Source: Mucilaginibacter rubeus (GTDB lineage: Bacteria > Bacteroidota > Bacteroidia > Sphingobacteriales > Sphingobacteriaceae). Taken from it: 64,000 bases of DNA. Positions 1 through 64,000 of the stretch are shown here, piece after piece (within the stretch, counting starts at the first letter, position 1; the number at the start of each line of letters is the position of its first letter). Location: the NCBI RefSeq assembly GCF_014643835.1, contig NZ_BMKD01000001.1, forward strand, positions 62,001 to 126,000. Direction: 5' to 3'. Under the pieces are notes generated by a model, which saw only the letters and a program-made list of their open reading frames with translations, made no database searches and was not told the DNA's origin. Made by a program: the position numbers and the translations under genes.

Positions 1-354
1 TTAGCCATTTATGGATCAGATCAATGGGTGATGCAATACGATAATGAATTGGGCCCGCCCTGGAAAAATGCTGATAAGTACATTAAGCTATCGTACCCGT
101 TTTTTCATGCCGATAAAATAAAAACGCCAACCCAGTTCATGTCGGGTTTAAAAGATTTTAACGTGCCCACTGGCGGAGGCGAACAAATGTATGAAGCGCT
201 GAGATCGCAGGGTGTGCCAACGCAACTGATACTTTATCCAGGCCAATATCATGGCATCACCGTACCCAGTTACCAGGTTGACCGACTGAAGCGCTATATT
301 GAATGGTTTGATAAATATTTGGCCCCCCAATCCCCTAAAGCGGGAGCTTTTTGA
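1..354 (+). CDS. S9 family (prolyl oligopeptidase-like) peptidase, C-terminal fragment
   Basis: The reading frame is open from the first base of the window, so this is the 3' end of a longer gene cut by the window edge. The visible 117 residues look like the last part of an alpha/beta-hydrolase catalytic domain of the S9 peptidases. An Asp in GLKDFNVP is in the place of the catalytic acid, and the His in YPGQYHGI is the catalytic histidine; the nucleophile serine would lie upstream, outside the window. The chain ends about 50 residues after the His, as is usual for the family. Such proteins are generally exported exopeptidases or acylaminoacyl peptidases in Bacteroidota. The exact subfamily cannot be told. 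A strong terminator follows. Confidence 0.8.
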   Translation, partial: LAIYGSDQWVMQYDNELGPPWKNADKYIKLSYPFFHADKIKTPTQFMSGLKDFNVPTGGGEQMYEALRSQGVPTQLILYPGQYHGITVPSYQVDRLKRYIEWFDKYLAPQSPKAGAF

Positions 355-373
355 TAGGCTAACTTAAAATTTG

Positions 374-407
374 AAAAGGATCGAGCTGTTTAACCCGATC
401 CTTTTTA
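374..407 (+). terminator. rho-independent terminator after the S9 peptidase
   Basis: A 10-bp perfect stem (AAAAGGATCG with CGATCCTTTT) encloses a 12-nt loop and runs into a T-rich tail. It lies 20 nt after the peptidase stop codon. Confidence 0.85.
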
Positions 408-458
408 AATTCTTCAATTCCTCAAATTCGGAGAAATTCGGGGTCAGACATTCTGATT

Positions 459-995
459 TCAGACAACCAGCTTTCCCTCTACCGAATCATCAATAGTTTT
501 GCCGATAGCAGCACCGGCTAGCCGTTTTACAAATGCAACGGCATTGCCATGTTTATTGTCCCAGTAATAGCCTTCAGTTGGTTCAACTTTAATAACGCTG
601 ATGCGCGGATCGTCGATACCTTCGGTAAACCACACTTTGAGTGTCGGTTCCCATAGTTCTTTGATCTTTTCTTTATCTTCGGTAATGGTGGCTATCCCAT
701 AAAGATTTAAAAAGTCAGAATATCCGGAACCCTGGAAAAGCAGATGAACAAAGGGGTCTTTAGCCAACTCCTCATTTTTATGGCTATCATTAGCGCTCAG
801 AAACCAGAAATTGCCCTCATCGTCAATTTTCTGTGCCGACATTGGCCTCACTGAAGCGGGTACGCCTGTTTTAAGACTGCTCACAAAGAAGCAACTTTTT
901 GCGCTTTCGGCAAGTTCTTTAATCTTGGCCAGGGCTTCAGGTCCATTCAAGTCCTTCATATTATCCTCGGGCTGTTGTTGATTGATACTATCCAT
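459..995 (-). CDS. pyridoxamine 5'-phosphate oxidase-fold (general stress protein 26-like) protein
   Basis: This 178-residue protein resembles the split-barrel flavin-binding family of general stress protein 26. The typical pattern is visible: a helical start (EALAKIKELAES), then strands with VRPMSAQKIDDEGNFWFLS, a HLLFQGSGY strand and the GIATITEDKEKIKELWEP segment. The family binds FMN, FAD or related cofactors and is tied to stress responses; the substrate is unknown. The frame is open for 15 more residues to an ATG at 1040, but MDSINQ at 995 fits the family length better; MKDLNG at 959 is another candidate. It is a single gene with no obvious operon partner. Function beyond the fold is inference. 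Confidence 0.75.
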   Translation of the reverse strand: MDSINQQQPEDNMKDLNGPEALAKIKELAESAKSCFFVSSLKTGVPASVRPMSAQKIDDEGNFWFLSANDSHKNEELAKDPFVHLLFQGSGYSDFLNLYGIATITEDKEKIKELWEPTLKVWFTEGIDDPRISVIKVEPTEGYYWDNKHGNAVAFVKRLAGAAIGKTIDDSVEGKLVV

Positions 996-1113
996 TGTTT
1001 CAAGTTTTTGTTGGTAAATGTTATAAGAGTAACCAATCAAAAACTCAATTGTGTGGATTTATTTAACTTAGTAGATAATTATTTAGTTAGAAGTTTTTAT
1101 TAGAGGGGATAGT

Positions 1114-2478
1114 CTACCCAAACACCACCATCCTGTCCGGATATTTGGAAGCATAAGTTGCTACAATATTTTTGATATAGTCATTCCCCGGATAAGGTGT
1201 GAGATAGCTTTTGAGTTGCTGTATATTATTGGCATCAAAATAATGGGAGATATAGCCCATGCCATAAAACTGGCCTTTTTCCACCAAAATACAGCTGTGT
1301 TCATCACCGGTACGGCCCTCATCCCTGATAGCGTACGTTGGTAAAGCTTGCTTAAGCTGATCGATGGCATTGTTAACCTTTTCGTTATAACTGTCGGGAG
1401 GTTCAACACCTTCGCAGGCACAGGTACTTCCTGCTGCACTGACGCAGGGCTCATTGTTTTTTTGTATAAAACAAAGCTTAGGGCACAGGTCAAATGCTTC
1501 TATCAGTTTGTTGAGCAGGTTATAGCCATCAAGCAGGGAATTGCAGGTGTATATCGGGTCGCTGTATTTGCGGTATTTATCAACTGCCAGGCGAATATAC
1601 CCGCGTTGATCTTCAAAAGCGTAAAGACAGAAAGCATTTTCAAAGCGTTTTAACGAGCGATTATATTTGGGCCATAAGCGTTTGATCTCAATAGCTTCCA
1701 ACACAAAGGCGATGAGCTCGGTGCCGCAAACCTGATAGCTGATCTGGTATATATTGCGTAAAAATTCCTGGCGCTGAAAGCCGGGGTTGTTGCCTGTAAA
1801 GTGGCTGCTTACCCTTTTTTTAACGTTTTTGGCTTTACCTACATATATCACTTTGCCTTTTTGATCATGAAAGTAATATACGCCCGGTGTATATGGCAAC
1901 TGGTCAATGTCTTTTTTGGATAGGTTAGGTGGCAGCACCTGATCTTTTGAACCTTGCTTAAGGGATTGTTTAATGTGATTATCGGTATCACTGTTCAGCA
2001 GCAGGGTAAACAGTTCGGCTGTAGCTTCGGCATCGCCCATAGCCCTGTGGCGGTTTTGATTATCGATACCCAGATGTTTGCATAGCCTGCCCAGACTGTA
2101 TGAGGGTAATCCCGGCAATATCTTTCGGCCAAGCCTTACAGTGCAAAGCTTATTGGTTTGCAGATCGTACCCGGCAGCGGCGAGGTGATATCGAACAAAA
2201 GAAAAATCAAAATTTACATTGTGCGCTACAAAGATTTTACCGTGAATGAGGTGGTAAATATCAGCTGCCACATCCTCAAAAGGGGGGGCATCCTTTACCA
2301 TCTCGTTGGTAATACCTGTTAAGGCGCTGATGTAAATAGGGATCTCGCGCTGCGGGTTAACAAGTGTTTCAAACCGCTTTACTACTTTTTTTCCATCATG
2401 TATGCATATGGCTATTTCGGTGATACCATTAGCGCTGGCATGCCCCCCTGTAGTTTCTATATCGACAATTGCATACAT
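1114..2478 (-). CDS. DEDDh 3'-5' exonuclease fused to a GIY-YIG nuclease domain
   Basis: This 454-residue protein joins two nuclease modules. Residues 1-165 form a DnaQ/epsilon-type exonuclease: DIETTG near the N-terminus gives the first acidic pair, NVNFDFSF the second motif and HRAMGDAEA the catalytic His and Asp. From about residue 195 a GIY-YIG domain of the UvrC/Cho type follows (TPGVYYFHD, VIYVGKAKNVKKRVSSHF). The remaining 200 residues resemble the region after the nuclease in Cho-like proteins and contain several cysteines (CPKLCFIQ, CVSAAGSTCACEG) that could bind a metal. The arrangement suggests DNA repair or end processing. Similar epsilon-UvrC-like fusions are known in other bacteria. 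The gene stands alone upstream of a repeat element. Confidence 0.85.
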   Translation of the reverse strand: MYAIVDIETTGGHASANGITEIAICIHDGKKVVKRFETLVNPQREIPIYISALTGITNEMVKDAPPFEDVAADIYHLIHGKIFVAHNVNFDFSFVRYHLAAAGYDLQTNKLCTVRLGRKILPGLPSYSLGRLCKHLGIDNQNRHRAMGDAEATAELFTLLLNSDTDNHIKQSLKQGSKDQVLPPNLSKKDIDQLPYTPGVYYFHDQKGKVIYVGKAKNVKKRVSSHFTGNNPGFQRQEFLRNIYQISYQVCGTELIAFVLEAIEIKRLWPKYNRSLKRFENAFCLYAFEDQRGYIRLAVDKYRKYSDPIYTCNSLLDGYNLLNKLIEAFDLCPKLCFIQKNNEPCVSAAGSTCACEGVEPPDSYNEKVNNAIDQLKQALPTYAIRDEGRTGDEHSCILVEKGQFYGMGYISHYFDANNIQQLKSYLTPYPGNDYIKNIVATYASKYPDRMVVFG

Positions 2479-2530
2479 GATATTTCAAATGTAATATAAA
2501 TTTGCTAATTATTTTAGTGTTGTTTAAAAA

Positions 2531-2694
2531 AGTCGGGAAGTCGGAAAGTCTGCAGTCGGAAAGTCGGAAAGTTTTTTGTTTAAAAGGGATTGCCCAGCTT
2601 ATAAAAACAGAAATAAGGCAAAAGAAAAAGCCCCTGAGAAACTTTCCCAGGGGCTTAAATATCTTTCGGACTTTCCGACTGCGGACTTCCGACT
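2531..2694. repeat. inverted tandem-unit repeat, GTCGGAAA family (copy 1)
   Basis: The left arm (2531-2571) consists of imperfect units like AGTCGGGA and AGTCGGAA in tandem. The right arm (2663-2694) is the reverse complement type (CTTTCGGA, CTTTCCGA, CTGCGGA). The arms could form a long imperfect hairpin. The yidC terminator lies inside the spacer. Related copies are at 14743-14845, 39274-39410, 48465-48499 and 49357-49454. Confidence 0.85.
2621..2656 (-). terminator. terminator of the pyrG-yidC unit
   Basis: Read on the minus strand, a GCCCCTG...CAGGGGC stem with a near-complementary interior is followed by a TTTTTCTTTT tail. It lies about 45 nt after the yidC stop codon, between the arms of a repeat element. 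Confidence 0.85.
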
Positions 2695-2700
2695 AAAGAC

Positions 2701-4548
2701 TTAAGACTTCTTATTTTTATTAGCCTGTATCTGTTGTTGCTGGCGCATCATCTCCTCCATTTTGGCGCCAAAGCCTGATTTTTTCTTCTTAGTATCTTCA
2801 GGTTTCTTTTTGTTTTCCTGGATCTGGGCATGGATTTTTTTATCATCAACCATGAATTTGATCAGGTATTGCTGTAAAAAGGTGAACATGTTGGCCAAAA
2901 AGTAATAATAGTTCAAACCGGCAGGGTAGCTGTTCAGCGTGAAAAGGAAAATCAGCGGAGTAATGTAGCCAATGTATTTCATTTGCCCTGTAGCACCGGA
3001 GATCTGGTTGTTGAAATAAGTATAGATCAACGTTGAAATAGTCATCAGTAGACACATTAAGCTAATGTGGTTAACACCGCCAAGGAAAGCTATCGGAGCA
3101 AATTTAATAACCGAATCATAAGTTGAAAGGTCATGCATCCACAGGAAGCTTTCGCCCCTTAGCTCAAATAGGCTTGGGAAAAAGCGGAAGAACGCGATAA
3201 CTATAGGCATCTGGATGAGCAATGGTAAACAGCCGCCCAATGGGTTAACACCTGCTTTTTTGTAAAGCTTAAGATACTCCTGTTGTAATAATGTAGGGTT
3301 ATCCTCACCAACTTTAGCTTTGATCTCATCCATTTCGGGTTTCAGCACACGCATTTTGGCCATTGAAAGGTATGACTTGTAAGTAAGCGGTGATAACACC
3401 AGCTTAAGCAATACAGTCAATACCAGGATGATCAAACCATAGTTCCAGTTAAACTTGTTAAGAAAGTTAAATACCGGCAATACCGCGAAACGGTTGATGT
3501 ATTTTAACGGTCCCCAGCCCAGGTTAACCAGTTTATCAAGGTCATGCCCCTGGTCTTTAAGCGTATTAAAACGGTTAGGTCCAAAGTAAAACTCCAACGG
3601 TAAAGAACCATCAGTGCCGCGGCTAAGCGACAGGTCGGCTTTCATTTGTTTTACATCGGTGGTATCGTTAAAATCAGTAGCAACAGCAATATCTGTTTTG
3701 GTAATGCCGCCTTTAGCTATCAGCACATTTGAAAAGAAGTGCTGTTTAAAAGCAACCCAGGCCATTTTTTTATCGCTGATGCTTTTTTGATCGTCTTTGC
3801 CTTCGCTTAGGTAATCAGCATCCCCATCGGTATTGTAATAGTACACCGTTGAATACTGACGCTCCATTTTGATGTCTTTTTCCTGTTTGCGCAGGCTGGT
3901 GGCCCAGTTAAGGTTAATGGTGCTGCTGTTGGCAATAACGCCGTCAAGGCCGGTAGGCTTAATGGTTAATCCAAGTTTAAAACCATCACCTTTTAAGCTG
4001 TATATATAATCAATATATTGGGTAGGGCTATAGCTTAAACGCATAGTAACCGAACCGGAATCTTTTTCGGCTATGTTAAGTTCTTTTGCACTTGGGGTAA
4101 AATAGTAATTGTTGGTATTGATATTGGCAACACCGGCGGCAAACTTCAATCCAAATTGGTTATTGTCGCCGCTGAAAAGGACCAGGGGCTTCTTATCAAA
4201 AGTTTTGTAGTTTTTTAACTCAACAGAAGCTACTTTGCCTCCATGGGTGCTTAATTTAATAAGCAACTCTTTATTACCAATGGTAACAAACTCTTCTTTA
4301 CCAACAGATGCGGCGCCAAAAGGCATTTTTAACAAGGCCGAATCAACTTTGGCTGTTTTGGCGGTATCAAACTTGGGTGTGGTTTTAGCAGCAGCGGCAG
4401 CTACAGCGGCGCCGGCTTTTTTCAGCGAATCCTGGTGCTGTACCTCGCGCTCTTTTTTAAGGTCGGCTTCCGATGGCTTTAAAAAGTATATCGAGCCGGC
4501 AATGATCGCCATGATCAGGAATAATCCTGTAAACGTATTTTTATCCAT
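2701..4548 (-). CDS. yidC: membrane protein insertase YidC
   Basis: YidC inserts and folds inner-membrane proteins, alone or with SecYEG. The 615-residue protein starts with a transmembrane segment (residues 5-23, LFLIMAIIAGSIYFL), followed by a large periplasmic beta-domain of about 330 residues. The conserved 60KD_IMP core begins near residue 370 (WNYGLIILVLTVLLKLVL) and includes MRVLKPEMDEIKAK and NPLGGCLPLLIQMPI. The C-terminus is Lys-rich (KKPEDTKKKKSG), probably for ribosome contact. The stop codon falls within the flank of a repeat element. It lies 22 nt downstream of pyrG and probably shares its promoter, an arrangement I believe to be common in this family. Confidence 0.97.
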   Translation of the reverse strand: MDKNTFTGLFLIMAIIAGSIYFLKPSEADLKKEREVQHQDSLKKAGAAVAAAAAKTTPKFDTAKTAKVDSALLKMPFGAASVGKEEFVTIGNKELLIKLSTHGGKVASVELKNYKTFDKKPLVLFSGDNNQFGLKFAAGVANINTNNYYFTPSAKELNIAEKDSGSVTMRLSYSPTQYIDYIYSLKGDGFKLGLTIKPTGLDGVIANSSTINLNWATSLRKQEKDIKMERQYSTVYYYNTDGDADYLSEGKDDQKSISDKKMAWVAFKQHFFSNVLIAKGGITKTDIAVATDFNDTTDVKQMKADLSLSRGTDGSLPLEFYFGPNRFNTLKDQGHDLDKLVNLGWGPLKYINRFAVLPVFNFLNKFNWNYGLIILVLTVLLKLVLSPLTYKSYLSMAKMRVLKPEMDEIKAKVGEDNPTLLQQEYLKLYKKAGVNPLGGCLPLLIQMPIVIAFFRFFPSLFELRGESFLWMHDLSTYDSVIKFAPIAFLGGVNHISLMCLLMTISTLIYTYFNNQISGATGQMKYIGYITPLIFLFTLNSYPAGLNYYYFLANMFTFLQQYLIKFMVDDKKIHAQIQENKKKPEDTKKKKSGFGAKMEEMMRQQQQIQANKNKKS

Positions 4549-4570
4549 TATCTAATTATCGTACAATTAC

Positions 4571-6181
4571 TTATTTTTTGCGGGCATAAGCCAGCGAAGC
4601 GGCGACAAAGTTAATAAAAAGTGGGTGCGGATTAGCAACTGTTGATTTTAATTCGGGGTGAAATTGCGAACCGACAAAAAACGGGTGGTTTTTAAGCTCT
4701 ACAATCTCCACCAGGCCATTGTCAGGATTAATGCCAGATGGGGTAAGGCCCGCAGCCTCATATTGCTTAAGGTACTCGTTATTAAACTCATAACGGTGAC
4801 GGTGCCTTTCCGAAATATGGTTTTTTCCGTAAATAGCCGCCGCTTTAGTGCCTTTTTTAATATCGCAGGGATAAGCGCCTAAACGCATGGTACCGCCTTT
4901 GTTGGTGATATTTTTCTGATCTTCCATCATGCCGATAACCGGGTAAGGGGTTTCGGGGTTCATTTCGGTACTGTTGGCATTCTCAAATCCTAATACATTA
5001 CGGCCAAACTCAACTACCGCACATTGCATACCTAAACAGATACCAAAGAAAGGGATATTATTTTCACGCACATGGCGGATAGCCTGGATCTTACCTTCAA
5101 AACCACGCTCGCCAAATCCTGGGGCAACCAGTACGCCGTGCATGCCCTTTAATTTTTCAACAGCGTTTTCGGGCGTAAGCTGTTCCGAAGGGATATATTC
5201 AATCCGCACTTTACATTCCTGTTTAGCACCTGCATGGATAAAGGCTTCGGTAATAGATTTATAAGCATCCGGCAGCTCCACATATTTACCAACCAGCGCA
5301 ATACGTACATCGGCGGTCGGGTTTTTCAGGCGGCCAAGAAACTCTTTCCAGTTTTCGAGGTTTGGTTCGTTTTTGTGCGGAAGTTTTAATTTAGTCAATA
5401 CGGTTTTGTCAAGCTGTTCTTTCAGCATTAACAGGGGTACATCGTAAATACTTGGTGCGTCAATCGACTCAATAACAGCATTGATATTCACGTTACAAAA
5501 CAGCGCTATTTTTTTGCGGATATCGTTGGTAAGGTGGTGTTCGGTACGGCAAACCAGGATATCGGGCTGGATACCATACTCTAATAACATTTTTACCGAA
5601 TGCTGCGTAGGTTTGGTTTTTAATTCGCCTGCTGCTGCAAGGAATGGTACCAGTGTAAGATGGATAACTAAAGAGTTAGCCGATCCAATTTCCCAGCGGA
5701 ATTGCCTTACAGCCTCAATGTATGGTAATGATTCAATATCGCCTACAGTACCGCCAAGCTCGGTGATCACGATATCGTAATCGCCGCTTTCGCCCAATAT
5801 GCGGAAGTTTCTTTTTATTTCATCGGTAATGTGGGGAACTACCTGTACAGTTTTTCCTAAAAAAGCTCCTTCACGTTCTTTATTAATTACATTTTGATAA
5901 ATGCGGCCGGTAGTGATGTTGTTGGCCTTTGAGGTAGGAGTGTTCAGGAAACGCTCGTAGTGGCCAAGGTCAAGATCGGTTTCGGCACCATCTTCGGTAA
6001 CATAGCATTCGCCGTGCTCATAAGGGTTAAGCGTTCCCGGATCAATATTGATATAAGGATCAAACTTTTGGATGGTTACGCGGTAACCGCGCGATTGAAG
6101 GAGTTTGGCTAAAGAAGCAGAGATTATACCTTTTCCTAACGATGAGGTAACACCGCCCGTAACAAAAATATATTTAGTCAT
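4571..6181 (-). CDS. pyrG: CTP synthase
   Basis: The enzyme converts UTP, ATP and glutamine to CTP, the last step of pyrimidine nucleotide synthesis. The 536-residue chain has the normal length. The N-terminal synthase domain carries [14 protein letters not shown], the nucleotide-binding loop, and [18 protein letters not shown]. The C-terminal class I glutamine amidotransferase domain (from about residue 290) has the nucleophile elbow GICLGMQ and the His-Glu pair in FHPEL. It is the first gene of a two-gene unit with yidC. A TAnnTTTG box lies about 60 nt upstream. Confidence 0.98.
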
Positions 6182-6240
6182 GATTTTTTTTGAAAATGAC
6201 CGGGCTTTTATACCGCGGCCAATTGTTTCTGTACGGGATA

Positions 6241-6248
6241 CAAAAGTA
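6241..6248 (-). promoter_or_regulatory. putative -7 element of pyrG-yidC
   Basis: TACTTTTG on the minus strand matches the Bacteroidota TAnnTTTG consensus, with about 55 nt of predicted leader. No clear TTTG -33 element is seen at the expected distance. Confidence 0.6.
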
Positions 6249-6445
6249 CGAAAATTTTCACGCTTCGGCGCATCTGTTTTTAAAAAAGGGAACTGTTAAT
6301 GTAATTTATTTGTAAGTGTTTTATAGAGAGCGCTTTATGGGGATTTCTTGTTCCTTGTGGGCATACGCCCAGAGTTTTAACAGACTTCGGATACACGATA
6401 ATCATCTCTCTTTGATTTAGCGACGAATATTTATAGATATATTAT

Positions 6446-6453
6446 TAAATTTG
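6446..6453 (+). promoter_or_regulatory. putative -7 element of the IPT/TIG lipoprotein gene
   Basis: TAAATTTG matches TAnnTTTG, 24 nt before the ATG at 6478. It is enclosed by an inverted pair, CGACGA at 6421 and TCGTCG at 6454-6459, which could be an operator. Confidence 0.5.
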
Positions 6454-6477
6454 TCGTCGATATATCAACCTAAACCG

Positions 6478-8055
6478 ATGAAATACTTATCTAAACTATT
6501 TTCACTTTTAATTTTGTGGACTTTTTGCATGGGGTGTACCAAGCATGGAGAGTCTGATGTTCTTATACCAATTGTAGATACTATTGCGCCCAATGTGGGC
6601 TCCGCGGGAGATCAGATAAATATTATTGGTTCCAATTTCAGTACAAAAATCAAAGATAATGTCGTTATTTTTGGAGTCGGGCAACCTGCAGTGGTTACAG
6701 CAGCTACGCCTACACGGCTAACAGTAACGATACCAGAAGCATCAGACGGAGCCTGGGTTTTGATGCTCAGGGTTAAAAACAGCCAAACTATTAGAGCTGG
6801 ATTGGTAACAATAGTATCCCTACCCACTATTACCAGCATGTCACCAGTTACTGGACCGGCCGGCACACAAATAACACTTAATGGTACGAACTTTAGCTCC
6901 ACGATTTCTGATAACGTTGTGAAAATTAATGGAGTAGATGCCACTATACAGAAGGTTAGTGATACGCGTTTAACGGCTGTTATACCACCTGGGGCTACCA
7001 GTGGTCCGGTAACTCTTACCGTAAGGGGTAAAAATGCAACTATGATAGCCGGAAGTAACTTTAATAACTTCAAGATCGTTCCGGCTTCTGAATTTGGAAC
7101 GCCAGGTCAGGCCTATGACATCAGTAGTACAGTATCATTTGATTATGCTAATGCAATTGACACCGATGGAAACTTATGGGGTATTAATTCGAAAGACGGC
7201 CAGATATACCAACTTTCATACAAAGACGGCAGTGTACTTAAAAAGGTTAGCATAGCTGATATTGGCTTTGATAATACATTAAGTAGTTATGGCGGCGTTG
7301 GTATAACCCGGGATTCCAACGGTAGGTTACATGCCTATATTGCTGGCGCTTCCTCAACAGGATCAAAAGCTTATGTTGTATCCATCACTAATACAGGTGT
7401 TGTAACTAAGGATTTTGCAACGGTGTTGTTAGGCAGTTCCGGGCTAACGGCACATGATTTTGTTATACTTAGCACGGGCGAGGTATTGACGACAAATGGT
7501 ACAGGTTATTCAACGGATGATAATGACCTGGTTCGGCTAAATACAAACGGCACTTATGATATTTATTACGAAGGTGCTCGTGCAAGAGATTTGGTAGTTG
7601 AAGGTAAAGAATTGTATGTGTTAAGATATTTTAGAGGCGTCCCTACCCATGTGTTAATTGAATTTTATAAACTGGATCATAACAAAGTTAAAACAACAAT
7701 AGGTTTCCCTTATTCTGCTCACAACGCCTCATCGGTTAATTATGTAAACGGTCCGCTAAATTCTGCCGTGTTTTGGCAGTTAGAGGCTTTTACAATGGCT
7801 AATGGTGATATTTACACGGGAGAATCCTATAATCAACTAATACGTAAGGTAGATTTACATACCAGCACACTTGAGGTAACCAAAATAGCTGGGATAGACC
7901 CATATACTCCCTTCCCGCGTCCTTTCCAGGTTTTTACCGGTTCATTTGATAATGTAACACTACCAATGATTACCAGCTTATTATATGACGATAAGCACAA
8001 AGTAATGTATGCTTTCGGTTTTGATGGAAAAATAACAAGATTGGCGCTTAATTAA
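6478..8055 (+). CDS. IPT/TIG-domain lipoprotein with a C-terminal propeller-like region
   Basis: The start at 6478 gives a lipoprotein signal (MKYLSKLF...FCMGC, Cys20) followed by 505 residues. Two IPT/TIG immunoglobulin-like domains are visible: residues about 33-118 (IAPNVGSAGDQINIIGSNFS) and 120-205 (MSPVTGPAGTQITLNGTNFS). They share the pattern P..G..G..I.I.GSNFS and the repeated strand DNVV. The remaining 310 residues contain repeated short patterns like DSNGRLHAYIAG, DLVRLNTNG and ANGDIYTGES, which suggest a beta-propeller like NHL or SMP-30-type proteins. In Bacteroidota such lipoproteins are often surface glycan-binding proteins. No Sus genes are adjacent, so the ligand is unknown. 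It is a single gene with its own promoter. Confidence 0.8.
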   Translation: MKYLSKLFSLLILWTFCMGCTKHGESDVLIPIVDTIAPNVGSAGDQINIIGSNFSTKIKDNVVIFGVGQPAVVTAATPTRLTVTIPEASDGAWVLMLRVKNSQTIRAGLVTIVSLPTITSMSPVTGPAGTQITLNGTNFSSTISDNVVKINGVDATIQKVSDTRLTAVIPPGATSGPVTLTVRGKNATMIAGSNFNNFKIVPASEFGTPGQAYDISSTVSFDYANAIDTDGNLWGINSKDGQIYQLSYKDGSVLKKVSIADIGFDNTLSSYGGVGITRDSNGRLHAYIAGASSTGSKAYVVSITNTGVVTKDFATVLLGSSGLTAHDFVILSTGEVLTTNGTGYSTDDNDLVRLNTNGTYDIYYEGARARDLVVEGKELYVLRYFRGVPTHVLIEFYKLDHNKVKTTIGFPYSAHNASSVNYVNGPLNSAVFWQLEAFTMANGDIYTGESYNQLIRKVDLHTSTLEVTKIAGIDPYTPFPRPFQVFTGSFDNVTLPMITSLLYDDKHKVMYAFGFDGKITRLALN

Positions 8056-8113
8056 GAGAATTTCCTTTAATTAAATTTAAGGGCATTGTATCTATGAAGT
8101 TAGTAAGTTGGCC

Positions 8114-9646
8114 TTACACACTTTCTCTTTGCCTGCTATACATATCTATCTTACGGTGCAACTCGTTAGGATTAAAAGGCTTGCTTACATAATCGTTCAT
8201 ACCTACGGTAAAGGCCATATCCTGGATATCAAGCATGGCAGATGCAGTAAGGGCTATAATGGGCAATTTTTTGTACTTATCATCAGGTAGTTCACGGATA
8301 GCGCGGGTAGCCTGGTAACCATCCATTTCGGGCATTTGCAGATCCATCAAAACCATGTCATAGTCATGGGTTTGCACCAGCATCAGGGCTATCTCGCCGT
8401 TTTCGGCAACATCACATTCAACTTCCCATTGTTTCATGAACTGTTTGGCCAGTATCACATTGATCTGGTTATCTTCGGCAATTAGCAGCCTTGTACCCTT
8501 AAGACTTTTTAAGCGATAAAACTCATCACTATCGGCTGTGCTGCTTAATTGTTTTTTGCTGTTTTTAAAGGTAAGGGTAAAATTAAATACCGAGCCTTTG
8601 CCATATTCGCTTTCAACGGTAATGTCACTACCAAGCAGTTGCAGCAGGCGTTTGGTAATAGTTAAACCCAAGCCTGTACCGCCGTATTTGCGGGTTGTAT
8701 CTGAACTGGCCTGGTTAAAGCTTTCAAAAATATGATCAATTTTATCGGGCGTTATACCTATCCCGGTATCGGATATCTCAAAATCAATGGTTGATGAGTC
8801 AGTTGTGTTGCTTGCTAACGATGCGGTTACCGTTACTCTTCCTTTATGGGTAAATTTAACAGCATTGCTCATCAGGTTGGTGAGGATCTGGCCCAGGCGC
8901 ACCGGATCACCAATGATGGCATTGGGCAAATCCTGGTCCATCATCAGTTTTATCTGGATGTTTTTTTCGTTTGCCTTTTGCAGCAGGGCAAGACGGATAT
9001 TTTTGATCAGATCGGTAAGACTAAAGTCAACGCTTTCAAACTCAACTCCGCCAGCCTCTATCTTGCTGAAATCCAATATGTCATTGATGAGTACCAGCAG
9101 ATTTTCGGCCGAAAACTTCAGGAAGTTCAGAAATTCCATTTGCTCGGGCTTGGGGTCCTGGTGTATGAGCAGGTGAGTAAAACCAATAACGGCGTTCATT
9201 GGCGTACGGATTTCGTGGCTCATAATACTCAGGAATTGCGCCTTAGCCATGGCCGCTTTTTCAGCAAGCTCTTTTGAGTGGATCAGGGCAACTTCCAGTT
9301 CTTTGGCTTTAGCTATGCGCTCGTGCAAAAAGCTGATGATATGGATCAGGTCATCGTCTGAGTCGGAGATGTTTAACTCCACATCGGGATTAAGTGCCCT
9401 GATGGCTTCTTTCAATTGTGAGATGGAGCGCTGTTTGATCTCATTTTGTAACCGCAGGTTATCAGTAACCGTTACATATTCACGCTCACTTACATTAAAG
9501 GCATGGTCTGCAAGCTTTATCGATTTTTCAAAGTTTTTGAAGCTATTGTTTACTGCATCTAAAAACTGCAAAATAGCGCCATCTTCCAGGCATTGTTCGG
9601 GGAGCAATTTTTTTATCTGCTTATCCAATAAGTGATGGTACTCCAT
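8114..9646 (-). CDS. cytoplasmic hybrid sensor histidine kinase
   Basis: This 510-residue protein has no signal or membrane segment. Residues 1-130 are helical and probably coiled coil. The HisKA domain carries SHEIRTPMNAVIGF with His144 as the phospho-acceptor. The ATPase domain shows NAVKFTH (N box), DTGIGI (G1) and GGTGLGLTI (G2). A receiver domain follows (residues about 385-505) with phospho-acceptor Asp435 in MVLMDLQMP and Lys in VSKPFNP. It lies 2 nt downstream of the FIST gene, so the FIST protein probably supplies the sensing function. No HPt or DNA-binding regulator is adjacent, so the output partner is unknown. Confidence 0.9.
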   Translation of the reverse strand: MEYHHLLDKQIKKLLPEQCLEDGAILQFLDAVNNSFKNFEKSIKLADHAFNVSEREYVTVTDNLRLQNEIKQRSISQLKEAIRALNPDVELNISDSDDDLIHIISFLHERIAKAKELEVALIHSKELAEKAAMAKAQFLSIMSHEIRTPMNAVIGFTHLLIHQDPKPEQMEFLNFLKFSAENLLVLINDILDFSKIEAGGVEFESVDFSLTDLIKNIRLALLQKANEKNIQIKLMMDQDLPNAIIGDPVRLGQILTNLMSNAVKFTHKGRVTVTASLASNTTDSSTIDFEISDTGIGITPDKIDHIFESFNQASSDTTRKYGGTGLGLTITKRLLQLLGSDITVESEYGKGSVFNFTLTFKNSKKQLSSTADSDEFYRLKSLKGTRLLIAEDNQINVILAKQFMKQWEVECDVAENGEIALMLVQTHDYDMVLMDLQMPEMDGYQATRAIRELPDDKYKKLPIIALTASAMLDIQDMAFTVGMNDYVSKPFNPNELHRKIDMYSRQRESV

Positions 9647-9648
9647 AA

Positions 9649-10785
9649 TCAGTGTTCGGTAAAGGTTGTGATGGTCATGGTTTGGTTATGCAACTCACAA
9701 TTTGACCCCTTATTAAGGGGTGACAATTCTCCGTATGAATAAAAGCCCGCCATAATGGTTTTATTGCCGAAGATGTGTTTAGCTGCCATTAATTCTTCGT
9801 CTGTACGGTCGTTAAGTACCAGTTTTCGGCCCACGCAGCTAATCAATATAGCCAGATCAGTATGCTCCGGGCCGGTTACGGCATCGGTAGCGGCCGATGA
9901 TGAAGCACCGATCAGTTTTTCAAAATTGGCTTTCATCAGGCGTACTTTACTTCCTTCGGGTAAATTGCCGGCAAAGGTCATTGATTTTTTGTCTTCGTTA
10001 ACGCTCAATATGGTTCGCACCAGCTTTTTGTCAGAGCCTTCAATGCTTAATGATAAAGGGAACAGCAGGGCCGAACCGGGCAGTTCTTTAGCATACTCAC
10101 CTAAATATTCTTTATAAAGATCGAGCGCGCTTTTCCCATCTATCTCAAAAAGTACATTTTTATCCGACCTGGTAATGCTTCGCTGAGGCCCAAACTCTTC
10201 CCAGCCCCCGCTTGAGCCGTGACTGATATGCAGGCTATCACCATAAAAGCCTATGGCTATCACATTTCCTTGAGCGGGAACGGCATTAAGACTGGTAAAT
10301 GTGCTGTTAAACCGCGCTGCATCGCCGGCCAGGCCTCCGGTTACTGGAACCTTGCCCGGATTATCGCGGTTAAAGCCATCAACCAGTTCACTTCCGTTTA
10401 TAAAAGTGCCATCGGATATAATGAATACACAATTTAAGCCTTTTTTATCCAATTGCGCCATCAGGAAGGCTCCTGTTTCGGCACTGTTGGCCTGTTTGTT
10501 TACATGGGTAGCAGTACAGGTTATGGATGATCTTTCTAACTCAACCGCGGTTACAACAATGCTGTCGTCATACACATCACTGCCTATGATTTCGCCAGCT
10601 GTGGAGGCAAAAACTACATTAGCATTAGGATAGCTCTTTTTAAGATAATCATAAATTTCAGGACCGGTAATTAACTTCGGTGCACCGAAAGCAAGTACCA
10701 ACTGACATTTTTCAGCACTAAATTCAGGGTCTGTAAAGTAATTTACCCAACCCTTGTTTACAAAATGATGCTGCCTTATCTTCAT
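9649..10785 (-). CDS. FIST N/C-domain sensor protein
   Basis: The 378-residue protein matches the FIST family: an N-terminal domain with VLAFGAPKLI and VVFASTAGEI, a central GGLAGDAARF motif with the following Val-Ile-Ala-Ile-Gly-Phe-Tyr strand, and a C-terminal FIST_C domain ending in GFYSYGELSP. These domains are predicted intracellular small-molecule sensors, possibly for amino-acid-like ligands, and are often coupled to histidine kinases, diguanylate cyclases or chemoreceptors. Here the gene ends 2 nt before a soluble hybrid kinase that lacks its own sensor, which supports a two-protein signalling unit. The ligand is unknown. There is no signal peptide, so it acts in the cytoplasm. Confidence 0.88.
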   Translation of the reverse strand: MKIRQHHFVNKGWVNYFTDPEFSAEKCQLVLAFGAPKLITGPEIYDYLKKSYPNANVVFASTAGEIIGSDVYDDSIVVTAVELERSSITCTATHVNKQANSAETGAFLMAQLDKKGLNCVFIISDGTFINGSELVDGFNRDNPGKVPVTGGLAGDAARFNSTFTSLNAVPAQGNVIAIGFYGDSLHISHGSSGGWEEFGPQRSITRSDKNVLFEIDGKSALDLYKEYLGEYAKELPGSALLFPLSLSIEGSDKKLVRTILSVNEDKKSMTFAGNLPEGSKVRLMKANFEKLIGASSSAATDAVTGPEHTDLAILISCVGRKLVLNDRTDEELMAAKHIFGNKTIMAGFYSYGELSPLNKGSNCELHNQTMTITTFTEH

Positions 10786-11035
10786 GATGATTTTAGGTTA
10801 ATAATATGGTGATGCTACAGATGAAGTTAATAAATTAAGAAACAAAAATTGCTTGAAATATGAAAGTATTAAACAGCTTATTGTTTACATAAAATTCATT
10901 AATTATAAATATTGGAATTGTGTTTTAATAGTTTAAATCGGACTTTAATACAGTACGCTTAATCTTATACGTATTAAGAATAACAAGGTTATCAGTACGG
11001 AAAGTGTTAATCTATTGGGAGAATTAAATCAGAAA

Positions 11036-11770
11036 CTATATATCAAATTTCAACTTTTCCAGATCCTCCGGTACATCAACGGCATGGGTTTCCAGTTCGG
11101 TTTCGGCCACTTTGATACGGTAACCATTATCTATCCAGCGAAGCTGCTCCAGGCTTTCGGCCTTTTCAAGCGGGGATACCGGTAGTTTGGTAACTTCCTG
11201 CAATATATCTGCGCGATAACCGTAAATGCCAATGTGTTTAAAAAAGGTGTGAAATTCGAGCCAGTTTTCGGGCTCCTGGCCGCGGATATGGGGCAGGGTA
11301 GCACGGGAGAAATAAATAGCTTCGGATAATTTATTGATCACCACCTTGGGCGAATTGGTATTATGCAGTTCCTGTTCGGTCAGGATCCTTTTTATAAGAG
11401 TGGCCAGTTGGGTTTCCGGATCGTTAAAGCAGGCTGTTAATTTGGTGATCTGCTCAGGGTCAATAAAAGGCTCATCGCCCTGGATATTGATGATCACGTC
11501 ATACCCGGGGTGCAGGCGGGCAACTTCGGCACAACGGTCGGTGCCGCTTTGGTGGTTGGCACCTGTCATTACCGCAACGCCGCCGAAACCGTTTACGTGG
11601 TTAAAGATCCGGTCGTCATCGGTAGCCACGACAACTTCGCTCAGGCTCCGGCATTTTTTTGCCTGCTCATATACGCGTTGGATCATAGTTTTACCGCCGA
11701 TATCAACCAATGGTTTACCGGGAAAACGTGACGATGCGTAACGGGCTGGGATAATGCCTAAGATTTTCAT
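11036..11770 (-). CDS. kdsB: 3-deoxy-manno-octulosonate cytidylyltransferase
   Basis: KdsB activates Kdo with CTP to CMP-Kdo for the lipid A-core of lipopolysaccharide. The 244-residue protein has the expected nucleotidyltransferase signature IPARYASSRFPGKPLVDI, the middle INIQGDEPFI motif with the metal-binding Asp, and the C-terminal pattern SPLEKAESLEQLRWIDNG. The length fits the family exactly. It lies 11 nt downstream of the deoxynucleoside kinase gene and is probably cotranscribed with it. Its presence shows a Gram-negative envelope with Kdo-containing LPS. Confidence 0.97.
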   Translation of the reverse strand: MKILGIIPARYASSRFPGKPLVDIGGKTMIQRVYEQAKKCRSLSEVVVATDDDRIFNHVNGFGGVAVMTGANHQSGTDRCAEVARLHPGYDVIINIQGDEPFIDPEQITKLTACFNDPETQLATLIKRILTEQELHNTNSPKVVINKLSEAIYFSRATLPHIRGQEPENWLEFHTFFKHIGIYGYRADILQEVTKLPVSPLEKAESLEQLRWIDNGYRIKVAETELETHAVDVPEDLEKLKFDI

Positions 11771-11781
11771 TTAAAAAACTA

Positions 11782-12396
11782 TTAAAACAACCCGTTAATC
11801 TCCCTTTCAATCAAGTTCACAATGGTAGCCATGTCCTCGGTATTGTTAGCAAAATCAAGATTGTCTTTATCAAGGATGAGGAGTTTGCCCAATTTATAAT
11901 TGTTGATCCATTTATCATACTTTTCGTTCAGTTTTGAAAGATAATCTAAACGGATACCTATTTCATACTCACGGCCTCGGCGCTGAATATTGCTTACCAG
12001 GGTAGGCACGGATGCTTTAAGGTAAACCAACAGATCGGGCGGTTTAATAAACTCGGTGATATTTTGAAAAATTGATTCGTAGTTTTCGTAATCGCGCGTG
12101 GTCATCAGGCCCATATCATGCAGGTTTTCGGCAAAAATATAGGCATCCTCGTAAATGGTGCGGTCCTGTATAATATTATGCCCGCTTTTTTGGATATCGA
12201 TGATCTGGCGGTAACGGCTATTCAGGAAGTAGATCTGAAGGTTAAAGCTCCAGCGCTTCATGTCGCTGTAAAAATCCTCTAAATAGGGGTTGTTATCTAC
12301 TGCTTCATACAAAGGGTCCCATCCGTAATTTTTGGTCAGCATCTCGGTAAGGGTGGTCTTTCCGGCGCCTATATTTCCTACAATAGCTATGTGCAT
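11782..12396 (-). CDS. deoxynucleoside kinase (dAdo/dGuo/dCyd kinase family)
   Basis: The enzyme phosphorylates deoxynucleosides with ATP in the salvage of DNA precursors. The 204-residue protein has a P-loop near its N-terminus (GNIGAGKTTL), a conserved substrate-binding Glu in YEAVDNNPYL, FLNSRYRQI, the DRTIYEDAYIF motif with the conserved Asp-Arg pair, and the arginine-rich lid RRGREYE. These are typical of the bacterial dNK/dGK family. The base specificity cannot be decided from the sequence. The next gene, kdsB, starts 11 nt after the stop. Upstream lies an inverted repeat of the TTCATAG family. Confidence 0.92.
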   Translation of the reverse strand: MHIAIVGNIGAGKTTLTEMLTKNYGWDPLYEAVDNNPYLEDFYSDMKRWSFNLQIYFLNSRYRQIIDIQKSGHNIIQDRTIYEDAYIFAENLHDMGLMTTRDYENYESIFQNITEFIKPPDLLVYLKASVPTLVSNIQRRGREYEIGIRLDYLSKLNEKYDKWINNYKLGKLLILDKDNLDFANNTEDMATIVNLIEREINGLF

Positions 12397-12402
12397 ATAT
12401 TT

Positions 12403-12508
12403 TAGTTCATGGGTTATAGTTCATGGTTCATAGCTGATGTTTTTGACGAAGAACACCCGCTGTTTTGAAATGAACTCCGACTAATATACACTATGAACTA
12501 TGAACTAT
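12403..12508. repeat. inverted tandem-unit repeat, TTCATAGT family (copy 1)
   Basis: The left arm (12403-12438) iterates TAGTTCATGG / TAGTTCATGGTTCATAG. The right arm (12491-12508) is the inverse, CTATGAACTATGAACTAT. The spacer is 52 nt. It fills nearly the whole gap between trpS and the deoxynucleoside kinase gene. A one-armed copy lies at 31763-31799. Confidence 0.85.
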
Positions 12509-12521
12509 CAAAGCCCGCTAT

Positions 12522-13517
12522 TTAAAATTTCCGGAAGCCGATGATCTCTCTAACTTCTCTTATCGTTCTTGACGCGCTTTCCCGGGCCTTTTCGGCACCC
12601 ATTTCGGCTACTTTACGCAAGTAATCGGCGTCGCTGGCAATGGCGTTGATCCTGTCGCGGATAGGGGCTGTTGCAAGTACCATATCTTCGGCAAGCTGCT
12701 TCTTTAAATCGCCGTAACGGATAGCCATTTTATTATAAAGCCCGTCAAAGTGGGCAAGGGTATCAGGAGAGGAAACAACCTTCATTAAATCAAACAGGTT
12801 TTGGATCTCCTGTGGTTTTTGCTGGTTTTCAACGGTAGGGCCGCTATCGGTTACCGCGCGCATTACTTTTTTGCGGATGGCTTCGGGTGTATCGCCCAAA
12901 AATATGGCATTGCCTTCGCCCTCCGATTTGCCCATTTTCCCCTTTCCATCCAATCCCGGAATTTTTACCAAACTTTCGCCAAAGCTAAAGGCAAAAGGCT
13001 CGGGGAAATAATCATGGTTATATAGCCTGTTGAAACGGTTACCAAAAGTGCGGGCCATTTCAAGATGCTGCTCCTGATCTTTACCTACAGGCACTTTAGT
13101 AGCTTTGTGGATAATAATATCCGCAGCCATTAAAACCGGGTAGGTAAGCAGGCCGGCGTTCACATTTTCGGGATTGGCGCGCACTTTATCTTTAAAAGAA
13201 GTTGCGCGTTCCAGCTCGCCCAAATAAGCGTTCATGTTCAGGTACAAGTATAATTCGGTTACCTCCGGAACGTCGGATTGCACGTATATGGTAGCCTTTT
13301 CCGGGTCGATACCCGCGGCTAAATATTCTATCAGCACCTGTTTTACATTGCCATGTAAATTGGCAGGCGTAGGGTGTGTAGTTAACGAGTGGAGGTCGGC
13401 AATAAAGAAAAAGCAGTTGTATTCATCCTGCATTTTTATAAAGTTTTGCAACGCCCCGTAATAATTTCCTAAGTGTAAGTTTCCGGTCGAACGGATGCCA
13501 CTAACAACAGTCTCCAT
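12522..13517 (-). CDS. trpS: tryptophanyl-tRNA synthetase
   Basis: TrpRS charges tRNA(Trp). The 331-residue class I synthetase has the HIGH-type motif HLGNYYG near the N-terminus and the KMSKS-type motif GKMGKSEG near residue 195. Other typical stretches are AADIIIHKA and VPVGKDQEQHLE, which form the tryptophan pocket. The length is normal for bacterial TrpRS. It is divergent from plsC, with only 37 nt between the two start codons, so their promoters must overlap. Confidence 0.97.
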   Translation of the reverse strand: METVVSGIRSTGNLHLGNYYGALQNFIKMQDEYNCFFFIADLHSLTTHPTPANLHGNVKQVLIEYLAAGIDPEKATIYVQSDVPEVTELYLYLNMNAYLGELERATSFKDKVRANPENVNAGLLTYPVLMAADIIIHKATKVPVGKDQEQHLEMARTFGNRFNRLYNHDYFPEPFAFSFGESLVKIPGLDGKGKMGKSEGEGNAIFLGDTPEAIRKKVMRAVTDSGPTVENQQKPQEIQNLFDLMKVVSSPDTLAHFDGLYNKMAIRYGDLKKQLAEDMVLATAPIRDRINAIASDADYLRKVAEMGAEKARESASRTIREVREIIGFRKF

Positions 13518-13524
13518 AATGTGG

Positions 13525-13551
13525 CGAAAGTAAGGAATTTTTCTATTTTTG
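13525..13551. promoter_or_regulatory. overlapping divergent promoters trpS / plsC
   Basis: On the plus strand TATTTTTG (13544-13551) fits the TAnnTTTG box for plsC. On the minus strand TACTTTCG (13532-13525) is one base off the same consensus for trpS. Neither has a clear -33 partner. Predicted leaders are very short, and plsC may be leaderless. Confidence 0.4.
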
Positions 13552-13554
13552 GTA

Positions 13555-14310
13555 ATGATGAAAATGATATTGAGAAAAGTACACGTTTATCTTTATATCT
13601 TGAGCGTGGCCCTGGGCTACGTTATATTATGGCCTTTTTTCTATTATTTTTCGCGTAAGCCTGAACGCTATCATACGCTCAATTTATTCAGAAGGGTTTG
13701 GGGATTAGTGAGTTCTGCTTTTGCAGGCATATTTTACCATTTTGAATATGAACAACCGATTGACTGGAGCAGGCCTTATATCATTTGTCCTAATCACACC
13801 TCAAACCTTGATATTTCGGCTATGTGTATCCTGGTTAAAAGCAATTGCTGTTTTATGGGTAAACATGAGCTGGAAGATGGCCTGGTAACTGGTCTGTTTT
13901 TCCGTACGGTGGATATTCCTGTTAACCGTGATAGTAAAATGTCATCGTTCCGGGCGTTTAAAAAAGCATCCGAGAAATTACGGGAGGGCATTTCTCTTAT
14001 CATTTTCCCCGAAGGCGGTATTTCGGATCATTATCCCCCGCAGCTTTGCCCGTTTAAAAATGGTCCTTTCAGGCTGGCTATTGAGCTGAATATACCTGTC
14101 ATCCCGGTATCGTCGGCCAATACCTGGCAAATACTTTGGGATACCGGCATTAAGCACGGCAGCAGGCCAGGAATCTGTAAATTTAAGGTTCATAAGCCTA
14201 TTGAAACGGCACACCTGAGTATTGACGATGCTGATGCTTTACGGGATGAGGTATTTGAAATTATGAACAATGATTTAAAGTTTGAAGGCGCTGTTTCTAC
14301 CCTGGCTTAG
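13555..14310 (+). CDS. plsC: 1-acyl-sn-glycerol-3-phosphate acyltransferase
   Basis: The enzyme adds the second acyl chain to lysophosphatidic acid in membrane phospholipid synthesis. The roughly 250-residue protein has an N-terminal membrane segment (VYLYILSVALGYVILWPFF), the catalytic NHTSNLD box (H-X4-D), a substrate motif around IPVNRDS, and FPEGGIS. ATGs at 13555, 13558 and 13564 are all possible starts; the position of the -7 box just upstream favours one of the later two. The end of the gene is echoed by a degenerate copy directly downstream (14324-14434). Confidence 0.93.
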   Translation: MMKMILRKVHVYLYILSVALGYVILWPFFYYFSRKPERYHTLNLFRRVWGLVSSAFAGIFYHFEYEQPIDWSRPYIICPNHTSNLDISAMCILVKSNCCFMGKHELEDGLVTGLFFRTVDIPVNRDSKMSSFRAFKKASEKLREGISLIIFPEGGISDHYPPQLCPFKNGPFRLAIELNIPVIPVSSANTWQILWDTGIKHGSRPGICKFKVHKPIETAHLSIDDADALRDEVFEIMNNDLKFEGAVSTLA

Positions 14311-14323
14311 GCAATAATATGAC

Positions 14324-14434
14324 AGCAGACCGGGAATTTGTAATATATTTGTGCATAAACCCATTGAAGCGGCCCAGTTAAGCATAGATAATGCCGGCGC
14401 TTTGCGAGATGAGGATCACGCTATTATAAAATAA
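14324..14434 (+). pseudogene. decayed duplicate of the plsC 3' end
   Basis: Without a gap this stretch aligns to plsC from base 14161. Translated in the matching frame it reads SRPGIC, then VHKPIE, LSID, ALRDE and a stop. Of its 36 residues 24 equal those of PlsC 203-238. There is no start codon or 5' part, so this is a remnant of a tandem duplication. The reading frame is intact to its own stop. A -7-like box lies within it. Confidence 0.85.
14344..14351 (+). promoter_or_regulatory. putative -7 element of gatC inside the plsC remnant
   Basis: TATATTTG matches TAnnTTTG, about 95 nt before the gatC start. It coincides with the part of the remnant that diverges most from plsC (Lys-Phe-Lys became Asn-Ile-Phe). 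Confidence 0.45.
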
Positions 14435-14445
14435 AAACAACAGGC

Positions 14446-14736
14446 ATGACCATTGATAAAGAAACCGTTGAAAAAGTAGCCCACCTGGCCCGCCTTGAAC
14501 TTACTGAAACCGAAGTGCAGGATGCGATGAAGGATATGAGCAAGATCCTTGATTTTATGGCTAAATTGAACGAGGTGGATACCACAGGTGTTGAACCGCT
14601 GGTTTATATGACCACCGGTGCCAACGTGCTGCGAGAGGATGTGGTGAAACAACAAATTACACACGAAGAAGCCTTGGAAAATGCCCCTAAGCACGACGAA
14701 GACTACTTTTTAGTAGCCAAGGTGATTGAGAAATAG
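14446..14736 (+). CDS. gatC: Asp-tRNA(Asn)/Glu-tRNA(Gln) amidotransferase subunit C
   Basis: GatC stabilises GatA in the GatCAB amidotransferase, which converts misacylated Glu-tRNA(Gln) or Asp-tRNA(Asn) to the correct amide. The 96-residue protein is typical: VEKVAHLARLELTE near the N-terminus, the MSKILDFMAKLNEVDT helix, VEPLVY, the LREDVV segment and the C-terminal APKHDEDYFLVAKVIE. gatA and gatB are not adjacent, which is common in Bacteroidota. Confidence 0.96.
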   Translation: MTIDKETVEKVAHLARLELTETEVQDAMKDMSKILDFMAKLNEVDTTGVEPLVYMTTGANVLREDVVKQQITHEEALENAPKHDEDYFLVAKVIEK

Positions 14737-14742
14737 TTTTTT

Positions 14743-14845
14743 GTCCGAAAGTCGGGAAAGTCGGTAAGTCGGAGAAGTCCGAAAGTTAAGACGGTAGTAA
14801 GTTAGACTAAAAACTTGCGGACATCGGACTTACGTACTACCGACC
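14743..14845. repeat. inverted tandem-unit repeat, GTCGGAAA family (copy 2)
   Basis: The left arm (14743-14790) has five imperfect 8-9 nt units (GTCCGAAA, GTCGGGAAA, GTCGGTAA, GTCGGAGAA, GTCCGAAA). The right arm (14814-14845) is in reverse orientation (CTTGCGGA, CATCGGA, CTTACG). It lies between gatC and the ABC ATPase gene. Confidence 0.85.
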
Positions 14846-14907
14846 ACTAAAAATAAAAACCACTGTAACATTCGGCACCCCAGTGCAGTCCAAACAAAAA
14901 ATAATTC

Positions 14908-15648
14908 ATGGAGCCAATAAATACTGCCAAGCCGTTAATAACCATAAAAGATATCGGGCGTAAATATGTAATAGGTGCCGAGGTAATCCACGCACTTAAA
15001 TCAGTTTCGCTTTCTATTAACAAAGGCGAATTTGTGGCTTTAATGGGGCCTTCCGGCTCCGGCAAATCAACCCTCATGAATATTTTGGGCTGTTTGGATA
15101 CCCCAACCAAAGGACAGTATATCCTTAACGGAATAGATGTGAGCCACATGACCGATAGCCAGCTTGCCGAAGTACGTAACTCGGAAATTGGTTTCGTGTT
15201 CCAGACTTTTAACCTGCTGCCCCGTAATACCGCTTTGGATAACGTAGCGCTGCCACTGATCTACGCTGGTGTCAATAAAGAAAAACGTAAGGAACGTGCC
15301 GGCAATGCATTGAAAAATGTTGGTCTTGGTCACCGTATGGATCACAAACCAAACGAGCTTTCGGGCGGGCAAAGACAGCGTGTTGCTGTGGCAAGGGCGC
15401 TGATCAATAATCCATCCATTATACTGGCCGATGAGCCTACAGGTAACCTTGATACCAAAACATCCATCGAGATCATGGGCCTTATCGAAGATATCCACGC
15501 CAAAGGTAACACCATTATCCTGGTAACACACGAAGAAGATATTGCCCTGCATGCCCACCGCATAGTGAGGATGCGCGATGGATTGATAGAGAATGACTAC
15601 GTTAATACCAATGTTCAAACCGTTGACCGCAGGGTAGAGGAGGTGTAA
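14908..15648 (+). CDS. ABC transporter ATP-binding protein (LolD/MacB type)
   Basis: This 246-residue ATPase belongs to the LolD/MacB/FtsE group: Walker [11 protein letters not shown]-loop in [13 protein letters not shown], signature [15 protein letters not shown], Walker [13 protein letters not shown] and the H-loop VTHEED. Members work with FtsX-like permeases to extract lipoproteins or expel small molecules at the cytoplasmic membrane. No permease gene is beside it; a MacB-like permease gene without its own ATPase occurs on the same strand 9 kb downstream (24880), which could be its partner. That pairing is inference only. Confidence 0.93.
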
Positions 15649-15669
15649 GCCTAAGTTCTTTTTATATTG

Positions 15670-15677
15670 TATTTTTG
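15670..15677 (+). promoter_or_regulatory. putative -7 element of the PIN toxin-antitoxin pair
   Basis: TATTTTTG ends 5 nt before the toxin ATG. If used in the standard way, transcription would begin at or next to the start codon, giving a leaderless mRNA. Confidence 0.5.
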
Positions 15678-15682
15678 TAGGT

Positions 15683-16153
15683 ATGGATGCTAAAATATTG
15701 AACCTATATTTGGATACATCCGTATTTGGCGGATATCACGATATTGAATTTGAGGAAGAAACAAAAGTTCTTTTTGAAAAGATAAGATTAGGTCAATTTA
15801 TTATAATGTATTCAGATATTACTGAATCGGAATTATCAATGGCTCCTAAAAAGGTACGTGAACTGTTAGCAGACTTACCGGATCATTTGAAAGTGAAGGT
15901 TGAGCTTACAGAGGAATGTGTTAATTTGGCCGATGCTTATCTTTCTGAAAATGTAGTTGGTAAAACAAGCAGAACGGATTGTTTTCATATTGCAATGTCT
16001 ACAATCAATAATGCTGATATACTTGTAAGTTGGAATTTTAAGCATATAGTAAACGTAATCAGAATCAGAGGGTACAATGCTGTTAATCTTAAATTTGGTT
16101 ATCAGCAGATAGATATTCGTTCACCTAAAGAAATTATTTACAATGAAAACTAA
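15683..16153 (+). CDS. PIN-domain toxin (VapC-like ribonuclease)
   Basis: The 156-residue protein has the PIN fold pattern: an N-terminal strand with the first acidic residue (LYLDTSVFGGY, Asp11), the middle acidic ITESE (Glu50), RTDCFHIAMS (Asp99) and the final strand ADILVSWNFKHI. PIN toxins are metal-dependent RNases that cut tRNA, rRNA or mRNA. The small gene overlapping its end by 11 nt is the likely antitoxin. The order toxin then antitoxin is the reverse of classical vapBC. Its A+T content is higher than that of the neighbouring genes, as expected of a mobile toxin-antitoxin module. Confidence 0.85.
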   Translation: MDAKILNLYLDTSVFGGYHDIEFEEETKVLFEKIRLGQFIIMYSDITESELSMAPKKVRELLADLPDHLKVKVELTEECVNLADAYLSENVVGKTSRTDCFHIAMSTINNADILVSWNFKHIVNVIRIRGYNAVNLKFGYQQIDIRSPKEIIYNEN

Positions 16154-16292
16154 ACAGATAACAACAAAAGATTTTGATGCTGTGAAGTTTATGCGTGATA
16201 CCCGTGATAAAATTGATGCAGAAATTCAGCATATGGATTTTCAGGAGTTGAAGAAGTATTTTGAAAAGAAACAGCCAAAGTTGTCTAAATAA
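16143..16292 (+). CDS. small antitoxin-like protein paired with the PIN toxin
   Basis: The 49-codon frame begins at an ATG that overlaps the toxin end by 11 nt (AATGAAAACTAA) and so is translationally coupled. The protein starts MKTKQITT and contains a charged helix (FMRDTRDKIDAEIQHMDF, then LKKYFEKK). This fits the C-terminal toxin-wrapping helix of PIN-domain antitoxins. There is no obvious DNA-binding domain, so autoregulation is uncertain. Support comes from context and the coupled start; the family is not recognised. Confidence 0.7.
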   Translation: MKTKQITTKDFDAVKFMRDTRDKIDAEIQHMDFQELKKYFEKKQPKLSK

Positions 16293-16309
16293 GTTAGAGT
16301 ACTATCTCC

Positions 16310-17143
16310 GTGAAACAACTACAAACAGGCAGCTTCTACGGACAAACCAATCAAACAACGCATTTACATGGTATCACCATAACTGACACCGAATATACCC
16401 TTGATAAGGTGGACTGGCATTACCATGAAAATGCCTATTTTACTTTTATATTGGCCGGTAATGTTATTGAAGGCAATAAAAAGGAAGTTTATCATTGCCC
16501 GGCAGGCAGCCTGCTGTTTCATAACTGGCATGATCCGCACTATAACATCAAGCCCAAAGGCTTTACCCGCGGCTTTCATATTGAATTGCAAAAGCGCTGG
16601 TTCGATAACCTGGACTTGAAACAGGATAAACTGGAAGGCAGCTTTGCCATTCAGGACCCGGATGTGAAATTTCTTTTATACCGGATTTTTAAAGAATCAA
16701 AGATTTGTGACGAGCTGACCGCAATGACTGTAGAAATGTTATTGCTGCAAACGCTTAATAAAATGCAGGTAAACAACGCCGGCATGTCACGACAAATTCC
16801 TGCATGGGTTGGCAAGCTGAAAATGTTGCTGGCCGATGATCCTGCACGGAAGCATACGCTTTCCGAACTTTCCGGGCTATTACAGCTCCACCCAGTTCAT
16901 TTATCCCGTGATTTTTCCAGGTATTTCAATTGTACTATGGGCGAATATATCCGCAAGCTCAGGATTGAAAAATCGTTCGCTTTATTGGCAGATGGCGGGT
17001 TATCCTTAACAGATATCGCCTTTACCTGCGGATTTGCCGATCAAAGCCATTTTTTACGTTGTTTTAAGCAATTTGGCTGTGATAGCCCGTCTGCATATCG
17101 TAAGCTTTTATTGAAAAAGCATGTTAATCCTGTTCTATTTTGA
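16310..17143 (+). CDS. AraC-family transcriptional regulator
   Basis: This 277-residue protein has an N-terminal cupin-like sensing domain (WHYHENAYFTFILAG, CPAGSLLFHNWHDPH) and a C-terminal double helix-turn-helix (residues about 175-270). The second helix has the familiar pattern LTDIAFTCGFADQSHFLRCFKQFGCDSPSAYRK. The start is GTG at 16310, 17 nt after the antitoxin stop. The serine hydrolase gene 44 nt downstream could be its target. Ligand unknown. Confidence 0.9.
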   Translation: MKQLQTGSFYGQTNQTTHLHGITITDTEYTLDKVDWHYHENAYFTFILAGNVIEGNKKEVYHCPAGSLLFHNWHDPHYNIKPKGFTRGFHIELQKRWFDNLDLKQDKLEGSFAIQDPDVKFLLYRIFKESKICDELTAMTVEMLLLQTLNKMQVNNAGMSRQIPAWVGKLKMLLADDPARKHTLSELSGLLQLHPVHLSRDFSRYFNCTMGEYIRKLRIEKSFALLADGGLSLTDIAFTCGFADQSHFLRCFKQFGCDSPSAYRKLLLKKHVNPVLF

Positions 17144-17187
17144 ATGTATTAATTGGGGCAGTTTTGTAAATATCTAAACAGACAGCA

Positions 17188-18837
17188 ATGAAACATTTTC
17201 TCCTTATATTCTTTATAATAACTGCAACCATTTGCAGGCTATCCGCTCAGGTGGGCAATATCATCGAACCTGACCCTATAACCTCCGCTCTTCAAAAAGC
17301 CAATATGGGTAAGGTTGTTTTTGAGGCGGATACAATCCCGCTTGAAAAACTGGAACAAACCGATCTGTTAACAAGCTATGAGGCTAAACCTGCCAATAAT
17401 TTGTACATGCGGCTTTTGCTGGCCAATTCATTAACCAATTACCAGCATAGCTTAGCGCCGTCGTTAAGTGTTGAACAGCTGAACCAGGGTAATTTTCAGT
17501 TTGTTTTTTATATAGATGGCAGGCAGGTTTACCAGGAAAACCTGCATAAAGGGGCCAATTTGCCTATCGTAAAAAATACAAAGACCACCATTTTTGTTCC
17601 GCTCATTAGTAACCGGGGAGAAGATTCATGGGGGCGTTTTTTATGGGGAAGGTTTATGGCCCATGGCGGGGAAGATGCACTTACTACAGGTACGCACCGG
17701 CTCAAAATTGAAGTAAGGCCCTATGTTGCTGTCCCTGATTTGAAAGTAGGTGAGCTGATAGCACAGGGAGAGATCAGGGTTACCGTACCGGCAATTGATT
17801 TCAGAGACGCCGAACTGCAAAATATAAAACCGGGCAGCGGCTGGCAGGTATCAAAAGAAGATTTTGATAAAAAGAAGATCATGGAGATGAATGCCCTTAT
17901 TGCCGGCAACAGGTTTAAACAGATCACCAGCGTGGTAGTGATCAGCAACGGAAAGTTGCTAATTGAGGAGTATTTTAAAGGTAGCGCGCGCGATTCATTG
18001 CACAATCCCCGTTCGGTTGGTAAAACATTTGCTTCAGCCGTGATGGGGATAGCAGTTCATGATGGCTATATCAAAAGCGTTGATCAAACCTTAAAGGAGT
18101 TCTATGACCTTAAAAAGTTCAGTAACTACTCACCTAAAAAAGAAAATGTAACACTAAAAAGCCTGCTTACCATGAGCTCTGTTTTTGACGCGGATGACAA
18201 TCAAAGTGATTCGCCGGGGAATGAAGAAAATATGTACCCCACCGATGATTGGGTTAAATTTACGCTCAACCTTAAAACAGACAGCAATAAAAGGGCAGGT
18301 AAACAATGGAATTATTTTACAGCCGGCGTGGTGATATTGGGCGACATCCTGAATAAATCAGTGCCCGGCGGGCTTGATAAATATTCGGCCGAAAAGCTGT
18401 TCAAGCCATTGGGTATCAGTAATTATCGCTGGCAATACACGCCGCAGAATGTACCCAATACCGCGGGCGGCCTGCAAATGCGCTCGCTTGATTATGCTAA
18501 ATTCGGGCAATTGTATAAAAATGGCGGTGTTTGGAATGGCAAACAGGTAATTTCGCAAAACTGGGTTAAGGAATCATTTACCAAACACCTTACGTTACCA
18601 AAAGATGTGGTAGGTGAGGGCTTTTACGGTTACCTGTTCTGGAACAAAACCTATTGGGTAAACAACGAAGCTTACGAAACTTACTACTGCTCAGGCAATG
18701 GCGGCAACAAGATCTTTGTTTTTACCGATGAGCCACTGGTAGTTGTTATAACCGCCGAGGCCTACAACACGCCCTACGCGCATTCGCAGGTTGATAGAAT
18801 GATGAAAGATTATATTTTACCGGCGGTATTAAAATGA
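17188..18837 (+). CDS. exported serine hydrolase, beta-lactamase class C family
   Basis: The 549-residue protein begins with a signal peptide (MKHFLLIFFIITATICRLSAQ). Residues 25-220 form a domain I do not recognise; the second half is a class C beta-lactamase/penicillin-binding-like domain. The S-x-x-K nucleophile motif is SVGK in NPRSVGKTFASAVMG; WNYFTAG stands in the place of the Y-x-N motif, and CSGNGGNKIFVF in that of the K-T-G/H-x-G box. Such enzymes hydrolyse esters or peptides in the periplasm. True beta-lactamase activity is not implied. A hairpin repeat follows the gene. Confidence 0.85.
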   Translation: MKHFLLIFFIITATICRLSAQVGNIIEPDPITSALQKANMGKVVFEADTIPLEKLEQTDLLTSYEAKPANNLYMRLLLANSLTNYQHSLAPSLSVEQLNQGNFQFVFYIDGRQVYQENLHKGANLPIVKNTKTTIFVPLISNRGEDSWGRFLWGRFMAHGGEDALTTGTHRLKIEVRPYVAVPDLKVGELIAQGEIRVTVPAIDFRDAELQNIKPGSGWQVSKEDFDKKKIMEMNALIAGNRFKQITSVVVISNGKLLIEEYFKGSARDSLHNPRSVGKTFASAVMGIAVHDGYIKSVDQTLKEFYDLKKFSNYSPKKENVTLKSLLTMSSVFDADDNQSDSPGNEENMYPTDDWVKFTLNLKTDSNKRAGKQWNYFTAGVVILGDILNKSVPGGLDKYSAEKLFKPLGISNYRWQYTPQNVPNTAGGLQMRSLDYAKFGQLYKNGGVWNGKQVISQNWVKESFTKHLTLPKDVVGEGFYGYLFWNKTYWVNNEAYETYYCSGNGGNKIFVFTDEPLVVVITAEAYNTPYAHSQVDRMMKDYILPAVLK

Positions 18838-18848
18838 TTTTCTGTTAG

Positions 18849-18916
18849 GGTGCATCACATGCGTCTCCGAATATGCAAATCAAAATTGTAACACAGGGAG
18901 GCGCATGTAATGCGCC
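18849..18916. repeat. REP-like inverted repeat; probable terminator
   Basis: Two 20-nt arms (18849-18868 and 18897-18916) are reverse complements at 17-18 of 20 positions. The second arm is itself a hairpin, GGCGCAT GTA ATGCGCC, followed by TTTACCTTTTTA. It may end transcription of the serine hydrolase gene. Confidence 0.75.
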
Positions 18917-18931
18917 TTTACCTTTTTATAG

Positions 18932-19339
18932 TTATTCAATCTTTAATCGAAATATCAAATTATCCCGTCTGCAATCGAAGTAATAGAAATCAAGATTTTT
19001 TAGATGATAATACGCTTTTGTGGCCATGATGTAATTTAGATAGACTTTTAGTGGCTGGTTTATTTTGACTGAAGTTATTGAGATCCGTTTTTTATCGTTA
19101 CTTAATATATACAGTCCTTTATCACCCTCATAGCAAGGTGTGTCATTACCATATTCAACAGTTAATATATCTGTATCTTTTATTCGTTGCTTTTTGATAA
19201 CAATTGGCTTTTTATCAAAAGCGGTATATTCAGCTATTATTTTATTGTTGTATTTAACATGCCAGTAATCAACAGTATCGGGTTTGAAATGAGCATGGGT
19301 GTTAACAGCGACAGCCAAAATTAGTGCGAATAGGCTCAT
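18932..19339 (-). CDS. hypothetical exported protein
   Basis: A 135-residue protein of unknown family. The N-terminus MSLFALILAVAVNTHAHF resembles a signal peptide with cleavage after an A-x-A-type site, but it lacks the usual positive charges, and no upstream start is available before an in-frame stop. The rest is rich in Lys, Tyr and beta-type segments (YWHVKYNNKIIAEYTAF, ISITSVKINQPLKVYLNYI). It lies 47 nt downstream of another hypothetical gene on the same strand, so the two may be cotranscribed. Confidence 0.6.
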   Translation of the reverse strand: MSLFALILAVAVNTHAHFKPDTVDYWHVKYNNKIIAEYTAFDKKPIVIKKQRIKDTDILTVEYGNDTPCYEGDKGLYILSNDKKRISITSVKINQPLKVYLNYIMATKAYYHLKNLDFYYFDCRRDNLIFRLKIE

Positions 19340-19386
19340 ATGGTATGGTTTAATATAGGTAAAGCAGGGCTAATAGCCTTACTCGC

Positions 19387-20010
19387 TCAATCGCAGGTGG
19401 TACACAGCCTCGAAACAAACTCTGCCAGGTGCATAGCTTTTTCTGCAGATATGGCGTGGGTATTACCGATAATGAGGGTATGCTCAACAATCTCTATTAC
19501 AAAATCATCCAGCCTGATATCCATTACCACGTTGCGGAAATTACGGTCGGCACCGGTAATTGCTTTTTGGCGGTCGCTTACCAGCATATAAAAAGTGTCA
19601 CTAAAGGCTTTGTCTTCGGCAAAATCAAGCTCAACCGGGTGGATCAGTTCAATGATCTTGTCAACCAATGTTTCGCGCCTGATGAGTATCCGGCCAAAAT
19701 CATGCTTTAAATAAGCCAGTGCCCAGGTTTGATATGGCGTGTAGGTTACAGCCTTGCCGTGATGATGCCCGATATGTTTTGACTGGCATTCGGTGAACAG
19801 CATATAGCTATCGTTATTTTTATTTTTTATAGCGTATGATTCTTTTACACTAATGTTGAGATAGTCTTTGAAAATACTAAACTGCTCTAAATGAAAATCA
19901 ATATGCCCGGTTTGCTCAATCCTGAATCTGTTTTTCAGGCTGTCCAGGATATCACCGAACTGGTCGGTAGCCGGGGGATACAAACCGGCGTTTTCAATAG
20001 TGGATTCCAA
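19387..20010 (-). CDS. hypothetical protein
   Basis: A 207-residue soluble protein that I do not recognise. There is no signal peptide or membrane segment. It carries a His cluster (KHIGHHHGKAV), the stretch YTPYQTWALAYLKHDFGRIL, and a C-terminal helix ending RLCTTCD with two Cys. It is probably cytoplasmic. Its operon context is limited to the small exported protein downstream. Confidence 0.6.
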   Translation of the reverse strand: MESTIENAGLYPPATDQFGDILDSLKNRFRIEQTGHIDFHLEQFSIFKDYLNISVKESYAIKNKNNDSYMLFTECQSKHIGHHHGKAVTYTPYQTWALAYLKHDFGRILIRRETLVDKIIELIHPVELDFAEDKAFSDTFYMLVSDRQKAITGADRNFRNVVMDIRLDDFVIEIVEHTLIIGNTHAISAEKAMHLAEFVSRLCTTCD

Positions 20011-20083
20011 ATGTTAAAGTTTAGTGTTGTATAATGCTAATACAATAATAACTTTTTTGCTTTGAAATTCAAAAATACAGCTG

Positions 20084-21109
20084 TTAATAATGATAAGGCT
20101 TCATTTTACCGCATGAACAAGCGCAATTAGCATCAGTAATCCCTAATTTCTTCAGGAAAAACTGGTAAAAGCCAATCCTGTCGTTCATATTATACATGTT
20201 TTCGCCCTTATTGCATTCTACTTCGCCGTTCACAATATTAATGGTCATACCAAAACCAGGCGTGCGGCCTGCGGCTTTATCTTCTGCATTGGGTTGCCAT
20301 TTGCCTGTCATTACAGCATGCGCCGATGGTTTGTGGGTTTGAGGCGTCATCCAGAAATAGATGGCGGTTTTAAAAGCCATCACCGGGTCGGTTTCTACCA
20401 TCTCGGGATTTTGGAGCAGTATTTTATCATCGCCTAAAATACAATCCGAAGCATAGCCGTAATTGCCGTTATAGCTCAATTGCATCGGCCCGCGGCCATA
20501 GTATTTTTTACCGGCCACAGGTGGGTATTCATCATTTTCGGCAACGTAAGGCAAGCTGGTATTGCTTTCGTGGATCAGCATTAGGCCATCGGTATATGTA
20601 GCATTCATGCCATGACGGGTTTCGTGCGCAATGTGCGCAAAAAAGGCAGCGAGTTCCTTTTTATTTACATCGGCACTGTATTCGGTGCAGAAATTGCCAT
20701 AGTCAATGGTGTAGGTGCTATCTGGTTTGGCTTTGGCCCATTCTTCGTTCCAATCAACATCCTGGCGTACAACGGCCTTTTTGCCTGTTTTTTTATCGGT
20801 ACGTATCAACTGGTAAACGGATGTTGCCCGGCGGGTTACTTTTATACTGATCATGCCGAGCTCATCGGCTGCTTTGATAAAGGCAGCATAAGTATAAAAT
20901 TTATCACGTTGCGGAAAAAGATCATTAAATTGTTTTTCGCTTAATAAACTGGCCATGCTTACTTTAGGAGGGGCCGGTTTATCTGCCACCGCCTTGTTAC
21001 TGTCGCTGCCACTGCTACTTTTACTGTTGCCGCCGCAGCTAAAGCCGGTTGAAAGCAGGATGATAAGCGATAAGGAGAGCAGCTTGGATGATAATATGAT
21101 CGGTTTCAT
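20084..21109 (-). CDS. GH19-family chitinase-like lipoprotein
   Basis: This 341-residue protein resembles family 19 glycoside hydrolases (chitinases and related endolysins). The catalytic region reads FFAHIAHETRHGM with the acid Glu, followed by the second carboxylate region YVAENDEYP, the KKYYGRGPMQLSYNGNY motif and FKTAIYFWMTPQ. The start at 21109 gives a lipoprotein signal with lipobox STGFSC; a frame extension to 21142 is unlikely. A low-complexity Ser/Asp linker follows the Cys. The protein is probably anchored in the outer membrane and acts on chitin oligomers or peptidoglycan. Confidence 0.88.
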   Translation of the reverse strand: MKPIILSSKLLSLSLIILLSTGFSCGGNSKSSSGSDSNKAVADKPAPPKVSMASLLSEKQFNDLFPQRDKFYTYAAFIKAADELGMISIKVTRRATSVYQLIRTDKKTGKKAVVRQDVDWNEEWAKAKPDSTYTIDYGNFCTEYSADVNKKELAAFFAHIAHETRHGMNATYTDGLMLIHESNTSLPYVAENDEYPPVAGKKYYGRGPMQLSYNGNYGYASDCILGDDKILLQNPEMVETDPVMAFKTAIYFWMTPQTHKPSAHAVMTGKWQPNAEDKAAGRTPGFGMTINIVNGEVECNKGENMYNMNDRIGFYQFFLKKLGITDANCACSCGKMKPYHY

Positions 21110-21350
21110 GAGTTTCACGCTAAGTATGTTTGATGATATCACGGATGCAAGTTTAAGCGAACATATTAAAAATTACACTTTATTGGCAAAAAATATGCTA
21201 AAGTGTTATGAAATACAAAATTTAAGATGATAGATTTGAAATAACACCAATCATGAAAAAAAGATTTATCGGGCTTGGTTTTAATTGCTTGATAATCAGA
21301 GTTGGCTTTTTTGTAGCCTGATTGTTGGCGGCTTATTTGTTAAATTAAGT

Positions 21351-21899
21351 ATGAAAATATATACTAAAACGGGCGATAAAGGGTTTACCTCATTAATTGG
21401 CGGTACGCGCGTGCCCAAGCACCATATCCGCATTGAAAGCTATGGTACGGTTGATGAACTTAATTCGTACATCGGGCTTATTGGTGATCAGGATATTGAT
21501 GCACATGATAAGGAGGTATTGAAGCAGATACAGGACAGGTTGTTTACAATTGGCTCTTCACTGGCAGCCGACCCTGAGCGGTCACGGATGATTATTCCGG
21601 ACCTTCACATGAGTGATGTGGAAATGCTGGAAACGGAAATGGATACCATGAATGAAAGCCTGCCGGCGCTTAAACATTTTATTTTACCGGGTGGCAGTAA
21701 TGTGATTTCATTTTGCCATATTGCAAGATGTGTTTGCCGCCGTGCCGAGAGGATAACCGTTCAGCTTGCCGAAGAAAGTACAGTTGATGAAAAAGTGAAT
21801 ATTTATCTGAACAGGTTGAGTGATTACCTGTTCACTTTGGCCCGCAAAATTGCTGATACTAATAAAATAGCTGAAAATCAGTGGATACCACGGGTTTAA
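21351..21899 (+). CDS. cob(I)yrinic acid a,c-diamide adenosyltransferase (PduO type)
   Basis: The enzyme transfers the adenosyl group of ATP to cob(I)alamin, making coenzyme B12. The ATG at 21351 gives 182 residues with the family N-terminus KIYTKTGDKGFTSLIGG, the SYGTVDELNSYIGL motif, and the C-terminal CRRAERITVQL and YLNRLSDYLFTLAR signatures. The family trimer has its active site at subunit interfaces with the conserved Arg and Asp of RLSDYLF. No cobalamin riboswitch is visible upstream. The frame extends upstream only through non-ATG codons. Confidence 0.95.
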   Translation: MKIYTKTGDKGFTSLIGGTRVPKHHIRIESYGTVDELNSYIGLIGDQDIDAHDKEVLKQIQDRLFTIGSSLAADPERSRMIIPDLHMSDVEMLETEMDTMNESLPALKHFILPGGSNVISFCHIARCVCRRAERITVQLAEESTVDEKVNIYLNRLSDYLFTLARKIADTNKIAENQWIPRV

Positions 21900-21915
21900 A
21901 AAATTGAAAAAAAAT

Positions 21916-21948
21916 ATTGATATTCAATTTGAAAATGTTATACTTTTG
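21916..21948 (+). promoter_or_regulatory. promoter of the DUF2795 gene
   Basis: A -33-like ATTG (21916-21919) and a perfect TAnnTTTG box, TACTTTTG (21941-21948), are separated by 21 nt. The predicted leader is about 40 nt. Confidence 0.65.
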
Positions 21949-21993
21949 CGAAAAAGTAAATTTTACTGATAATTATAAATATAAATAAAAACG

Positions 21994-22215
21994 ATGTATT
22001 GGACACTTGAACTGGCATCGCACCTGGAAGATGCACCATGGCCCGCAACTAAAGATGAATTAATTGATTATGCTATCCGTTCAGGCGCTCCTGTTGAGGT
22101 TATCGAAAACCTTCAGGCACTTGAAGACGATGGCGAACCGTACGAAAACATAGAAGAGATCTGGCCGGATTATCCGACTAAAGACGACTTCTTCTTTAAT
22201 GAAGACGAGTACTAA
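21994..22215 (+). CDS. DUF2795 family protein
   Basis: This 73-residue acidic protein matches DUF2795: MYWTLELASHLEDAPWPATK, then DELIDYAIRSGAP and VEVIENLQALEDD, ending in a run of acidic residues and Phe (DDFFFNEDEY). The family is found throughout Bacteroidota and its role is unknown. It has its own promoter and a clear terminator, so it is transcribed alone, probably at a high level. Confidence 0.9.
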   Translation: MYWTLELASHLEDAPWPATKDELIDYAIRSGAPVEVIENLQALEDDGEPYENIEEIWPDYPTKDDFFFNEDEY

Positions 22216-22226
22216 ACACGATAATG

Positions 22227-22253
22227 AAACCCTTAGCAATGAGGGTTTTTTTA
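22227..22253 (+). terminator. terminator of the DUF2795 gene
   Basis: AAACCCT, an 8-nt loop, AGGGTTT and a run of T's, 12 nt after the stop codon. Confidence 0.85.
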
Positions 22254-22325
22254 TTAACCGCTAATTTTGGAATGGTTTTGGTATGGGTAATTACACATTT
22301 ACTTAACTACTAAAAACATAACAAA

Positions 22326-22475
22326 ATGAGAGGTTTATTGTACATTATCGCTGTTATCCTGGTTATAGGATGGCTGTTTGGAGCATTTATACACCCATTT
22401 GGGGGTGGTTTGATTCACATACTATTAGTAATAGCTATTATAGCTGTACTTTTAGGTGTAATCAGACGGGCATAA
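22326..22475 (+). CDS. small hydrophobic membrane protein (lmo0937/DUF5670 type)
   Basis: The 49-residue frame begins ATG AGA GGT and encodes two hydrophobic segments, GLLYIIAVILVIGWLFGAF and a second from residue 30 (IHILLVIAIIAVLLGVI), with a C-terminal Arg-Arg-Ala. The W-L-F-G-A-F turn is typical of this family of small stress-related membrane proteins. A terminator follows. Function unknown. Confidence 0.8.
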   Translation: MRGLLYIIAVILVIGWLFGAFIHPFGGGLIHILLVIAIIAVLLGVIRRA

Positions 22476-22500
22476 CAAATTTAACCTTGTATTGCAAATC

Positions 22501-22535
22501 AAAAAAGCCGCAGACTTTATAGCTGTGGCTTTTTG
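22501..22535. terminator. bidirectional terminator overlapping the ispD 3' end
   Basis: AAAAGCCgCAG...CTGTGGCTTTTT forms a stem with A-run and T-run on either side, usable in both directions. The last codons of ispD (minus strand, stop at 22517-22519) lie inside the stem. Confidence 0.7.
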
Positions 22536-23245
22536 CTTAAAAGCAGTTCGGCAATGGCGATATCTTCGGGGAAGGTGATCTTGATGTTGCTATGATCGCC
22601 TTCGGTAAGTTTTATTTCGGCGCCATATTGCTCAACAACGCTTGCATCATCTGTAAACCGGGTATCAAATGGTTGTTCATAAGCTTTTCTTAATAGCGAA
22701 GCCCTAAAGGTTTGCGGGGTTTGCACCAGGTAAATCTCATCCCTGACCAGGCTTACCGAGCGGCCTTCTTTTATCTGGCGTATCGAATCGCGGCTTTTAA
22801 CGGCCACTACCGCCGTGCCATGCTTGGCGGCGCATTGGTAAGCTTCATCAATAATATAAGGTGAAGTAAGCGGCCGTACGGCATCCTGTACGGCAACCAG
22901 GGCTTCCTGATCGGTAATCAGGTCAAGCCCGTTTTTGACCGAATGAAAACGGGTTTCTCCGCCCGTAACCAACTGATGGGAAATGGTAAATGAATATTCC
23001 TGAATCAATTGCTGCCAGTAAGCATGGTAAGCTGCTGGTAAAACCAGTATAATGGCTGGTTTCGCCTCCGATTGCTCAAAGGCTTCAATGGTATGCATTA
23101 ATACGGGTTTACCGTTAAGCAGTAAAAATTGTTTAGGTACCGCCGATCGCATCCGGCTGCCCGAACCTCCTGCTACTATGATAACGTAGTTTTTGTTTTG
23201 AGCTGTGAGATGTGAGATATGAGATGTGAGATTGGAGGCTGTCAT
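22517..23245 (-). CDS. ispD: 2-C-methyl-D-erythritol 4-phosphate cytidylyltransferase
   Basis: IspD makes CDP-methylerythritol in the non-mevalonate isoprenoid pathway. The 242-residue protein has the nucleotide-binding loop VIIVAGGSGSRMRSAVPKQF, the HSVKNGL motif, VQDAVRPLTSPYIID with the metal-binding Asp, and TDDASVVE. The part before the first conserved strand, MTASNLTSHISHLTAQNKN, is longer than usual and is largely encoded by four tandem heptamers (TGTGAGA type on the plus strand) belonging to the adjacent repeat. No other in-frame ATG or obvious alternative start precedes the conserved strand. The repeat-derived extension is discussed in the findings. Confidence 0.95.
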   Translation of the reverse strand: MTASNLTSHISHLTAQNKNYVIIVAGGSGSRMRSAVPKQFLLLNGKPVLMHTIEAFEQSEAKPAIILVLPAAYHAYWQQLIQEYSFTISHQLVTGGETRFHSVKNGLDLITDQEALVAVQDAVRPLTSPYIIDEAYQCAAKHGTAVVAVKSRDSIRQIKEGRSVSLVRDEIYLVQTPQTFRASLLRKAYEQPFDTRFTDDASVVEQYGAEIKLTEGDHSNIKITFPEDIAIAELLLSKKPQL

Positions 23246-23562
23246 GACTTTATTCGACTAATATCTAACAAAATTGCCTGCAAAAAAAATGAGATATTAG
23301 ACTATTGTCTAACATCTCAAATCTCATATCCGCTATTCTAAATTTATCCTGTCAGATACTTAGAACGAAATGAACCTCAGGGTCCTCTGCGAGAGACCCT
23401 GAGGGGACATGAATATCTAACAAAATTGCTCGTAAAAAAATGAGATCTGAAAACAAATAGAATGTCTCAAATCTCACATCTAACGTCTCAGACCCAATAA
23501 ACTACAAAAAAAATGAGATATGAAACCATAGCCTCATATCTCAAATCTTATATCTCAAATCT
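23204..23562. repeat. inverted tandem-unit repeat cluster, TGAGATA family
   Basis: Four heptamers (TGTGAGA, TGTGAGA, TATGAGA, TGTGAGA) at 23204-23231 lie in the 5' end of ispD. Single forward units occur near 23290, 23441 and 23514. Inverse arms with (A)TCTCAAATCTCATATC-like units lie at 23311-23330, 23464-23490 and 23532-23562. A module of about 37 nt that starts AATATCTAACAAAATTGC occurs at 23260 and again at 23412. The gap between ispD and queA (23246-23569) holds no gene, only these repeats. Confidence 0.85.
23375..23404. repeat. perfect hairpin inside the TGAGATA cluster
   Basis: CCTCAGGGT pairs with ACCCTGAGG (9 bp), and a further CTCT/AGAG stem closes on a GCG loop with one bulged C. 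It resembles a REP-type hairpin and has no T-tail. Confidence 0.7.
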
Positions 23563-23569
23563 AAGAAGA

Positions 23570-24619
23570 TTAGATGATCAGCATCGCATCCCCGTAGCTG
23601 TAAAAACGATATTTTTCTTTTACTGCAATTTCGTATGCATTCATTACGTGTTCGTAACCGCCAAATGCCGAAATCATCATCAACAGTGTTGACTCAGGGG
23701 TATGGAAGTTGGTGATCATTGAGTTGGCAATGCTGAAATCATACGGCGGGAAGATGAACTTGCTGGTCCAGTCGTTAGCAGCTTTCAAAGTTTTGTTTGC
23801 CGATACAGCCGATTCAATGGCACGCATTGAAGTTGTGCCAACTGCACAGATCCGTGCTTTGCGTTCAATACCGCGGTTTACAATATCAGCTTGTTTTTGT
23901 TCAATGATAAATTGCTCCGAATCCATTTTGTGTTTGGTTAAATCCTCAACCTCAACCGGGCGGAAGGTGCCTAAACCAACGTGCAAAGTAACTTCCGCAA
24001 AATCAACACCTTTTAATTCAAGGCGTTTCATAAGCTCACGGCTGAAGTGTAAACCTGCAGTAGGAGCAGCAACGGCGCCTTCATGCTTAGCAAAAATGGT
24101 TTGGTAACGCTCTTTATCTTCGGCGGTAGCTTTGCGTTTAATGTATTTAGGCAGTGGTGTTTCGCCTAAAATTTCAACGTTACGACGGAATTCTTCGTCG
24201 GTACCGTCAAATAAAAAGCGGATGGTACGGCCGCGTGAAGTGGTGTTGTCAACAACTTCAGCAATCAGCAAATCGTCATCGCCAAAATATAATTTATTAC
24301 CTACGCGTATTTTACGGGCCGGATCAACCAGTACATCCCATAAACGCAATTCTTTATTCAATTCACGCAGCAAAAATACTTCGATGGTAGCACCGGTTTT
24401 TTCTTTGTTGCCATATAAACGGGCAGGGAAAACTTTAGTATTATTAAGGATCATTACATCCTTATCATCAAAATAATCCAGCACGTCTTTAAATATTTTA
24501 TGCTCAATTTTGCCCGAATCTTTGTGTAAAACCATTAAACGTGATTCATCGCGGGTGGCAGAGGGTGTATGGGCGATAAGAGATTCAGGTAAGTTGAATT
24601 TAAATTGAGATAATTTCAT
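23570..24619 (-). CDS. queA: S-adenosylmethionine:tRNA ribosyltransferase-isomerase
   Basis: QueA transfers and isomerises the ribosyl part of SAM onto 7-aminomethyl-deazaguanine in tRNA to make epoxyqueuosine. The 349-residue protein is of normal length, with the N-terminal [33 protein letters not shown], the FPARLYGNK motif, [14 protein letters not shown] and the C-terminal [19 protein letters not shown] clear TAnnTTTG box stands upstream. Other queuosine genes are not adjacent. Confidence 0.97.
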
Positions 24620-24646
24620 GCTTGTTTTTATGAATTTTCAAGGGCG

Positions 24647-24654
24647 CAAATGTA
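24647..24654 (-). promoter_or_regulatory. putative -7 element of queA
   Basis: TACATTTG on the minus strand, 27 nt before the ATG; it matches the TAnnTTTG consensus. Confidence 0.6.
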
Positions 24655-24879
24655 CGAATTTTTTTGTTAATTTAACGGATTTTTTTAAGAAGCAGTTTTA
24701 TTACACTACCGTTATATTAATTGCAAAATACTGTAACTTAAATCATGTTCTGTTGTCTAAAAAAATATTGGCAGGCGGCTTAATGTATCAGTAATAAAAA
24801 CGCCCGTTATATTATTATTACCTCCACGCTTTAACCGTGCAATTAAGATTGATTAACAAGTAAGATCAAAATAAGTTAT

Positions 24880-26127
24880 ATGCTTTTTTTAAAACTTTTA
24901 AGGGAAAGTTTTTTGTTTGCCGGCGATGCCCTGCGGCAGAACAAAACACGTACGTTGCTGTCATTGCTTGGGGTAACTATTGGTATATTTACTATCATAG
25001 CTGTACAATCGGCAGTTGATACCCTGCGTAATAATCTGCAAAATAGTGTTAATAAGCTGGGTAATAACAGTATATATGTGCAAAAGTGGCCCTGGGTAGG
25101 CGGTAGCGATTTCCCCTGGTGGAAATACCTGCAAAGGCCTGAATCTGACCTTCGCGATTTTAACGAACTTTCGCGCCGTATTACAACCGCCGAGGCATTA
25201 TCATACGAAATAAATATTGATAACCGCACTATAAAGTATAAGAGCAACACGGTTGAAGGCGCCCAGGTAGACGCTGCATCACAGGATCATGACAAAACCT
25301 GGAATTTTGACCTTGAGAGTGGTCGTTACTTTACCGAAATGGAATCAAAAACCGGTGCGCCTATAACCGATATCGGTTATGATATAGCCCAGGCCCTTTT
25401 CCCCGATGGCGATGCCGTAGGTAAGCAGATTAAGGTGATGGGGCGGTATGTGACCATTGTAGGCGTGTTTTCAAAACAGGGTAAGGATATGCTTGGTATC
25501 TCTACAGATAAGGAGGTGCTGCTGCCCCTTAACTTTGCCCGCAACTTAATTGATATACAGAGTTCAAAATATGGTCCTTCAATTATTGTGCGTGGTAAGA
25601 AAGGCATCCCGACCGATGATGTTGAAAGCGAAATCAAAGGACTTATGCGTTCTATCAGGAGGCTGAGGCCCGGAGCCGATGATAATTTTTCGCTAAACCG
25701 TACAACCATGATCACCCAGCAGCTCGACGATCTTTTTAAAGTGGTTAACATTGCCGGTGCTATCATTGGCGGGTTCTCGATTTTAGTTGGTGGTTTTGGT
25801 ATCGCTAATATCATGTTCGTATCGGTAAAGGAACGCACCAATATCATAGGGATACAAAAATCATTAGGGGCTAAAAACTATTTCATATTATTGCAGTTTT
25901 TAATTGAATCGGTTTTGCTTTGTTTTGTGGGCGGGATCATCGGGTTGTTTTTTGTATATCTGGCCACGTTTGCCGTAAAGGCCGCTTTAGATGTACAGGT
26001 AATACTTGATGCTGCTAACGTTACACGGGGCTTAAGCTATTCAATTATAATAGGGGTGATAGCTGGCATTATTCCCGCGTATTCGGCCTCGAGGCTGGAC
26101 CCGGTAGAAGCTATCCGTACAAACTAA
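24880..26127 (+). CDS. MacB/FtsX-like ABC transporter permease
   Basis: This 415-residue permease has the MacB arrangement. An N-terminal helix (RTLLSLLGVTIGIFTIIAV) is followed by a periplasmic domain of about 230 residues, then three C-terminal transmembrane helices (FSILVGGFGIANIMFVSV; FLIESVLLCFVGGIIGLFF; YSIIIGVIAGIIPAY). The conserved ERTNIIGIQKSLGA coupling stretch and the SRLDPVEAIR end are typical. It would need an ATPase; none is adjacent, and the ATPase at 14908-15648 is a candidate. The DUF3347 lipoprotein gene starts 7 nt downstream. Confidence 0.9.
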   Translation: MLFLKLLRESFLFAGDALRQNKTRTLLSLLGVTIGIFTIIAVQSAVDTLRNNLQNSVNKLGNNSIYVQKWPWVGGSDFPWWKYLQRPESDLRDFNELSRRITTAEALSYEINIDNRTIKYKSNTVEGAQVDAASQDHDKTWNFDLESGRYFTEMESKTGAPITDIGYDIAQALFPDGDAVGKQIKVMGRYVTIVGVFSKQGKDMLGISTDKEVLLPLNFARNLIDIQSSKYGPSIIVRGKKGIPTDDVESEIKGLMRSIRRLRPGADDNFSLNRTTMITQQLDDLFKVVNIAGAIIGGFSILVGGFGIANIMFVSVKERTNIIGIQKSLGAKNYFILLQFLIESVLLCFVGGIIGLFFVYLATFAVKAALDVQVILDAANVTRGLSYSIIIGVIAGIIPAYSASRLDPVEAIRTN

Positions 26128-26134
26128 TTGTAAT

Positions 26135-26668
26135 ATGAAAATAATTAAAGGATTTTGTTTTTTAGCGGCTTTAGCTGTTGCCGCTGCATGTAATCAACCT
26201 GCCAAACAACAGGATACTGCTAAAGTGGATACGACTGCTGCTGCCAAGCCTGCAGCCGAAGCCCAGGTTGCAGATACAGGTAACACCAGTGATGTTTTTA
26301 AGGCTTATATCGCTTTAAAGGATGAGTTTATTAAATCGGACCCCGCTGGCATAAAAACAGCCGCCACAGCTTTGGAAGGTAAGCTTTCGGGTATAAAAGG
26401 TTGCAGCGAGACAGCTGCTGTAGCACACCAGATAAGCAATGCAGCAGACATTAAAGCCCAGCGCGAGGCGTTTTTGGTATTAAGTAAAGATGTTATCGCT
26501 TTGGTAAAAGGTGCTAAATTCAAGTCGGCGCCAATTTATGTTGATTTTTGCCCGATGGCCGATGGGGGAAAAGGAGGGTACTGGCTTTCAGCAACAAAAC
26601 CTATCGTAAACCCGTATTTTCCCGAGCACATGAAAGAGTGCGGAACGGTGAAGGAACAGATTAACTAA
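26135..26668 (+). CDS. DUF3347 lipoprotein
   Basis: The 177-residue protein has a lipoprotein signal (lipobox AVAAAC, Cys19), a low-complexity Ala/Lys/Asp linker, and a DUF3347 domain (from about residue 50) with helical pattern VFKAYIALKDEFIKSD and the signature YVDFCPMADGGKGGYWLS and INPYF-like VNPYFPEHMKECG. DUF3347 proteins are periplasmic and often accompany heavy-metal efflux systems; the Cys, Met and His residues of the signature could bind metal. The 7-nt spacing to the permease gene suggests joint function. Confidence 0.88.
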   Translation: MKIIKGFCFLAALAVAAACNQPAKQQDTAKVDTTAAAKPAAEAQVADTGNTSDVFKAYIALKDEFIKSDPAGIKTAATALEGKLSGIKGCSETAAVAHQISNAADIKAQREAFLVLSKDVIALVKGAKFKSAPIYVDFCPMADGGKGGYWLSATKPIVNPYFPEHMKECGTVKEQIN

Positions 26669-26669
26669 G

Positions 26670-27028
26670 ACCGTTGATCCTTCTTGATTACGCTGATTGC
26701 GTTGATGATATTTTAAAGTACCAGGTGATACCTGTCGCTTTTTTATTTTGAACCATGATTTTGATGATAGAAGGATTTTATGATATTTTAAAGCGATTTG
26801 CATACTGATCGCTTCGCTGCCCGTAGACTTCGTCTACGGACGATTTATATATGTTATATATGTGGTTTGCAACCACATATATAGGCTATTGTGACATGAT
26901 TTCATTAGTGTGTAGGGCAGTTACAAACTCCAGGCATAGTTTATTCGAAGTCATAGGCTTCGAATAGCGGGGACTTCGAATAGCGGAGGTTTTTAAACCT
27001 TTAGCCTTTTACCTTTCGCCTTTCGCCT
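26670..27028. repeat. 391-bp intergenic region with several unrelated repeat types
   Basis: The gap 26669-27059 holds no gene. It contains one arm of the GCTGATTACG-type repeat (26670-26709), a perfect 8-bp hairpin CCGTAGAC TTC GTCTACGG near 26823, a perfect 12-bp hairpin ATATATGTGGTT TGC AACCACATATAT near 26860, inverted and direct copies of TTCGAATAGCGG (26945-26986), and a CCTTTCGCC-type arm (26998-27028). Confidence 0.75.
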
Positions 27029-27059
27029 CGACCCGAAATCGAACATCCGAACTCCGAAA

Positions 27060-30000
27060 TTATACTGATTGCCTGATATGTTTTGCCAATTTGCTGTACA
27101 GTACTTCAGGAACAAAAGGTTTAGTCAGATAATCACACATACCCGCTTCCAGCGCTTGTTGGTAGGTTTCGGGCATGGCGTCGGCCGTGAGGGCTATGAT
27201 AGGTAAATCGGGCTGGGTTTGTTTAATCACCGCCGTTGCTTCAAAGCCGTTCATAACCGGCATTTGCAGGTCCATAATAATAAGGTTATAAGAATTTTGG
27301 TTAGCCAGGTCTACAGCTATTTGCCCATTTGATGCTTCCTGAACCTGGGCATTCCAGCGCCTTAAGAATTTGCCTGCTATCATCAGGTTCATTTTGTTGT
27401 CATCAACAACTAAAATATTCATGCCCTGTAAGTTGTTGTCTGGAGCATTCGCCGTAACAGCAACCTGTTTCAGAGCGGCGGCTTCGGGAGCGAGAGCGAA
27501 ATTTATAGCAAAACTAAATGTGGTGCCCTTACCCAGTTCGCTTGATACAGCAATTGTACCTTTATGCAGCTCAACCAGCCGTTTGGTAATAGCGAGGCCT
27601 AAACCGGTACCTCCATAGTCATTATCAATTACCTGTTGGTCCTGCATAAAAGGATCAAAAACAATGTTGAAACTTTCGGGCGAAATGCCTATGCCTGTAT
27701 CGGTAACCGCAAATTTAATATTAACGGTGTTTGGGGTTATCACATCTTTATCCAACCGGATAATAACCTTACCCGTATGTGTAAATTTAATAGCGTTGCT
27801 GATCAGATTATTTAGTACCTGGCTCAGCCGCATGGCATCGCCCATTAAATCTCCGGGAATGGTATCATCTGTTATTAATTCAAGCGTTAGTTTTTTTTCG
27901 GCCGCCTTCGGCTCAAAAGATTGCTTTATTTTATGGATTAGCTGGTGAATGTTGAACCTTGAGTTATTCAGTTCCAGCTTGCCGGCCTCAATCTTATTAT
28001 AATCTAAAATGTCATTGATAATGGCCAGCAGGTTTTCGCCCGAAAACTTGAGCGTATTGAGGTATTCCATCTGTTCGGGCCTCGGGTTTTCGTCAAGCAG
28101 CAGGTTGGTTGTGCCAATAACCGCGTTCATCGGCGTACGGATCTCATGGCTCATAATGGATAAAAATTCCGACTTGAACTTAGACGACTTTTCGGCCATT
28201 TCCTTAGCCCAGATCAGGTCCTGCCGTGCTTTCTCCTGGTCTGTTATATCTTCGCCAAGCGCTGTGGTCTCCTTAAAAACACCGTTATCATCATAAAACA
28301 CCGTATTTTGCCAGCTTATGATCCGTTGTTCGCCGTTACGGCAAATAATAGGGTTAATATAATGCGGTAAAAAACTGTCATTTATAAACCAGCTCCTTAA
28401 AAAATCTTTCAGGTCATCGGGAATAAAATTGTCCATCCAATTCATGCCAATGATCTCGGCCTGGGTATATCCTACCAGGTTTGCCAGGTATTTATTGCAA
28501 AAGGTAACAATACCACTGTCGTTAATCGTTATAGCTATCATATTAACAGTTTCTAACACCCGCCGGTATTTGCTCTCGACGCTTCTGAAATCAAGCTCAG
28601 CCTGTTTGCGTTCTGTAATATCCTGCAGGGTGCCTATAATTTTACGCACACTTCCGTCTTCATTATACAAACGTTTGCCGGCTATAATACTCAGGTGCTT
28701 AATATTGCCGCCAGAAGTTATAATGCGGTATTCACAGGATGAATCCATGTTGCTTAACCTGTTACGCAATAAATTCCTGACAATAAACCTGTCGTTAGGA
28801 TGTACATGCTTAAGCAGCAACTTTACAAAACAGCGCTGGCACGATAAGGTGCCCTGATCAAGCTCATAAATGCTGTTTAACTCTTCCGACCAGGAAAGGC
28901 GCCGCGCCGCCACATCATATTTCCAGTTGCCTATTTTAGCGATGGCCTGGGCTTCCATCAGTTCAAGCTGGCTTAGTTTAACCGCTTTATCGGCCAGGCG
29001 GGCCTCGGTAATATCCTGGATAATGCCAAATGTACGTGTAACTGTGTCTGTCGGTAATTTCTTTTCGCCTCGTTGGATCCTGATATATTTTAAGTTGCCT
29101 GCCGGTGTGATAAATTTATGCTCGAGTTGGTTTTGTGTTGTTGTACGGATGGATGCGAGGTATTCAAAAACGTTCTCCCTGTCGTCAGGATGTACCAGGC
29201 TCATGTAATATTGAAAGCGGTTCATGCCGGCAGGAATATCTTCAATCCCGAGCAGGTCATTGAGGTTGGCCGACCAAAATGTTTCCTTAGTCTCATGGTC
29301 GTACCACCAGTTGCCTATTTTTGCGATGTTTTGAGCTTCAAGTAACAAGCCTTCGTTTTCCTTAAGGGCCCGTTCATATTTCTTTTGCTCGGTTATATCC
29401 ACCACCGAAGCCGAGGTCCGGCCGGTATAACCCGTTGTTTTATCAAAAACAGGAGTAAAGTTAGCTGTAAAGGAATGCCCGCTATCATAGTCAGATAAAA
29501 ACTCTATTGATATGGGTTTGCGGTTTTCTATTACGTAGTTTAAAGCGCTGTCATACTTTTCGGCTTTTTGCGGGCCCACTACCTTATCGAGTGTTTTGCC
29601 AATCGCTATCCGCGGATCAACTATGCGCTCGGTCATTTCATTAAACCAAACATTAATACAGGTTTTGCTTTCATCAAACTCAAAAATGATGTCATTTAAC
29701 GAGTTAATGAGCGCGTTGAGATGATTACGACTTTCACGCAGCTTGGCATCATTAACCATAAGGCTTTGGTTAAGCTTCATTACGTTATCAACAGCATTTT
29801 TTAGCTGATATTGATAAGCCATCACCACTAAAAATGAGACATAAGCTATTACAGTGAAAACCAAAATAAGTACTATCAGCACTGCGGGCGAAATGGCAAG
29901 CCTGGGCGCGGTAAAATAGGCGGTTATAATAGCTGCAAGGTTAGCTTCGCAGATAATTATGAATTCCCTGCTTTTTTTGCAAAAAAGGGTTAAGGCAATA

Positions 30001-30341
30001 AAAATGGTTATCGCGCTAAACAGGTACACATGTTCAAACCCGTTTTTGCCAAGTAAAATGCAGTTGTTTATGACCAGGAAAGACAATACGGTAGCAAAGA
30101 TCCCTGCTTTATAAAAAACCTTATTGTTAATGAAAGAAAAAAATAGCGTAATAGCACAAAAAAAACAGTTTATAGCCCTTAGCCAAAAAGGATCATAAGA
30201 ATTGTTGAGGCAAAGATAATGTAACGAGGGGCTTGCGATAAACAAGCCTATGAGTAAAAGGCGGTAAACGGTAGCTTCGTTTTGGATCATTACCAATGAG
30301 TTACCTTTTAACGACATGTTTTGCAGTAATTTTTTAATCAA
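27060..30341 (-). CDS. membrane hybrid histidine kinase with multiple PAS domains
   Basis: The 1093-residue protein starts with about six membrane segments (residues 25-190, for instance ITIFIALTLFC and AVLIVLILVFTVIAYVSFLV). Four PAS/PAC units follow (about 205-325, 340-455, 465-585, 590-705), several ending in the PAC pattern GIIQDITE or GTLQDITERKQAE. HisKA has SHEIRTPMNAVIG with His732; the ATPase has NAIKFTH, DTGIGI and GGTGLGLAI; the receiver has NILVVDDNKMN and Asp1024 in IIMDLQMP. It is an orphan kinase; no regulator gene is adjacent. The membrane region could sense membrane state or a hydrophobic signal. Confidence 0.9.
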   Translation of the reverse strand: MIKKLLQNMSLKGNSLVMIQNEATVYRLLLIGLFIASPSLHYLCLNNSYDPFWLRAINCFFCAITLFFSFINNKVFYKAGIFATVLSFLVINNCILLGKNGFEHVYLFSAITIFIALTLFCKKSREFIIICEANLAAIITAYFTAPRLAISPAVLIVLILVFTVIAYVSFLVVMAYQYQLKNAVDNVMKLNQSLMVNDAKLRESRNHLNALINSLNDIIFEFDESKTCINVWFNEMTERIVDPRIAIGKTLDKVVGPQKAEKYDSALNYVIENRKPISIEFLSDYDSGHSFTANFTPVFDKTTGYTGRTSASVVDITEQKKYERALKENEGLLLEAQNIAKIGNWWYDHETKETFWSANLNDLLGIEDIPAGMNRFQYYMSLVHPDDRENVFEYLASIRTTTQNQLEHKFITPAGNLKYIRIQRGEKKLPTDTVTRTFGIIQDITEARLADKAVKLSQLELMEAQAIAKIGNWKYDVAARRLSWSEELNSIYELDQGTLSCQRCFVKLLLKHVHPNDRFIVRNLLRNRLSNMDSSCEYRIITSGGNIKHLSIIAGKRLYNEDGSVRKIIGTLQDITERKQAELDFRSVESKYRRVLETVNMIAITINDSGIVTFCNKYLANLVGYTQAEIIGMNWMDNFIPDDLKDFLRSWFINDSFLPHYINPIICRNGEQRIISWQNTVFYDDNGVFKETTALGEDITDQEKARQDLIWAKEMAEKSSKFKSEFLSIMSHEIRTPMNAVIGTTNLLLDENPRPEQMEYLNTLKFSGENLLAIINDILDYNKIEAGKLELNNSRFNIHQLIHKIKQSFEPKAAEKKLTLELITDDTIPGDLMGDAMRLSQVLNNLISNAIKFTHTGKVIIRLDKDVITPNTVNIKFAVTDTGIGISPESFNIVFDPFMQDQQVIDNDYGGTGLGLAITKRLVELHKGTIAVSSELGKGTTFSFAINFALAPEAAALKQVAVTANAPDNNLQGMNILVVDDNKMNLMIAGKFLRRWNAQVQEASNGQIAVDLANQNSYNLIIMDLQMPVMNGFEATAVIKQTQPDLPIIALTADAMPETYQQALEAGMCDYLTKPFVPEVLYSKLAKHIRQSV

Positions 30342-30447
30342 TTATTAACGTCTATAAGCACAAATACAGGTTGTAAAATAATAAATTTGGCCGAAAATTT
30401 TTACAAACAGTAAATTATATTAGCGGTTATTAATACGCAGATTTATT

Positions 30448-30455
30448 TACATTTG
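30448..30455 (+). promoter_or_regulatory. putative -7 element of gltA
   Basis: TACATTTG, 18 nt before the ATG at 30474; matches TAnnTTTG. The leader would be about 10-15 nt. Confidence 0.6.
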
Positions 30456-30473
30456 TTGCAGATACAAATTTCT

Positions 30474-31760
30474 ATGGCGGAAACAGCACAACTAAAAATT
30501 GGTGATAAAACATTTGAGCTCCCGGTAATTGAGGGCACTGAAGGTGAAAAGGCAATCGATATTTCTAAGCTTCGCGATCAAACCGGTTATGTAACACTTG
30601 ATATCGGGTACAAAAATACAGGCGCTACCAAAAGCGCCATTACTTTTTTAGATGGCGAGCAGGGAATACTTAAATATCGTGGTTATCCAATTGAGCAATT
30701 GGCCGAAAAATCATCATTTATTGAAGTTGCTTATTTGCTGATCTATGGCGAGCTGCCATCTGCCGAAAAGCTAAAATCATTCCAGTACGAGCTAAGCCGC
30801 CATACTTTGGTGCATGAGGATATGAAAAAGTTTTTTGATGGCTTTCCATCAAAATCGCACCCGATGGGGCAGCTGTCGTCATTGGTATCTGCATTATCGG
30901 CTTTTTATCCCGAATCATTAAAGCCATCACAAACCACCGAAGAGCTTAACCAGAGCATTATTAAAATGCTTGCTAAAATGGCTACCGTGGTTTCATGGAT
31001 CTATAAAAAATCGTTAGGGCACCCGGTTATCTATCCTCAAAATAAATACGATTACGTTACCAACTTCCTGCACATGACCTTTGGTCAGCGTACAGAGGAG
31101 GTGGAGATTGATCCCGTGGTTATCGACGCTATGAACAAGCTGTTGATTTTACATGCCGATCATGAGCAAAACTGTTCTGCTTCTACCGTTCGCATCGTAG
31201 GTTCGTCCGATTCTAATATTTATGCTTCAGTATCTGCAGGTATTTCAGCGCTTTGGGGGCCGTTACATGGCGGCGCCAACCAGGCTGTAATTGAAATGCT
31301 GGAGAAGATCAAAGAAGATGGTGGCGATACTGATAAATGGATTGCTAAGGCGAAAGACAAAAACGATCCTTTCCGTTTAATGGGTTTTGGTCACCGCGTT
31401 TATAAAAACTTTGATCCGCGTGCAAGGATCATTAAAAAAGCCTGCGACGATATTTTAGAAAAGCTGGGGGTTAATGACGAGGTACTGGAAATAGCCAAAA
31501 AACTGGAAGAAGTTGCCCTGAAAGATCCATACTTTGTTGAGCGTAAACTTTATCCTAACGTTGATTTTTACTCCGGTATCATTTACCGCGCCTTAGGTTT
31601 CCCAACCGATATGTTCACTGTGTTGTTCGCCCTTGGCCGTTTACCGGGATGGATTGCTCAATGGAAAGAAATGAAAGAAAACAAAGAACCTATCGGTCGT
31701 CCGCGCCAGATTTATGTAGGTGCAACCTCTAAAGAATATGTTGATATAGCAAGTCGATAA
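30474..31760 (+). CDS. gltA: citrate synthase
   Basis: The enzyme condenses acetyl-CoA and oxaloacetate in the citric acid cycle. With ATG at 30474 the protein has 428 residues and is of the hexameric type II, NADH-sensitive class by length. Catalytic segments are LILHADHEQNCSASTVR, GPLHGGANQAVIEM (active-site His) and MGFGHRVYKNFDPRA (second His); the catalytic Asp lies in the C-terminal PNVDFYSGI. The frame could extend to 30453, but the -7 box overlaps that start. Confidence 0.97.
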   Translation: MAETAQLKIGDKTFELPVIEGTEGEKAIDISKLRDQTGYVTLDIGYKNTGATKSAITFLDGEQGILKYRGYPIEQLAEKSSFIEVAYLLIYGELPSAEKLKSFQYELSRHTLVHEDMKKFFDGFPSKSHPMGQLSSLVSALSAFYPESLKPSQTTEELNQSIIKMLAKMATVVSWIYKKSLGHPVIYPQNKYDYVTNFLHMTFGQRTEEVEIDPVVIDAMNKLLILHADHEQNCSASTVRIVGSSDSNIYASVSAGISALWGPLHGGANQAVIEMLEKIKEDGGDTDKWIAKAKDKNDPFRLMGFGHRVYKNFDPRARIIKKACDDILEKLGVNDEVLEIAKKLEEVALKDPYFVERKLYPNVDFYSGIIYRALGFPTDMFTVLFALGRLPGWIAQWKEMKENKEPIGRPRQIYVGATSKEYVDIASR

Positions 31761-31762
31761 GT

Positions 31763-31799
31763 ATATGGTTCATAGTTGATGGATCATAGTTCATAGAAG
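31763..31799. repeat. tandem-unit repeat, TTCATAGT family (copy 2, one arm)
   Basis: Iterated units ATGGTTCATAGTTGATGG / ATCATAGTTCATAG directly after the citrate synthase stop. Same family as 12403-12508, with no inverted arm seen. Confidence 0.75.
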
Positions 31800-31818
31800 A
31801 AATATTATATAAAATAGG

Positions 31819-31848
31819 AAGCGATGGGGGATGACCTCATCGCTTTTT
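31819..31848 (+). terminator. terminator of gltA
   Basis: AAGCGATGGGG pairs with CCTCATCGCTT (one G-T pair) and is followed by seven T's. Confidence 0.85.
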
Positions 31849-31850
31849 TT

Positions 31851-31969
31851 ACCGCTGATTTTTGATTTTGATTAATATGATTACGCTGATTTGCTAATCT
31901 TATTATTTAATAATACTAAACGGAGGAATCAGCGAAATCAGCGTAATCATTCGTCAAAAATTCAGCGGT
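31851..31969. repeat. inverted tandem-unit repeat, GCTGATTACG family
   Basis: The left arm (31851-31894) iterates CGCTGATTT, TTGATTTTGATT, ATGATTACGCTGATTT. The right arm (31926-31969) is its inverse: GAATCAGCGAAATCAGCG, TAATCATTCGTC, AAAAATTCAGCGGT. The outer ends pair almost perfectly. A one-armed copy lies at 26670-26709. Confidence 0.85.
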
Positions 31970-31970
31970 C

Positions 31971-32005
31971 AAAAAGAAGCCCCGCCGGTTTTCACCATGC
32001 GGGGC
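31971..32005 (-). terminator. terminator of the susC-susD-susE operon
   Basis: On the minus strand a GCCCCGC / GCGGGGC stem is followed by TTCTTTTT, 35 nt after the susE stop. Confidence 0.85.
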
Positions 32006-32040
32006 CATATAAATAAATCAATCAACTGCAGTTTTTGTGC

Positions 32041-33069
32041 TTATAGCTTTGTAATAGTGAACGTGTTAGCCTTAGTATCTAATACTATTTTGTACGTACC
32101 GGCGGTTGTAATGGTGTAATTAGCTCCGCCTGGAGTGAGTGCACCTGGCGTACCGCCCAAGTTTAAATCCCAGCTGTGATTAAACCTGAATTTTATATCC
32201 TTGCCCCCAATTAAAGCAGCGGTAACGCTCCAGGTTTTGGTAGTAGCGTCATAAAGCATATCGGTGTCAGTGCTCCAGCCGCCCGGAGTAGCATCGCCAA
32301 TAATGCTCCAGAACACAGGGGTAGCCGTAAATGTGCCTTTTGTTTTATCGTTTTGATCAATAACAGCATGCAATGCATAGTATCCTGCGGCAGGTACTGA
32401 AAGGTTACCGCCGGTAGTACTTATTTTTCCGCTGCCTGCATCTCCGTATGCAACGTCCCAAACCTTTTTAGGAGTAAGTTTAAATTCAAGCTTACCTGCA
32501 GGGAAACCGATATAACCATCATACACACCGTCATTATTTGGCGAAGTAAGACTGTCGGCAGTTTTGGGATCCCATCCCTGGTAAGCACCGGGAACATAAA
32601 TATAGCCTGTACCCTGGTATGGTAATACAGTTAATGTAATAATGTTTGAGTAGGTAGCAGCCAGGTTTGGAGCCGCTGATGATTTAATGCGCACCTCAAC
32701 TTGCGATGGGTTGTCATAAGATAGCTTCAATGCTGTTAACATATCGTTAAGCACACCCACTTTAAGCGTTTGGGTAAGCTTGTCGGTGCTTACTTCTCTT
32801 GCGTTTTTAAAACTATTACCTTTTACATCTAACTGTATAGTATAGGTAATGGGGGCATTGTAACCAGTTACCGGGGTTGCGGCCCAGCTAAAGGTAATAG
32901 CATCATTATTGGCATTGGGTTTAGATAGTGCGGGAGCGGTTGTTGTTGAAGTTAAAGCACCCACTTTGCCCACGTTTGCTACAACCTTTACTTCATCCTT
33001 TTTACATGACGCCAGCATCAGCAGCGCTATGCCACCGAATGCCAGGAGCGTGGTAAATATTTTTTTCAT
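32041..33069 (-). CDS. SusE/SusF-like outer-membrane lipoprotein
   Basis: The 342-residue protein has a lipoprotein signal (LLMLASC, Cys22) and a SusE-type N-terminal immunoglobulin domain (ITFSWAATPV, YTIQLDVKG). Two C-terminal starch-binding-like modules follow: residues about 150-245 (YIYVPGAYQGWDP, and the conserved GNLSVPAAGYYAL) and 250-342 (WSIIGDATPGGWSTDT, ending YKIVLDTKANTFTITKL). SusE and SusF proteins sit on the cell surface and hold glycan near the transporter. It is the third gene of the operon after susC and susD. The domain type suggests an alpha-glucan or similar polysaccharide. Confidence 0.9.
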   Translation of the reverse strand: MKKIFTTLLAFGGIALLMLASCKKDEVKVVANVGKVGALTSTTTAPALSKPNANNDAITFSWAATPVTGYNAPITYTIQLDVKGNSFKNAREVSTDKLTQTLKVGVLNDMLTALKLSYDNPSQVEVRIKSSAAPNLAATYSNIITLTVLPYQGTGYIYVPGAYQGWDPKTADSLTSPNNDGVYDGYIGFPAGKLEFKLTPKKVWDVAYGDAGSGKISTTGGNLSVPAAGYYALHAVIDQNDKTKGTFTATPVFWSIIGDATPGGWSTDTDMLYDATTKTWSVTAALIGGKDIKFRFNHSWDLNLGGTPGALTPGGANYTITTAGTYKIVLDTKANTFTITKL

Positions 33070-33129
33070 ATCCTTTTTAGGTTTTATGGTTTTACGGGAG
33101 ATACTTTAAGAGCATCTCCCGGTATATTA

Positions 33130-34713
33130 TTAATATCCTGTATTTTGTTTCAGATTAGGGTTAGCTGTAACATCTGCCGATGGTAACGGATATACCGTGC
33201 GAAAGCTTTCAACGCCTTTTCCATCTTTTGAACCGCCTTTAAACGGCCACAAATAGGTAGCCTCTACAAACTTTTTGTAACGGATAAGATCCGTACGGCG
33301 GAAACCTTCCCAGTACAGCTCACGTCCTCTTTCATCAAGCAACAGATCGGTTGTTAAAGCGGTTAACTGGCCGGTGGTAGCACTTTGGTAGGCACGGGCC
33401 CTTAATTTGTTAACATAGCTTAAAGCAAGTGTGGCATCGCCGCCACCGCCGCGTGTAGTAGCTTCAGCATAGATCAAATACTGCTCGGCTAAACGGAAAA
33501 TAGGAAGGTCCATATCTGCATAATCCAAACTTTGCGGGGGGGCACCGTTTATCTTAACATCTTTGAATTTACTGATAGCGTAGCCATCGGTAAAGCTACT
33601 TATGGTATTGATATCGATATTTTGGCCATCGGTATAAAACTGGGCACGTTTATCAGCACTCGAGGCGCCTCCCGGAAACAGGTTTACAAAAGCTTTGGTA
33701 GTACGTAAACCGGCCCAGCCGCCTGAAATACCATAATCAGCAGCAGGCATTGAGCCACCAACGGGGGCATGGGTCATAAATGTGGCACCACCATAGCTTT
33801 GGGTATGTAAGCCATCATAGTTAATGGTTAAAATAAACTCATTTTTATTGAGGTTGTTATCAGCGCGCATTAATTTGGAATAGTCACTAACTAATGAATA
33901 ACCGGCATCAATCACCTTTTTTGAATAGGTTACCGCAGCTGCATAATTAGCTGTACCGGTATAAACCTCAGCATTAAGATAGATCCTGGCTAATAATGCC
34001 CATGCAGCCGCTTTATCTGCGCGGCCATATTCGTTAGTGCGAGCATCAGCAAGGCCTCCATCAATTGCTTTAAGCTCGCCTTCAATATAGGTAAACAGAT
34101 CTTTACGGCTTATTTGCTTAGGCAAAGCACCACCCAAAGCATCGTTTTCGGTAACGAATGGAGGGTTTCCAAATAAATCCATTAAAATCGAATATTGATA
34201 GGCTCTTAAAAAGCGCGCCTCAGCAACATATTGATGAACTTTATCAGCATCGGCGCCGGTAATTCCCCTGCTGCTTAGTTTAGCATCAGACGACTGGCGG
34301 ATAAAATCATTAGCCAATGTAATCTGATACATACAACGATAGTATAAACCTGTAAGGAACAGGTTGCTTGATGACCAGGTCATGCTGTGAAAATCCGGCA
34401 GCCCCACATCTCCCCAGCCAACAACAGCTTCGTCGGTCGGTAATTCCTGAGCACACCACATCAGGCGGAAAAAATCAGACGTGCCTTCGTCAATACCTTG
34501 TACGTCGCCGTTGCCGGCAGGCCCTGTATTACCGGTGAGCGCGTATGCTGCATAAACCTTGGCAAATGCTTGTTTGTAACCCTCGGGCGAGCTGTAAACC
34601 TGCTCCGCCGTTACATCATTGGTAGGAAGCAAATTAAGCTTCTTGGTGCACGATGTTAAACCCCCGGCTATCAAACCGGTTATTAATATATATTTTAATG
34701 AATTTCTTTTCAT
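33130..34713 (-). CDS. SusD/RagB family nutrient-binding outer-membrane lipoprotein
   Basis: SusD proteins form the lid on the SusC transporter and bind the oligosaccharide. The 527-residue protein has a signal with lipobox GGLTSC, a SusD-like N-terminal domain with TPR-like helices (ARFLRAYQYSILMDLFGNPP, AAWALLARIYLNAEVYTG) and a C-terminal RagB domain with LAEQYLIYAEA and the terminal ELYWEGFRRTDLIRY motif. It lies 30 nt after susC, so coupled expression is certain in practice. Confidence 0.96.
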   Translation of the reverse strand: MKRNSLKYILITGLIAGGLTSCTKKLNLLPTNDVTAEQVYSSPEGYKQAFAKVYAAYALTGNTGPAGNGDVQGIDEGTSDFFRLMWCAQELPTDEAVVGWGDVGLPDFHSMTWSSSNLFLTGLYYRCMYQITLANDFIRQSSDAKLSSRGITGADADKVHQYVAEARFLRAYQYSILMDLFGNPPFVTENDALGGALPKQISRKDLFTYIEGELKAIDGGLADARTNEYGRADKAAAWALLARIYLNAEVYTGTANYAAAVTYSKKVIDAGYSLVSDYSKLMRADNNLNKNEFILTINYDGLHTQSYGGATFMTHAPVGGSMPAADYGISGGWAGLRTTKAFVNLFPGGASSADKRAQFYTDGQNIDINTISSFTDGYAISKFKDVKINGAPPQSLDYADMDLPIFRLAEQYLIYAEATTRGGGGDATLALSYVNKLRARAYQSATTGQLTALTTDLLLDERGRELYWEGFRRTDLIRYKKFVEATYLWPFKGGSKDGKGVESFRTVYPLPSADVTANPNLKQNTGY

Positions 34714-34743
34714 GTCAATCTTTTTTGCGTTATCAGCTTTATA

Positions 34744-37700
34744 TTATAATGAAAGGTTTAAACCTAACACATAGGTACGCGGCCTTGGGTAAAAATTGTT
34801 ATCAATGCCGCTGCTAACTTCGGGGTCAAGACCTTTATATTTGGTAATGGTAAATACGTTTTGTACGTTAGCACTTACGCGCAAATTGCCGGTGTTGCCA
34901 AACACTTTGCCAAAGTTATAGCCGAGGTTAATGTTATCCATTTTTATAAACGACGCGTTCTGTATGTAGTAATCGGATAGCCTCATCTTATCAGAAGAGC
35001 CCACTATACCAGTTTGAAGCAAACTTGTAGAAGCGTTGTTCAAAATTCCGATGCCGTTAAATACGCTTAATTGTGTGCCCGAGCTTGCAAGCACGTTGTT
35101 GTAAGCATAATTACCTACACTTGCCCTTGCTGAGAAGCCCGCCGACCATTTTTTATAATTGAAGTTTGAATTAAGACCGAAGTATGCCTTAGGATCTGAG
35201 CTTTTATATCTGTAAAGGTCGCTGCTATTGATAATGCCATCCTTATTGCGGTCAACAAAAACGCCGTCAAGCGGTCTGCCATCGGCACCGTAAACCTGTT
35301 GATAAACGTAAAAGGAAAGGCGGGGATAATTAACCGAATTGATTTGGATTGTATTACCGGTGCCGCCTGATATGCCCCCCGTTAACACACCGGGATAGCT
35401 TGGATCAGGAGCCAGGGTAAGCCGGGTAATTTTGTTGGTATTGTAGGTGGCGTTAAAGCCGATGCTCCAGTTCATATCCTGTGATCTGATCACATCTGCA
35501 TTAAGGCTTAATTCAACACCCTTGCTGGTTAAATCGCCAATGTTGGCCACAATGGTATTTGAAAAGTTAGTACCTGCTGGCTGGGGTATGCTGTTAAGTA
35601 GTTTTGATGTTTTGCGGTAGTAAAAATCAAGGGTACCGGTAATGCGATTGTCAAGAAATCCAAAATCAAGCCCGGCATTTGATGATGCTGTTTGCTCCCA
35701 GGTACGTTGTGAATAATATCCGCCCGGACGGTACAGGTTGTATAAAATATCGCCTAATTGATATTGGGCGGCGTTACCACTAAGATTATAAAACGATATC
35801 ACATCATAGTTACCAATGCCATCCTGCTGGCCGGTTATACCGTAACCCAGGCGTAATTTAAGATCAGATAACGCAGTTATTCCCTTAAACATTTGCTCTT
35901 GTTTTAATTTCCAGGCAAATGCTACAGAAGGGAAAGTACCAAATCTTCTATCGGGGTTAAATTTTGATGAACCATCGCGGCGTACAGTACCGGTTAGGAT
36001 ATATTTATCTTGAAATACGTAATTTAAACGACCATAAACGGATATTAACCTGTTTTCTGGTTCATCAAAATTAAAGTTTGGATTAGAGCCTGGTCTTTCG
36101 GTTCCGTCAAATGCATAGGATCCGTAAAAGTAATTTTTTGTGCTAAAATCCTGGTATGAGTAACCGGCAACCGCATCAATATGGCTTGCGATATTTTTTA
36201 GATCTTTAGCATAGCTGAAGTAACCTTCAAATATAGTATTTGATTGTGTGCCTCTATACGGGTTTCGCTGGCCGCGGTGAGTGATCCCTTTACCGTCCTG
36301 AAATCCGTTATAGTTTGAAGCCGCACTATCAGGAATGTTCACACTGCCCGAGCCTTTAGATACATCGTAGCCTAAGTTAACATTTGCATGCAATTCGGGC
36401 AAAAAGTGAAACTTATAATCCAATTGGAGGTTGCCTATACTACGATAAACATTACTGCGGTTGTCTTGCTCCTCAAGTAAGCCCAATGGATTAAGCGTGG
36501 CTAACCCTTTAAGCTGGCTTGTAGCCGGTTTTGATGGATCATTCAGCCATTCATAATAGCCACCAAAACGATTGCTGCCCGAGTAAACAGGTTTGGTAGG
36601 ATCAAAGCTAACTGCCGCACCGATTGCCCCCTCATTGGCAAACCGTTGTTTCACCTGCGAGCCTTTAGCATTCAGGGTTACTTTCAAATGGTCCGTGAAA
36701 AAGCTTGGGCTTAAGTTAATTGCGCCGGTAAACCGCTGTAATGAACTGGTTTTTAAAATACCTGTCTGATCAAAATGCCCGGCAGAGATGCGATACGGCA
36801 GGTGTTTCGTTGCACCTGATATACTGATGTTATTGTCGGTAGTGATGCCTGTTTGGTAAATTTGCTTTTGCCAATTGGTATTTGCCGTGCCAAGCTGTGA
36901 TTTTTGTATAGCTGTGCCATTGGCATTCACATAATCGCGTATTTGATCGCCTGTAAGTACGTCAACATATTTGTTAAGCTTGCTGGCCGAAAATTGAGTG
37001 CTGAAATCGATAACCGGTTTACCGCTTTTGCCCTTTTTAGTAGTGATCAATATAACGCCGTTTGAGGCCCTGTTACCATAAATAGCAGCAGCCGACGCAT
37101 CTTTCAGAATGGAAAACGATTCAATATCATTTGGGTTAATCAAGCTCAACGGGTCTGCAACGCCCGGTATTTTCGATGTGCCATCACCGTTACGCGGACG
37201 ATCGATAGGTACACCATCAATTACGATCAAAGGATCATTGCCTGCTGCCAGTGATACACCCGCACGCACGCGAATCGTACTACCTGCACCAGGCGCGCCG
37301 CTGTTTGATATTACGGATACACCTGCAACCTTACCGGCAATTAATTGCTCGGGGGTGGTAATAACGCCTTTTTGGAAATCTTTGGCGGTTACGTTGGTGA
37401 TTGCGCCTGAAAGATCTTTTTTGCGCTGGGTACCGTAACCTATAACCACTACCTCGTTAAGGCTTTTGCTTTCGGGAGCGAGGCTGAAGTTTTCGACCGT
37501 TGCGCCGTTAACGGTTACTGTTTTTTTGATGGTAATATAACCGATAAATTTTATACTTAGGGTGTAAGTACCGGCTTTAACATTGTTAATGGCATAGTTA
37601 CCATTAGGGTCGGTAGTTGAACCAATAGTGGTACCATCGACGGTAACCGTAGCACCGGGGAGGGGCTGGTTGGTTTCGTCAGATACCTTTCCTTTAATAC

Positions 37701-37782
37701 TCCCGGTTTGTGAAAACGCCATGAATGACATCATCAGGAAAGCACAAAGAAGAACATACTTTTTTGAGTAATTTTTTCTCAT
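34744..37782 (-). CDS. SusC/RagA family TonB-dependent transporter
   Basis: The 1012-residue outer-membrane transporter takes up glycan oligomers using TonB energy. After the signal peptide (ends near residue 25, MSFMAFSQ), a CarboxypepD_reg-like domain (SIKGKVSDETNQPLPGATV) is followed by the hallmark LNEVVVIGYGTQRKKDLSGA, then the plug domain (VRAGVSLAAGNDPLIVIDG; FSILKDASAAAIYGNRASNG) and a long beta-barrel ending in YVLGLNLSL. No STN domain is present, so no anti-sigma coupling is expected. First gene of the operon; the region upstream carries a palindromic operator. Confidence 0.97.
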   Translation of the reverse strand: MRKNYSKKYVLLCAFLMMSFMAFSQTGSIKGKVSDETNQPLPGATVTVDGTTIGSTTDPNGNYAINNVKAGTYTLSIKFIGYITIKKTVTVNGATVENFSLAPESKSLNEVVVIGYGTQRKKDLSGAITNVTAKDFQKGVITTPEQLIAGKVAGVSVISNSGAPGAGSTIRVRAGVSLAAGNDPLIVIDGVPIDRPRNGDGTSKIPGVADPLSLINPNDIESFSILKDASAAAIYGNRASNGVILITTKKGKSGKPVIDFSTQFSASKLNKYVDVLTGDQIRDYVNANGTAIQKSQLGTANTNWQKQIYQTGITTDNNISISGATKHLPYRISAGHFDQTGILKTSSLQRFTGAINLSPSFFTDHLKVTLNAKGSQVKQRFANEGAIGAAVSFDPTKPVYSGSNRFGGYYEWLNDPSKPATSQLKGLATLNPLGLLEEQDNRSNVYRSIGNLQLDYKFHFLPELHANVNLGYDVSKGSGSVNIPDSAASNYNGFQDGKGITHRGQRNPYRGTQSNTIFEGYFSYAKDLKNIASHIDAVAGYSYQDFSTKNYFYGSYAFDGTERPGSNPNFNFDEPENRLISVYGRLNYVFQDKYILTGTVRRDGSSKFNPDRRFGTFPSVAFAWKLKQEQMFKGITALSDLKLRLGYGITGQQDGIGNYDVISFYNLSGNAAQYQLGDILYNLYRPGGYYSQRTWEQTASSNAGLDFGFLDNRITGTLDFYYRKTSKLLNSIPQPAGTNFSNTIVANIGDLTSKGVELSLNADVIRSQDMNWSIGFNATYNTNKITRLTLAPDPSYPGVLTGGISGGTGNTIQINSVNYPRLSFYVYQQVYGADGRPLDGVFVDRNKDGIINSSDLYRYKSSDPKAYFGLNSNFNYKKWSAGFSARASVGNYAYNNVLASSGTQLSVFNGIGILNNASTSLLQTGIVGSSDKMRLSDYYIQNASFIKMDNINLGYNFGKVFGNTGNLRVSANVQNVFTITKYKGLDPEVSSGIDNNFYPRPRTYVLGLNLSL

Positions 37783-38085
37783 TTACTTATTGATTTTTAT
37801 GAATAAAAAAAGGCTTATTTTGCCGTCTATAATTGGTTTATTATTGTGGCCGAAACAGCATGCGACTAATTTACATTTACAAATATCAATTGCAAATTTT
37901 ATATAAAAGATAATTTTAAAGCGTTTAATTAAGTCTTTTTTAACTGTAAAGAAATATTGAAATTTATTAAAAAAGTGGGGAAAAATTATTGTTTTTATGC
38001 GAAATTTGGATTTAAACACATATTTGTGAAATAAGTAAGTGTCATGTTTACACAATATGTGATTTTACTTTAATGCAACCCATTC
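37783..38085. promoter_or_regulatory. susC upstream region
   Basis: The A+T-rich 300 bp before susC holds no gene. Near 38020-38065 there are two similar palindromic pieces, CACATATTTGTG and CACAATATGTG, which might bind a regulator. No perfect TAnnTTTG box was found for susC on the minus strand; GATATTTG and CATATTTG are one base off. Confidence 0.35.
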
Positions 38086-38113
38086 CCGGGAACGTTCCCG
38101 GAAACGTTCCCGG
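38086..38113. promoter_or_regulatory. candidate LacI-type operator, AACGTT-centred palindrome plus second site
   Basis: CCGGGAACGTTCCCGG (38086-38101) is a perfect 16-bp palindrome. It is directly followed by a second AACGTTCCCGG (38103-38113), so the unit AACGTTCCCGG occurs twice in phase of 12 bp. The centre AACGTT and the G/C arms are like LacI/GalR-family operators. It lies 14 nt before the esterase start and about 300 nt before susC. No LacI regulator gene is in the window. Confidence 0.6.
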
Positions 38114-38126
38114 TTTTTAGCTTTTT

Positions 38127-39269
38127 ATGATGATGAAAAAAATAATTTTCTGCGCGTTTTTGCTTTTTGGCCGAAATTTTTTGCTTTTTAGCCAGGTGAA
38201 AATCTCCTTTTTTACCGGCAAAATAGCAGCGTTGAAAAGCCCGTCTGAACACCTGTTCCTGGCAGGTGATTTTAATGGCTGGAACCCTGCCGATAAGGCC
38301 TGGGAACTGGTTAAAAATGAGAAGGGAAATTACGTGATAAACAAAGACCTGCCGGCCGGGATTGTTCATTTTAAAGTGACCCGTGGCAGTTGGAGCACCG
38401 TTGAATGCGATGTTGCGGGTAAGGCCATTAATAACCGCAACCTAAAAATAACCGCAGATACAACTATTAAGCTGGATATTGAAGCCTGGCAGGATAACTT
38501 TGGCGTACCTGAAAAGAAACATACCGCTACAGCGAGGGTACATGTGATCAGCGAAAACTTTGAAATACCTCAATTAGGCAGGCAGCGGAGGGTTTGGATC
38601 TATTTACCGGCCGGTTATGAGGCAGACAAAAAGAAATACCCGGTAATTTACATGCACGATGGGCAAAACCTTTTTGACGATTACACCTCAAGTTATGGCG
38701 AATGGGGTATTGATGAATTGATGGATAAAATACCGGCCCGGCAGGAAAGTATTATAGTAGGTATCGATCATGGAGGTGGGTACCGCATAACCGAATATGA
38801 CCCGTATAATTCAAAATATGGTGAAGGCAGGGGAGACGATTATGTTCAATTTTTGATTAAAGAGCTTAAGCCATATATTGATGGTCATTACCGTACCCAA
38901 ACCGATGCCGCGCACACAACTATTGCGGGCAGCTCCATGGGCGGACTTATCTCGATGTATGCCGCGCTTAAATACCCCGGGGTGTTTGGAAATGCAGGGG
39001 TATTTTCGCCCGCATTCTGGATCGCGCCGCAGATTTATGACCAGGCGCAACAGGCTACAATAAATAAAATGAGCCGATTTTATTTTGTTTGCGGCGATGC
39101 AGAAAGCGCCAGTATGGTAGCCGATATGCAAAAAATGGCCAATTTGCTGAAATCAAGAGGGGTAAAACCCGAAAATGCCCCCGTTACTATAATCAAAGGC
39201 GCATCCCACAATGAAAAGCAATGGAACGGCGACTGGCCTGGGTTTTATAAATGGTTGATGGAGTTTTGA
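38127..39269 (+). CDS. secreted esterase with N-terminal CBM48/E-set-like domain
   Basis: The 380-residue protein has a signal peptide (residues 1-22, ending LLFSQ), a carbohydrate-binding-like domain (about 25-115, with LFLAGDFNGWNPADKA), and an esterase D/feruloyl-esterase-like alpha/beta hydrolase domain. The hydrolase has the nucleophile elbow IAGSSMGGLIS, YMHDGQNLFDD, and a catalytic His in KGASHNEKQW. It starts with three consecutive ATGs. Being divergent from a sus operon, it may deacylate or otherwise process the same glycan. The start region abuts a palindromic operator. Confidence 0.88.
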   Translation: MMMKKIIFCAFLLFGRNFLLFSQVKISFFTGKIAALKSPSEHLFLAGDFNGWNPADKAWELVKNEKGNYVINKDLPAGIVHFKVTRGSWSTVECDVAGKAINNRNLKITADTTIKLDIEAWQDNFGVPEKKHTATARVHVISENFEIPQLGRQRRVWIYLPAGYEADKKKYPVIYMHDGQNLFDDYTSSYGEWGIDELMDKIPARQESIIVGIDHGGGYRITEYDPYNSKYGEGRGDDYVQFLIKELKPYIDGHYRTQTDAAHTTIAGSSMGGLISMYAALKYPGVFGNAGVFSPAFWIAPQIYDQAQQATINKMSRFYFVCGDAESASMVADMQKMANLLKSRGVKPENAPVTIIKGASHNEKQWNGDWPGFYKWLMEF

Positions 39270-39273
39270 AGGA

Positions 39274-39410
39274 GTCGGAAAGTCTGAAGTCCGTAAGTCG
39301 GGAAGTCCGTGAGTCTGCAAAGGCAATTATCGAAAAAGCTTTAATGATCTTTCGGACTTACGGACTTCCCGACTTTCGGACTAAATTTGCGGACCTCCGA
39401 CTTTCGGACT
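39274..39410. repeat. inverted tandem-unit repeat, GTCGGAAA family (copy 3)
   Basis: The left arm (39274-39318) has units GTCGGAAA, GTCTGAA, GTCCGTAA, GTCGGGAA, GTCCGTGA. The right arm (39349-39410) is the inverse and nearly twice as long, as if duplicated (two CTTTCGGACT ends). It fills the gap between the esterase gene and recQ. Confidence 0.85.
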
Positions 39411-39422
39411 AAATTACACCCC

Positions 39423-41318
39423 ATGACCATCGAAGAAATATTAAAACAATACTGGAACCATGACACCTTCAGGCCCATGCAGGCCGAGATCATCCAGTCT
39501 GTTTTATTAGGAAATGATACTTTGGCGCTGTTGCCTACCGGCGGCGGTAAATCAGTTTGTTTCCAGGTGCCGGCGTTGGCTAAAGAGGGGATCTGTATAG
39601 TGGTGTCGCCGCTTATTGCGCTCATGAAAGACCAGGTTGAAAACCTTCGGGCCAAAGGCATCAACGCGATATCCATAGTATCGGGAATGGGTCGCCGTGA
39701 GATAGACCTGGCGCTGGATAATTGCATTTATGGTTCGGTAAAGTTCCTGTACCTGTCGCCCGAGCGCCTGCTGAGCGAATTGGTGCGCGAGCGGGTGAAG
39801 TACATGAAAGTAAACCTCTTCGCTGTAGATGAAGCGCATTGTATTTCGCAATGGGGTTATGATTTCAGGCCGCCGTACCTGCATATTGCCGATCTGCGGG
39901 AGCTGCATCCCAACGTGCCCGTGCTTGCGCTTACAGCAACAGCTACCGCCGATGTTAAGGCCGATATTCAAGAAAAGCTGAAATTCAAAAATCCGGTAGT
40001 TTACCAGCAAAGTTTTGAGCGGCGCAATATCAGCTACGTGGTACAGCATGAGGAAGATAAGTTTCGTAAAATGCTCAATATCGTACGCGGTGTCAAGGGA
40101 AGCGGCATTGTATATGTACGGAGCAGGAAGGAAACTTTTGAGATAGCGAAGTTCCTGACGGATAACGGTATAAGGGCCGATTATTACAACGCAGGCCTGA
40201 CTGTTGACCAGCGCGCCGAAAAGCAGGAGGCCTGGAAAAATAACCGGGTACGGGTGATCGTAGCTACCAATGCTTTTGGTATGGGGATAGATAAACCGGA
40301 TGTACGGTTTGTGATCCACAAGGATATTCCCGAAAGTTTAGAAGCCTATTATCAGGAAGCCGGCCGGGGCGGCCGCGATGGTAATAAAGCTTTTGGCGTA
40401 CTGCTATATAACCCTGCCGATAAGCTGAAACAGGAAAAGATGTATGAGCTTAATTTTCCATCGGTTGAGGAGATTAAGCAGGTGTACCATAGCCTGGCCA
40501 ATTACTACCAGGTAGCTTATGAGGCCGGCGAGGGTTTAAGCTTTGATCTCGACCTTGGCGAATTTTGCAGCCGCTTCAAGCTCGATGCTATTAAAACGCT
40601 CAACGCCCTTAAGTTTTTAGAGCGTGACGAATACCTTGCTTTTAACGAAAGCGTATTTTTACCCTCGCGTTTTCAGTTTGAGGTAGTTAACGAGCAACTA
40701 TACAACTTCCAGATCCAGAACGCCGGCTGGGACCCTTTTATCAAAACCCTGCTGCGCTCATACGGGGGGGCTTTTGAAAATTATGTGCGTATAAAGGAGT
40801 TTGATATCGCAAGGCGAACAGGTTTAAGCGTTCAGCAGGTTATTGAAGGGATGTTGCAATTGCAGCAGTATGGATTGCTTAGCTATATGCAACAAACTGA
40901 TAAACCCCAGGTTACCTATTTAAAACCACGGGTACAGGGAAGCCACCTCATTATCGACAGGAAATATATAGAGCAGCGCAAAGAAGTGTACCGTCAAAAA
41001 ATGGAAGCTGTTTTTGCCTACGCTATTCATAAACGCTGCCGGAGCCAAATGTTGCTGGCTTATTTTGATGAACCAAATGGCCGTAAATGCGGGATCTGCG
41101 ATGTTTGCCTTGAGGAAAAACGCAGGGTAAATCAAGACGAAATTTTCGACAACATCACCACCGAAATAGTACAATTGCTCAGCATTAGCAACCCCGATAT
41201 CGGCGGACTGATAACCGGGATCAACATCGGTACCGAAAAAGAAAAAATGGAGGCCGTACGCCTGCTGCTCGATGCAGGGAAGATTAAAACCGATGGCGAG
41301 GCTTATTATTTGAGTTGA
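39423..41318 (+). CDS. recQ: RecQ-family ATP-dependent DNA helicase
   Basis: The 631-residue protein has helicase motifs 0 (FRPMQAEIIQ), I (LLPTGGGKSVCFQVPAL), II (DEAH in AVDEAHCISQWGYDFRP), III (LTATATADV), V (IVATNAFGMGIDKPDVRFVIH) and VI (QEAGRGGRDG). The RecQ zinc-binding region is CRSQMLLAYFDE with CGICDVC. There is no HRDC domain; a short winged-helix-like end remains. The ATG at 39423 fits the family; the in-frame 39387 start lies in a repeat arm. Works in replication-fork repair and recombination. Confidence 0.95.
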   Translation: MTIEEILKQYWNHDTFRPMQAEIIQSVLLGNDTLALLPTGGGKSVCFQVPALAKEGICIVVSPLIALMKDQVENLRAKGINAISIVSGMGRREIDLALDNCIYGSVKFLYLSPERLLSELVRERVKYMKVNLFAVDEAHCISQWGYDFRPPYLHIADLRELHPNVPVLALTATATADVKADIQEKLKFKNPVVYQQSFERRNISYVVQHEEDKFRKMLNIVRGVKGSGIVYVRSRKETFEIAKFLTDNGIRADYYNAGLTVDQRAEKQEAWKNNRVRVIVATNAFGMGIDKPDVRFVIHKDIPESLEAYYQEAGRGGRDGNKAFGVLLYNPADKLKQEKMYELNFPSVEEIKQVYHSLANYYQVAYEAGEGLSFDLDLGEFCSRFKLDAIKTLNALKFLERDEYLAFNESVFLPSRFQFEVVNEQLYNFQIQNAGWDPFIKTLLRSYGGAFENYVRIKEFDIARRTGLSVQQVIEGMLQLQQYGLLSYMQQTDKPQVTYLKPRVQGSHLIIDRKYIEQRKEVYRQKMEAVFAYAIHKRCRSQMLLAYFDEPNGRKCGICDVCLEEKRRVNQDEIFDNITTEIVQLLSISNPDIGGLITGINIGTEKEKMEAVRLLLDAGKIKTDGEAYYLS

Positions 41319-41399
41319 TAGGTTGTATAACAAGGGTTTTCACCCGTCCACCATGCCCAGAAACTCTAAAGGAGAAATAACAATATAAAAAAGGGGCCT

Positions 41400-41469
41400 G
41401 TCACCCTGAGCCTGTCGAAGGGTCGCGCGCAGAGGCCTGCCCACGATGCTTCGAGTGCCTCAGCATGAC
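41400..41469. repeat. REP-like inverted repeat (GTCACCCTGAG type)
   Basis: GTCACCCTGAGCCTGTCGAAG at the left and GCTTCGAGTGCCTCAGCATGAC at the right are imperfect reverse complements. The same motif type is common in intergenic regions of many bacteria. The 368-bp gap (41319-41686) holds otherwise the regulatory element of the next gene. Confidence 0.75.
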
Positions 41470-41546
41470 CCCATTTTTAATTGTGTCGTGCTTCGATCTA
41501 ATTTATCTTTCTTTCCCTCAAATTCTCCACCCCATTTCACCGGGAA

Positions 41547-41612
41547 AAATCACCCCTTTACCGACAAAAACCTGCCCTACAGCTAATTAGCCCAAGCCTG
41601 CTGTAACGTTTT
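41547..41612 (+). promoter_or_regulatory. conserved 66-bp upstream element (copy A)
   Basis: Matches positions 43698-43763 at 51 of 66 bases without a gap. Conserved blocks include CCGAC, AAAACC, TACA, CTAATT, GCCC and GCTGTAACGTTTT. Both copies end 74-75 nt before the start of a DUF2807 gene, and both are followed by the same 20-mer TTGACAATCAAAATATTAAT before the ATG. Confidence 0.75.
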
Positions 41613-41686
41613 TTATTTGAGATCGTCATATGTATGTATTCAATGAAATAAAATAATAATCACTTGACAATCAAAATATTAATACC

Positions 41687-42286
41687 ATGAAAACTACATT
41701 AACCGCCATCGCTACCGTACTGTTTATGGTACTTGGCTTCGCAAACATCGCATCTGCAAATACTGCTAAAACTGATGCAGGCATCATTTTAACCGACATC
41801 AGCAAAATCAACAAAATTGAAGTTTACGGCAATGTTGAACTTTATATATCAAGCGGCCCGACCGACCAGGTGAAAGTTTACAACCGTTACTATTCTGAAA
41901 ACGCTCTGGTTCAGTCACAAAAAGGCGTATTGCGCATCTCATCATATAAAGCCGAAAAATTGGTAGTTTGGGTAACTGCAAACCAATTAAGCGCCATTAA
42001 CGCCTATGATAATGCCGAGATCAAATCATTCGGTTGCCTTTCAGGTATCGAGCTTGATGTTAAATTGAACAACAATGCATCTGCAAATCTTAGCCTGGAT
42101 ACTTACAGCGCGAGCATCACCCTAAGCGGTAATGCAAAAGCCGAGCTTAAAGGTAACACCAACGAGTACAGCCTAACCCGCAACGCAACATCAAATGTAA
42201 ACAGCAATGGTTTAGCATATGCCCACGCCACCGAAACTTTGAATAAAGAAACCAGGCCGAGGGTCAATGACTTTGCAACTTTATAA
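41687..42286 (+). CDS. DUF2807 exported protein (putative adhesin-like head domain), paralogue A
   Basis: The 199-residue protein has a signal peptide ending ANIASA (residue 24) and a GIN/DUF2807 domain of short repeated beta-strands: KINKIEVYGNVELYISSG, VLRISSYKAEKLVVWVTANQL and ININAYDNAEI-like turns, with Asn/Ala/Ser ladder residues. The fold is predicted to be a right-handed beta-helix. It is a clear paralogue of 43839-44447 (same N-terminus MKTT, same KVYN.YYSE.ALVQ stretch). Function is not known for the family. It ends in a less conserved Arg/Asn-rich tail. Confidence 0.88.
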   Translation: MKTTLTAIATVLFMVLGFANIASANTAKTDAGIILTDISKINKIEVYGNVELYISSGPTDQVKVYNRYYSENALVQSQKGVLRISSYKAEKLVVWVTANQLSAINAYDNAEIKSFGCLSGIELDVKLNNNASANLSLDTYSASITLSGNAKAELKGNTNEYSLTRNATSNVNSNGLAYAHATETLNKETRPRVNDFATL

Positions 42287-42320
42287 GCGCCATTTTTTTG
42301 AGTCAATTATATATAGTGTA

Positions 42321-42346
42321 GCCGCTCCGAAAGGGGCGGCTTTTTT
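42321..42346 (+). terminator. terminator of DUF2807 paralogue A
   Basis: GCCGCTCC GAAA GGGGCGGC stem-loop followed by TTTTTT. Confidence 0.9.
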
Positions 42347-42459
42347 GCGTGCTTTTGCGTTGCAAACGAGCGCGTGTTAAAAGATGCTTTACTATTATTA
42401 CCAATAAGATAACTAAAAAGTTATTGTTATGTTGAACTTGTTTCAATAATCTGCAGCGT

Positions 42460-42645
42460 TTATTTCAGGCGATATTCGCCATCTGCAACACCTTTATTGT
42501 TGATCTCAACAAAGTCTTTCTGCTCTGCCTCGTTCAGCCTTTGGCGATGAACTGCCATGGTAATTTGAACTGACCTCAAATTGTTTTCTGGAGCGTCGTT
42601 GCCTTTAATAGGTTGGCGGCGTTTTTTGTTTTTTATTGCATAAAA
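42460..42645 (-). pseudogene. possible coding remnant (no start)
   Basis: A 61-codon open frame on the minus strand between two stops reads like protein: KKRRQPIKGNDAPENN, SVQITMAVHRQRLNEAEQ and KGVADGEYRLK. The only ATG (42558) would give 32 residues. The composition is balanced and unlike random translation, so it may be the 3' end of a broken gene or a small protein. Family not recognised. Confidence 0.3.
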
Positions 42646-42660
42646 CTATTTTCAAAAAAT

Positions 42661-42712
42661 ACTTGCGCAAGTAAATGCTTGCATTTATATTTGCAAGTAC
42701 TTACTTGCGCAA
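42661..42712 (+). promoter_or_regulatory. promoter with clustered operators of the arsR-AHSA1 unit
   Basis: A -33 CTTG (42662) and a -7 TATATTTG (42686-42693) are spaced by 20 nt. The palindrome ACTTGCGCAAGT (42661-42672) covers the -33, AAATGCTTGCATTT (42673-42686) lies between, and ACTTGCGCAA recurs at 42703-42712 next to the ATG. The layout fits autorepression by the ArsR protein. Confidence 0.7.
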
Positions 42713-42714
42713 TT

Positions 42715-43056
42715 ATGAAAGCCAGACGAGATGTTTACCAGGCGATAGCCGACCCCACCCGAAGAGCGATCATCAATATGATTGCTGCACAGCCGCATAA
42801 CGTGAATGCGATAGCTGCAAACTTTGATGTTACACGCCAGGCAATTTCACTGCATATCCAGATCCTGGCCGATTGCGGTTTGATTAATGTTAAACAACAG
42901 GGTCGCGATAGGGTCTGCGAGGCCCGGCTCGATCAGCTTAGTGAAATATCAGTTTGGGTTGATCAGTATCGCCAGCATTGGGAAAATAAATTGGATAACC
43001 TTGAGAAATATGTAGTAAACCTAAAAAATGAAAGAAATGGAAAACAATCAAAGTAG
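42715..43056 (+). CDS. ArsR-family winged-helix regulator
   Basis: The 113-residue protein has the ArsR fold: YQAIADPTRRAIINMIAAQ, then VNAIAANFDVTRQAISLHIQILADCGLI (recognition helix) and the beta-wing VKQQGRDRVCEARL. No metal-binding Cys pair is visible, so it belongs to the non-metal group. ATG at 42715 was chosen because the promoter and operators lie directly before it; the longer frame to 42613 runs through them. Overlaps the AHSA1-like gene by 29 nt; such pairs are common and control an SRPBCC protein. Confidence 0.92.
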   Translation: MKARRDVYQAIADPTRRAIINMIAAQPHNVNAIAANFDVTRQAISLHIQILADCGLINVKQQGRDRVCEARLDQLSEISVWVDQYRQHWENKLDNLEKYVVNLKNERNGKQSK

Positions 43057-43501
43057 CACTACAGATCGCGAATTGCGCTTGACAAGAACATTGGACGCCC
43101 CGGTTGAGCTGGTATGGGAAGTTTGGACCCAACCCGAACATATTGCCCAGTGGTGGGGGCCCAACGGCTTCACCAATACCATTAGTAAAATGGAGATTAA
43201 ACAGGGAGGGGAGTGGGATTTAGTGATGCATGGCCCGGATGGTACCGATTATAAAAATAAGAGCGTTTTTAGAGAGGTCATTCCGCTTAAAAAGATAGTA
43301 TACGAGCATGTCAGCAGTCCAAAATTTGTTGCAACCATTGAGTTTGACGAACGGGGAGAGCAAACTTTCCTGAGCTGGCACATGCTTTTTGAAACGCATG
43401 AGCAGTTTGTACAGGTAGTAAAAACATTTAAAGCTGATGAAGGCTTAAAGCAAAACATCGAAAAGTTAAACCTGTATTTAAAAGATGTGAGGAAGGGATA
43501 A
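43028..43501 (+). CDS. SRPBCC/AHSA1-like protein
   Basis: The 157-residue protein has the AHSA1 (START/Bet v1-like) pattern: RTLDAPVELVWEVWTQPEHIAQWWGP at the N-terminus (interrupted here by nothing), the EIKQGGEWDLVMHGPDG strand pair, and the C-terminal helix beginning DEGLKQNIEKLNLYLKD. Such proteins bind hydrophobic ligands in a cavity; the physiological role is unknown. ATG at 43028 or 43037. Its start lies inside the arsR gene, so translation is coupled. Confidence 0.9.
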   Translation: MKEMENNQSSTTDRELRLTRTLDAPVELVWEVWTQPEHIAQWWGPNGFTNTISKMEIKQGGEWDLVMHGPDGTDYKNKSVFREVIPLKKIVYEHVSSPKFVATIEFDERGEQTFLSWHMLFETHEQFVQVVKTFKADEGLKQNIEKLNLYLKDVRKG

Positions 43502-43542
43502 ACTCTATCGAAGGTCACATAGATCTTCTTTTGTTAATGTAT

Positions 43543-43568
43543 AAAGCGTTATTGAACAATAACGCTTT
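43543..43568. terminator. stem-loop after the AHSA1-like gene
   Basis: AAAGCGTTATT GAAC AATAACGCTTT is a perfect 11-bp stem with 4-nt loop, 41 nt after the stop. There is no long T-run on the plus strand, so termination is likely but not certain. Confidence 0.65.
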
Positions 43569-43697
43569 GTGCGTTTATAGCAGCCCCAATTAAAGAGGTT
43601 TCGAATGGCATTAATAGCATTGCCGTCATCACTTTTCATCTGCACATCTGAAATCTGCACATTTATAATCAAAAATTCTTCCGCTGTTTACCGATAT

Positions 43698-43763
43698 AAA
43701 TCCCCCGTTCGCCGACTAAAACCCGGTGTACATCTAATTTGCCCGAAACCGCTGTAACGTTTT
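43698..43763 (+). promoter_or_regulatory. conserved 66-bp upstream element (copy B)
   Basis: Partner of 41547-41612 (51 of 66 bases equal). The block CCGTTCGCCGAC here is reminiscent of LytTR-type regulator sites, which is a weak hint only. Of the rest of the 337-bp gap (43502-43838), only the stem-loop and a doubled ATCTGCACAT near 43639-43664 are notable. Confidence 0.75.
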
Positions 43764-43838
43764 AAAAATGGGGGCGTCTTATCTGTGTATTAAGTGAAAT
43801 AGGAACACAAATAATTGACAATCAAAATATTAATCATC

Positions 43839-44447
43839 ATGAAAACTACAATATTAACAATCGCAGCCTCTTTAGTTTTAGCACTTGGAGTATCAACTGC
43901 AGCTAACGCAGCAACCAAAAAAGATAACGGCGCAGCCGTAGTTTTAAACAACGTAAGCAAGATCAGCAAGATCGAAGTTCGCGGCAATGTTGAGGTATAT
44001 GTATCAGCAGGGCAGAATGACAATGTTAAAGTTTATAACAAGTATTATTCAGAGAGCGCATTGGTACAAAACAACAACGGTACCCTACGTATCACCTCGT
44101 ACAAAAACGAAAAACTGGTAGTTTGGGTAACTGCAAATGATTTGAAAGCCATCAATGCTTATGACAATGCCGAAGTTAAATCATTCGGAAAACTTGCAGC
44201 CCTTGAGCTTAACGTTAACCTTTACAACAATGCATCTGCTAAATTAAATGTTGAAGCTTACGCTGCCACAGTAAACGTTAATGACAAAGCTAAAGCCGAG
44301 TTTACCGGTACTGCCGATGTTTACACTCTGAACCATACCCGCGAATCATTTGTAAATAACAACGCTTTTGCAGCAGCAAACTTTACCGATAAGGTAACCA
44401 ATGCCCCTGCTAAATACACCGTTGAAAACGAATTTGCAGGTCTTTAA
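43839..44447 (+). CDS. DUF2807 exported protein, paralogue B
   Basis: A 202-residue protein with a signal peptide (MKTTILTIAASLVLALGVST, cleavage after ANA) and a DUF2807 domain closely similar to paralogue A: KISKIEVRGNVEVYVSAG, the KVYNKYYSESALVQ and LVVWVTANDLKAINAYDNAEV stretches. Longest run of identity with A is EKLVVWVTAN. It carries many Asn, Val and Ala in ladder positions. The start at 43839 fits the alignment with A. Strong terminator follows. Confidence 0.88.
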   Translation: MKTTILTIAASLVLALGVSTAANAATKKDNGAAVVLNNVSKISKIEVRGNVEVYVSAGQNDNVKVYNKYYSESALVQNNNGTLRITSYKNEKLVVWVTANDLKAINAYDNAEVKSFGKLAALELNVNLYNNASAKLNVEAYAATVNVNDKAKAEFTGTADVYTLNHTRESFVNNNAFAAANFTDKVTNAPAKYTVENEFAGL

Positions 44448-44480
44448 TAGTTCACTTTCTTAAAAGTCTCTTATATATTC

Positions 44481-44514
44481 AAAAGCTATCACTCAAAATG
44501 TGATAGCTTTTTTT
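44481..44514 (+). terminator. terminator of DUF2807 paralogue B
   Basis: AAAAGCTATCAC, 7-nt loop, GTGATAGCTTTTTTT; a 12-bp stem with T-tail. Confidence 0.92.
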
Positions 44515-44563
44515 AATTTTGATGTAACACTAAACTGCCAACCGGCGTCATAACAACCATACT

Positions 44564-45286
44564 ATGAAAAAATACCTTTTTACCTTCACTATAGCAGGCG
44601 CGTTAATAACTACAGCCATATTATCATCATGTAATTACAGATGCGTACATGGTTCGGGAAACCAGACTACAGAGAAACGCAAAGCTGAAGACTTTAAAAA
44701 AGTTGAGATCTCGGGCGCGTTTAAAGTACACCTGAAACAGGATAGTTCGTTAACTATCGATATCAAAGCTGATGATAACCTGCTCAAATATATTTCAACT
44801 TCGGTTGAAGGTGGTGTATTACATATTAAATCAAAAAAGAATTTCTGCGATCCCGGTGATATGGTGATCAACATCGGCGTGAAAAACCTTGAAGAAATTA
44901 AAGCTTCGGGCGCGGTTGAAGTTAATTCTGACGGCAAGCTCAACGCTAAAGATTTCAAGCTTGATCTTTCAGGTGCTACTAAAGTAACACTTGACCTTAA
45001 CGCGGCCAATGTTTCAACCGATGGCAGTGGCGCCACAGAAGTACATCTTACAGGCCAGGCCGCATCACACAAAATTGACCTGAGCGGAGCCGGTAAAGTA
45101 GATGCCTTTGATTTTGTTGTTGGTGACTATGATATCGAAACATCGGGCATTGGACATTGCAAAATCAATGTGCTTAAAACACTGAATGTACATACCAGTG
45201 GTGCTTCCGAAATTCAATATAAAGGCTCGCCATCTACTGTAAACAACGATAAATCGGGAGCCTCATCTATCAAAAAAGTTGACTGA
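44564..45286 (+). CDS. DUF2807 lipoprotein (GIN domain), paralogue C
   Basis: A 240-residue protein with lipoprotein signal (lipobox AILSSC, Cys23) and a full-length DUF2807 domain. The strands contain repeated Ser-Gly-Ala patterns (ISGAFKVHL, IKASGAVEV, LSGATKV, GSGATEVHL, LSGAGKV, TSGASEI), one per turn of the predicted beta-helix. It is more distant from A and B and lacks their upstream element, but its presence next to them shows a small gene family. Likely anchored in the outer membrane; function unknown. Confidence 0.9.
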   Translation: MKKYLFTFTIAGALITTAILSSCNYRCVHGSGNQTTEKRKAEDFKKVEISGAFKVHLKQDSSLTIDIKADDNLLKYISTSVEGGVLHIKSKKNFCDPGDMVINIGVKNLEEIKASGAVEVNSDGKLNAKDFKLDLSGATKVTLDLNAANVSTDGSGATEVHLTGQAASHKIDLSGAGKVDAFDFVVGDYDIETSGIGHCKINVLKTLNVHTSGASEIQYKGSPSTVNNDKSGASSIKKVD

Positions 45287-45376
45287 CCGACCTTATAATA
45301 ATTAGCGAAGAGGCCGGGGATATAATTAATTCGCGGCTTTTTTTGATTCTATAACCTATCACTATTAAAAATTTGA

Positions 45377-46360
45377 ATGAAAAAGTTTTTAAAATGGACG
45401 GCCTATGCAATTATAGCGCTTGTTCTTGTCGCTGTTGCCGGCATCTCCTACATAACCCTGGCATTGCCCAATGTGGGCCAACCCGAAGCTATTAAAGTTG
45501 ATGCTACGCCACAACGCATTGCCCGCGGTAAGTATCTGGCCAATAATGTAACGGTTTGTCTGGATTGTCATTCTACCCGTAGTTGGGATAAATTTGCGGG
45601 CCCTTCAGATTCTACAGTTTCCGGTGCCGGCGGTGAAAAATTTGATGCTTCAGCAGGTTTCCCCGGTACTGTTTATTCACCTAACATTACCCCGTTAAAT
45701 TTGAGTGGGTGGACAGACGGTGAGATCTTCAGGGCAATGACCACTGGTGTTAAAAAAGATGGGTCGGCTATATTTCCGATAATGCCATGGCCTTATTATG
45801 CAAAAATGGATAGGGAAGATCTTTATTCCATCATTGCATATATACGTGCATTAAAACCCAGCGGCAAAAATTATCCGGGCCACCAGCTCGATTTTCCGCT
45901 GAATGTTATTGTGCATACCATGCCGCAAAAGGCTGCGTTGGGTAATATCCCCAATCCGGCAGATACGGTAAAATATGGAGCTTATTTATTAAATGCAGCG
46001 GCCTGTAAAGAATGCCACACACAATCAGATAAAGGTAAATTGAATGAGGCAATGGCTTTTGCCGGCGGACAGGGTTATATAGTACCCGGTGGAAGCAAAG
46101 TGTTTTCGGCCAATATTACGCCCGATAAGGAAACAGGCATTGGCAGCTGGACAAAAGAGCAATTTGTAAGCCGCTTTACTCAATTTGCCAATGGTAAAAT
46201 GCAGCCGACACCGGTAAAACCGGGCGAATTTCAAACCATTATGCCGTGGTGGAGATATGGCAGCATGAAAGTGTCCGATCTGGAAGCAATTTATGCTTAT
46301 TTGAAAACAATAAAGCCCATCAGTAACCATGTTGTAAAATTTGAAAGGAATTGGAAATAG
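45377..46360 (+). CDS. membrane-anchored dihaem cytochrome c
   Basis: The 327-residue protein has an N-terminal membrane anchor (residues 7-29, WTAYAIIALVLVAVAGISYI) and two class I cytochrome c domains. Haem-binding motifs are CLDCH (near residue 62) and CKECH (near 212). Possible distal Met ligands lie in FPIMPWPYY and TIMPWWRYG. Similar proteins donate electrons to dehydrogenases or terminal oxidases in the periplasm. No redox partner is adjacent. Confidence 0.92.
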   Translation: MKKFLKWTAYAIIALVLVAVAGISYITLALPNVGQPEAIKVDATPQRIARGKYLANNVTVCLDCHSTRSWDKFAGPSDSTVSGAGGEKFDASAGFPGTVYSPNITPLNLSGWTDGEIFRAMTTGVKKDGSAIFPIMPWPYYAKMDREDLYSIIAYIRALKPSGKNYPGHQLDFPLNVIVHTMPQKAALGNIPNPADTVKYGAYLLNAAACKECHTQSDKGKLNEAMAFAGGQGYIVPGGSKVFSANITPDKETGIGSWTKEQFVSRFTQFANGKMQPTPVKPGEFQTIMPWWRYGSMKVSDLEAIYAYLKTIKPISNHVVKFERNWK

Positions 46361-46518
46361 AGATTAGAGGTTGGTTGGGTTTAACGCCCGGTTTTACGGA
46401 TAGTGCGTTAGCCGCGTTAGGGATTGAAGCGTAAAGCCCGCAGCGAGTGTTGGATTGCGGGCAAGAAAGGCGAGGACTTGCAGCGTAAAGCCCGGGCCGC
46501 AGGCAACGCCCATATTAT
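46361..46518. repeat. REP-like GCGTAAAGCCCG repeats
   Basis: The 466-bp gap before tig has no gene. GCGTAAAGCCCG occurs at 46430 and 46483, with GCAGCGAGTG, GGATTGCGGGC and CCGGGCC forming local stems. Confidence 0.65.
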
Positions 46519-46636
46519 TGTCTGAACCCGAATTTATTGAATTAAAGAATGTACCAGAAATGATATGCAAGTTCAATGTTTTCATCAACTTTAAAAAATT
46601 GTTTAATTCTGGTTCAGACAAACACAGGTTCAGACA
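46519..46636. repeat. inverted repeat, TGTCTGAACC type
   Basis: TGTCTGAACCCGAATT (46519-46534) and its inverse AATTCTGGTTCAGACA (46605-46620) differ at one base; a third half-site CAGGTTCAGACA lies at 46625-46636. The spacer is A+T-rich without a convincing gene. Confidence 0.8.
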
Positions 46637-46742
46637 AATATTTATGCTGTTATCATGTTGCCTTGCCGTTCAACCCGTTTAAAAGCTGCTTCATTTTCCT
46701 TGAAAACAATATAAAATCAAGCGCTAATTAAAAATAAATTCA

Positions 46743-46750
46743 TACTTTTG
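46743..46750 (+). promoter_or_regulatory. putative -7 element of tig
   Basis: TACTTTTG matches TAnnTTTG, about 75 nt before the trigger factor start. Confidence 0.6.
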
Positions 46751-46826
46751 CGCCTCGAATTTTGTATAGCACGGATTAGGTTTTAGGCTATATTTCAAAG
46801 GATTAAATTAAATACCCGGTAAAAAG

Positions 46827-48185
46827 ATGAATATTACACAGGAAAAAATTAATGACCTGAACGCAGTTGTTAAAATTAACATCAACCCTGAAGATTACCA
46901 GCCACGTGTTGAAAAAGCTATAAAGGAAAACGCTAAAAAAGCAAAAATTCCTGGTTTTCGCCCGGGCATGGTGCCTGCATCGCACATCAAAAAAATGTAC
47001 GGTAAAAGCATCCTTGTTGATGAGATCAACAACCTGTTACAAGATACTTTAAATAACTATATCGACGAGCAAAAACTGGCCGTATTGGGTCAGCCATTGC
47101 CTGCTGCAGATGATAACAAAGAATACAACTGGGATTTTGCCGATAACTTTGAGTTTAGCTATGAATTAGGTTTAGCTCCTGAGTTCAGCATCGACTTTTC
47201 ATCAAAAGATAAATTAACCCAATACGTAATCAAAGTTGATGACGAAACGCTGGCTTCAAGGATCAAAAACATCCGCCGTAGCTATGGCAAAATGACAAAT
47301 CCTGACGTATCGGCAGATGATGACGTTCTTTACAGCGAATTGGTTCAACTTTCGGCTGATGGTAGTGTTTTTGAGGGTGGGATAACCAACACGGCGTCTG
47401 TACGTTTAGATCAGATCAAAGATGAAGCAATCAAAGCTTCATTGATCGGTTTGAAAAAAGGCGATGTGTTAACATTCGATATTCGTAAAGCTTTTGATAA
47501 CGACGCAGCTAAAATTGCCGGTTTATTGAAAATTGAAGAAGACGATGCAGCTGATTTAAGAGGCGATTTCCAATTAACTGTTAAAAACGTTAACCGTTTA
47601 GAAGAAAGTGACCTTAATCAGGAGTTCTTTGACAAATTATTTGGTGAAGGTACAGTGACTACCGAAGAGGAGTTCACAGCTAAAATTACTGAAGAACTTG
47701 AAAGCATGATGGTTCAGGATGCCGACCGCAAATTGCAGGACGACATGTACAAACTGGCTATCGCTAAAGTTGATTTCGCGCTTCCTGATGAATTTCTGAA
47801 ACGTTGGTTAAAAGCAACTAACGAAAAACTGAGCGATGAGGAATTAGAAGGCGGTTACAACGATTTTGCTCAAAACCTGAAATGGACTTTGATTGAAAAC
47901 AAGATCATTACTGATAACACAATCGAAATTAAATATGAAGATGTGTTTGAATTAGCTAAGATCCGTTTAGATCAGCAGTTCAGGATGTACAGCCCTACTG
48001 CTATCCCTGAGGATCAGTTGGGCCAGTACACTGTTCAGTACCTGCAAAACAAAGACAACGCTAACAAGATATTTGAAGAGGTAAAAGCATTAAAGGTATT
48101 TGACTATATCAAAAATGTGATCACTTTAGATAAGCAGGATATCCTTTACACTGATTTCAGTGCATTGGTATCTGCAGCACAGTAA
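46827..48185 (+). CDS. tig: trigger factor
   Basis: Trigger factor is the ribosome-bound chaperone for nascent chains. The 452-residue protein has the ribosome-binding motif region at its N-terminus (NAVVKININPEDYQPRVEKA, then IPGFRPGMVPASHIKKMYG, equal to the usual GFRxGKxP box with M for K). A divergent FKBP-like domain follows, and a long helical C-terminal domain. The sequence is rather divergent from the proteobacterial protein, as is general in Bacteroidota. clpP and clpX follow, the classic tig-clpP-clpX order, but here separated by terminators and repeats. Confidence 0.95.
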   Translation: MNITQEKINDLNAVVKININPEDYQPRVEKAIKENAKKAKIPGFRPGMVPASHIKKMYGKSILVDEINNLLQDTLNNYIDEQKLAVLGQPLPAADDNKEYNWDFADNFEFSYELGLAPEFSIDFSSKDKLTQYVIKVDDETLASRIKNIRRSYGKMTNPDVSADDDVLYSELVQLSADGSVFEGGITNTASVRLDQIKDEAIKASLIGLKKGDVLTFDIRKAFDNDAAKIAGLLKIEEDDAADLRGDFQLTVKNVNRLEESDLNQEFFDKLFGEGTVTTEEEFTAKITEELESMMVQDADRKLQDDMYKLAIAKVDFALPDEFLKRWLKATNEKLSDEELEGGYNDFAQNLKWTLIENKIITDNTIEIKYEDVFELAKIRLDQQFRMYSPTAIPEDQLGQYTVQYLQNKDNANKIFEEVKALKVFDYIKNVITLDKQDILYTDFSALVSAAQ

Positions 48186-48229
48186 GCTTCTTTCAATCGC
48201 CCTTATTAGGGTAGATTTTATAGTATATT

Positions 48230-48266
48230 CACCAAAAGCAACTCATCGGGTTGCTTTTGGTGTTTT
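48230..48266 (+). terminator. terminator of tig
   Basis: CACCAAAAGCAAC, 7-nt loop, GTTGCTTTTGGTG, then TTTTAT. 13-bp perfect stem. Confidence 0.88.
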
Positions 48267-48302
48267 ATGAGGTCTTTACCGTATCGCATGCTATTTGCTC
48301 TC

Positions 48303-48406
48303 GCGCTCGTTTGTAACGAGTGCGTAACTGGGTTTGCGTTTATAACGCCTCCGGCCCGCGCGATACAATCGCGAAACCACTTTAAGCACTCGTTGTAAAC
48401 GAGCGC
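48303..48406. repeat. REP-like pair, GCGCTCGTTTGTAACGAGTGC type
   Basis: Each half is itself an imperfect hairpin: GCGCTCGTTTGTAACGAGTGC (48303-48323) and its inverse GCACTCGTTGTAAACGAGCGC (48386-48406). A half copy, GTTGCAAACGAGCGCG, lies at 42359-42374. The gap 48186-48621 has no gene. Confidence 0.8.
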
Positions 48407-48464
48407 AAGAAGCATAATCCTGGGTAATAGCCGTAAAATAAACCTTTGTGTAAGTATCATGTAA

Positions 48465-48499
48465 CTTTCGGACTTTACTGACTTTCGGACGTCTGACTT
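48465..48499. repeat. GTCGGAAA family, one arm (copy 4)
   Basis: Units CTTTCGGA, CTTTACTGA, CTTTCGGA, CGTCTGA form only the right-type arm, between tig and clpP. Confidence 0.75.
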
Positions 48500-48621
48500 A
48501 AAAGAGGCCTTATCAAAAAATTACGTAATAAAAACTATCTTGCAAAAAATCTATTGAACTAAAAACTATATTTATCGCGGGTAAGACGCCCGCATTTCCT
48601 AACGAACAACAAACAAAAACC

Positions 48622-49350
48622 ATGAGCAGTAATATCGATAAAAACGAATTCAGAAAATATGCTGTTAAGCATCACCGTATTAACAGCCTTTATGTAGACA
48701 AATATATTGCAGGTGTTGAAAGAGGCAATATGCCAACAGGCGGTATTACAACCGTACCAACCGGCATGACACCATACATTCTTGAAGAACGCCAGCTTAA
48801 CGTACAGGCCATGGACGTGTTTTCACGTTTGATGATGGATCGTATCATTTTCCTTGGCGATGCCATTTATGATAATATTGCAAACATTATCCAGGCTCAA
48901 TTGCTTTTCTTACAATCGGCTGATGCTAAACGTGATATCCAGATCTACATTAACTCGCCAGGTGGTTCGGTTTATGCAGGTTTAGGTATCTATGATACCA
49001 TGCAGTTTATATCAAATGACGTGGCTACCATCTGTACAGGTATGGCGGCGTCAATGGCTGCAGTACTGTTAGTAGCTGGTACTGAAGGTAAAAGGGCAGC
49101 GCTTCCGCATGCAAGGGTGATGATCCACCAGCCATCTGGCGGTGCACAGGGCCAGCAGTCAGATATAGAGATCACTTACCAGGAGATCACCAAATTGAAA
49201 AAAGAGCTGTACCAGATCATTGCAGATCACAGCGGTGCACCTTACCAAAAAGTTTGGGATGCATCTGACCGTGACTACTGGATGATTGCAGAAGAAGCCA
49301 AAGAATTTGGTATGGTTGACGAGATTTTAAGAGGTAACAAAGGAAAGTAA
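48622..49350 (+). CDS. clpP: ATP-dependent Clp protease proteolytic subunit
   Basis: ClpP is the serine protease chamber that works with ClpX and ClpA. The catalytic triad is Ser144 (GMAASMAAVLL), His169 (ARVMIHQPSGG) and Asp218 (SDRDYWM). The 242-residue protein carries a 45-residue N-terminal stretch before the conserved region (MSSNIDKNEFRKYAVKHHR), longer than in E. coli ClpP and typical for Bacteroidota; it may be processed. clpX follows. Confidence 0.97.
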   Translation: MSSNIDKNEFRKYAVKHHRINSLYVDKYIAGVERGNMPTGGITTVPTGMTPYILEERQLNVQAMDVFSRLMMDRIIFLGDAIYDNIANIIQAQLLFLQSADAKRDIQIYINSPGGSVYAGLGIYDTMQFISNDVATICTGMAASMAAVLLVAGTEGKRAALPHARVMIHQPSGGAQGQQSDIEITYQEITKLKKELYQIIADHSGAPYQKVWDASDRDYWMIAEEAKEFGMVDEILRGNKGK

Positions 49351-49356
49351 TCTTGA

Positions 49357-49454
49357 GTCCGCAAGTCCGATAAGTCGGAAAGTCCGGAAGTAAGTATGTT
49401 AAAATCAGAAAGTATCGTTGCTTTCGGACTTTACGGACTTCCCGACTTACGGAC
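49357..49454. repeat. inverted tandem-unit repeat, GTCGGAAA family (copy 5)
   Basis: Left arm (49357-49395): GTCCGCAA, GTCCGATAA, GTCGGAAA, GTCCGGAA. Right arm (49421-49454): CTTTCGGA, CTTTACGGA, CTTCCCGA, CTTACGGAC. It separates clpP from clpX. Confidence 0.87.
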
Positions 49455-49508
49455 AATACTTTGTTTTTTACCACTAATTTTTTAACTTTGAGTAAGAAGA
49501 CAAATCAG

Positions 49509-50747
49509 ATGAATAAAAACAGCAAAGAGATCAGGTGTTCATTTTGCGGTGCCGGTAAACAGGATTCCCTGATGTTAATAGCAGGACTTGATGCACACAT
49601 TTGTGACAAATGTGTGAACCAGGCCAATGAAATATTGGCTGAGGAGTTGAAGGTACGTAAAGTGAAGTCATCGCCTCTGGCGCCGGCCCTGCTTAAGCCA
49701 TCAGAAATGAAGGCACATCTTGATCAGTATGTTATTGGACAGGATGATGCCAAAAAGATACTTTCGGTAGCTGTATATAATCATTATAAACGCTTAAATC
49801 AGCGTATTGATAAAGATGAGGTTGAGATTGAAAAATCAAACATCATCATGGTAGGTGAAACAGGTACGGGCAAAACCCTGCTTGCTAAAACACTCGCCAA
49901 AGTACTTAACGTTCCGTTTTGCATTTGCGACGCTACTGTGCTAACCGAAGCAGGCTATGTAGGGGAGGACGTTGAAAGCATCCTGACCCGCTTACTGCAA
50001 TCGGCCGATTATGATGTAACCCTTGCCGAAAAAGGTATTGTTTACATTGATGAGGTTGATAAAATAGCCCGTAAAAGCGATAATGCTTCTATCACCCGCG
50101 ACGTATCTGGAGAAGGTGTACAACAAGCACTATTGAAGATATTAGAAGGTACCATGGTTAACGTACCACCACAAGGTGGCCGCAAACACCCGGATCAGAA
50201 AATGATCACGGTAAATACCAGTAACATCCTTTTCATTTGCGGAGGCGCCTTTGATGGTATTGAAAGGAAGATCGCCAATCGACTGCGTACCCAAACTGTT
50301 GGTTACAAGTTTAAGCACGATGAGGGCGATATCGATACTAAAAACTTCTATAAGTATATTACACCGCAGGATTTGAAATCATTTGGTTTAATCCCAGAGC
50401 TGATAGGCCGTTTGCCGGTGCTTACCTACCTCAACCCGCTTGATAGGGAAGCATTGCACAATATCCTTACCGAGCCTAAAAACTCATTATTGAAACAGTA
50501 CAAAAAACTGTTTGAATATGAAGGTGTAAAGCTTGATTTTGAAGACGAAGTACTGGAGTTTATTGTTGATAAAGCAATGGAATTTAAACTTGGCGCGAGG
50601 GGCTTACGCTCAATATGCGAAGCTATCATGATTGATGCTATGTTCGAGTTTCCGTCTAAAAAGGATGTGAAACGGTTGAACGTAACATTGGATTACGCAC
50701 GCGAGAAGTTTGAAAAATCGGATCTGAAAAAGTTAAAAGTAGCTTAA
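49509..50747 (+). CDS. clpX: ATP-dependent Clp protease ATP-binding subunit ClpX
   Basis: ClpX unfolds substrates for ClpP. The ATG at 49509 gives 412 residues with the zinc-binding domain (RCSFCGAG and HICDKCV), Walker [11 protein letters not shown], Walker [12 protein letters not shown], the IGF-type loop region near [14 protein letters not shown] and the sensor-2 LGARGLRSI. Normal length. The frame to 49461 runs through a non-conserved leader. It follows clpP after a repeat element. Confidence 0.97.
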
Positions 50748-50838
50748 CGCACAGTATATAAGCAAACACTTATATTTATTAAAAAATAAAGCGCGCCCTG
50801 GTTCTCATACCGGGGTTTGCTGTATAAAAAGAAATCAT

Positions 50839-51696
50839 ATGAACGAAGAATTAAACATTAAAAAGGACGGAGATGCCTTACCACCGCCGGTGAAAGAAGT
50901 GCAATCGCCCATAAAATCAGGATTAAAAACAAAAGAAGCAATTGTTGCTAACTGGTTACCGCGTTATACCGGCCGACCGCTTGAAGCATTTGGAGAGTAT
51001 ATTATCCTCACCAATTTTTCAAAGTATATCCAGCTGTTTTCGCAGTGGAATGATAACGCGCCTATTATGGGGCTTGAAAAACCAATGCAAAGCGTTACAG
51101 CAAACGGTATTACCATTATTAACTTTGGTATGGGCAGTTCGGTTGCGGCTACTGTTATGGACCTGCTCACAGCCATTCACCCCAAAGCTGTCATATTTTT
51201 GGGTAAATGCGGAGGCCTTAAGAAAAAGAACAACGTAGGCGACCTGATCCTGCCGATAGCCGCCATCCGTGGTGAAGGTACATCAAATGACTATTTACCG
51301 CCAGAGGTCCCTGCCTTGCCATCATTCGCACTGCAGAAAGCCATCTCAACTACCATCCGTGATTATTCACGTGATTACTGGACCGGTACCTGCTACACCA
51401 CTAACCGCCGCGTTTGGGAGCATGATAAAGTTTTCAAAAAATACCTGAAAGATCTGCGTGCCATGGCCGTTGATATGGAAACAGCTACTATTTTTACCAC
51501 CGGTTTTGCCAACAAGATTCCTACAGGTGCGTTGCTGTTAGTGTCAGATCAGCCGATGATTCCTGAAGGTGTAAAAACCGCCGAAAGCGATTCGTCAGTA
51601 ACAGAGCAGTTTGTTGAAACACACCTGCACATAGGTATCGAATCGTTAAAGCAGTTGATCAATAACGGGTTAACGGTTAAGCATCTTAAATTTTAG
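50839..51696 (+). CDS. amn: AMP nucleosidase
   Basis: The enzyme splits AMP to adenine and ribose 5-phosphate. This 285-residue protein equals the catalytic part of E. coli Amn and lacks the long N-terminal domain, as is normal in Bacteroidota. The nucleoside phosphorylase fold is shown by GITIINFGMGSSVAATVMDLL, VIFLGKCGGLKKK and the substrate-binding MAVDMETATIF. The C-terminal segment SDQPMIPEGVK is also typical. The stop codon overlaps the first base of a repeat arm. Confidence 0.92.
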   Translation: MNEELNIKKDGDALPPPVKEVQSPIKSGLKTKEAIVANWLPRYTGRPLEAFGEYIILTNFSKYIQLFSQWNDNAPIMGLEKPMQSVTANGITIINFGMGSSVAATVMDLLTAIHPKAVIFLGKCGGLKKKNNVGDLILPIAAIRGEGTSNDYLPPEVPALPSFALQKAISTTIRDYSRDYWTGTCYTTNRRVWEHDKVFKKYLKDLRAMAVDMETATIFTTGFANKIPTGALLLVSDQPMIPEGVKTAESDSSVTEQFVETHLHIGIESLKQLINNGLTVKHLKF

Positions 51697-51834
51697 TCAT
51701 TTTATTCATTGAGTCATTTTGTCATTAGGTCATTTTTTTAATAGCTTAATGAATAAAAGACTTACGAAGTTTTTGAAACTTCGTAAGTCTGACAAAATGC
51801 AAAAATGACTTAATGACCTGATGCCCCAATGACC
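51696..51834. repeat. inverted tandem-unit repeat, GTCATTTT family, with central hairpin
   Basis: Left arm (51696-51739): GTCATTTTATTCATTGA, GTCATTTT, GTCATTAG, GTCATTTTT. Right arm (51793-51834): AAAATGC, AAAAATGAC, TTAATGAC, CTGATGC, CCCAATGACC. Between them a perfect 15-bp hairpin AGACTTACGAAGTTT TTG AAACTTCGTAAGTCT (51758-51790). The left arm starts at the last base of the amn stop codon, and the right arm reaches 25 nt into the convergent gene. Confidence 0.88.
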
Positions 51835-54800
51835 ACTTGTTTCATCCCCTCTCTGCCGTAAAATACCGGAAAATACATCATTTCGGCTTTGGCCGGATTT
51901 AGGGTGTATTTACCGTTGTAACGGGGGATGAGATTTACGGTGAATGTATATTTGCCCTGTTTAAGGCTTCGGCAAAATATGCTTACTTTCTCTTTAAAAT
52001 ATTCGCGGTGTACTTCATTGTTGTCCCATTGCTGCTCCTTACTCTCGTACGAGCATCCGGCAGGTATCGGGATCTCTATCATCACAAAATCAGCATCGCC
52101 GCGGGCTGTTACTTCTGCTTTTAATAATACAGGTTCACCGCCTTTCAGGGTGGTTATTGTTTTTTCCTTGCGCTCAAACCAGGTATTTACTGTAAAATCT
52201 TTACTTACTTTTTCGGGCTTGTTGTTCCAAAACTGCTGATAGCCGGTAATGTATACAGGCAGGCTGCCTGTTTTACTGATACTGATTGTTTTATCAGTTA
52301 GCGTTGCCGAATAAGGGAATTTGTCGATCGTTTTTGTATCGGTGCCTGTAAGCCTGATCTGCGATGGTTGAACCTGTTTATTTTCTGTCAACAGATCTGG
52401 CAGAATAGTTTCCAGTATCAGCGCCGATTCATAAGTATTACGCCAATCTCCAAGACGGCGTTGTTCAAGGAAGTAGCCGCGGATCTTGGTTAATAGCTCG
52501 GGATGCCTGCCTTCGTTTTTGATAATGCGGTAGGCTAATACACTCAACTGTACCGAATTATCAAAAAAGCGATAACCGTCTTCGCCCCAATATAGGTTAC
52601 CAAACATAGTATGTTTGCTTGTGTTGATTAAACTGTCCATTTTTATGGATAGGGCAGATTCCTGCCGCAATAACATCATTCTTAACTTATCATAACCCGA
52701 CAACTTATAGTCGAAGTTTTTTTGTTCCTTAACCTGCTCTTTTTCAATGTCTGTTACATACTTCTGGTAATCAACTTTAGCTTTCAGTTTATGAAGTAAC
52801 TCAAGGCAAAGTATTTTGTCCCTGCGTTTGTAACTTTCAAGCTGAAAGACGAGATAGTCGGTTAATTTTTGTTTATCCAGTTCAACAGCGTAACCCTCTT
52901 TTTGCACATCTATCAATGCTTCTACCACATGCAGGCTAATCCAGAGTTCTTCGTTACTATCCTTCCACCAGCCCCAGGTACCGTTACTTTTGCGGTTTTC
53001 CTGTAGCTTTTTAATTACGTCTTTTATATTTCTCTCGTATTTAAACTCTTCGCCCAAAAACTTTTTAATGTGTCGTTCCATGAGCAGGCCTTTCAATTTT
53101 GAAGCCAGCTGCTCATTGCACAGATACTTGTACTCCCTCAGCTTACGGGTTTCTTCAGTCAACGCAGGCAATACAGAAGCCTCTGCCCGGAAAGTGACAG
53201 GTCCCAAAGCCGGATCAAATTTCATGTTCACTGTGGTATCGCGGTCAAGTGCCTCAAAAACTCCTTTGGTTTCTTTAACACCCTGCGGCATTACCGGGAT
53301 CCTGCGTTGCTCGCCGTCAAAATAGCCGTTATCCCGTTTAATGGTGTATTCAAAAGTGAGGCTGTCGGTAGGATTGGTAGAAGCAGCGGCAGTAGCAGTA
53401 ATGGTAAGTGTGTCAATTTTAGAGTTTTTAACTTCCAGCTCGTCTTGTTTCAAAGTCTGGCCGTTGTATTTAAAAATTCGGGTAAGCTTCGCGGAGGTAT
53501 TGTTGTAGTTCATTACCTTACCAATCAAGTTCATTTCGTCGCCGGCTATGGCAAATTGCGGTGCGACAAAATTTGCGCTTAATGGTTTATATGATTTGAT
53601 ACTGCTTTCGGTAAAGCCGGTTTGCTTGTTGCCCGTTATGCCGATGATAAATGTTCGCCAGTTGGTGATATCATCAGGGTAATTAACCATGAAACTTGCT
53701 TTGCCATGTTCGTCAGTAGTCAGTTTAGGTTGCCAGTAGGCATAATCAGAAAAGTTTTTACGCATGGTTTGCGAACTGCCGGTTTGTGTACTGTCGGCCC
53801 TTTGGCCTCCAGCCAAACCCGGTTTAGCTTTGGTCCGGATCACGATGACGCCATTTGCACCACGCGCACCATATATAGCAGTGGCGGCGGCGTCTTTCAA
53901 TACACTAATTTCTGCAATGTCTTCTTTATTTACGTCAGATAGTTTATCAACAATCTCGCCATCCACCACAATCAGCGGCTGGGCCGACGGTGATGAACTA
54001 ATGCCCCTAATCATGATATTGGCTTCGTTACCTACTGTCAGGCCAGCAAGCCCGCCTTCTAAGGAAGATACGGTTGCTATCGATCCGGTCATTTCCGCTT
54101 TTCGTTGCACGCCATACCCAATAACCACTACTTCCTGCAAGGATTTTGAGCTGGGTTTTAAGACTACCTTGATAGTTGCACCGGGTTGTATGCTTAACTC
54201 CTGTGTTTCGTGCCCTATAAAGCTTACAATGAGTTTGCCGGTTTTGGGTACTTTTAATTTAAAGCGCCCTGCTATGTCAGTTTGCGTACCTGTTGATGAA
54301 CCCTTTACCCTTATGGTTACGCCGGGTACAACCAATTTATCATCGCTGGCGGTAACTATTCCGCTCATCATATCGCCGAAGTTGCCGGTATCAAGGTATT
54401 TATCATTAAACGCTTCTTTTATTTTCAGGGCATCGTTTTCTATTTCCCGGTCACCGTGATTATAGCCGCCCGTCCTGTTATTGATAATGTTGCTGATCCG
54501 GACACCTACCGAATCTTTGCCATGAGTGGGCAGTACCTCAAAGCTGTAAAAATTAGTACCGCCTGTTTTTATGGTTACATTTTCTTTAATATCATAACTA
54601 TCGCCCTTAAGCAAAAATAAAAGCCTGTAGCTGCCGGCGTTTAGGTTGTTAATGTATGTGGTATTGCCGGGATAGATCAATAAAAAGTCCGGGTCATCAT
54701 ATTTATAAACGATCAGGTTTTTAACCAGCAGTTTTTTGCCCTTAGGTTGATCGATGCTCATACTTAGTTTACCTGTTTCGCCGGTGATGGTAGGGTTTAC

Positions 54801-57692
54801 AAAAAGCGATTGCGTGTTGCTGCGCAGGTCAAGATATTGCTGCCAGATACTTTCGGCCTCGGGTTGGGTAAGTACCTGTTGTGTATAATCATCGGCCGGG
54901 CCCTGGTATGACGATAGTGTGGGGTTGAAGGGATAAGTAGTGGGGATACTTTTTTGTTTAATAAGGCCGGGCTCAAACTGAAATGAATAACCTGGTTCGG
55001 CAACAAAACGTCGTGATCCGCTGCCTTGTACATCTAAATTGGCAAAGTTTTCGGCCGACGGACCTATGAGTACGCTGTTGTTCCGGTAACCATAGTTCGG
55101 GTCGGGATTGATCATGAATACCTTTTCGTTTTGGGTAAGGAGGGCCATCTTCCAGCCAAAATTATTGATAACGGTAATCAGGTAACGGTTGATGAGATCG
55201 CATTCATAGGTACTCAATGTATCCAAAACCTTTGTTGAGTGCGCATTATCCGCATTAATGCTGAAGATCAGCTTTTTCGATTCTTGTACATCTACACTAT
55301 CTACCCAAATGTTTTGATGGCTGGTCCTGAACCGGAACATGTGCCTGCCCGGCGATACTGCGAAGCTGTAGCGTTTAAGCTGCTGTGTTTGGTCGAAGTA
55401 CACCGGCCGGTCATCAATATAAAGGATATGTACGGGCAGTACATCGCCGTTTTTAATCACAAAAGGCGCCACCTGGGTTAGCGAGTCTTTGGCGTCTTCT
55501 TCAACCCGGTAAATTTTGTTAGGGTGAGTAAACTGGTAGTAAGCAATACTGTCAAGCCCCATTTCCTTACTCCAGCGCTTCCAGTTGAGCTGTAATGACC
55601 CATCGCCATTTATATTGCCGGTATTAAAACCCATTTTTTGCTTGCGATACGGAAAACCTTTGCCAAGGTAGGGCACATACGGCGCCTTGTAGTCGGCAAA
55701 CTTACTCGTCATTGACCAGGCCGTTAAATCAGCATTGGCTACAGGCTGGCCTTTGGCATCGGTAACCACGATGTCGGTTTTAGCTTGCTGCCCGGGATAA
55801 ACGGACACCGGCTGACGAACGTTGATGGTCAGCAGCTTATCGCGGTACATGATATCGGTGGCTTCTGTTTTGCTTTCGCCTGCCCAGATATAATGCACCT
55901 GAAAGTTTACAAGGTTTTGATCATTGTAAGTACGTACATAAAACAGGTTATTGGCCTGCCCCGCATCAATTAATTTGTTGCCGCCAAATACCGAATACCA
56001 AAAATGGAGGTACCGCGGGTTTTCAACCTTTACAAACAGTGAATCGGCGGTGCGGTAGCCTGATAGCGAGATGTCTGCGCTATTATCTTTTAGGGCAAGA
56101 TCGGCATAAGCGCTGTCTGTTTCAATGTCGTAGCTATCGGCATACGGGTTAATAATGGTTTTTGCCGGGAGCATTACCCTGACCCTGTTTATGATATCAT
56201 ACTTTGCGTTAAGGGTGCTGATGGTAGCCATAGTTTGTATGGCCTTGCCATTGTCAAAGGCGTTACTGATTAGTGTATCACCGTTTAATTTGGCGGTAAT
56301 ACTAAACCGGCTGTACCGATAACTCATATCGTTATTAGCTGATTGCTGTTCATTATTGCTGTTCAGAAATTCTGAATTAATGGTGTAAGTGACATCTGCC
56401 TTAGGAAAGATGGAATCGGGGATAACTAGCCTGGTTTCACCAACCGGGTCAAGCTGTAGCTGGTGTGTCCAAAGCTGGTCGGGCACAAAAGTGTAGCTTT
56501 GCCTGCGCGTGCCGGTGCCACGGGTATTGAATGTAACAGTAACCCTGCCATCCGTAACCGGCAGGTTATTTTCGTCAACTGCTTTTAAATATAATGTAGC
56601 CGGATTTCCGGGCCCGTGTTCTTCTTTATCAACCCTGGTGCTGAACGTAATTGATTTAAGCTCGTATTCTTCATATTTAAACTGGCCCGTCAGAAAAACC
56701 TTGCGTTTGGCTAAAAAGCCCTGATCGTCATCGCCGTCATAATCATCAAGTTTGTATTTTTCGCTCGACGGATCTTCGAGCGAGATGGTATAATCTTCAT
56801 CAAGAGAAAGGTCAAGACTATCTGTGAGGGCGAAACTATATTCATAAGCTCCTTCGCGGTAACTGTTTACTTTGCCGATGATCTTACCGTCATCCTCATA
56901 CCGTTCTTTGAGCCGTACTAAAAGCTGAGTTGTGGTTACAGGTTGTTTTGATTTTTTATTTAGGATGATCGCCTTGAATTTTACCGTATCATGTGGTTTA
57001 TAAATGGCCTTGTTAAAAACCATGAAGCCTTCGTAATTATCTGCGGGCTGATGGCTGTAATATTTATCGTGCCCCTTAAACAGGTTTTTAAAGCGTTTCC
57101 AGGTAGCTTTAAAAAAACTCATATGGCGATACGGATTGTAATGATAATAAGATGAGCGCTGCTGTTTTTTTATAGCGTAGTAATTGGTTACGCCCGCGTA
57201 ATCAACTTTTAGTATGGTATCCCTTTTTGAAGGGTTAGCTATATACAAGCCGGCTTTTGAATCATAAGTAACGGTATGATTGTTAAACTGCACTAAAGCG
57301 TTGTTAATGGCTTTACCTGTCTGATCAACTAAAATAAAGCGGAGGTCATAGTTATTAGCCAGCAGTTTTAAATTGGCCGAGCGGTTTTCGATAAGCGAAT
57401 AGCTTAGCACGTTCTTTTTTGCAGCTACTTTCAAATAGTTACCGGGAGGGAGGGTATTGTTCCATTTATCGTTTGTTTTAAACGAATCAATGGGGTTGTG
57501 TAATATTTGCTCATCAGGTTTTTTACGTGGGTAGCGATAAAATTTAAGCACATCACCATCCGTTATTTTATATATGTAGGTATAATAACTGCTTTGCCGG
57601 CTTGGGGTAAGCGGCTTTTGCCCCAATGCGGCAGTTATACAAAAACTTAAGAAACTAAAAAATAATAACGATTTTTTTATTGGTGCCTGCAT
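51810..57692 (-). CDS. alpha-2-macroglobulin-like protein with embedded TonB-plug module
   Basis: A 1960-residue exported protein (signal peptide residues 1-24, ending AALGQ). Macroglobulin-like domains occupy the first half, including an MG2-type segment near residue 230 (AIYKPHDTVKFKAI). Residues 1115-1185 are CarboxypepD_reg-like (VVPGVTIRVKGSSTGTQ) and lead, via LQEVVVIGYGVQRKAEMTGS (Gln1186 on), into a SusC-type plug (about 1200-1290: IMIRGISSS, PLIVVDGE, ISVLKDAAATAIYGARGANG). The A2M core follows (YWQPKLTTDEHGKASF, NWRTFIIGITGNKQTGF), then a helical thioester-domain-like region with CNEQ (Cys1525-Gln1528) and a C-terminal beta domain. No beta-barrel is present. Bacterial macroglobulins trap proteases; the plug role is unknown. 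The last residues are encoded by a repeat arm. Confidence 0.85.
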   Translation of the reverse strand: MQAPIKKSLLFFSFLSFCITAALGQKPLTPSRQSSYYTYIYKITDGDVLKFYRYPRKKPDEQILHNPIDSFKTNDKWNNTLPPGNYLKVAAKKNVLSYSLIENRSANLKLLANNYDLRFILVDQTGKAINNALVQFNNHTVTYDSKAGLYIANPSKRDTILKVDYAGVTNYYAIKKQQRSSYYHYNPYRHMSFFKATWKRFKNLFKGHDKYYSHQPADNYEGFMVFNKAIYKPHDTVKFKAIILNKKSKQPVTTTQLLVRLKERYEDDGKIIGKVNSYREGAYEYSFALTDSLDLSLDEDYTISLEDPSSEKYKLDDYDGDDDQGFLAKRKVFLTGQFKYEEYELKSITFSTRVDKEEHGPGNPATLYLKAVDENNLPVTDGRVTVTFNTRGTGTRRQSYTFVPDQLWTHQLQLDPVGETRLVIPDSIFPKADVTYTINSEFLNSNNEQQSANNDMSYRYSRFSITAKLNGDTLISNAFDNGKAIQTMATISTLNAKYDIINRVRVMLPAKTIINPYADSYDIETDSAYADLALKDNSADISLSGYRTADSLFVKVENPRYLHFWYSVFGGNKLIDAGQANNLFYVRTYNDQNLVNFQVHYIWAGESKTEATDIMYRDKLLTINVRQPVSVYPGQQAKTDIVVTDAKGQPVANADLTAWSMTSKFADYKAPYVPYLGKGFPYRKQKMGFNTGNINGDGSLQLNWKRWSKEMGLDSIAYYQFTHPNKIYRVEEDAKDSLTQVAPFVIKNGDVLPVHILYIDDRPVYFDQTQQLKRYSFAVSPGRHMFRFRTSHQNIWVDSVDVQESKKLIFSINADNAHSTKVLDTLSTYECDLINRYLITVINNFGWKMALLTQNEKVFMINPDPNYGYRNNSVLIGPSAENFANLDVQGSGSRRFVAEPGYSFQFEPGLIKQKSIPTTYPFNPTLSSYQGPADDYTQQVLTQPEAESIWQQYLDLRSNTQSLFVNPTITGETGKLSMSIDQPKGKKLLVKNLIVYKYDDPDFLLIYPGNTTYINNLNAGSYRLLFLLKGDSYDIKENVTIKTGGTNFYSFEVLPTHGKDSVGVRISNIINNRTGGYNHGDREIENDALKIKEAFNDKYLDTGNFGDMMSGIVTASDDKLVVPGVTIRVKGSSTGTQTDIAGRFKLKVPKTGKLIVSFIGHETQELSIQPGATIKVVLKPSSKSLQEVVVIGYGVQRKAEMTGSIATVSSLEGGLAGLTVGNEANIMIRGISSSPSAQPLIVVDGEIVDKLSDVNKEDIAEISVLKDAAATAIYGARGANGVIVIRTKAKPGLAGGQRADSTQTGSSQTMRKNFSDYAYWQPKLTTDEHGKASFMVNYPDDITNWRTFIIGITGNKQTGFTESSIKSYKPLSANFVAPQFAIAGDEMNLIGKVMNYNNTSAKLTRIFKYNGQTLKQDELEVKNSKIDTLTITATAAASTNPTDSLTFEYTIKRDNGYFDGEQRRIPVMPQGVKETKGVFEALDRDTTVNMKFDPALGPVTFRAEASVLPALTEETRKLREYKYLCNEQLASKLKGLLMERHIKKFLGEEFKYERNIKDVIKKLQENRKSNGTWGWWKDSNEELWISLHVVEALIDVQKEGYAVELDKQKLTDYLVFQLESYKRRDKILCLELLHKLKAKVDYQKYVTDIEKEQVKEQKNFDYKLSGYDKLRMMLLRQESALSIKMDSLINTSKHTMFGNLYWGEDGYRFFDNSVQLSVLAYRIIKNEGRHPELLTKIRGYFLEQRRLGDWRNTYESALILETILPDLLTENKQVQPSQIRLTGTDTKTIDKFPYSATLTDKTISISKTGSLPVYITGYQQFWNNKPEKVSKDFTVNTWFERKEKTITTLKGGEPVLLKAEVTARGDADFVMIEIPIPAGCSYESKEQQWDNNEVHREYFKEKVSIFCRSLKQGKYTFTVNLIPRYNGKYTLNPAKAEMMYFPVFYGREGMKQVVIGASGH

Positions 57693-57809
57693 GTTTAGGT
57701 ATATTTTGTGGTAATTGTCACCCGTTTAAATTTATTACATTTATGCTTGTGTGTTTATAGGATGCATATCTATTTACTATTCCATAAAAGAAATATCATT
57801 TAAGAAACT

Positions 57810-57817
57810 TATTTTTG
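57810..57817 (+). promoter_or_regulatory. putative -7 element of the cystathionine beta-synthase-like gene
   Basis: TATTTTTG matches TAnnTTTG, 46 nt before the ATG. Confidence 0.5.
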
Positions 57818-57862
57818 AGGCGTAACCCTGCTTTATATACCGGGTTAGTAGAGATTTAAATT

Positions 57863-59224
57863 ATGTGGTACAATAACATACTCGATACCATTGGCAACAC
57901 GCCGCTGGTAAAACTGAATAAAGTAGCAAAAGACATCCCTGCTACCGTTTTAGCCAAGATAGAGACAACCAACCCCGGCAACTCCATAAAAGACCGTATG
58001 GCCCTTAAAATGATTGAGGACGCCGAAAAAAGCGGAAAACTTAAGCCCGGCGGAACCATTATTGAAGGCACATCGGGCAATACCGGTATGGGCCTGGCCA
58101 TTGCAGCTGTGATAAAAGGCTACAAGTGTATTTTTACCAGCACCGATAAACAATCAAAAGAAAAATTTGATGCATTGCGCGCCTTTGGTGCGGAGGTAAT
58201 TGTTTGCCCAACCAATGTGGAGCCTGAAGACCCGCGATCATACTATTCGGTATCATCACGCCTGGAGCGGGAAGTCCCTAACTCATGGAAGCCCAATCAG
58301 TATGATAACCTGAGCAACTCGCAGGCGCACTATGAAAGTACCGGTCCCGAAATTTGGGAGCAAACTGAGGGCAAGATCACGCACCTTATTGCCGGTGTTG
58401 GCACCGGTGGTACTATCTCGGGCATCGCCCGTTATCTGAAAGAGAAGAACCCTGCTATCCAGGTTTTGGGTATTGACACTTACGGGTCTGTATTTAAAAA
58501 ATACAAAGAGACAGGTGTTTTTGATAAAAACGAGATCTATCCATATATCACCGAAGGTATCGGCGAAGATTTCCTACCGCAAAACGTTGATTTTAGCCTG
58601 ATAGATCATTTTGAGAAGGTGACAGATAAGGACGCTGCCCTCATGACCCGCGAGATTGCACGTAAAGAAGGGATCTTCTCAGGTAACTCAACCGGCTCAG
58701 CCGTGGCGGGTTTGCTGCAGATGAAGGATAAGTTTAAAGAGGGCGACGTGGTGGTGATCATCTTCCCGGACCATGGTACCCGCTATCTTGGAAAAATGTA
58801 TAATGACGACTGGCTGCGCGACCGCGGTTTCCTGAAAGACGAAAAACTAACCGCCCGCGATATCATCAGCAAAAAAGAGGTGCAGGAGATCATCACTATT
58901 GATTGTGAGAAGAGCGTGCTGGAAGCCATCAACACCATTAAATCGCTCAATATATCTCAGATCCCGGTTACGCAAAAAGGCATGGTAATTGGAAAGATCA
59001 CCGAAAGCGATATCCTTGATTCGCTAATCGAAAACCCTTCGATCAAATCGCAGCCGATCAAAAACATTACCACTGCACCGTTCCCGTTTGTTGATCTGAA
59101 CACTTCGATAGACAGGATCTCGGCCATGATCAATAAAGATAACATTGCTGTGTTGGTTGAAGACGGGCAGGGTAAAATCGAGATTATTACCCAGTATGAT
59201 ATTATAAACGCCATTTCTGCCTGA
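57863..59224 (+). CDS. cystathionine beta-synthase-like PLP enzyme with CBS domains
   Basis: The 453-residue protein joins a cysteine synthase-type PLP domain (residues 1-330) with two CBS domains (about 335-453). The PLP lysine is Lys43 in NPGNSIKDRMA; the substrate loop is EGTSGNTGMGLA, and the phosphate-binding GVGTGGTISG follows. The substrate-related stretch SRLEREVPNSWKPNQYDN is typical of cystathionine beta-synthase rather than O-acetylserine sulfhydrylase. The CBS repeats (VLEAINTIKSLNISQIPV; SIDRISAMINKDNIAVLV) likely bind adenosyl ligands. It could act in transsulfuration or in cysteine synthesis. No haem-binding domain. Confidence 0.93.
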   Translation: MWYNNILDTIGNTPLVKLNKVAKDIPATVLAKIETTNPGNSIKDRMALKMIEDAEKSGKLKPGGTIIEGTSGNTGMGLAIAAVIKGYKCIFTSTDKQSKEKFDALRAFGAEVIVCPTNVEPEDPRSYYSVSSRLEREVPNSWKPNQYDNLSNSQAHYESTGPEIWEQTEGKITHLIAGVGTGGTISGIARYLKEKNPAIQVLGIDTYGSVFKKYKETGVFDKNEIYPYITEGIGEDFLPQNVDFSLIDHFEKVTDKDAALMTREIARKEGIFSGNSTGSAVAGLLQMKDKFKEGDVVVIIFPDHGTRYLGKMYNDDWLRDRGFLKDEKLTARDIISKKEVQEIITIDCEKSVLEAINTIKSLNISQIPVTQKGMVIGKITESDILDSLIENPSIKSQPIKNITTAPFPFVDLNTSIDRISAMINKDNIAVLVEDGQGKIEIITQYDIINAISA

Positions 59225-59228
59225 TTTT

Positions 59229-59255
59229 AAGGCGAAAGGATAAAGGCGAAAGGTG
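59229..59255. repeat. GGCGAAAGG family, left arm before the NTF2-fold gene
   Basis: Units AAGGCGAAAGGAT, AAAGGCGAAAGGTG begin 4 nt after the preceding stop codon. The inverse arm is at 59674-59704. Confidence 0.85.
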
Positions 59256-59294
59256 TTATGTGATAAGCATGGCGCCTTTTTTTATATTTAGAGC

Positions 59295-59666
59295 ATGAAA
59301 CATTTTTTCGTTTTTACATCCATATTTCTGTTGCCGTTTATTAGTCATTCTCAAAAACACACTATACTCGGTGCCGAGGTAGCAAAGGAAGAACTAAAAA
59401 AAGCATTGACGGAGAAAAGGGAACGACAGGTAATTGTTGATAAGGTTATTACAGACAGACAAACTGCTATAGCTGTTGCCGAAGCGATTCTATTTAAAAT
59501 ATATGGGAGAGCGCAAATAGTTAATGAAAGGCCTTATGAGACTTATTTTATAAATGGCTATTGGGTATTAAATGGTACGTTGCCCGAAAAAATGTTGGGC
59601 GGCGGATTTTTAATTGTGCTCAATGCTAAAGACGGTCGAGTTGTTCGACTAACGCATTATAAATGA
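59295..59666 (+). CDS. exported NTF2-fold protein (YbbC/YhhH-like)
   Basis: The 123-residue protein has a signal peptide (MKHFFVFTSIFLLPFISHSQ) and a domain like the NTF2-fold immunity/YbbC-YhhH family: TAIAVAEAILFKIYGRAQI, RPYETYFINGYWVLNG and the end FLIVLNAKDGRVVRL. Members are linked to polymorphic toxins in some bacteria; here no toxin gene is near, and the signal peptide argues for a periplasmic role. It is the only gene between two inverted repeat arms. Confidence 0.78.
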   Translation: MKHFFVFTSIFLLPFISHSQKHTILGAEVAKEELKKALTEKRERQVIVDKVITDRQTAIAVAEAILFKIYGRAQIVNERPYETYFINGYWVLNGTLPEKMLGGGFLIVLNAKDGRVVRLTHYK

Positions 59667-59673
59667 TCAAAAA

Positions 59674-59704
59674 CCTTTCGCCTTTAACCTTTTGCCTTTC
59701 ACCT
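59674..59704. repeat. GGCGAAAGG family, right arm after the NTF2-fold gene
   Basis: CCTTTCGCC, TTTAACC, TTTTGCC, TTTCACC in tandem: inverse of 59229-59255. It ends 5 nt before the stop of the convergent transferase gene. Confidence 0.85.
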
Positions 59705-59709
59705 CAGAA

Positions 59710-61272
59710 TTACTCCAACCTCTTCTTCGCTAACTCAGGAGAATACCGTTCATTTAACCGATAATTTGGCGTGATAATAAACACAGCCGTACCTTTTTCG
59801 CGGGCAAGCGGATTAGTTACTTCGCCTACTTTCGTAAAACTGCCTATCATTTTCCCTTCCACAAACTCCTTAATATTTTTTCCGCCGTTTTCATCTACAT
59901 AAATCAGGTATTTGCTTTTGAGGCTATCTGGTGCCCAAAGGGTAAAGCTGCTGTTCAGTGATATTACATCGGGATAGCCGTATTGCTTGCGGTAATGGTG
60001 GATTGCACCGGCTTCACCGTAGTTATCGGCATAAACCATAGTCTGTTTTTGATCTTCAGGGTTTAAGCTTTTGTAAGCTTTATCAACCAATGCCGCCATA
60101 TCATCCCATCCCAGCATGTCGGCATAATCCTGTGTGGTAGCATGTTTTTTACCGTCTTCCCAGGTCATCGAAAAACGGGCAGCCGGAAGGTGTTTATCGG
60201 CAAATCGAAAAAAAGCCAGGGTTTGGTCCATTGGTAAAATGGGCAATAAGATTGGCAGTAACAAAGCATTGGGCAACGTAAACAATATTACCAGGGCGGT
60301 ACGCAAAACATAGCCAGTGGTTTTTAATAAACGCTCAAAACCAAAGGCCCCTGCTGCAAACAACATGGGGTAGGCTCCAAATATGTAATAGCTTTTACCA
60401 TCCATCATCAGTAAAAAAAAGAAGATGAGCGCATAAGCCAATGCCAGAAACTGGAAATTACGCAGCCTGAATGAAAATATCAGGAACGCCAGTCCGTTAA
60501 GCCATACAAATAACGCTATGCCGTTGACCAGTAGTTGCTGCTTAATAAAGTCGGTTGGGGTTATGTAATCCAGCTGCTGCTCGCGCAGGGCTTTCATATG
60601 CGTAAATACAGGCATGTGATGTGTTATTTGCCAGATGAGGTTAGGCAGTACGATAACTATTGTTATCAAGGCAGCACCAAGAATATGCTTATTGAACAGT
60701 AATTTACGCTGCTTGCTAATAAGAATCCCAATAACCAGCGAAGCTGCGAAAAATAGCATGGTGTACTTGGTAAGTACGCCAAAGCCAACGGCTGCCCCCA
60801 GCCAGTACAGGTACCTTACATCGGTAGTGTTGAGGTATTTTACGAGCAGCCAAACGGTTAATACCCACCAAAACTGATCGAATACTACAGGCTGAAAAAG
60901 ATAGTCACTTGCTGCAAAGGCAGGCGCAAAAATGAGTGATAAACACGCAAGGGTTATAGCAAACTTCTTTCCACCAAATTCTATTACTATAAGTCCGGTG
61001 AGCAGCACAATAAGCCCACCAAACAGGGTAGGGAACAATCGCGCCGCAAAAACCGAGTTGCCAAAACAAGTTATAGAAATTTTTGCCAGGATGGCTATAA
61101 ATGGCGGTACTTCCTTATATCCCCAATCCAGGTGGTCGGCCAGTACAAGGTGCAAAAACTCATCCCTGTGGAAACCAAAATGCGATATGGCGAAAAGATT
61201 AAGAACAACTTTAATAAATACAAATATCAGTACAAAATAAACGTAGGTAGATTTCCGGTTTTTGTAAGGCAT
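59710..61272 (-). CDS. GT39/ArnT-like membrane glycosyltransferase
   Basis: The 520-residue protein has about 10-11 membrane helices and the GT-C pattern of dolichyl-phosphate-mannose/ArnT-type transferases. The acidic motif is in the first loop (FHRDEFLHLVLADHLDWGYKEVPP, conserved Asp-Glu), followed by VFAARLFPTLFGGLIVLL. These enzymes use a polyprenyl-linked sugar to modify lipid A, proteins or other envelope targets. The soluble end (from about residue 385) carries YADNYGEAGAIHHYRKQYG, a stretch found in this subgroup. The acceptor is unknown. It is upstream-separated from murA by a repeat. Confidence 0.85.
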   Translation of the reverse strand: MPYKNRKSTYVYFVLIFVFIKVVLNLFAISHFGFHRDEFLHLVLADHLDWGYKEVPPFIAILAKISITCFGNSVFAARLFPTLFGGLIVLLTGLIVIEFGGKKFAITLACLSLIFAPAFAASDYLFQPVVFDQFWWVLTVWLLVKYLNTTDVRYLYWLGAAVGFGVLTKYTMLFFAASLVIGILISKQRKLLFNKHILGAALITIVIVLPNLIWQITHHMPVFTHMKALREQQLDYITPTDFIKQQLLVNGIALFVWLNGLAFLIFSFRLRNFQFLALAYALIFFFLLMMDGKSYYIFGAYPMLFAAGAFGFERLLKTTGYVLRTALVILFTLPNALLLPILLPILPMDQTLAFFRFADKHLPAARFSMTWEDGKKHATTQDYADMLGWDDMAALVDKAYKSLNPEDQKQTMVYADNYGEAGAIHHYRKQYGYPDVISLNSSFTLWAPDSLKSKYLIYVDENGGKNIKEFVEGKMIGSFTKVGEVTNPLAREKGTAVFIITPNYRLNERYSPELAKKRLE

Positions 61273-61310
61273 TGTTTATAGAATGGTTTTTTAAAGGTAG
61301 TATTTTTGAG

Positions 61311-61498
61311 GTGAAAGGTAAAAGGTTAAAGGCGAAAGGTCTTTAAAAAGTAAATTATTAATGCCGCTTTATACGCAACTATTTAAGTATTTCCCGGTTA
61401 AGTACTATATTTTGATAGAAAAAGTTCTAAAATAAAAAAAGGTTAAAGGCTTTGCTAAGTGCAGCTACCTTTAACCTTTAACCTTTCGCCTTTAACCT
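61311..61498. repeat. inverted tandem-unit repeat, GGCGAAAGG family (second locus)
   Basis: Left arm (61311-61340): GTGAAAGG, TAAAAGG, TTAAAGG, CGAAAGGT. Right arm (61467-61498): ACCTTTAACCTTTAACC, TTTCGCC, TTTAACCT. One more forward unit, GGTTAAAGGC, is at 61441. It fills the 231-bp gap between the transferase gene and murA. A single arm of the family occurs at 26998-27028. Confidence 0.87.
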
Positions 61499-61503
61499 AA
61501 AAC

Positions 61504-62811
61504 TTAGATCCGGGTTATATCAGCGCCCAAAGCTTTAAGCCTGGTATCAATATGCTGATAGCCGCGTTCAATTTGTTCAATGTTATAAATGGTTGACTGG
61601 CCTTGTGCCGAAAGTGCGGCGATCAATAAGGAAACCCCGGCGCGGATGTCCGGCGAGGTCATAGAGATACCGCGCAGTTTAACCTGGTTATCAAGGCCGA
61701 TAACGGTTGCACGGTGCGGATCGCAAAGGATGATCTGCGCGCCCATATCCAACAGCTTATCCACGAAAAATAAGCGGCTTTCAAACATTTTCTGGTGGAT
61801 TAGTACCGAACCTTTAGCCTGGATGGCGACAACCAGCACGATACTTAATAAATCGGGTGTAAAGCCCGGCCATGGCGCATCGGCAATGGTCATGATACTG
61901 CCGTCAATAAAAGTTTCTATTTCATAGTGTTCCTGGGCCGGGATAAAAATATCATCACCTCTAAGCTCCAGTTTAATGCCCAAACGCCTGAAAACATCAG
62001 GGATCATGCCCAATTCTTTGTATTGAACATCTTTAATGGTGATTTCAGAACCGGTCATGGCTGCAAGGCCGATAAATGAACCAATCTCGATCATATCGGG
62101 CAGTAAACGGTGTTCTGTACCGCCCAGTTTTTCAACACCTTCAATGGTTAACAGGTTTGAACCGATACCGCTGATTTTAGCACCCATACGGCTCAGCATT
62201 TTACAAAGCTGCTGCAGGTAAGGCTCGCAGGCGGCGTTGTAAATAGTGGTGGTGCCTTTAGCTAATACCGCGGCCATTACCACGTTGGCTGTTCCTGTTA
62301 CAGAGGCTTCATCAAGCAGGATATAGGTACCTTGCAGGTTGGAGGCATCTACATTAAAGAAACCATTTTCGGGATTGTAATTAAATTGGGCCCCCAGTTT
62401 CTCGAAACCCAGGAAGTGGGTATCCAACCTGCGGCGACCAATTTTATCGCCACCCGGTTTAGGGATAGATGCTTTGCCAAAACGTGCCAGCAAGGGGCCA
62501 ACTATCATGATAGAACCACGTAAGCCGCCGCCCTTTGATTTAAAAGCTTCAGACAAGAAAAAATCCTGGTTGATATCTTTGGCCTCAAAGGTGTAAGTAT
62601 GCTCGTTGATACGTTCAACAATAACGCCCATATCGCCAAGCAGCTCTATCAGTTTGTTTACATCCTTTATATCGGGGATGTTGCTGATGGTTACTTTTTC
62701 TTCAGTAAGCAATACGGCAGATATAACCTGTAAAGCTTCGTTTTTTGCACCCTGCGGGGTTATTTCACCTTTTAGCGGTTTGCCGCCATTTATTACAAAT
62801 GCGTTAGTCAT
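61504..62811 (-). CDS. murA: UDP-N-acetylglucosamine 1-carboxyvinyltransferase
   Basis: MurA adds enolpyruvate from PEP to UDP-GlcNAc, the first committed step of peptidoglycan synthesis. The 435-residue protein shows the N-terminal INGGKPLKGEITPQGAKNEAL, GSIMIVGPLLARFG and the active-site loop PGGDKIGRRRLDTH. In E. coli the loop reads GGCAIG with Cys115; here Asp122 replaces that Cys, a change known to make MurA insensitive to fosfomycin. The remaining family motifs are intact (DEASVTGTANVVMAAVLA, EDIFIPAQ-like segment, ERGYQHIDTRLKALGA). Confidence 0.97.
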   Translation of the reverse strand: MTNAFVINGGKPLKGEITPQGAKNEALQVISAVLLTEEKVTISNIPDIKDVNKLIELLGDMGVIVERINEHTYTFEAKDINQDFFLSEAFKSKGGGLRGSIMIVGPLLARFGKASIPKPGGDKIGRRRLDTHFLGFEKLGAQFNYNPENGFFNVDASNLQGTYILLDEASVTGTANVVMAAVLAKGTTTIYNAACEPYLQQLCKMLSRMGAKISGIGSNLLTIEGVEKLGGTEHRLLPDMIEIGSFIGLAAMTGSEITIKDVQYKELGMIPDVFRRLGIKLELRGDDIFIPAQEHYEIETFIDGSIMTIADAPWPGFTPDLLSIVLVVAIQAKGSVLIHQKMFESRLFFVDKLLDMGAQIILCDPHRATVIGLDNQVKLRGISMTSPDIRAGVSLLIAALSAQGQSTIYNIEQIERGYQHIDTRLKALGADITRI

Positions 62812-62985
62812 GCGGAGTTTCGGATAATTGATATAATCACCAATGATAAACTGTAAAAGCTATGATCGGTTTTGCCAAATAATTTATATGGGGCAAAGAT
62901 TAGAAAATTAATGGAAAAACCTTGCTAAATATCCTGTACCAAAAGATACTTTTATGAAAGAGGGAAAGCAGAAGAAAAGCAAAAG

Positions 62986-63005
62986 CCCTCCCCTGAAGGG
63001 GAGGG
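62986..63005. repeat. CCCTCCCC hairpin, probable terminator of the DUF4290 gene
   Basis: CCCTCCCC TGAA GGGGAGGG is a perfect 8-bp stem, 10 nt after the DUF4290 stop (minus strand); the following minus-strand sequence is T-rich (CTTTTGCTTTTCTTC). The hairpin with its GTTGGGTGGGG flank resembles a dispersed repeat seen in many genomes. Confidence 0.7.
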
Positions 63006-63015
63006 TTGGGTGGGG

Positions 63016-63756
63016 TTAATATTTTTTTGCGCCGCCGTTGTTACGGTTGCGGTTTTGGTTGTTGTTGCGGTTTTGATTATTGTTTTGCCTGCCGCCATTA
63101 CCGCCGCCACGGTTTTGATTGTTTTGGTTATTGTTGCGGCCGCGGTTGTTATTATTGGTATTGTTTTGCTGAAAGTTATTAGGGCGGAAATCAACACGGT
63201 TAAGGTTGATGTTCTCTTCCAGTTTCAATGTACCGCCCGATAAAGCATACAGATCAGACAGGATGCTTTCGTCGCTCACGGAGTCTTTGTTCCATTGTAC
63301 ATAGGCCATTTTCATGAAATTGGCTATAGCCTGGATCATGTGGCGCTTACGTTCAGGTTCCTCAATGGCTTTAGCTTTTTCAATCATCAGCTCAATGGTT
63401 TTGCCATAGTGCTTGTATTTGATACGCTGATGAGGATAGTTTAACGGTGCTGGTTTAATATGCACAGCATCCGGCGATGGTTTGGGATACGGTGAATCCA
63501 CATCAATCTGGTAATCAGATATGATATGCAGGTGGTCCCAAAGTTTGTGCTTAAAATCGGCTACATCGCGCAGGTGGGGGTTAAGGAAACCCATCAGGTC
63601 AATAACTACCTGTGCGTAGCGGTTACGTTCTTCTTTAGTTGGCAGCGCTACAATATATTTAACCATATTTTGTACGTTACGGCCATATTCAGACAGGATC
63701 AGTTTATTCCTGGTTGAGTTATAATCAAAATTTGCAGGCGTGTTTTCTTTAGCCAT
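63016..63756 (-). CDS. DUF4290 family protein with Asn-rich tail
   Basis: The first 180 residues match DUF4290 (FDYNSTRNKLILSEYGRN, VQNMVKYIVALPTKEERN, PHLRDVADFKHKLWDHLHI, and KHYGKTIELMIEKA). The C-terminal 65 residues are low complexity, mainly Asn, Arg, Gln and Gly (NRGRNNNQNNQNRGGGNGG type). The family is restricted to Bacteroidota and uncharacterised. There is no signal peptide; the basic, RGG-like tail suggests RNA binding, which is inference. It has a very good promoter. Confidence 0.88.
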   Translation of the reverse strand: MAKENTPANFDYNSTRNKLILSEYGRNVQNMVKYIVALPTKEERNRYAQVVIDLMGFLNPHLRDVADFKHKLWDHLHIISDYQIDVDSPYPKPSPDAVHIKPAPLNYPHQRIKYKHYGKTIELMIEKAKAIEEPERKRHMIQAIANFMKMAYVQWNKDSVSDESILSDLYALSGGTLKLEENINLNRVDFRPNNFQQNNTNNNNRGRNNNQNNQNRGGGNGGRQNNNQNRNNNQNRNRNNGGAKKY

Positions 63757-63858
63757 GGTAATAATTTTTTAAGAAAGTTGAAAGTTAGCCAGGCAAATTT
63801 CCCTGATTGGAAGGGCAAAAGAGGCTAAAATTGAATTGTTACTTGTATTGAAGTAGTG

Positions 63859-63889
63859 CAAATATAAACTAATACTTATAATACGCAAA
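63859..63889 (-). promoter_or_regulatory. promoter of the DUF4290 gene
   Basis: On the minus strand TTTG, 19 nt, then TATATTTG: a full match to the Bacteroidota TTTG-N19-TAnnTTTG consensus. The leader would be about 95 nt. Confidence 0.8.
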
Positions 63890-63947
63890 TTACGTTGGTT
63901 AATTGTTGCAAATATTTGTTTTATTTTAGCTTTTAAACATCTACAAT

Positions 63948-64000
63948 TTGGAAAATCAGCAAATTACTATCACGCATACAGAGATCTACCGCTTCAGCAT
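63948..64000 (+). CDS. N-terminus of a possible enolase-superfamily epimerase (cut by window end)
   Basis: A frame open from TTG at 63948 to the window end begins Met-Glu-Asn-Gln-Gln-Ile, followed by ITHTEIYRFS. This resembles the first strand of dipeptide epimerases and muconate cycloisomerase-like enzymes (T-E-I-Y-x-x-S-I). Only 17 codons are visible and there is no ATG, so start and identity are uncertain. Confidence 0.35.
   Translation, partial: MENQQITITHTEIYRFS

Follow-up and report, generated by a model that had tools for sequence, protein, structure and literature searches.

The window analyzed, a stretch of 64,000 nucleotides from a Mucilaginibacter, carries on its minus strand a gene for an alpha-2-macroglobulin (A2M) of 1960 amino acids (51810..57692). 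We confirmed the preliminary description of a single frame, in which the strand was unstated: the gene is one uninterrupted frame of 1960 codons plus a stop, and it has orthologues. All features given below lie on the same minus strand. The protein starts with a signal peptide (residues 1-24; 57621..57692), by eye of the SPase-I type (AALG/Q) and without a lipobox, which fits a location in the periplasm. A lipobox-like match is missing from 53 of 54 family-A N termini, and the single match, in L083, lies inside a hydrophobic stretch. An MG2-like macroglobulin (MG) domain at residues 222-291 (56820..57029) scored 26.9 bits in Pfam, under the cut-off of 32.8.

The A2M core and thioester-like domain recognized earlier were borne out by Pfam and PDB matches. 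An alpha'NT-like segment begins at the invariant R1311 and is followed by the A2M domain (residues 1311-1402; 53487..53762), with PF00207 matched at 1318-1402 (56.4 bits versus a cut-off of 21) and human A2M at 1298-1398. Residues 1460-1885 match E. coli YfhM and include a thioester (TED-like) region (1501-1740, limits by eye; 52473..53192), whose motif CNEQ (1525-1528; 53109..53120) aligns with CLEQ of YfhM and is present in all 55 family-A proteins. A bMG10 macroglobulin domain lies toward the C terminus (1834-1942; 51867..52193; 60 bits versus a cut-off of 26). Apart from bMG10 and the sub-cut-off MG2, Pfam matched no MG domain in the 1960-residue protein, nor did it match the bait-region domain PF07703 there up to an E value of 1. 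PF07703 matches occur before the bait slot in the relatives L141, L118, L137, and L131, over the cut-off only in L141.

The bait slot is occupied by a module resembling the front end of a SusC transporter. It consists of an N-terminal extension (NTE, CarboxypepD_reg) domain of SusC type (residues 1106-1184; 54141..54377), a TonB box, LQEVVVIGYG (1185-1194; 54111..54140), an eroded plug N-half that is predicted to be disordered (1195-1228; 54009..54110), and a retained plug C-half with IRG, VDG, and VLKDAAATAIYGARGANGV (1229-1288; 53829..54008). In Pfam, CarbopepD_reg_2 (PF13715) matched at 1110-1190 with 57 bits against a cut-off of 32, and Plug (PF07715) at 1212-1282 with 35 bits against 24, covering profile positions 29-107 of 107. 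The SusC/RagA model TIGR04056 (NCBIfam) matched at 1109-1289 (E value of 3.8e-54; 184 bits, under the cut-off of 368), and the SusC signature TIGR04057 matched at 1258-1288 above its cut-off. Among PDB entries, 1110-1310 matched RagA and 1110-1295 a SusC. Most matches of the module to SusC-sized frames of the genus were at about 40 to 52% identity. TIGR04056 coverage is limited to model positions 3-205 of 981 and the chain goes on into A2M domains, in agreement with the earlier observation that there is no barrel. The TonB box is like that of Bt1763, whose tested Ton box is given as DEVVVTG in portions of PMC7782687; these portions report that deleting it or mutating it to alanine causes growth defects resembling those of a strain without SusD, and they describe the function of the SusC NTE as unknown.

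The description of the module as a SusC N-terminal part stands for the NTE and for the plug C-half, the latter keeping most SusC-conserved columns, and falls short for the plug as a whole, which appears to be incomplete, with its N-half shortened and relaxed. The structural check gave the same division: AF2 assigned pLDDT under 50 to residues 1192-1234, where the model is weak, and low values again from 1290 onward, and the C-half is retained. The module is followed by a hypervariable linker, the candidate scissile bait (1289-1310; 53763..53828), and then by a conserved segment, R-x-N-F-S-D-Y-A-x-W-Q-P, which aligns with the bait end/alpha'NT of human A2M; the module was correctly placed at the bait-region position. 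The protein is confirmed, at the level of sequence, as a type-I (CNEQ) A2M with a SusC-type NTE, TonB box, and shortened plug in the bait slot. Within the literature library searched, no paper on such an A2M/SusC front-end fusion was found.

We examined how the module is conserved within family A. The plug is present in 54 of 55 distinct proteins, the exception being L093, and the same phmmer search missed the NTE in five (L101, L113, L115, L116, and L117), although an eroded NTE-like stretch is visible for L116 in the alignment A2 blocks. All eight TonB-box columns conserved at 0.7 or more in SusC (n = 41) reach that level in the 54 family-A modules too, while the adjoining Q1196 and D1200 are relaxed relative to SusC. 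On the core tree of 54 proteins, the TonB box shows 7.1 changes a site and ranks first of 148 ten-residue module windows in the unmasked ranking (a mask of 8 of the 10 box positions, which favors the box, gave the same rank). The box is not unique in its constraint, because the next-slowest module window (1274-1283, the plug signature) is equally slow at 7.2 changes a site and 204 of 1695 windows across the whole protein are slower. The flanks of the box, 1183-1184 and 1195-1201, have 17 to 30 changes. The NTE and plug have evolutionary rates two to four times those of the other segments. Median dN/dS is 0.15 to 0.18 for the module, indicating purifying selection, and 0.32, the highest among segments, for the linker, each median resting on 21 to 42 of 45 pairs from 10 sequences, as the other pairs are synonymously saturated. 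The linker has a median pairwise identity of 0.16. L061, cut by its locus, was excluded from the identities and trees, and L093 from alignment A2 and the module tree.

An assembly chimaera, named in the preliminary description as what would overturn it, was ruled out: the protein recurs in the nearest genome with 97% identity, and the same fusion is found in many genomes. A recent foreign insert found no support in composition (module GC of 0.468 versus 0.413 to 0.454, and GC3 of 0.438 versus 0.440 to 0.519, for three other parts). By eye, the neighbors of L121 match those of the window and those of L127 and L128 differ, and no operon partner common to the genera was recognized; no TonB or ExbB gene was recognized among the neighbors at these four loci. 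In L121, synonymous divergence in the module and MG7 is about double that in the other large segments, which points to recombination between A2M alleles. The module tree, built on few columns, is poorly resolved and compatible with either a single origin or repeated capture of the A2M plugs: 12 changes are needed for the A2M_A rows, and starred branches force only 1.

The survey of domain order in Bacteroidota called for earlier was extended to the bait windows of 119 other A2Ms, using motif matrices built from 15 SusC proteins of the genus. The TonB box was found in 42 of 119 bait windows (14/595 shuffled baits), GKVAGV in 33 (10/595), IRG in 33 (6/595), VDG in 20 (16/595), and the plug C-half in 18 (8/595), against a control rate of 7/685 per motif that was set by construction; these counts are not prevalences, as the 139 loci were hand-chosen for family spread from among the matches listed, the last 60 mostly for long frames, and G035 and G038 were known beforehand to match over the module. 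The 119 remained from 134 proteins with an anchor after removal of near copies, and L170 lies outside them. On a map from NTE to barrel, made from 41 SusC fragments that extend no further than the first part of the barrel, 88 informative NTE-plug windows averaged 19.7 hits, and 77 informative barrel windows averaged 1.4 (expected, 0.59), so that enrichment spans NTE to plug and is near background in the examined part of the barrel. One low-information barrel window had 15 hits.

Full, partial, and decayed forms of the module occur among these A2Ms, and the motif order is scrambled in L065, L070, L071, L244, L118, L216, and L224. Among windows scored as lacking the plug C-half, 27 of 101 have a TonB box, or 25 after removal of L239, whose C-half is cut by the window edge, and L139, taken as chance. 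Conversely, 3 of the 18 windows with a C-half have no TonB box (L069, L075, and L213), and among the remaining A2Ms, L080, L195, L203, L210, L219, and L244 have plug motifs without one. L280, a thioester A2M in G032, had no motif over threshold. Matches in L132, L139, L145, L149, L156, L179, and L077, all before bait-window position 110, were rejected as chance. VIA-align rows are mainly NTE (model residues 18-99), and absent plug chains there are uninformative on the half plug. Conservation of the TonB-box core among TonB-box search matches is partly due to the search selecting for that core. On the core tree, TonB box or plug presence requires at least 18 changes (10 rows with other motifs omitted). 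The recurrence of transporter pieces in bait slots suggests traps that are either wired to TonB-dependent transporters or imitate them. The intact TonB box and the recurrence of SusC motifs across Bacteroidota A2M bait regions both go beyond the preliminary description.

What the sequences show directly is the architecture and how well it is conserved, a thioester motif, a linker that is hypervariable, and a TonB box under strong constraint. As the best explanation, though a tentative one, we propose a periplasmic covalent protease trap in which a SusC front end serves as a TonB-docking module in the bait slot. The C-terminal domain of TonB would pair with the TonB box as in SusC, tethering the trap to the TonB/ExbBD complex beneath the outer membrane, at the point of entry of TonB-dependent cargo. 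The A2M trigger is bait retraction, as described in portions of PMC9352918. An incoming protease would cut in the disordered sequence on either side of the half plug, at 1195-1228 or 1289-1310, whereupon the alpha'NT segment would retract and the CNEQ thioester would capture the protease; TonB may in addition determine how sensitive the trap is, by masking the bait domain or pulling on it. In favor of this reading count the domain matches and thioester motif, the place of the module, the near-fixed box between fast-changing flanks, the effect of the Bt1763 box mutations, the TonB boxes in bait windows without a plug C-half, and the missing lipobox. Against it count the equally slow plug signature, the faster evolution of the NTE and plug, L280, the missing PF07703 match, and the neighborhoods in which no TonB or ExbB gene was recognized. 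That many Bacteroidota thioester-type traps are TonB coupled, with the proton-motive force acting via TonB to dock, arm, or mechanically unfold the bait, we hold to be doubtful. Because plug motifs persist in some A2Ms that have no TonB box, TonB docking cannot fully account for the plug material in bait slots. The box could alternatively have a structural role.

The earlier proposal of an exposed bait resembling nutrient transporters is a live rival, if a somewhat unlikely one. The slot would then imitate the periplasm-exposed N-terminal part of the cell's very numerous TonB-dependent transporters, drawing attacking proteases first to the trap with TonB uninvolved. Such a decoy fits the enrichment, partly scrambled, of SusC motifs of all kinds beyond the TonB box, its extent from NTE to plug, and a plug C-terminal signature that equals the TonB box in constraint within family A, as well as L134, which has CarboxypepD_reg and a sub-threshold Plug match that by eye resembles another receptor family. 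However, a decoy does not need a nearly fixed TonB box amid hypervariable flanks, and the SusC-conserved residues directly after the box are relaxed.

It is unlikely, in our judgment, that the module is an inert spacer without a partner, in a slot that tolerates inserts and has repeatedly captured common, soluble transporter front ends that decay or are renewed by recombination. The many changes in presence, the coexisting forms (with the plug lost in L093), the divergence of L121, and the poorly resolved module tree fit this reading, and human A2M still works with a Gly/Ser bait, according to portions of PMC9352918. Purifying selection on the module and the near fixation of the TonB box and plug signature argue against a spacer, as does the near lack of barrel fragments, but a soluble protein would counter-select barrel strands. 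Anchoring of the trap by a plug docked in an outer-membrane barrel or in a SusC complex, also raised previously, is not supported and appears highly improbable, as SusC barrels carry their own plugs, the N-half is eroded and predicted to be disordered, and plugs in other A2Ms are fragmentary and scrambled, even though C-half residues are kept at the SusC level.

Roles of bacterial macroglobulins are proposed, not settled, in the literature excerpts available. If TonB does bind the box in the bait slot, then the role of TonB would reach beyond the transporters it is known to power, to a periplasmic defense protein, and if many traps are TonB coupled, periplasmic anti-protease defense would be physically joined to the nutrient-import machinery. 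Even without TonB, the recurrence of transporter front ends in the bait slot would be a case of natural bait design, whether through mimicry or through capture; our literature search did not find this view of A2M evolution.

Among known systems, the type-II bacterial A2Ms (MagD of Pseudomonas aeruginosa) resemble the second A2M of same-genus genomes, of about 1870 residues, in which a pattern search found no CXEQ within the 1078 to 1081 residues examined (8/8 genomes) and no TonB-box or plug motif passes threshold in the bait window; the protein of the window differs in having CNEQ. The anaphylatoxin (ANA) domain of complement C3/C4/C5 differs in fold, is set free when cleaved, and is not known to contain a TonB box. 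It is likewise a dedicated susceptible domain that replaces the bait region, as portions of PMC9352918 describe, and the likeness is one of position only; C5 weakly matches the same A2M segment (E value of 0.35). With SusC/RagA (Bt1763 and RagA), the module shares NTE, TonB box, and plug in identical order, and differs in that the barrel is absent, the plug N-half is eroded, and the whole is fused inside an A2M. The remaining chain resembles type-I bacterial A2Ms (E. coli ECAM/YfhM and Salmonella Sa-A2M), with a CXEQ thioester, A2M and C-terminal MG domains, the YfhM match, and a bait position before the alpha'NT/A2M segment. Inspection by eye revealed no pbpC adjacent to the gene, either in the window or in L121, L127, or L128, unlike in ECAM and Sa-A2M, and the signal peptide has no lipobox, whereas ECAM is described, in the excerpts available, as anchored to the inner membrane. 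In the bait slot itself, unlike ECAM and Sa-A2M, the protein holds a SusC front end.

As the preliminary description held, the gene at 51810-57692 is a single reading frame of 1960 residues; it is uninterrupted and lies on the minus strand of the window. Its product starts with a signal peptide of the ordinary type, judged by eye, and a lipobox-like match is absent from 53 of 54 N termini checked in family A (55 distinct orthologous A2M proteins). Library searches place CarbopepD_reg_2 (residues 1110-1190), Plug (1212-1282), A2M (1318-1402), and bMG10 (1834-1942) above their curated cut-offs and MG2 (222-291) below. The claimed SusC-like N-terminal module is confirmed by a SusC/RagA model covering 1109-1289 (E 3.8e-54), and solved structures related to it are SusC/RagA; it comprises an NTE (1106-1184), a TonB box (1185-1194), and a shortened plug to 1288. 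Solved structures related to 1298-1398 and 1460-1885 are human A2M and E. coli YfhM, respectively, and the claimed CNEQ thioester motif lies at 1525-1528, identical in 55/55 family A proteins. The neighboring genes (46827-51696 and 57863-59224) encode, presumably, as named by eye, proteins resembling trigger factor, ClpP, ClpX, AMP nucleosidase, and cystathionine beta-synthase; this set also flanks the A2M gene in L121, a related locus.

The module is followed by a linker at 1289-1310 that is hypervariable, its median pairwise identity being 0.16 where the plug reaches 0.47 and the A2M segment 0.55. Next come an invariant R1311 and an NFSDYAxWQP stretch whose alignment with human A2M begins where the human bait (residues ~690-728) ends. 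The Pfam bait-region domain of relatives stops ahead of the corresponding slot, above cut-off in L141 and below it in L118, L137, and L131. By this order, alignment, and domain boundary, the module occupies the bait slot, where it had originally been placed.

The A2M-plug fusion is old. The source is a Mucilaginibacter, its best named match coming from M. gossypii, with 93% over the top-scoring segment; full-length relatives occur in Mucilaginibacter, among named records also in Pararcticibacter and Rufibacter, and, among the matches listed from further genomes, in additional genera of the family. The plug is present in 54 of 55 family A proteins, having decayed in L093, and phmmer missed the NTE in five (L101, L113, L115-L117). 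The A2M core was matched in at least 193/300 genomes of the order and the A2M domain in at least 167/395 of a phylum sample; in our survey of Bacteroidota architectures, HMMs built here gave NTE or plug matches in 9 of 60 hand-picked phylum loci. One Bacteroidota A2M, L148, has a plug-like match (28 bits) at residues 307-376, in the N-terminal macroglobulin region rather than the bait slot. Family A genes form adjacent tandem pairs in G184 and G294 (L061/L101 and L062), with a third fragment in G294.

Motifs of the SusC front end, unaccompanied by a plug, also occur in the bait windows of further A2Ms from Bacteroidota. Using matrices derived from 15 SusC proteins, and a threshold that 7/685 control windows from the surveyed A2Ms themselves exceed by construction, we found TonB boxes in 42 of 119 bait windows (hand-chosen, near copies removed, giving no prevalence) and in 14/595 shuffled baits. 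GKVAGV was found in 33, IRG in 33, VDG in 20, and the C-terminal half of the plug in 18, 3 of which had no TonB box over threshold. At least one motif occurs in 43 of 101 windows scored without that half, a set including L239 only because its window cuts the half off; in 7 of the 43, all matches precede position 110, and we take these for chance. TonB boxes have little after them in L170, L160, and L076, and motif order is mixed or reversed in L065, L070, L071, L118, L216, L224, and L244. Scanned along 697 SusC columns, enrichment spans NTE to plug and stops at the barrel, peaking at the TonB box (44/119; expected 0.6); informative windows average 19.7 matches across NTE and plug (n = 88) and 1.4 in the barrel (n = 77; maximum 9, expected 0.59). 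On the core tree, presence of TonB box or plug changes at least 18 times; in one clade of 19 rows, glycine-rich baits predominate and neither occurs once matches before position 110 are set aside. In 8/8 same-genus genomes, the second A2M (~1870 residues) has no TonB-box or plug motif over threshold and, in the part read (1078-1081 residues of each), no CXEQ by pattern. G032 also has a third A2M, L280, which bears a thioester and likewise shows no motif over threshold.

By eye, the bait slots of L134 (2904-3698), L147, and L137 hold material similar to plugs from other TonB-dependent receptors. In L134, CarboxypepD_reg is accompanied by a Plug match below threshold; L147 gave no match to Pfam, and L137 none to the plug. 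Plugs are shortened alike, a GKVAG-type stretch joining almost directly to IRG, in family A (L091, L106, L112, L114, L116) and in separate A2M groups (L214, L217). L240 has two IRG motifs.

Selection acts on the module but is looser than elsewhere: the NTE has a median dN/dS of 0.18, TonB box plus plug 0.15, and the linker 0.32, whereas the remaining segments lie at 0.05-0.08. Between the window's protein and L121 (13253-13951 and following), synonymous divergence of the module and MG7 is about twice that of other large segments, and the L121 module groups with other A2M modules in the module tree, which together make exchange of bait cassettes between A2M alleles likely.

In the A2M scheme, as outlined in two papers (PMC4498604, PMC5764988), bait cleavage leads to alpha'NT retraction and thioester capture of the protease. 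From its motifs, we infer that the window's protein would act likewise: a protease entering the periplasm would cut the exposed bait, alpha'NT would retract, and the thioester would capture the protease, with TonB as the likely partner docking to the bait module. Such docking is our leading reading, though a tentative one, favored because the TonB box is nearly fixed between variable flanks. A bait that imitates transporters as a decoy ranks next and is rather doubtful; it is supported by the mixing of other plug motifs, in windows that have a TonB box and in windows that lack one, and by a plug signature that evolves as slowly as the box. That the module is an inert spacer is unlikely and ranks third; in its favor, repeated gain and loss points to tolerance of inserts. 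The three readings are not mutually exclusive.

Among the open-literature papers listed by our searches, no title or abstract start mentions a fusion of A2M with a plug or SusC front end, with subscription papers and preprints outside the scope. Relative to the A2M scheme, the new element would be TonB as the likely partner of the bait module. Complement proteins offer a parallel, as their ANA domain sits in the bait slot, much as the module does here.
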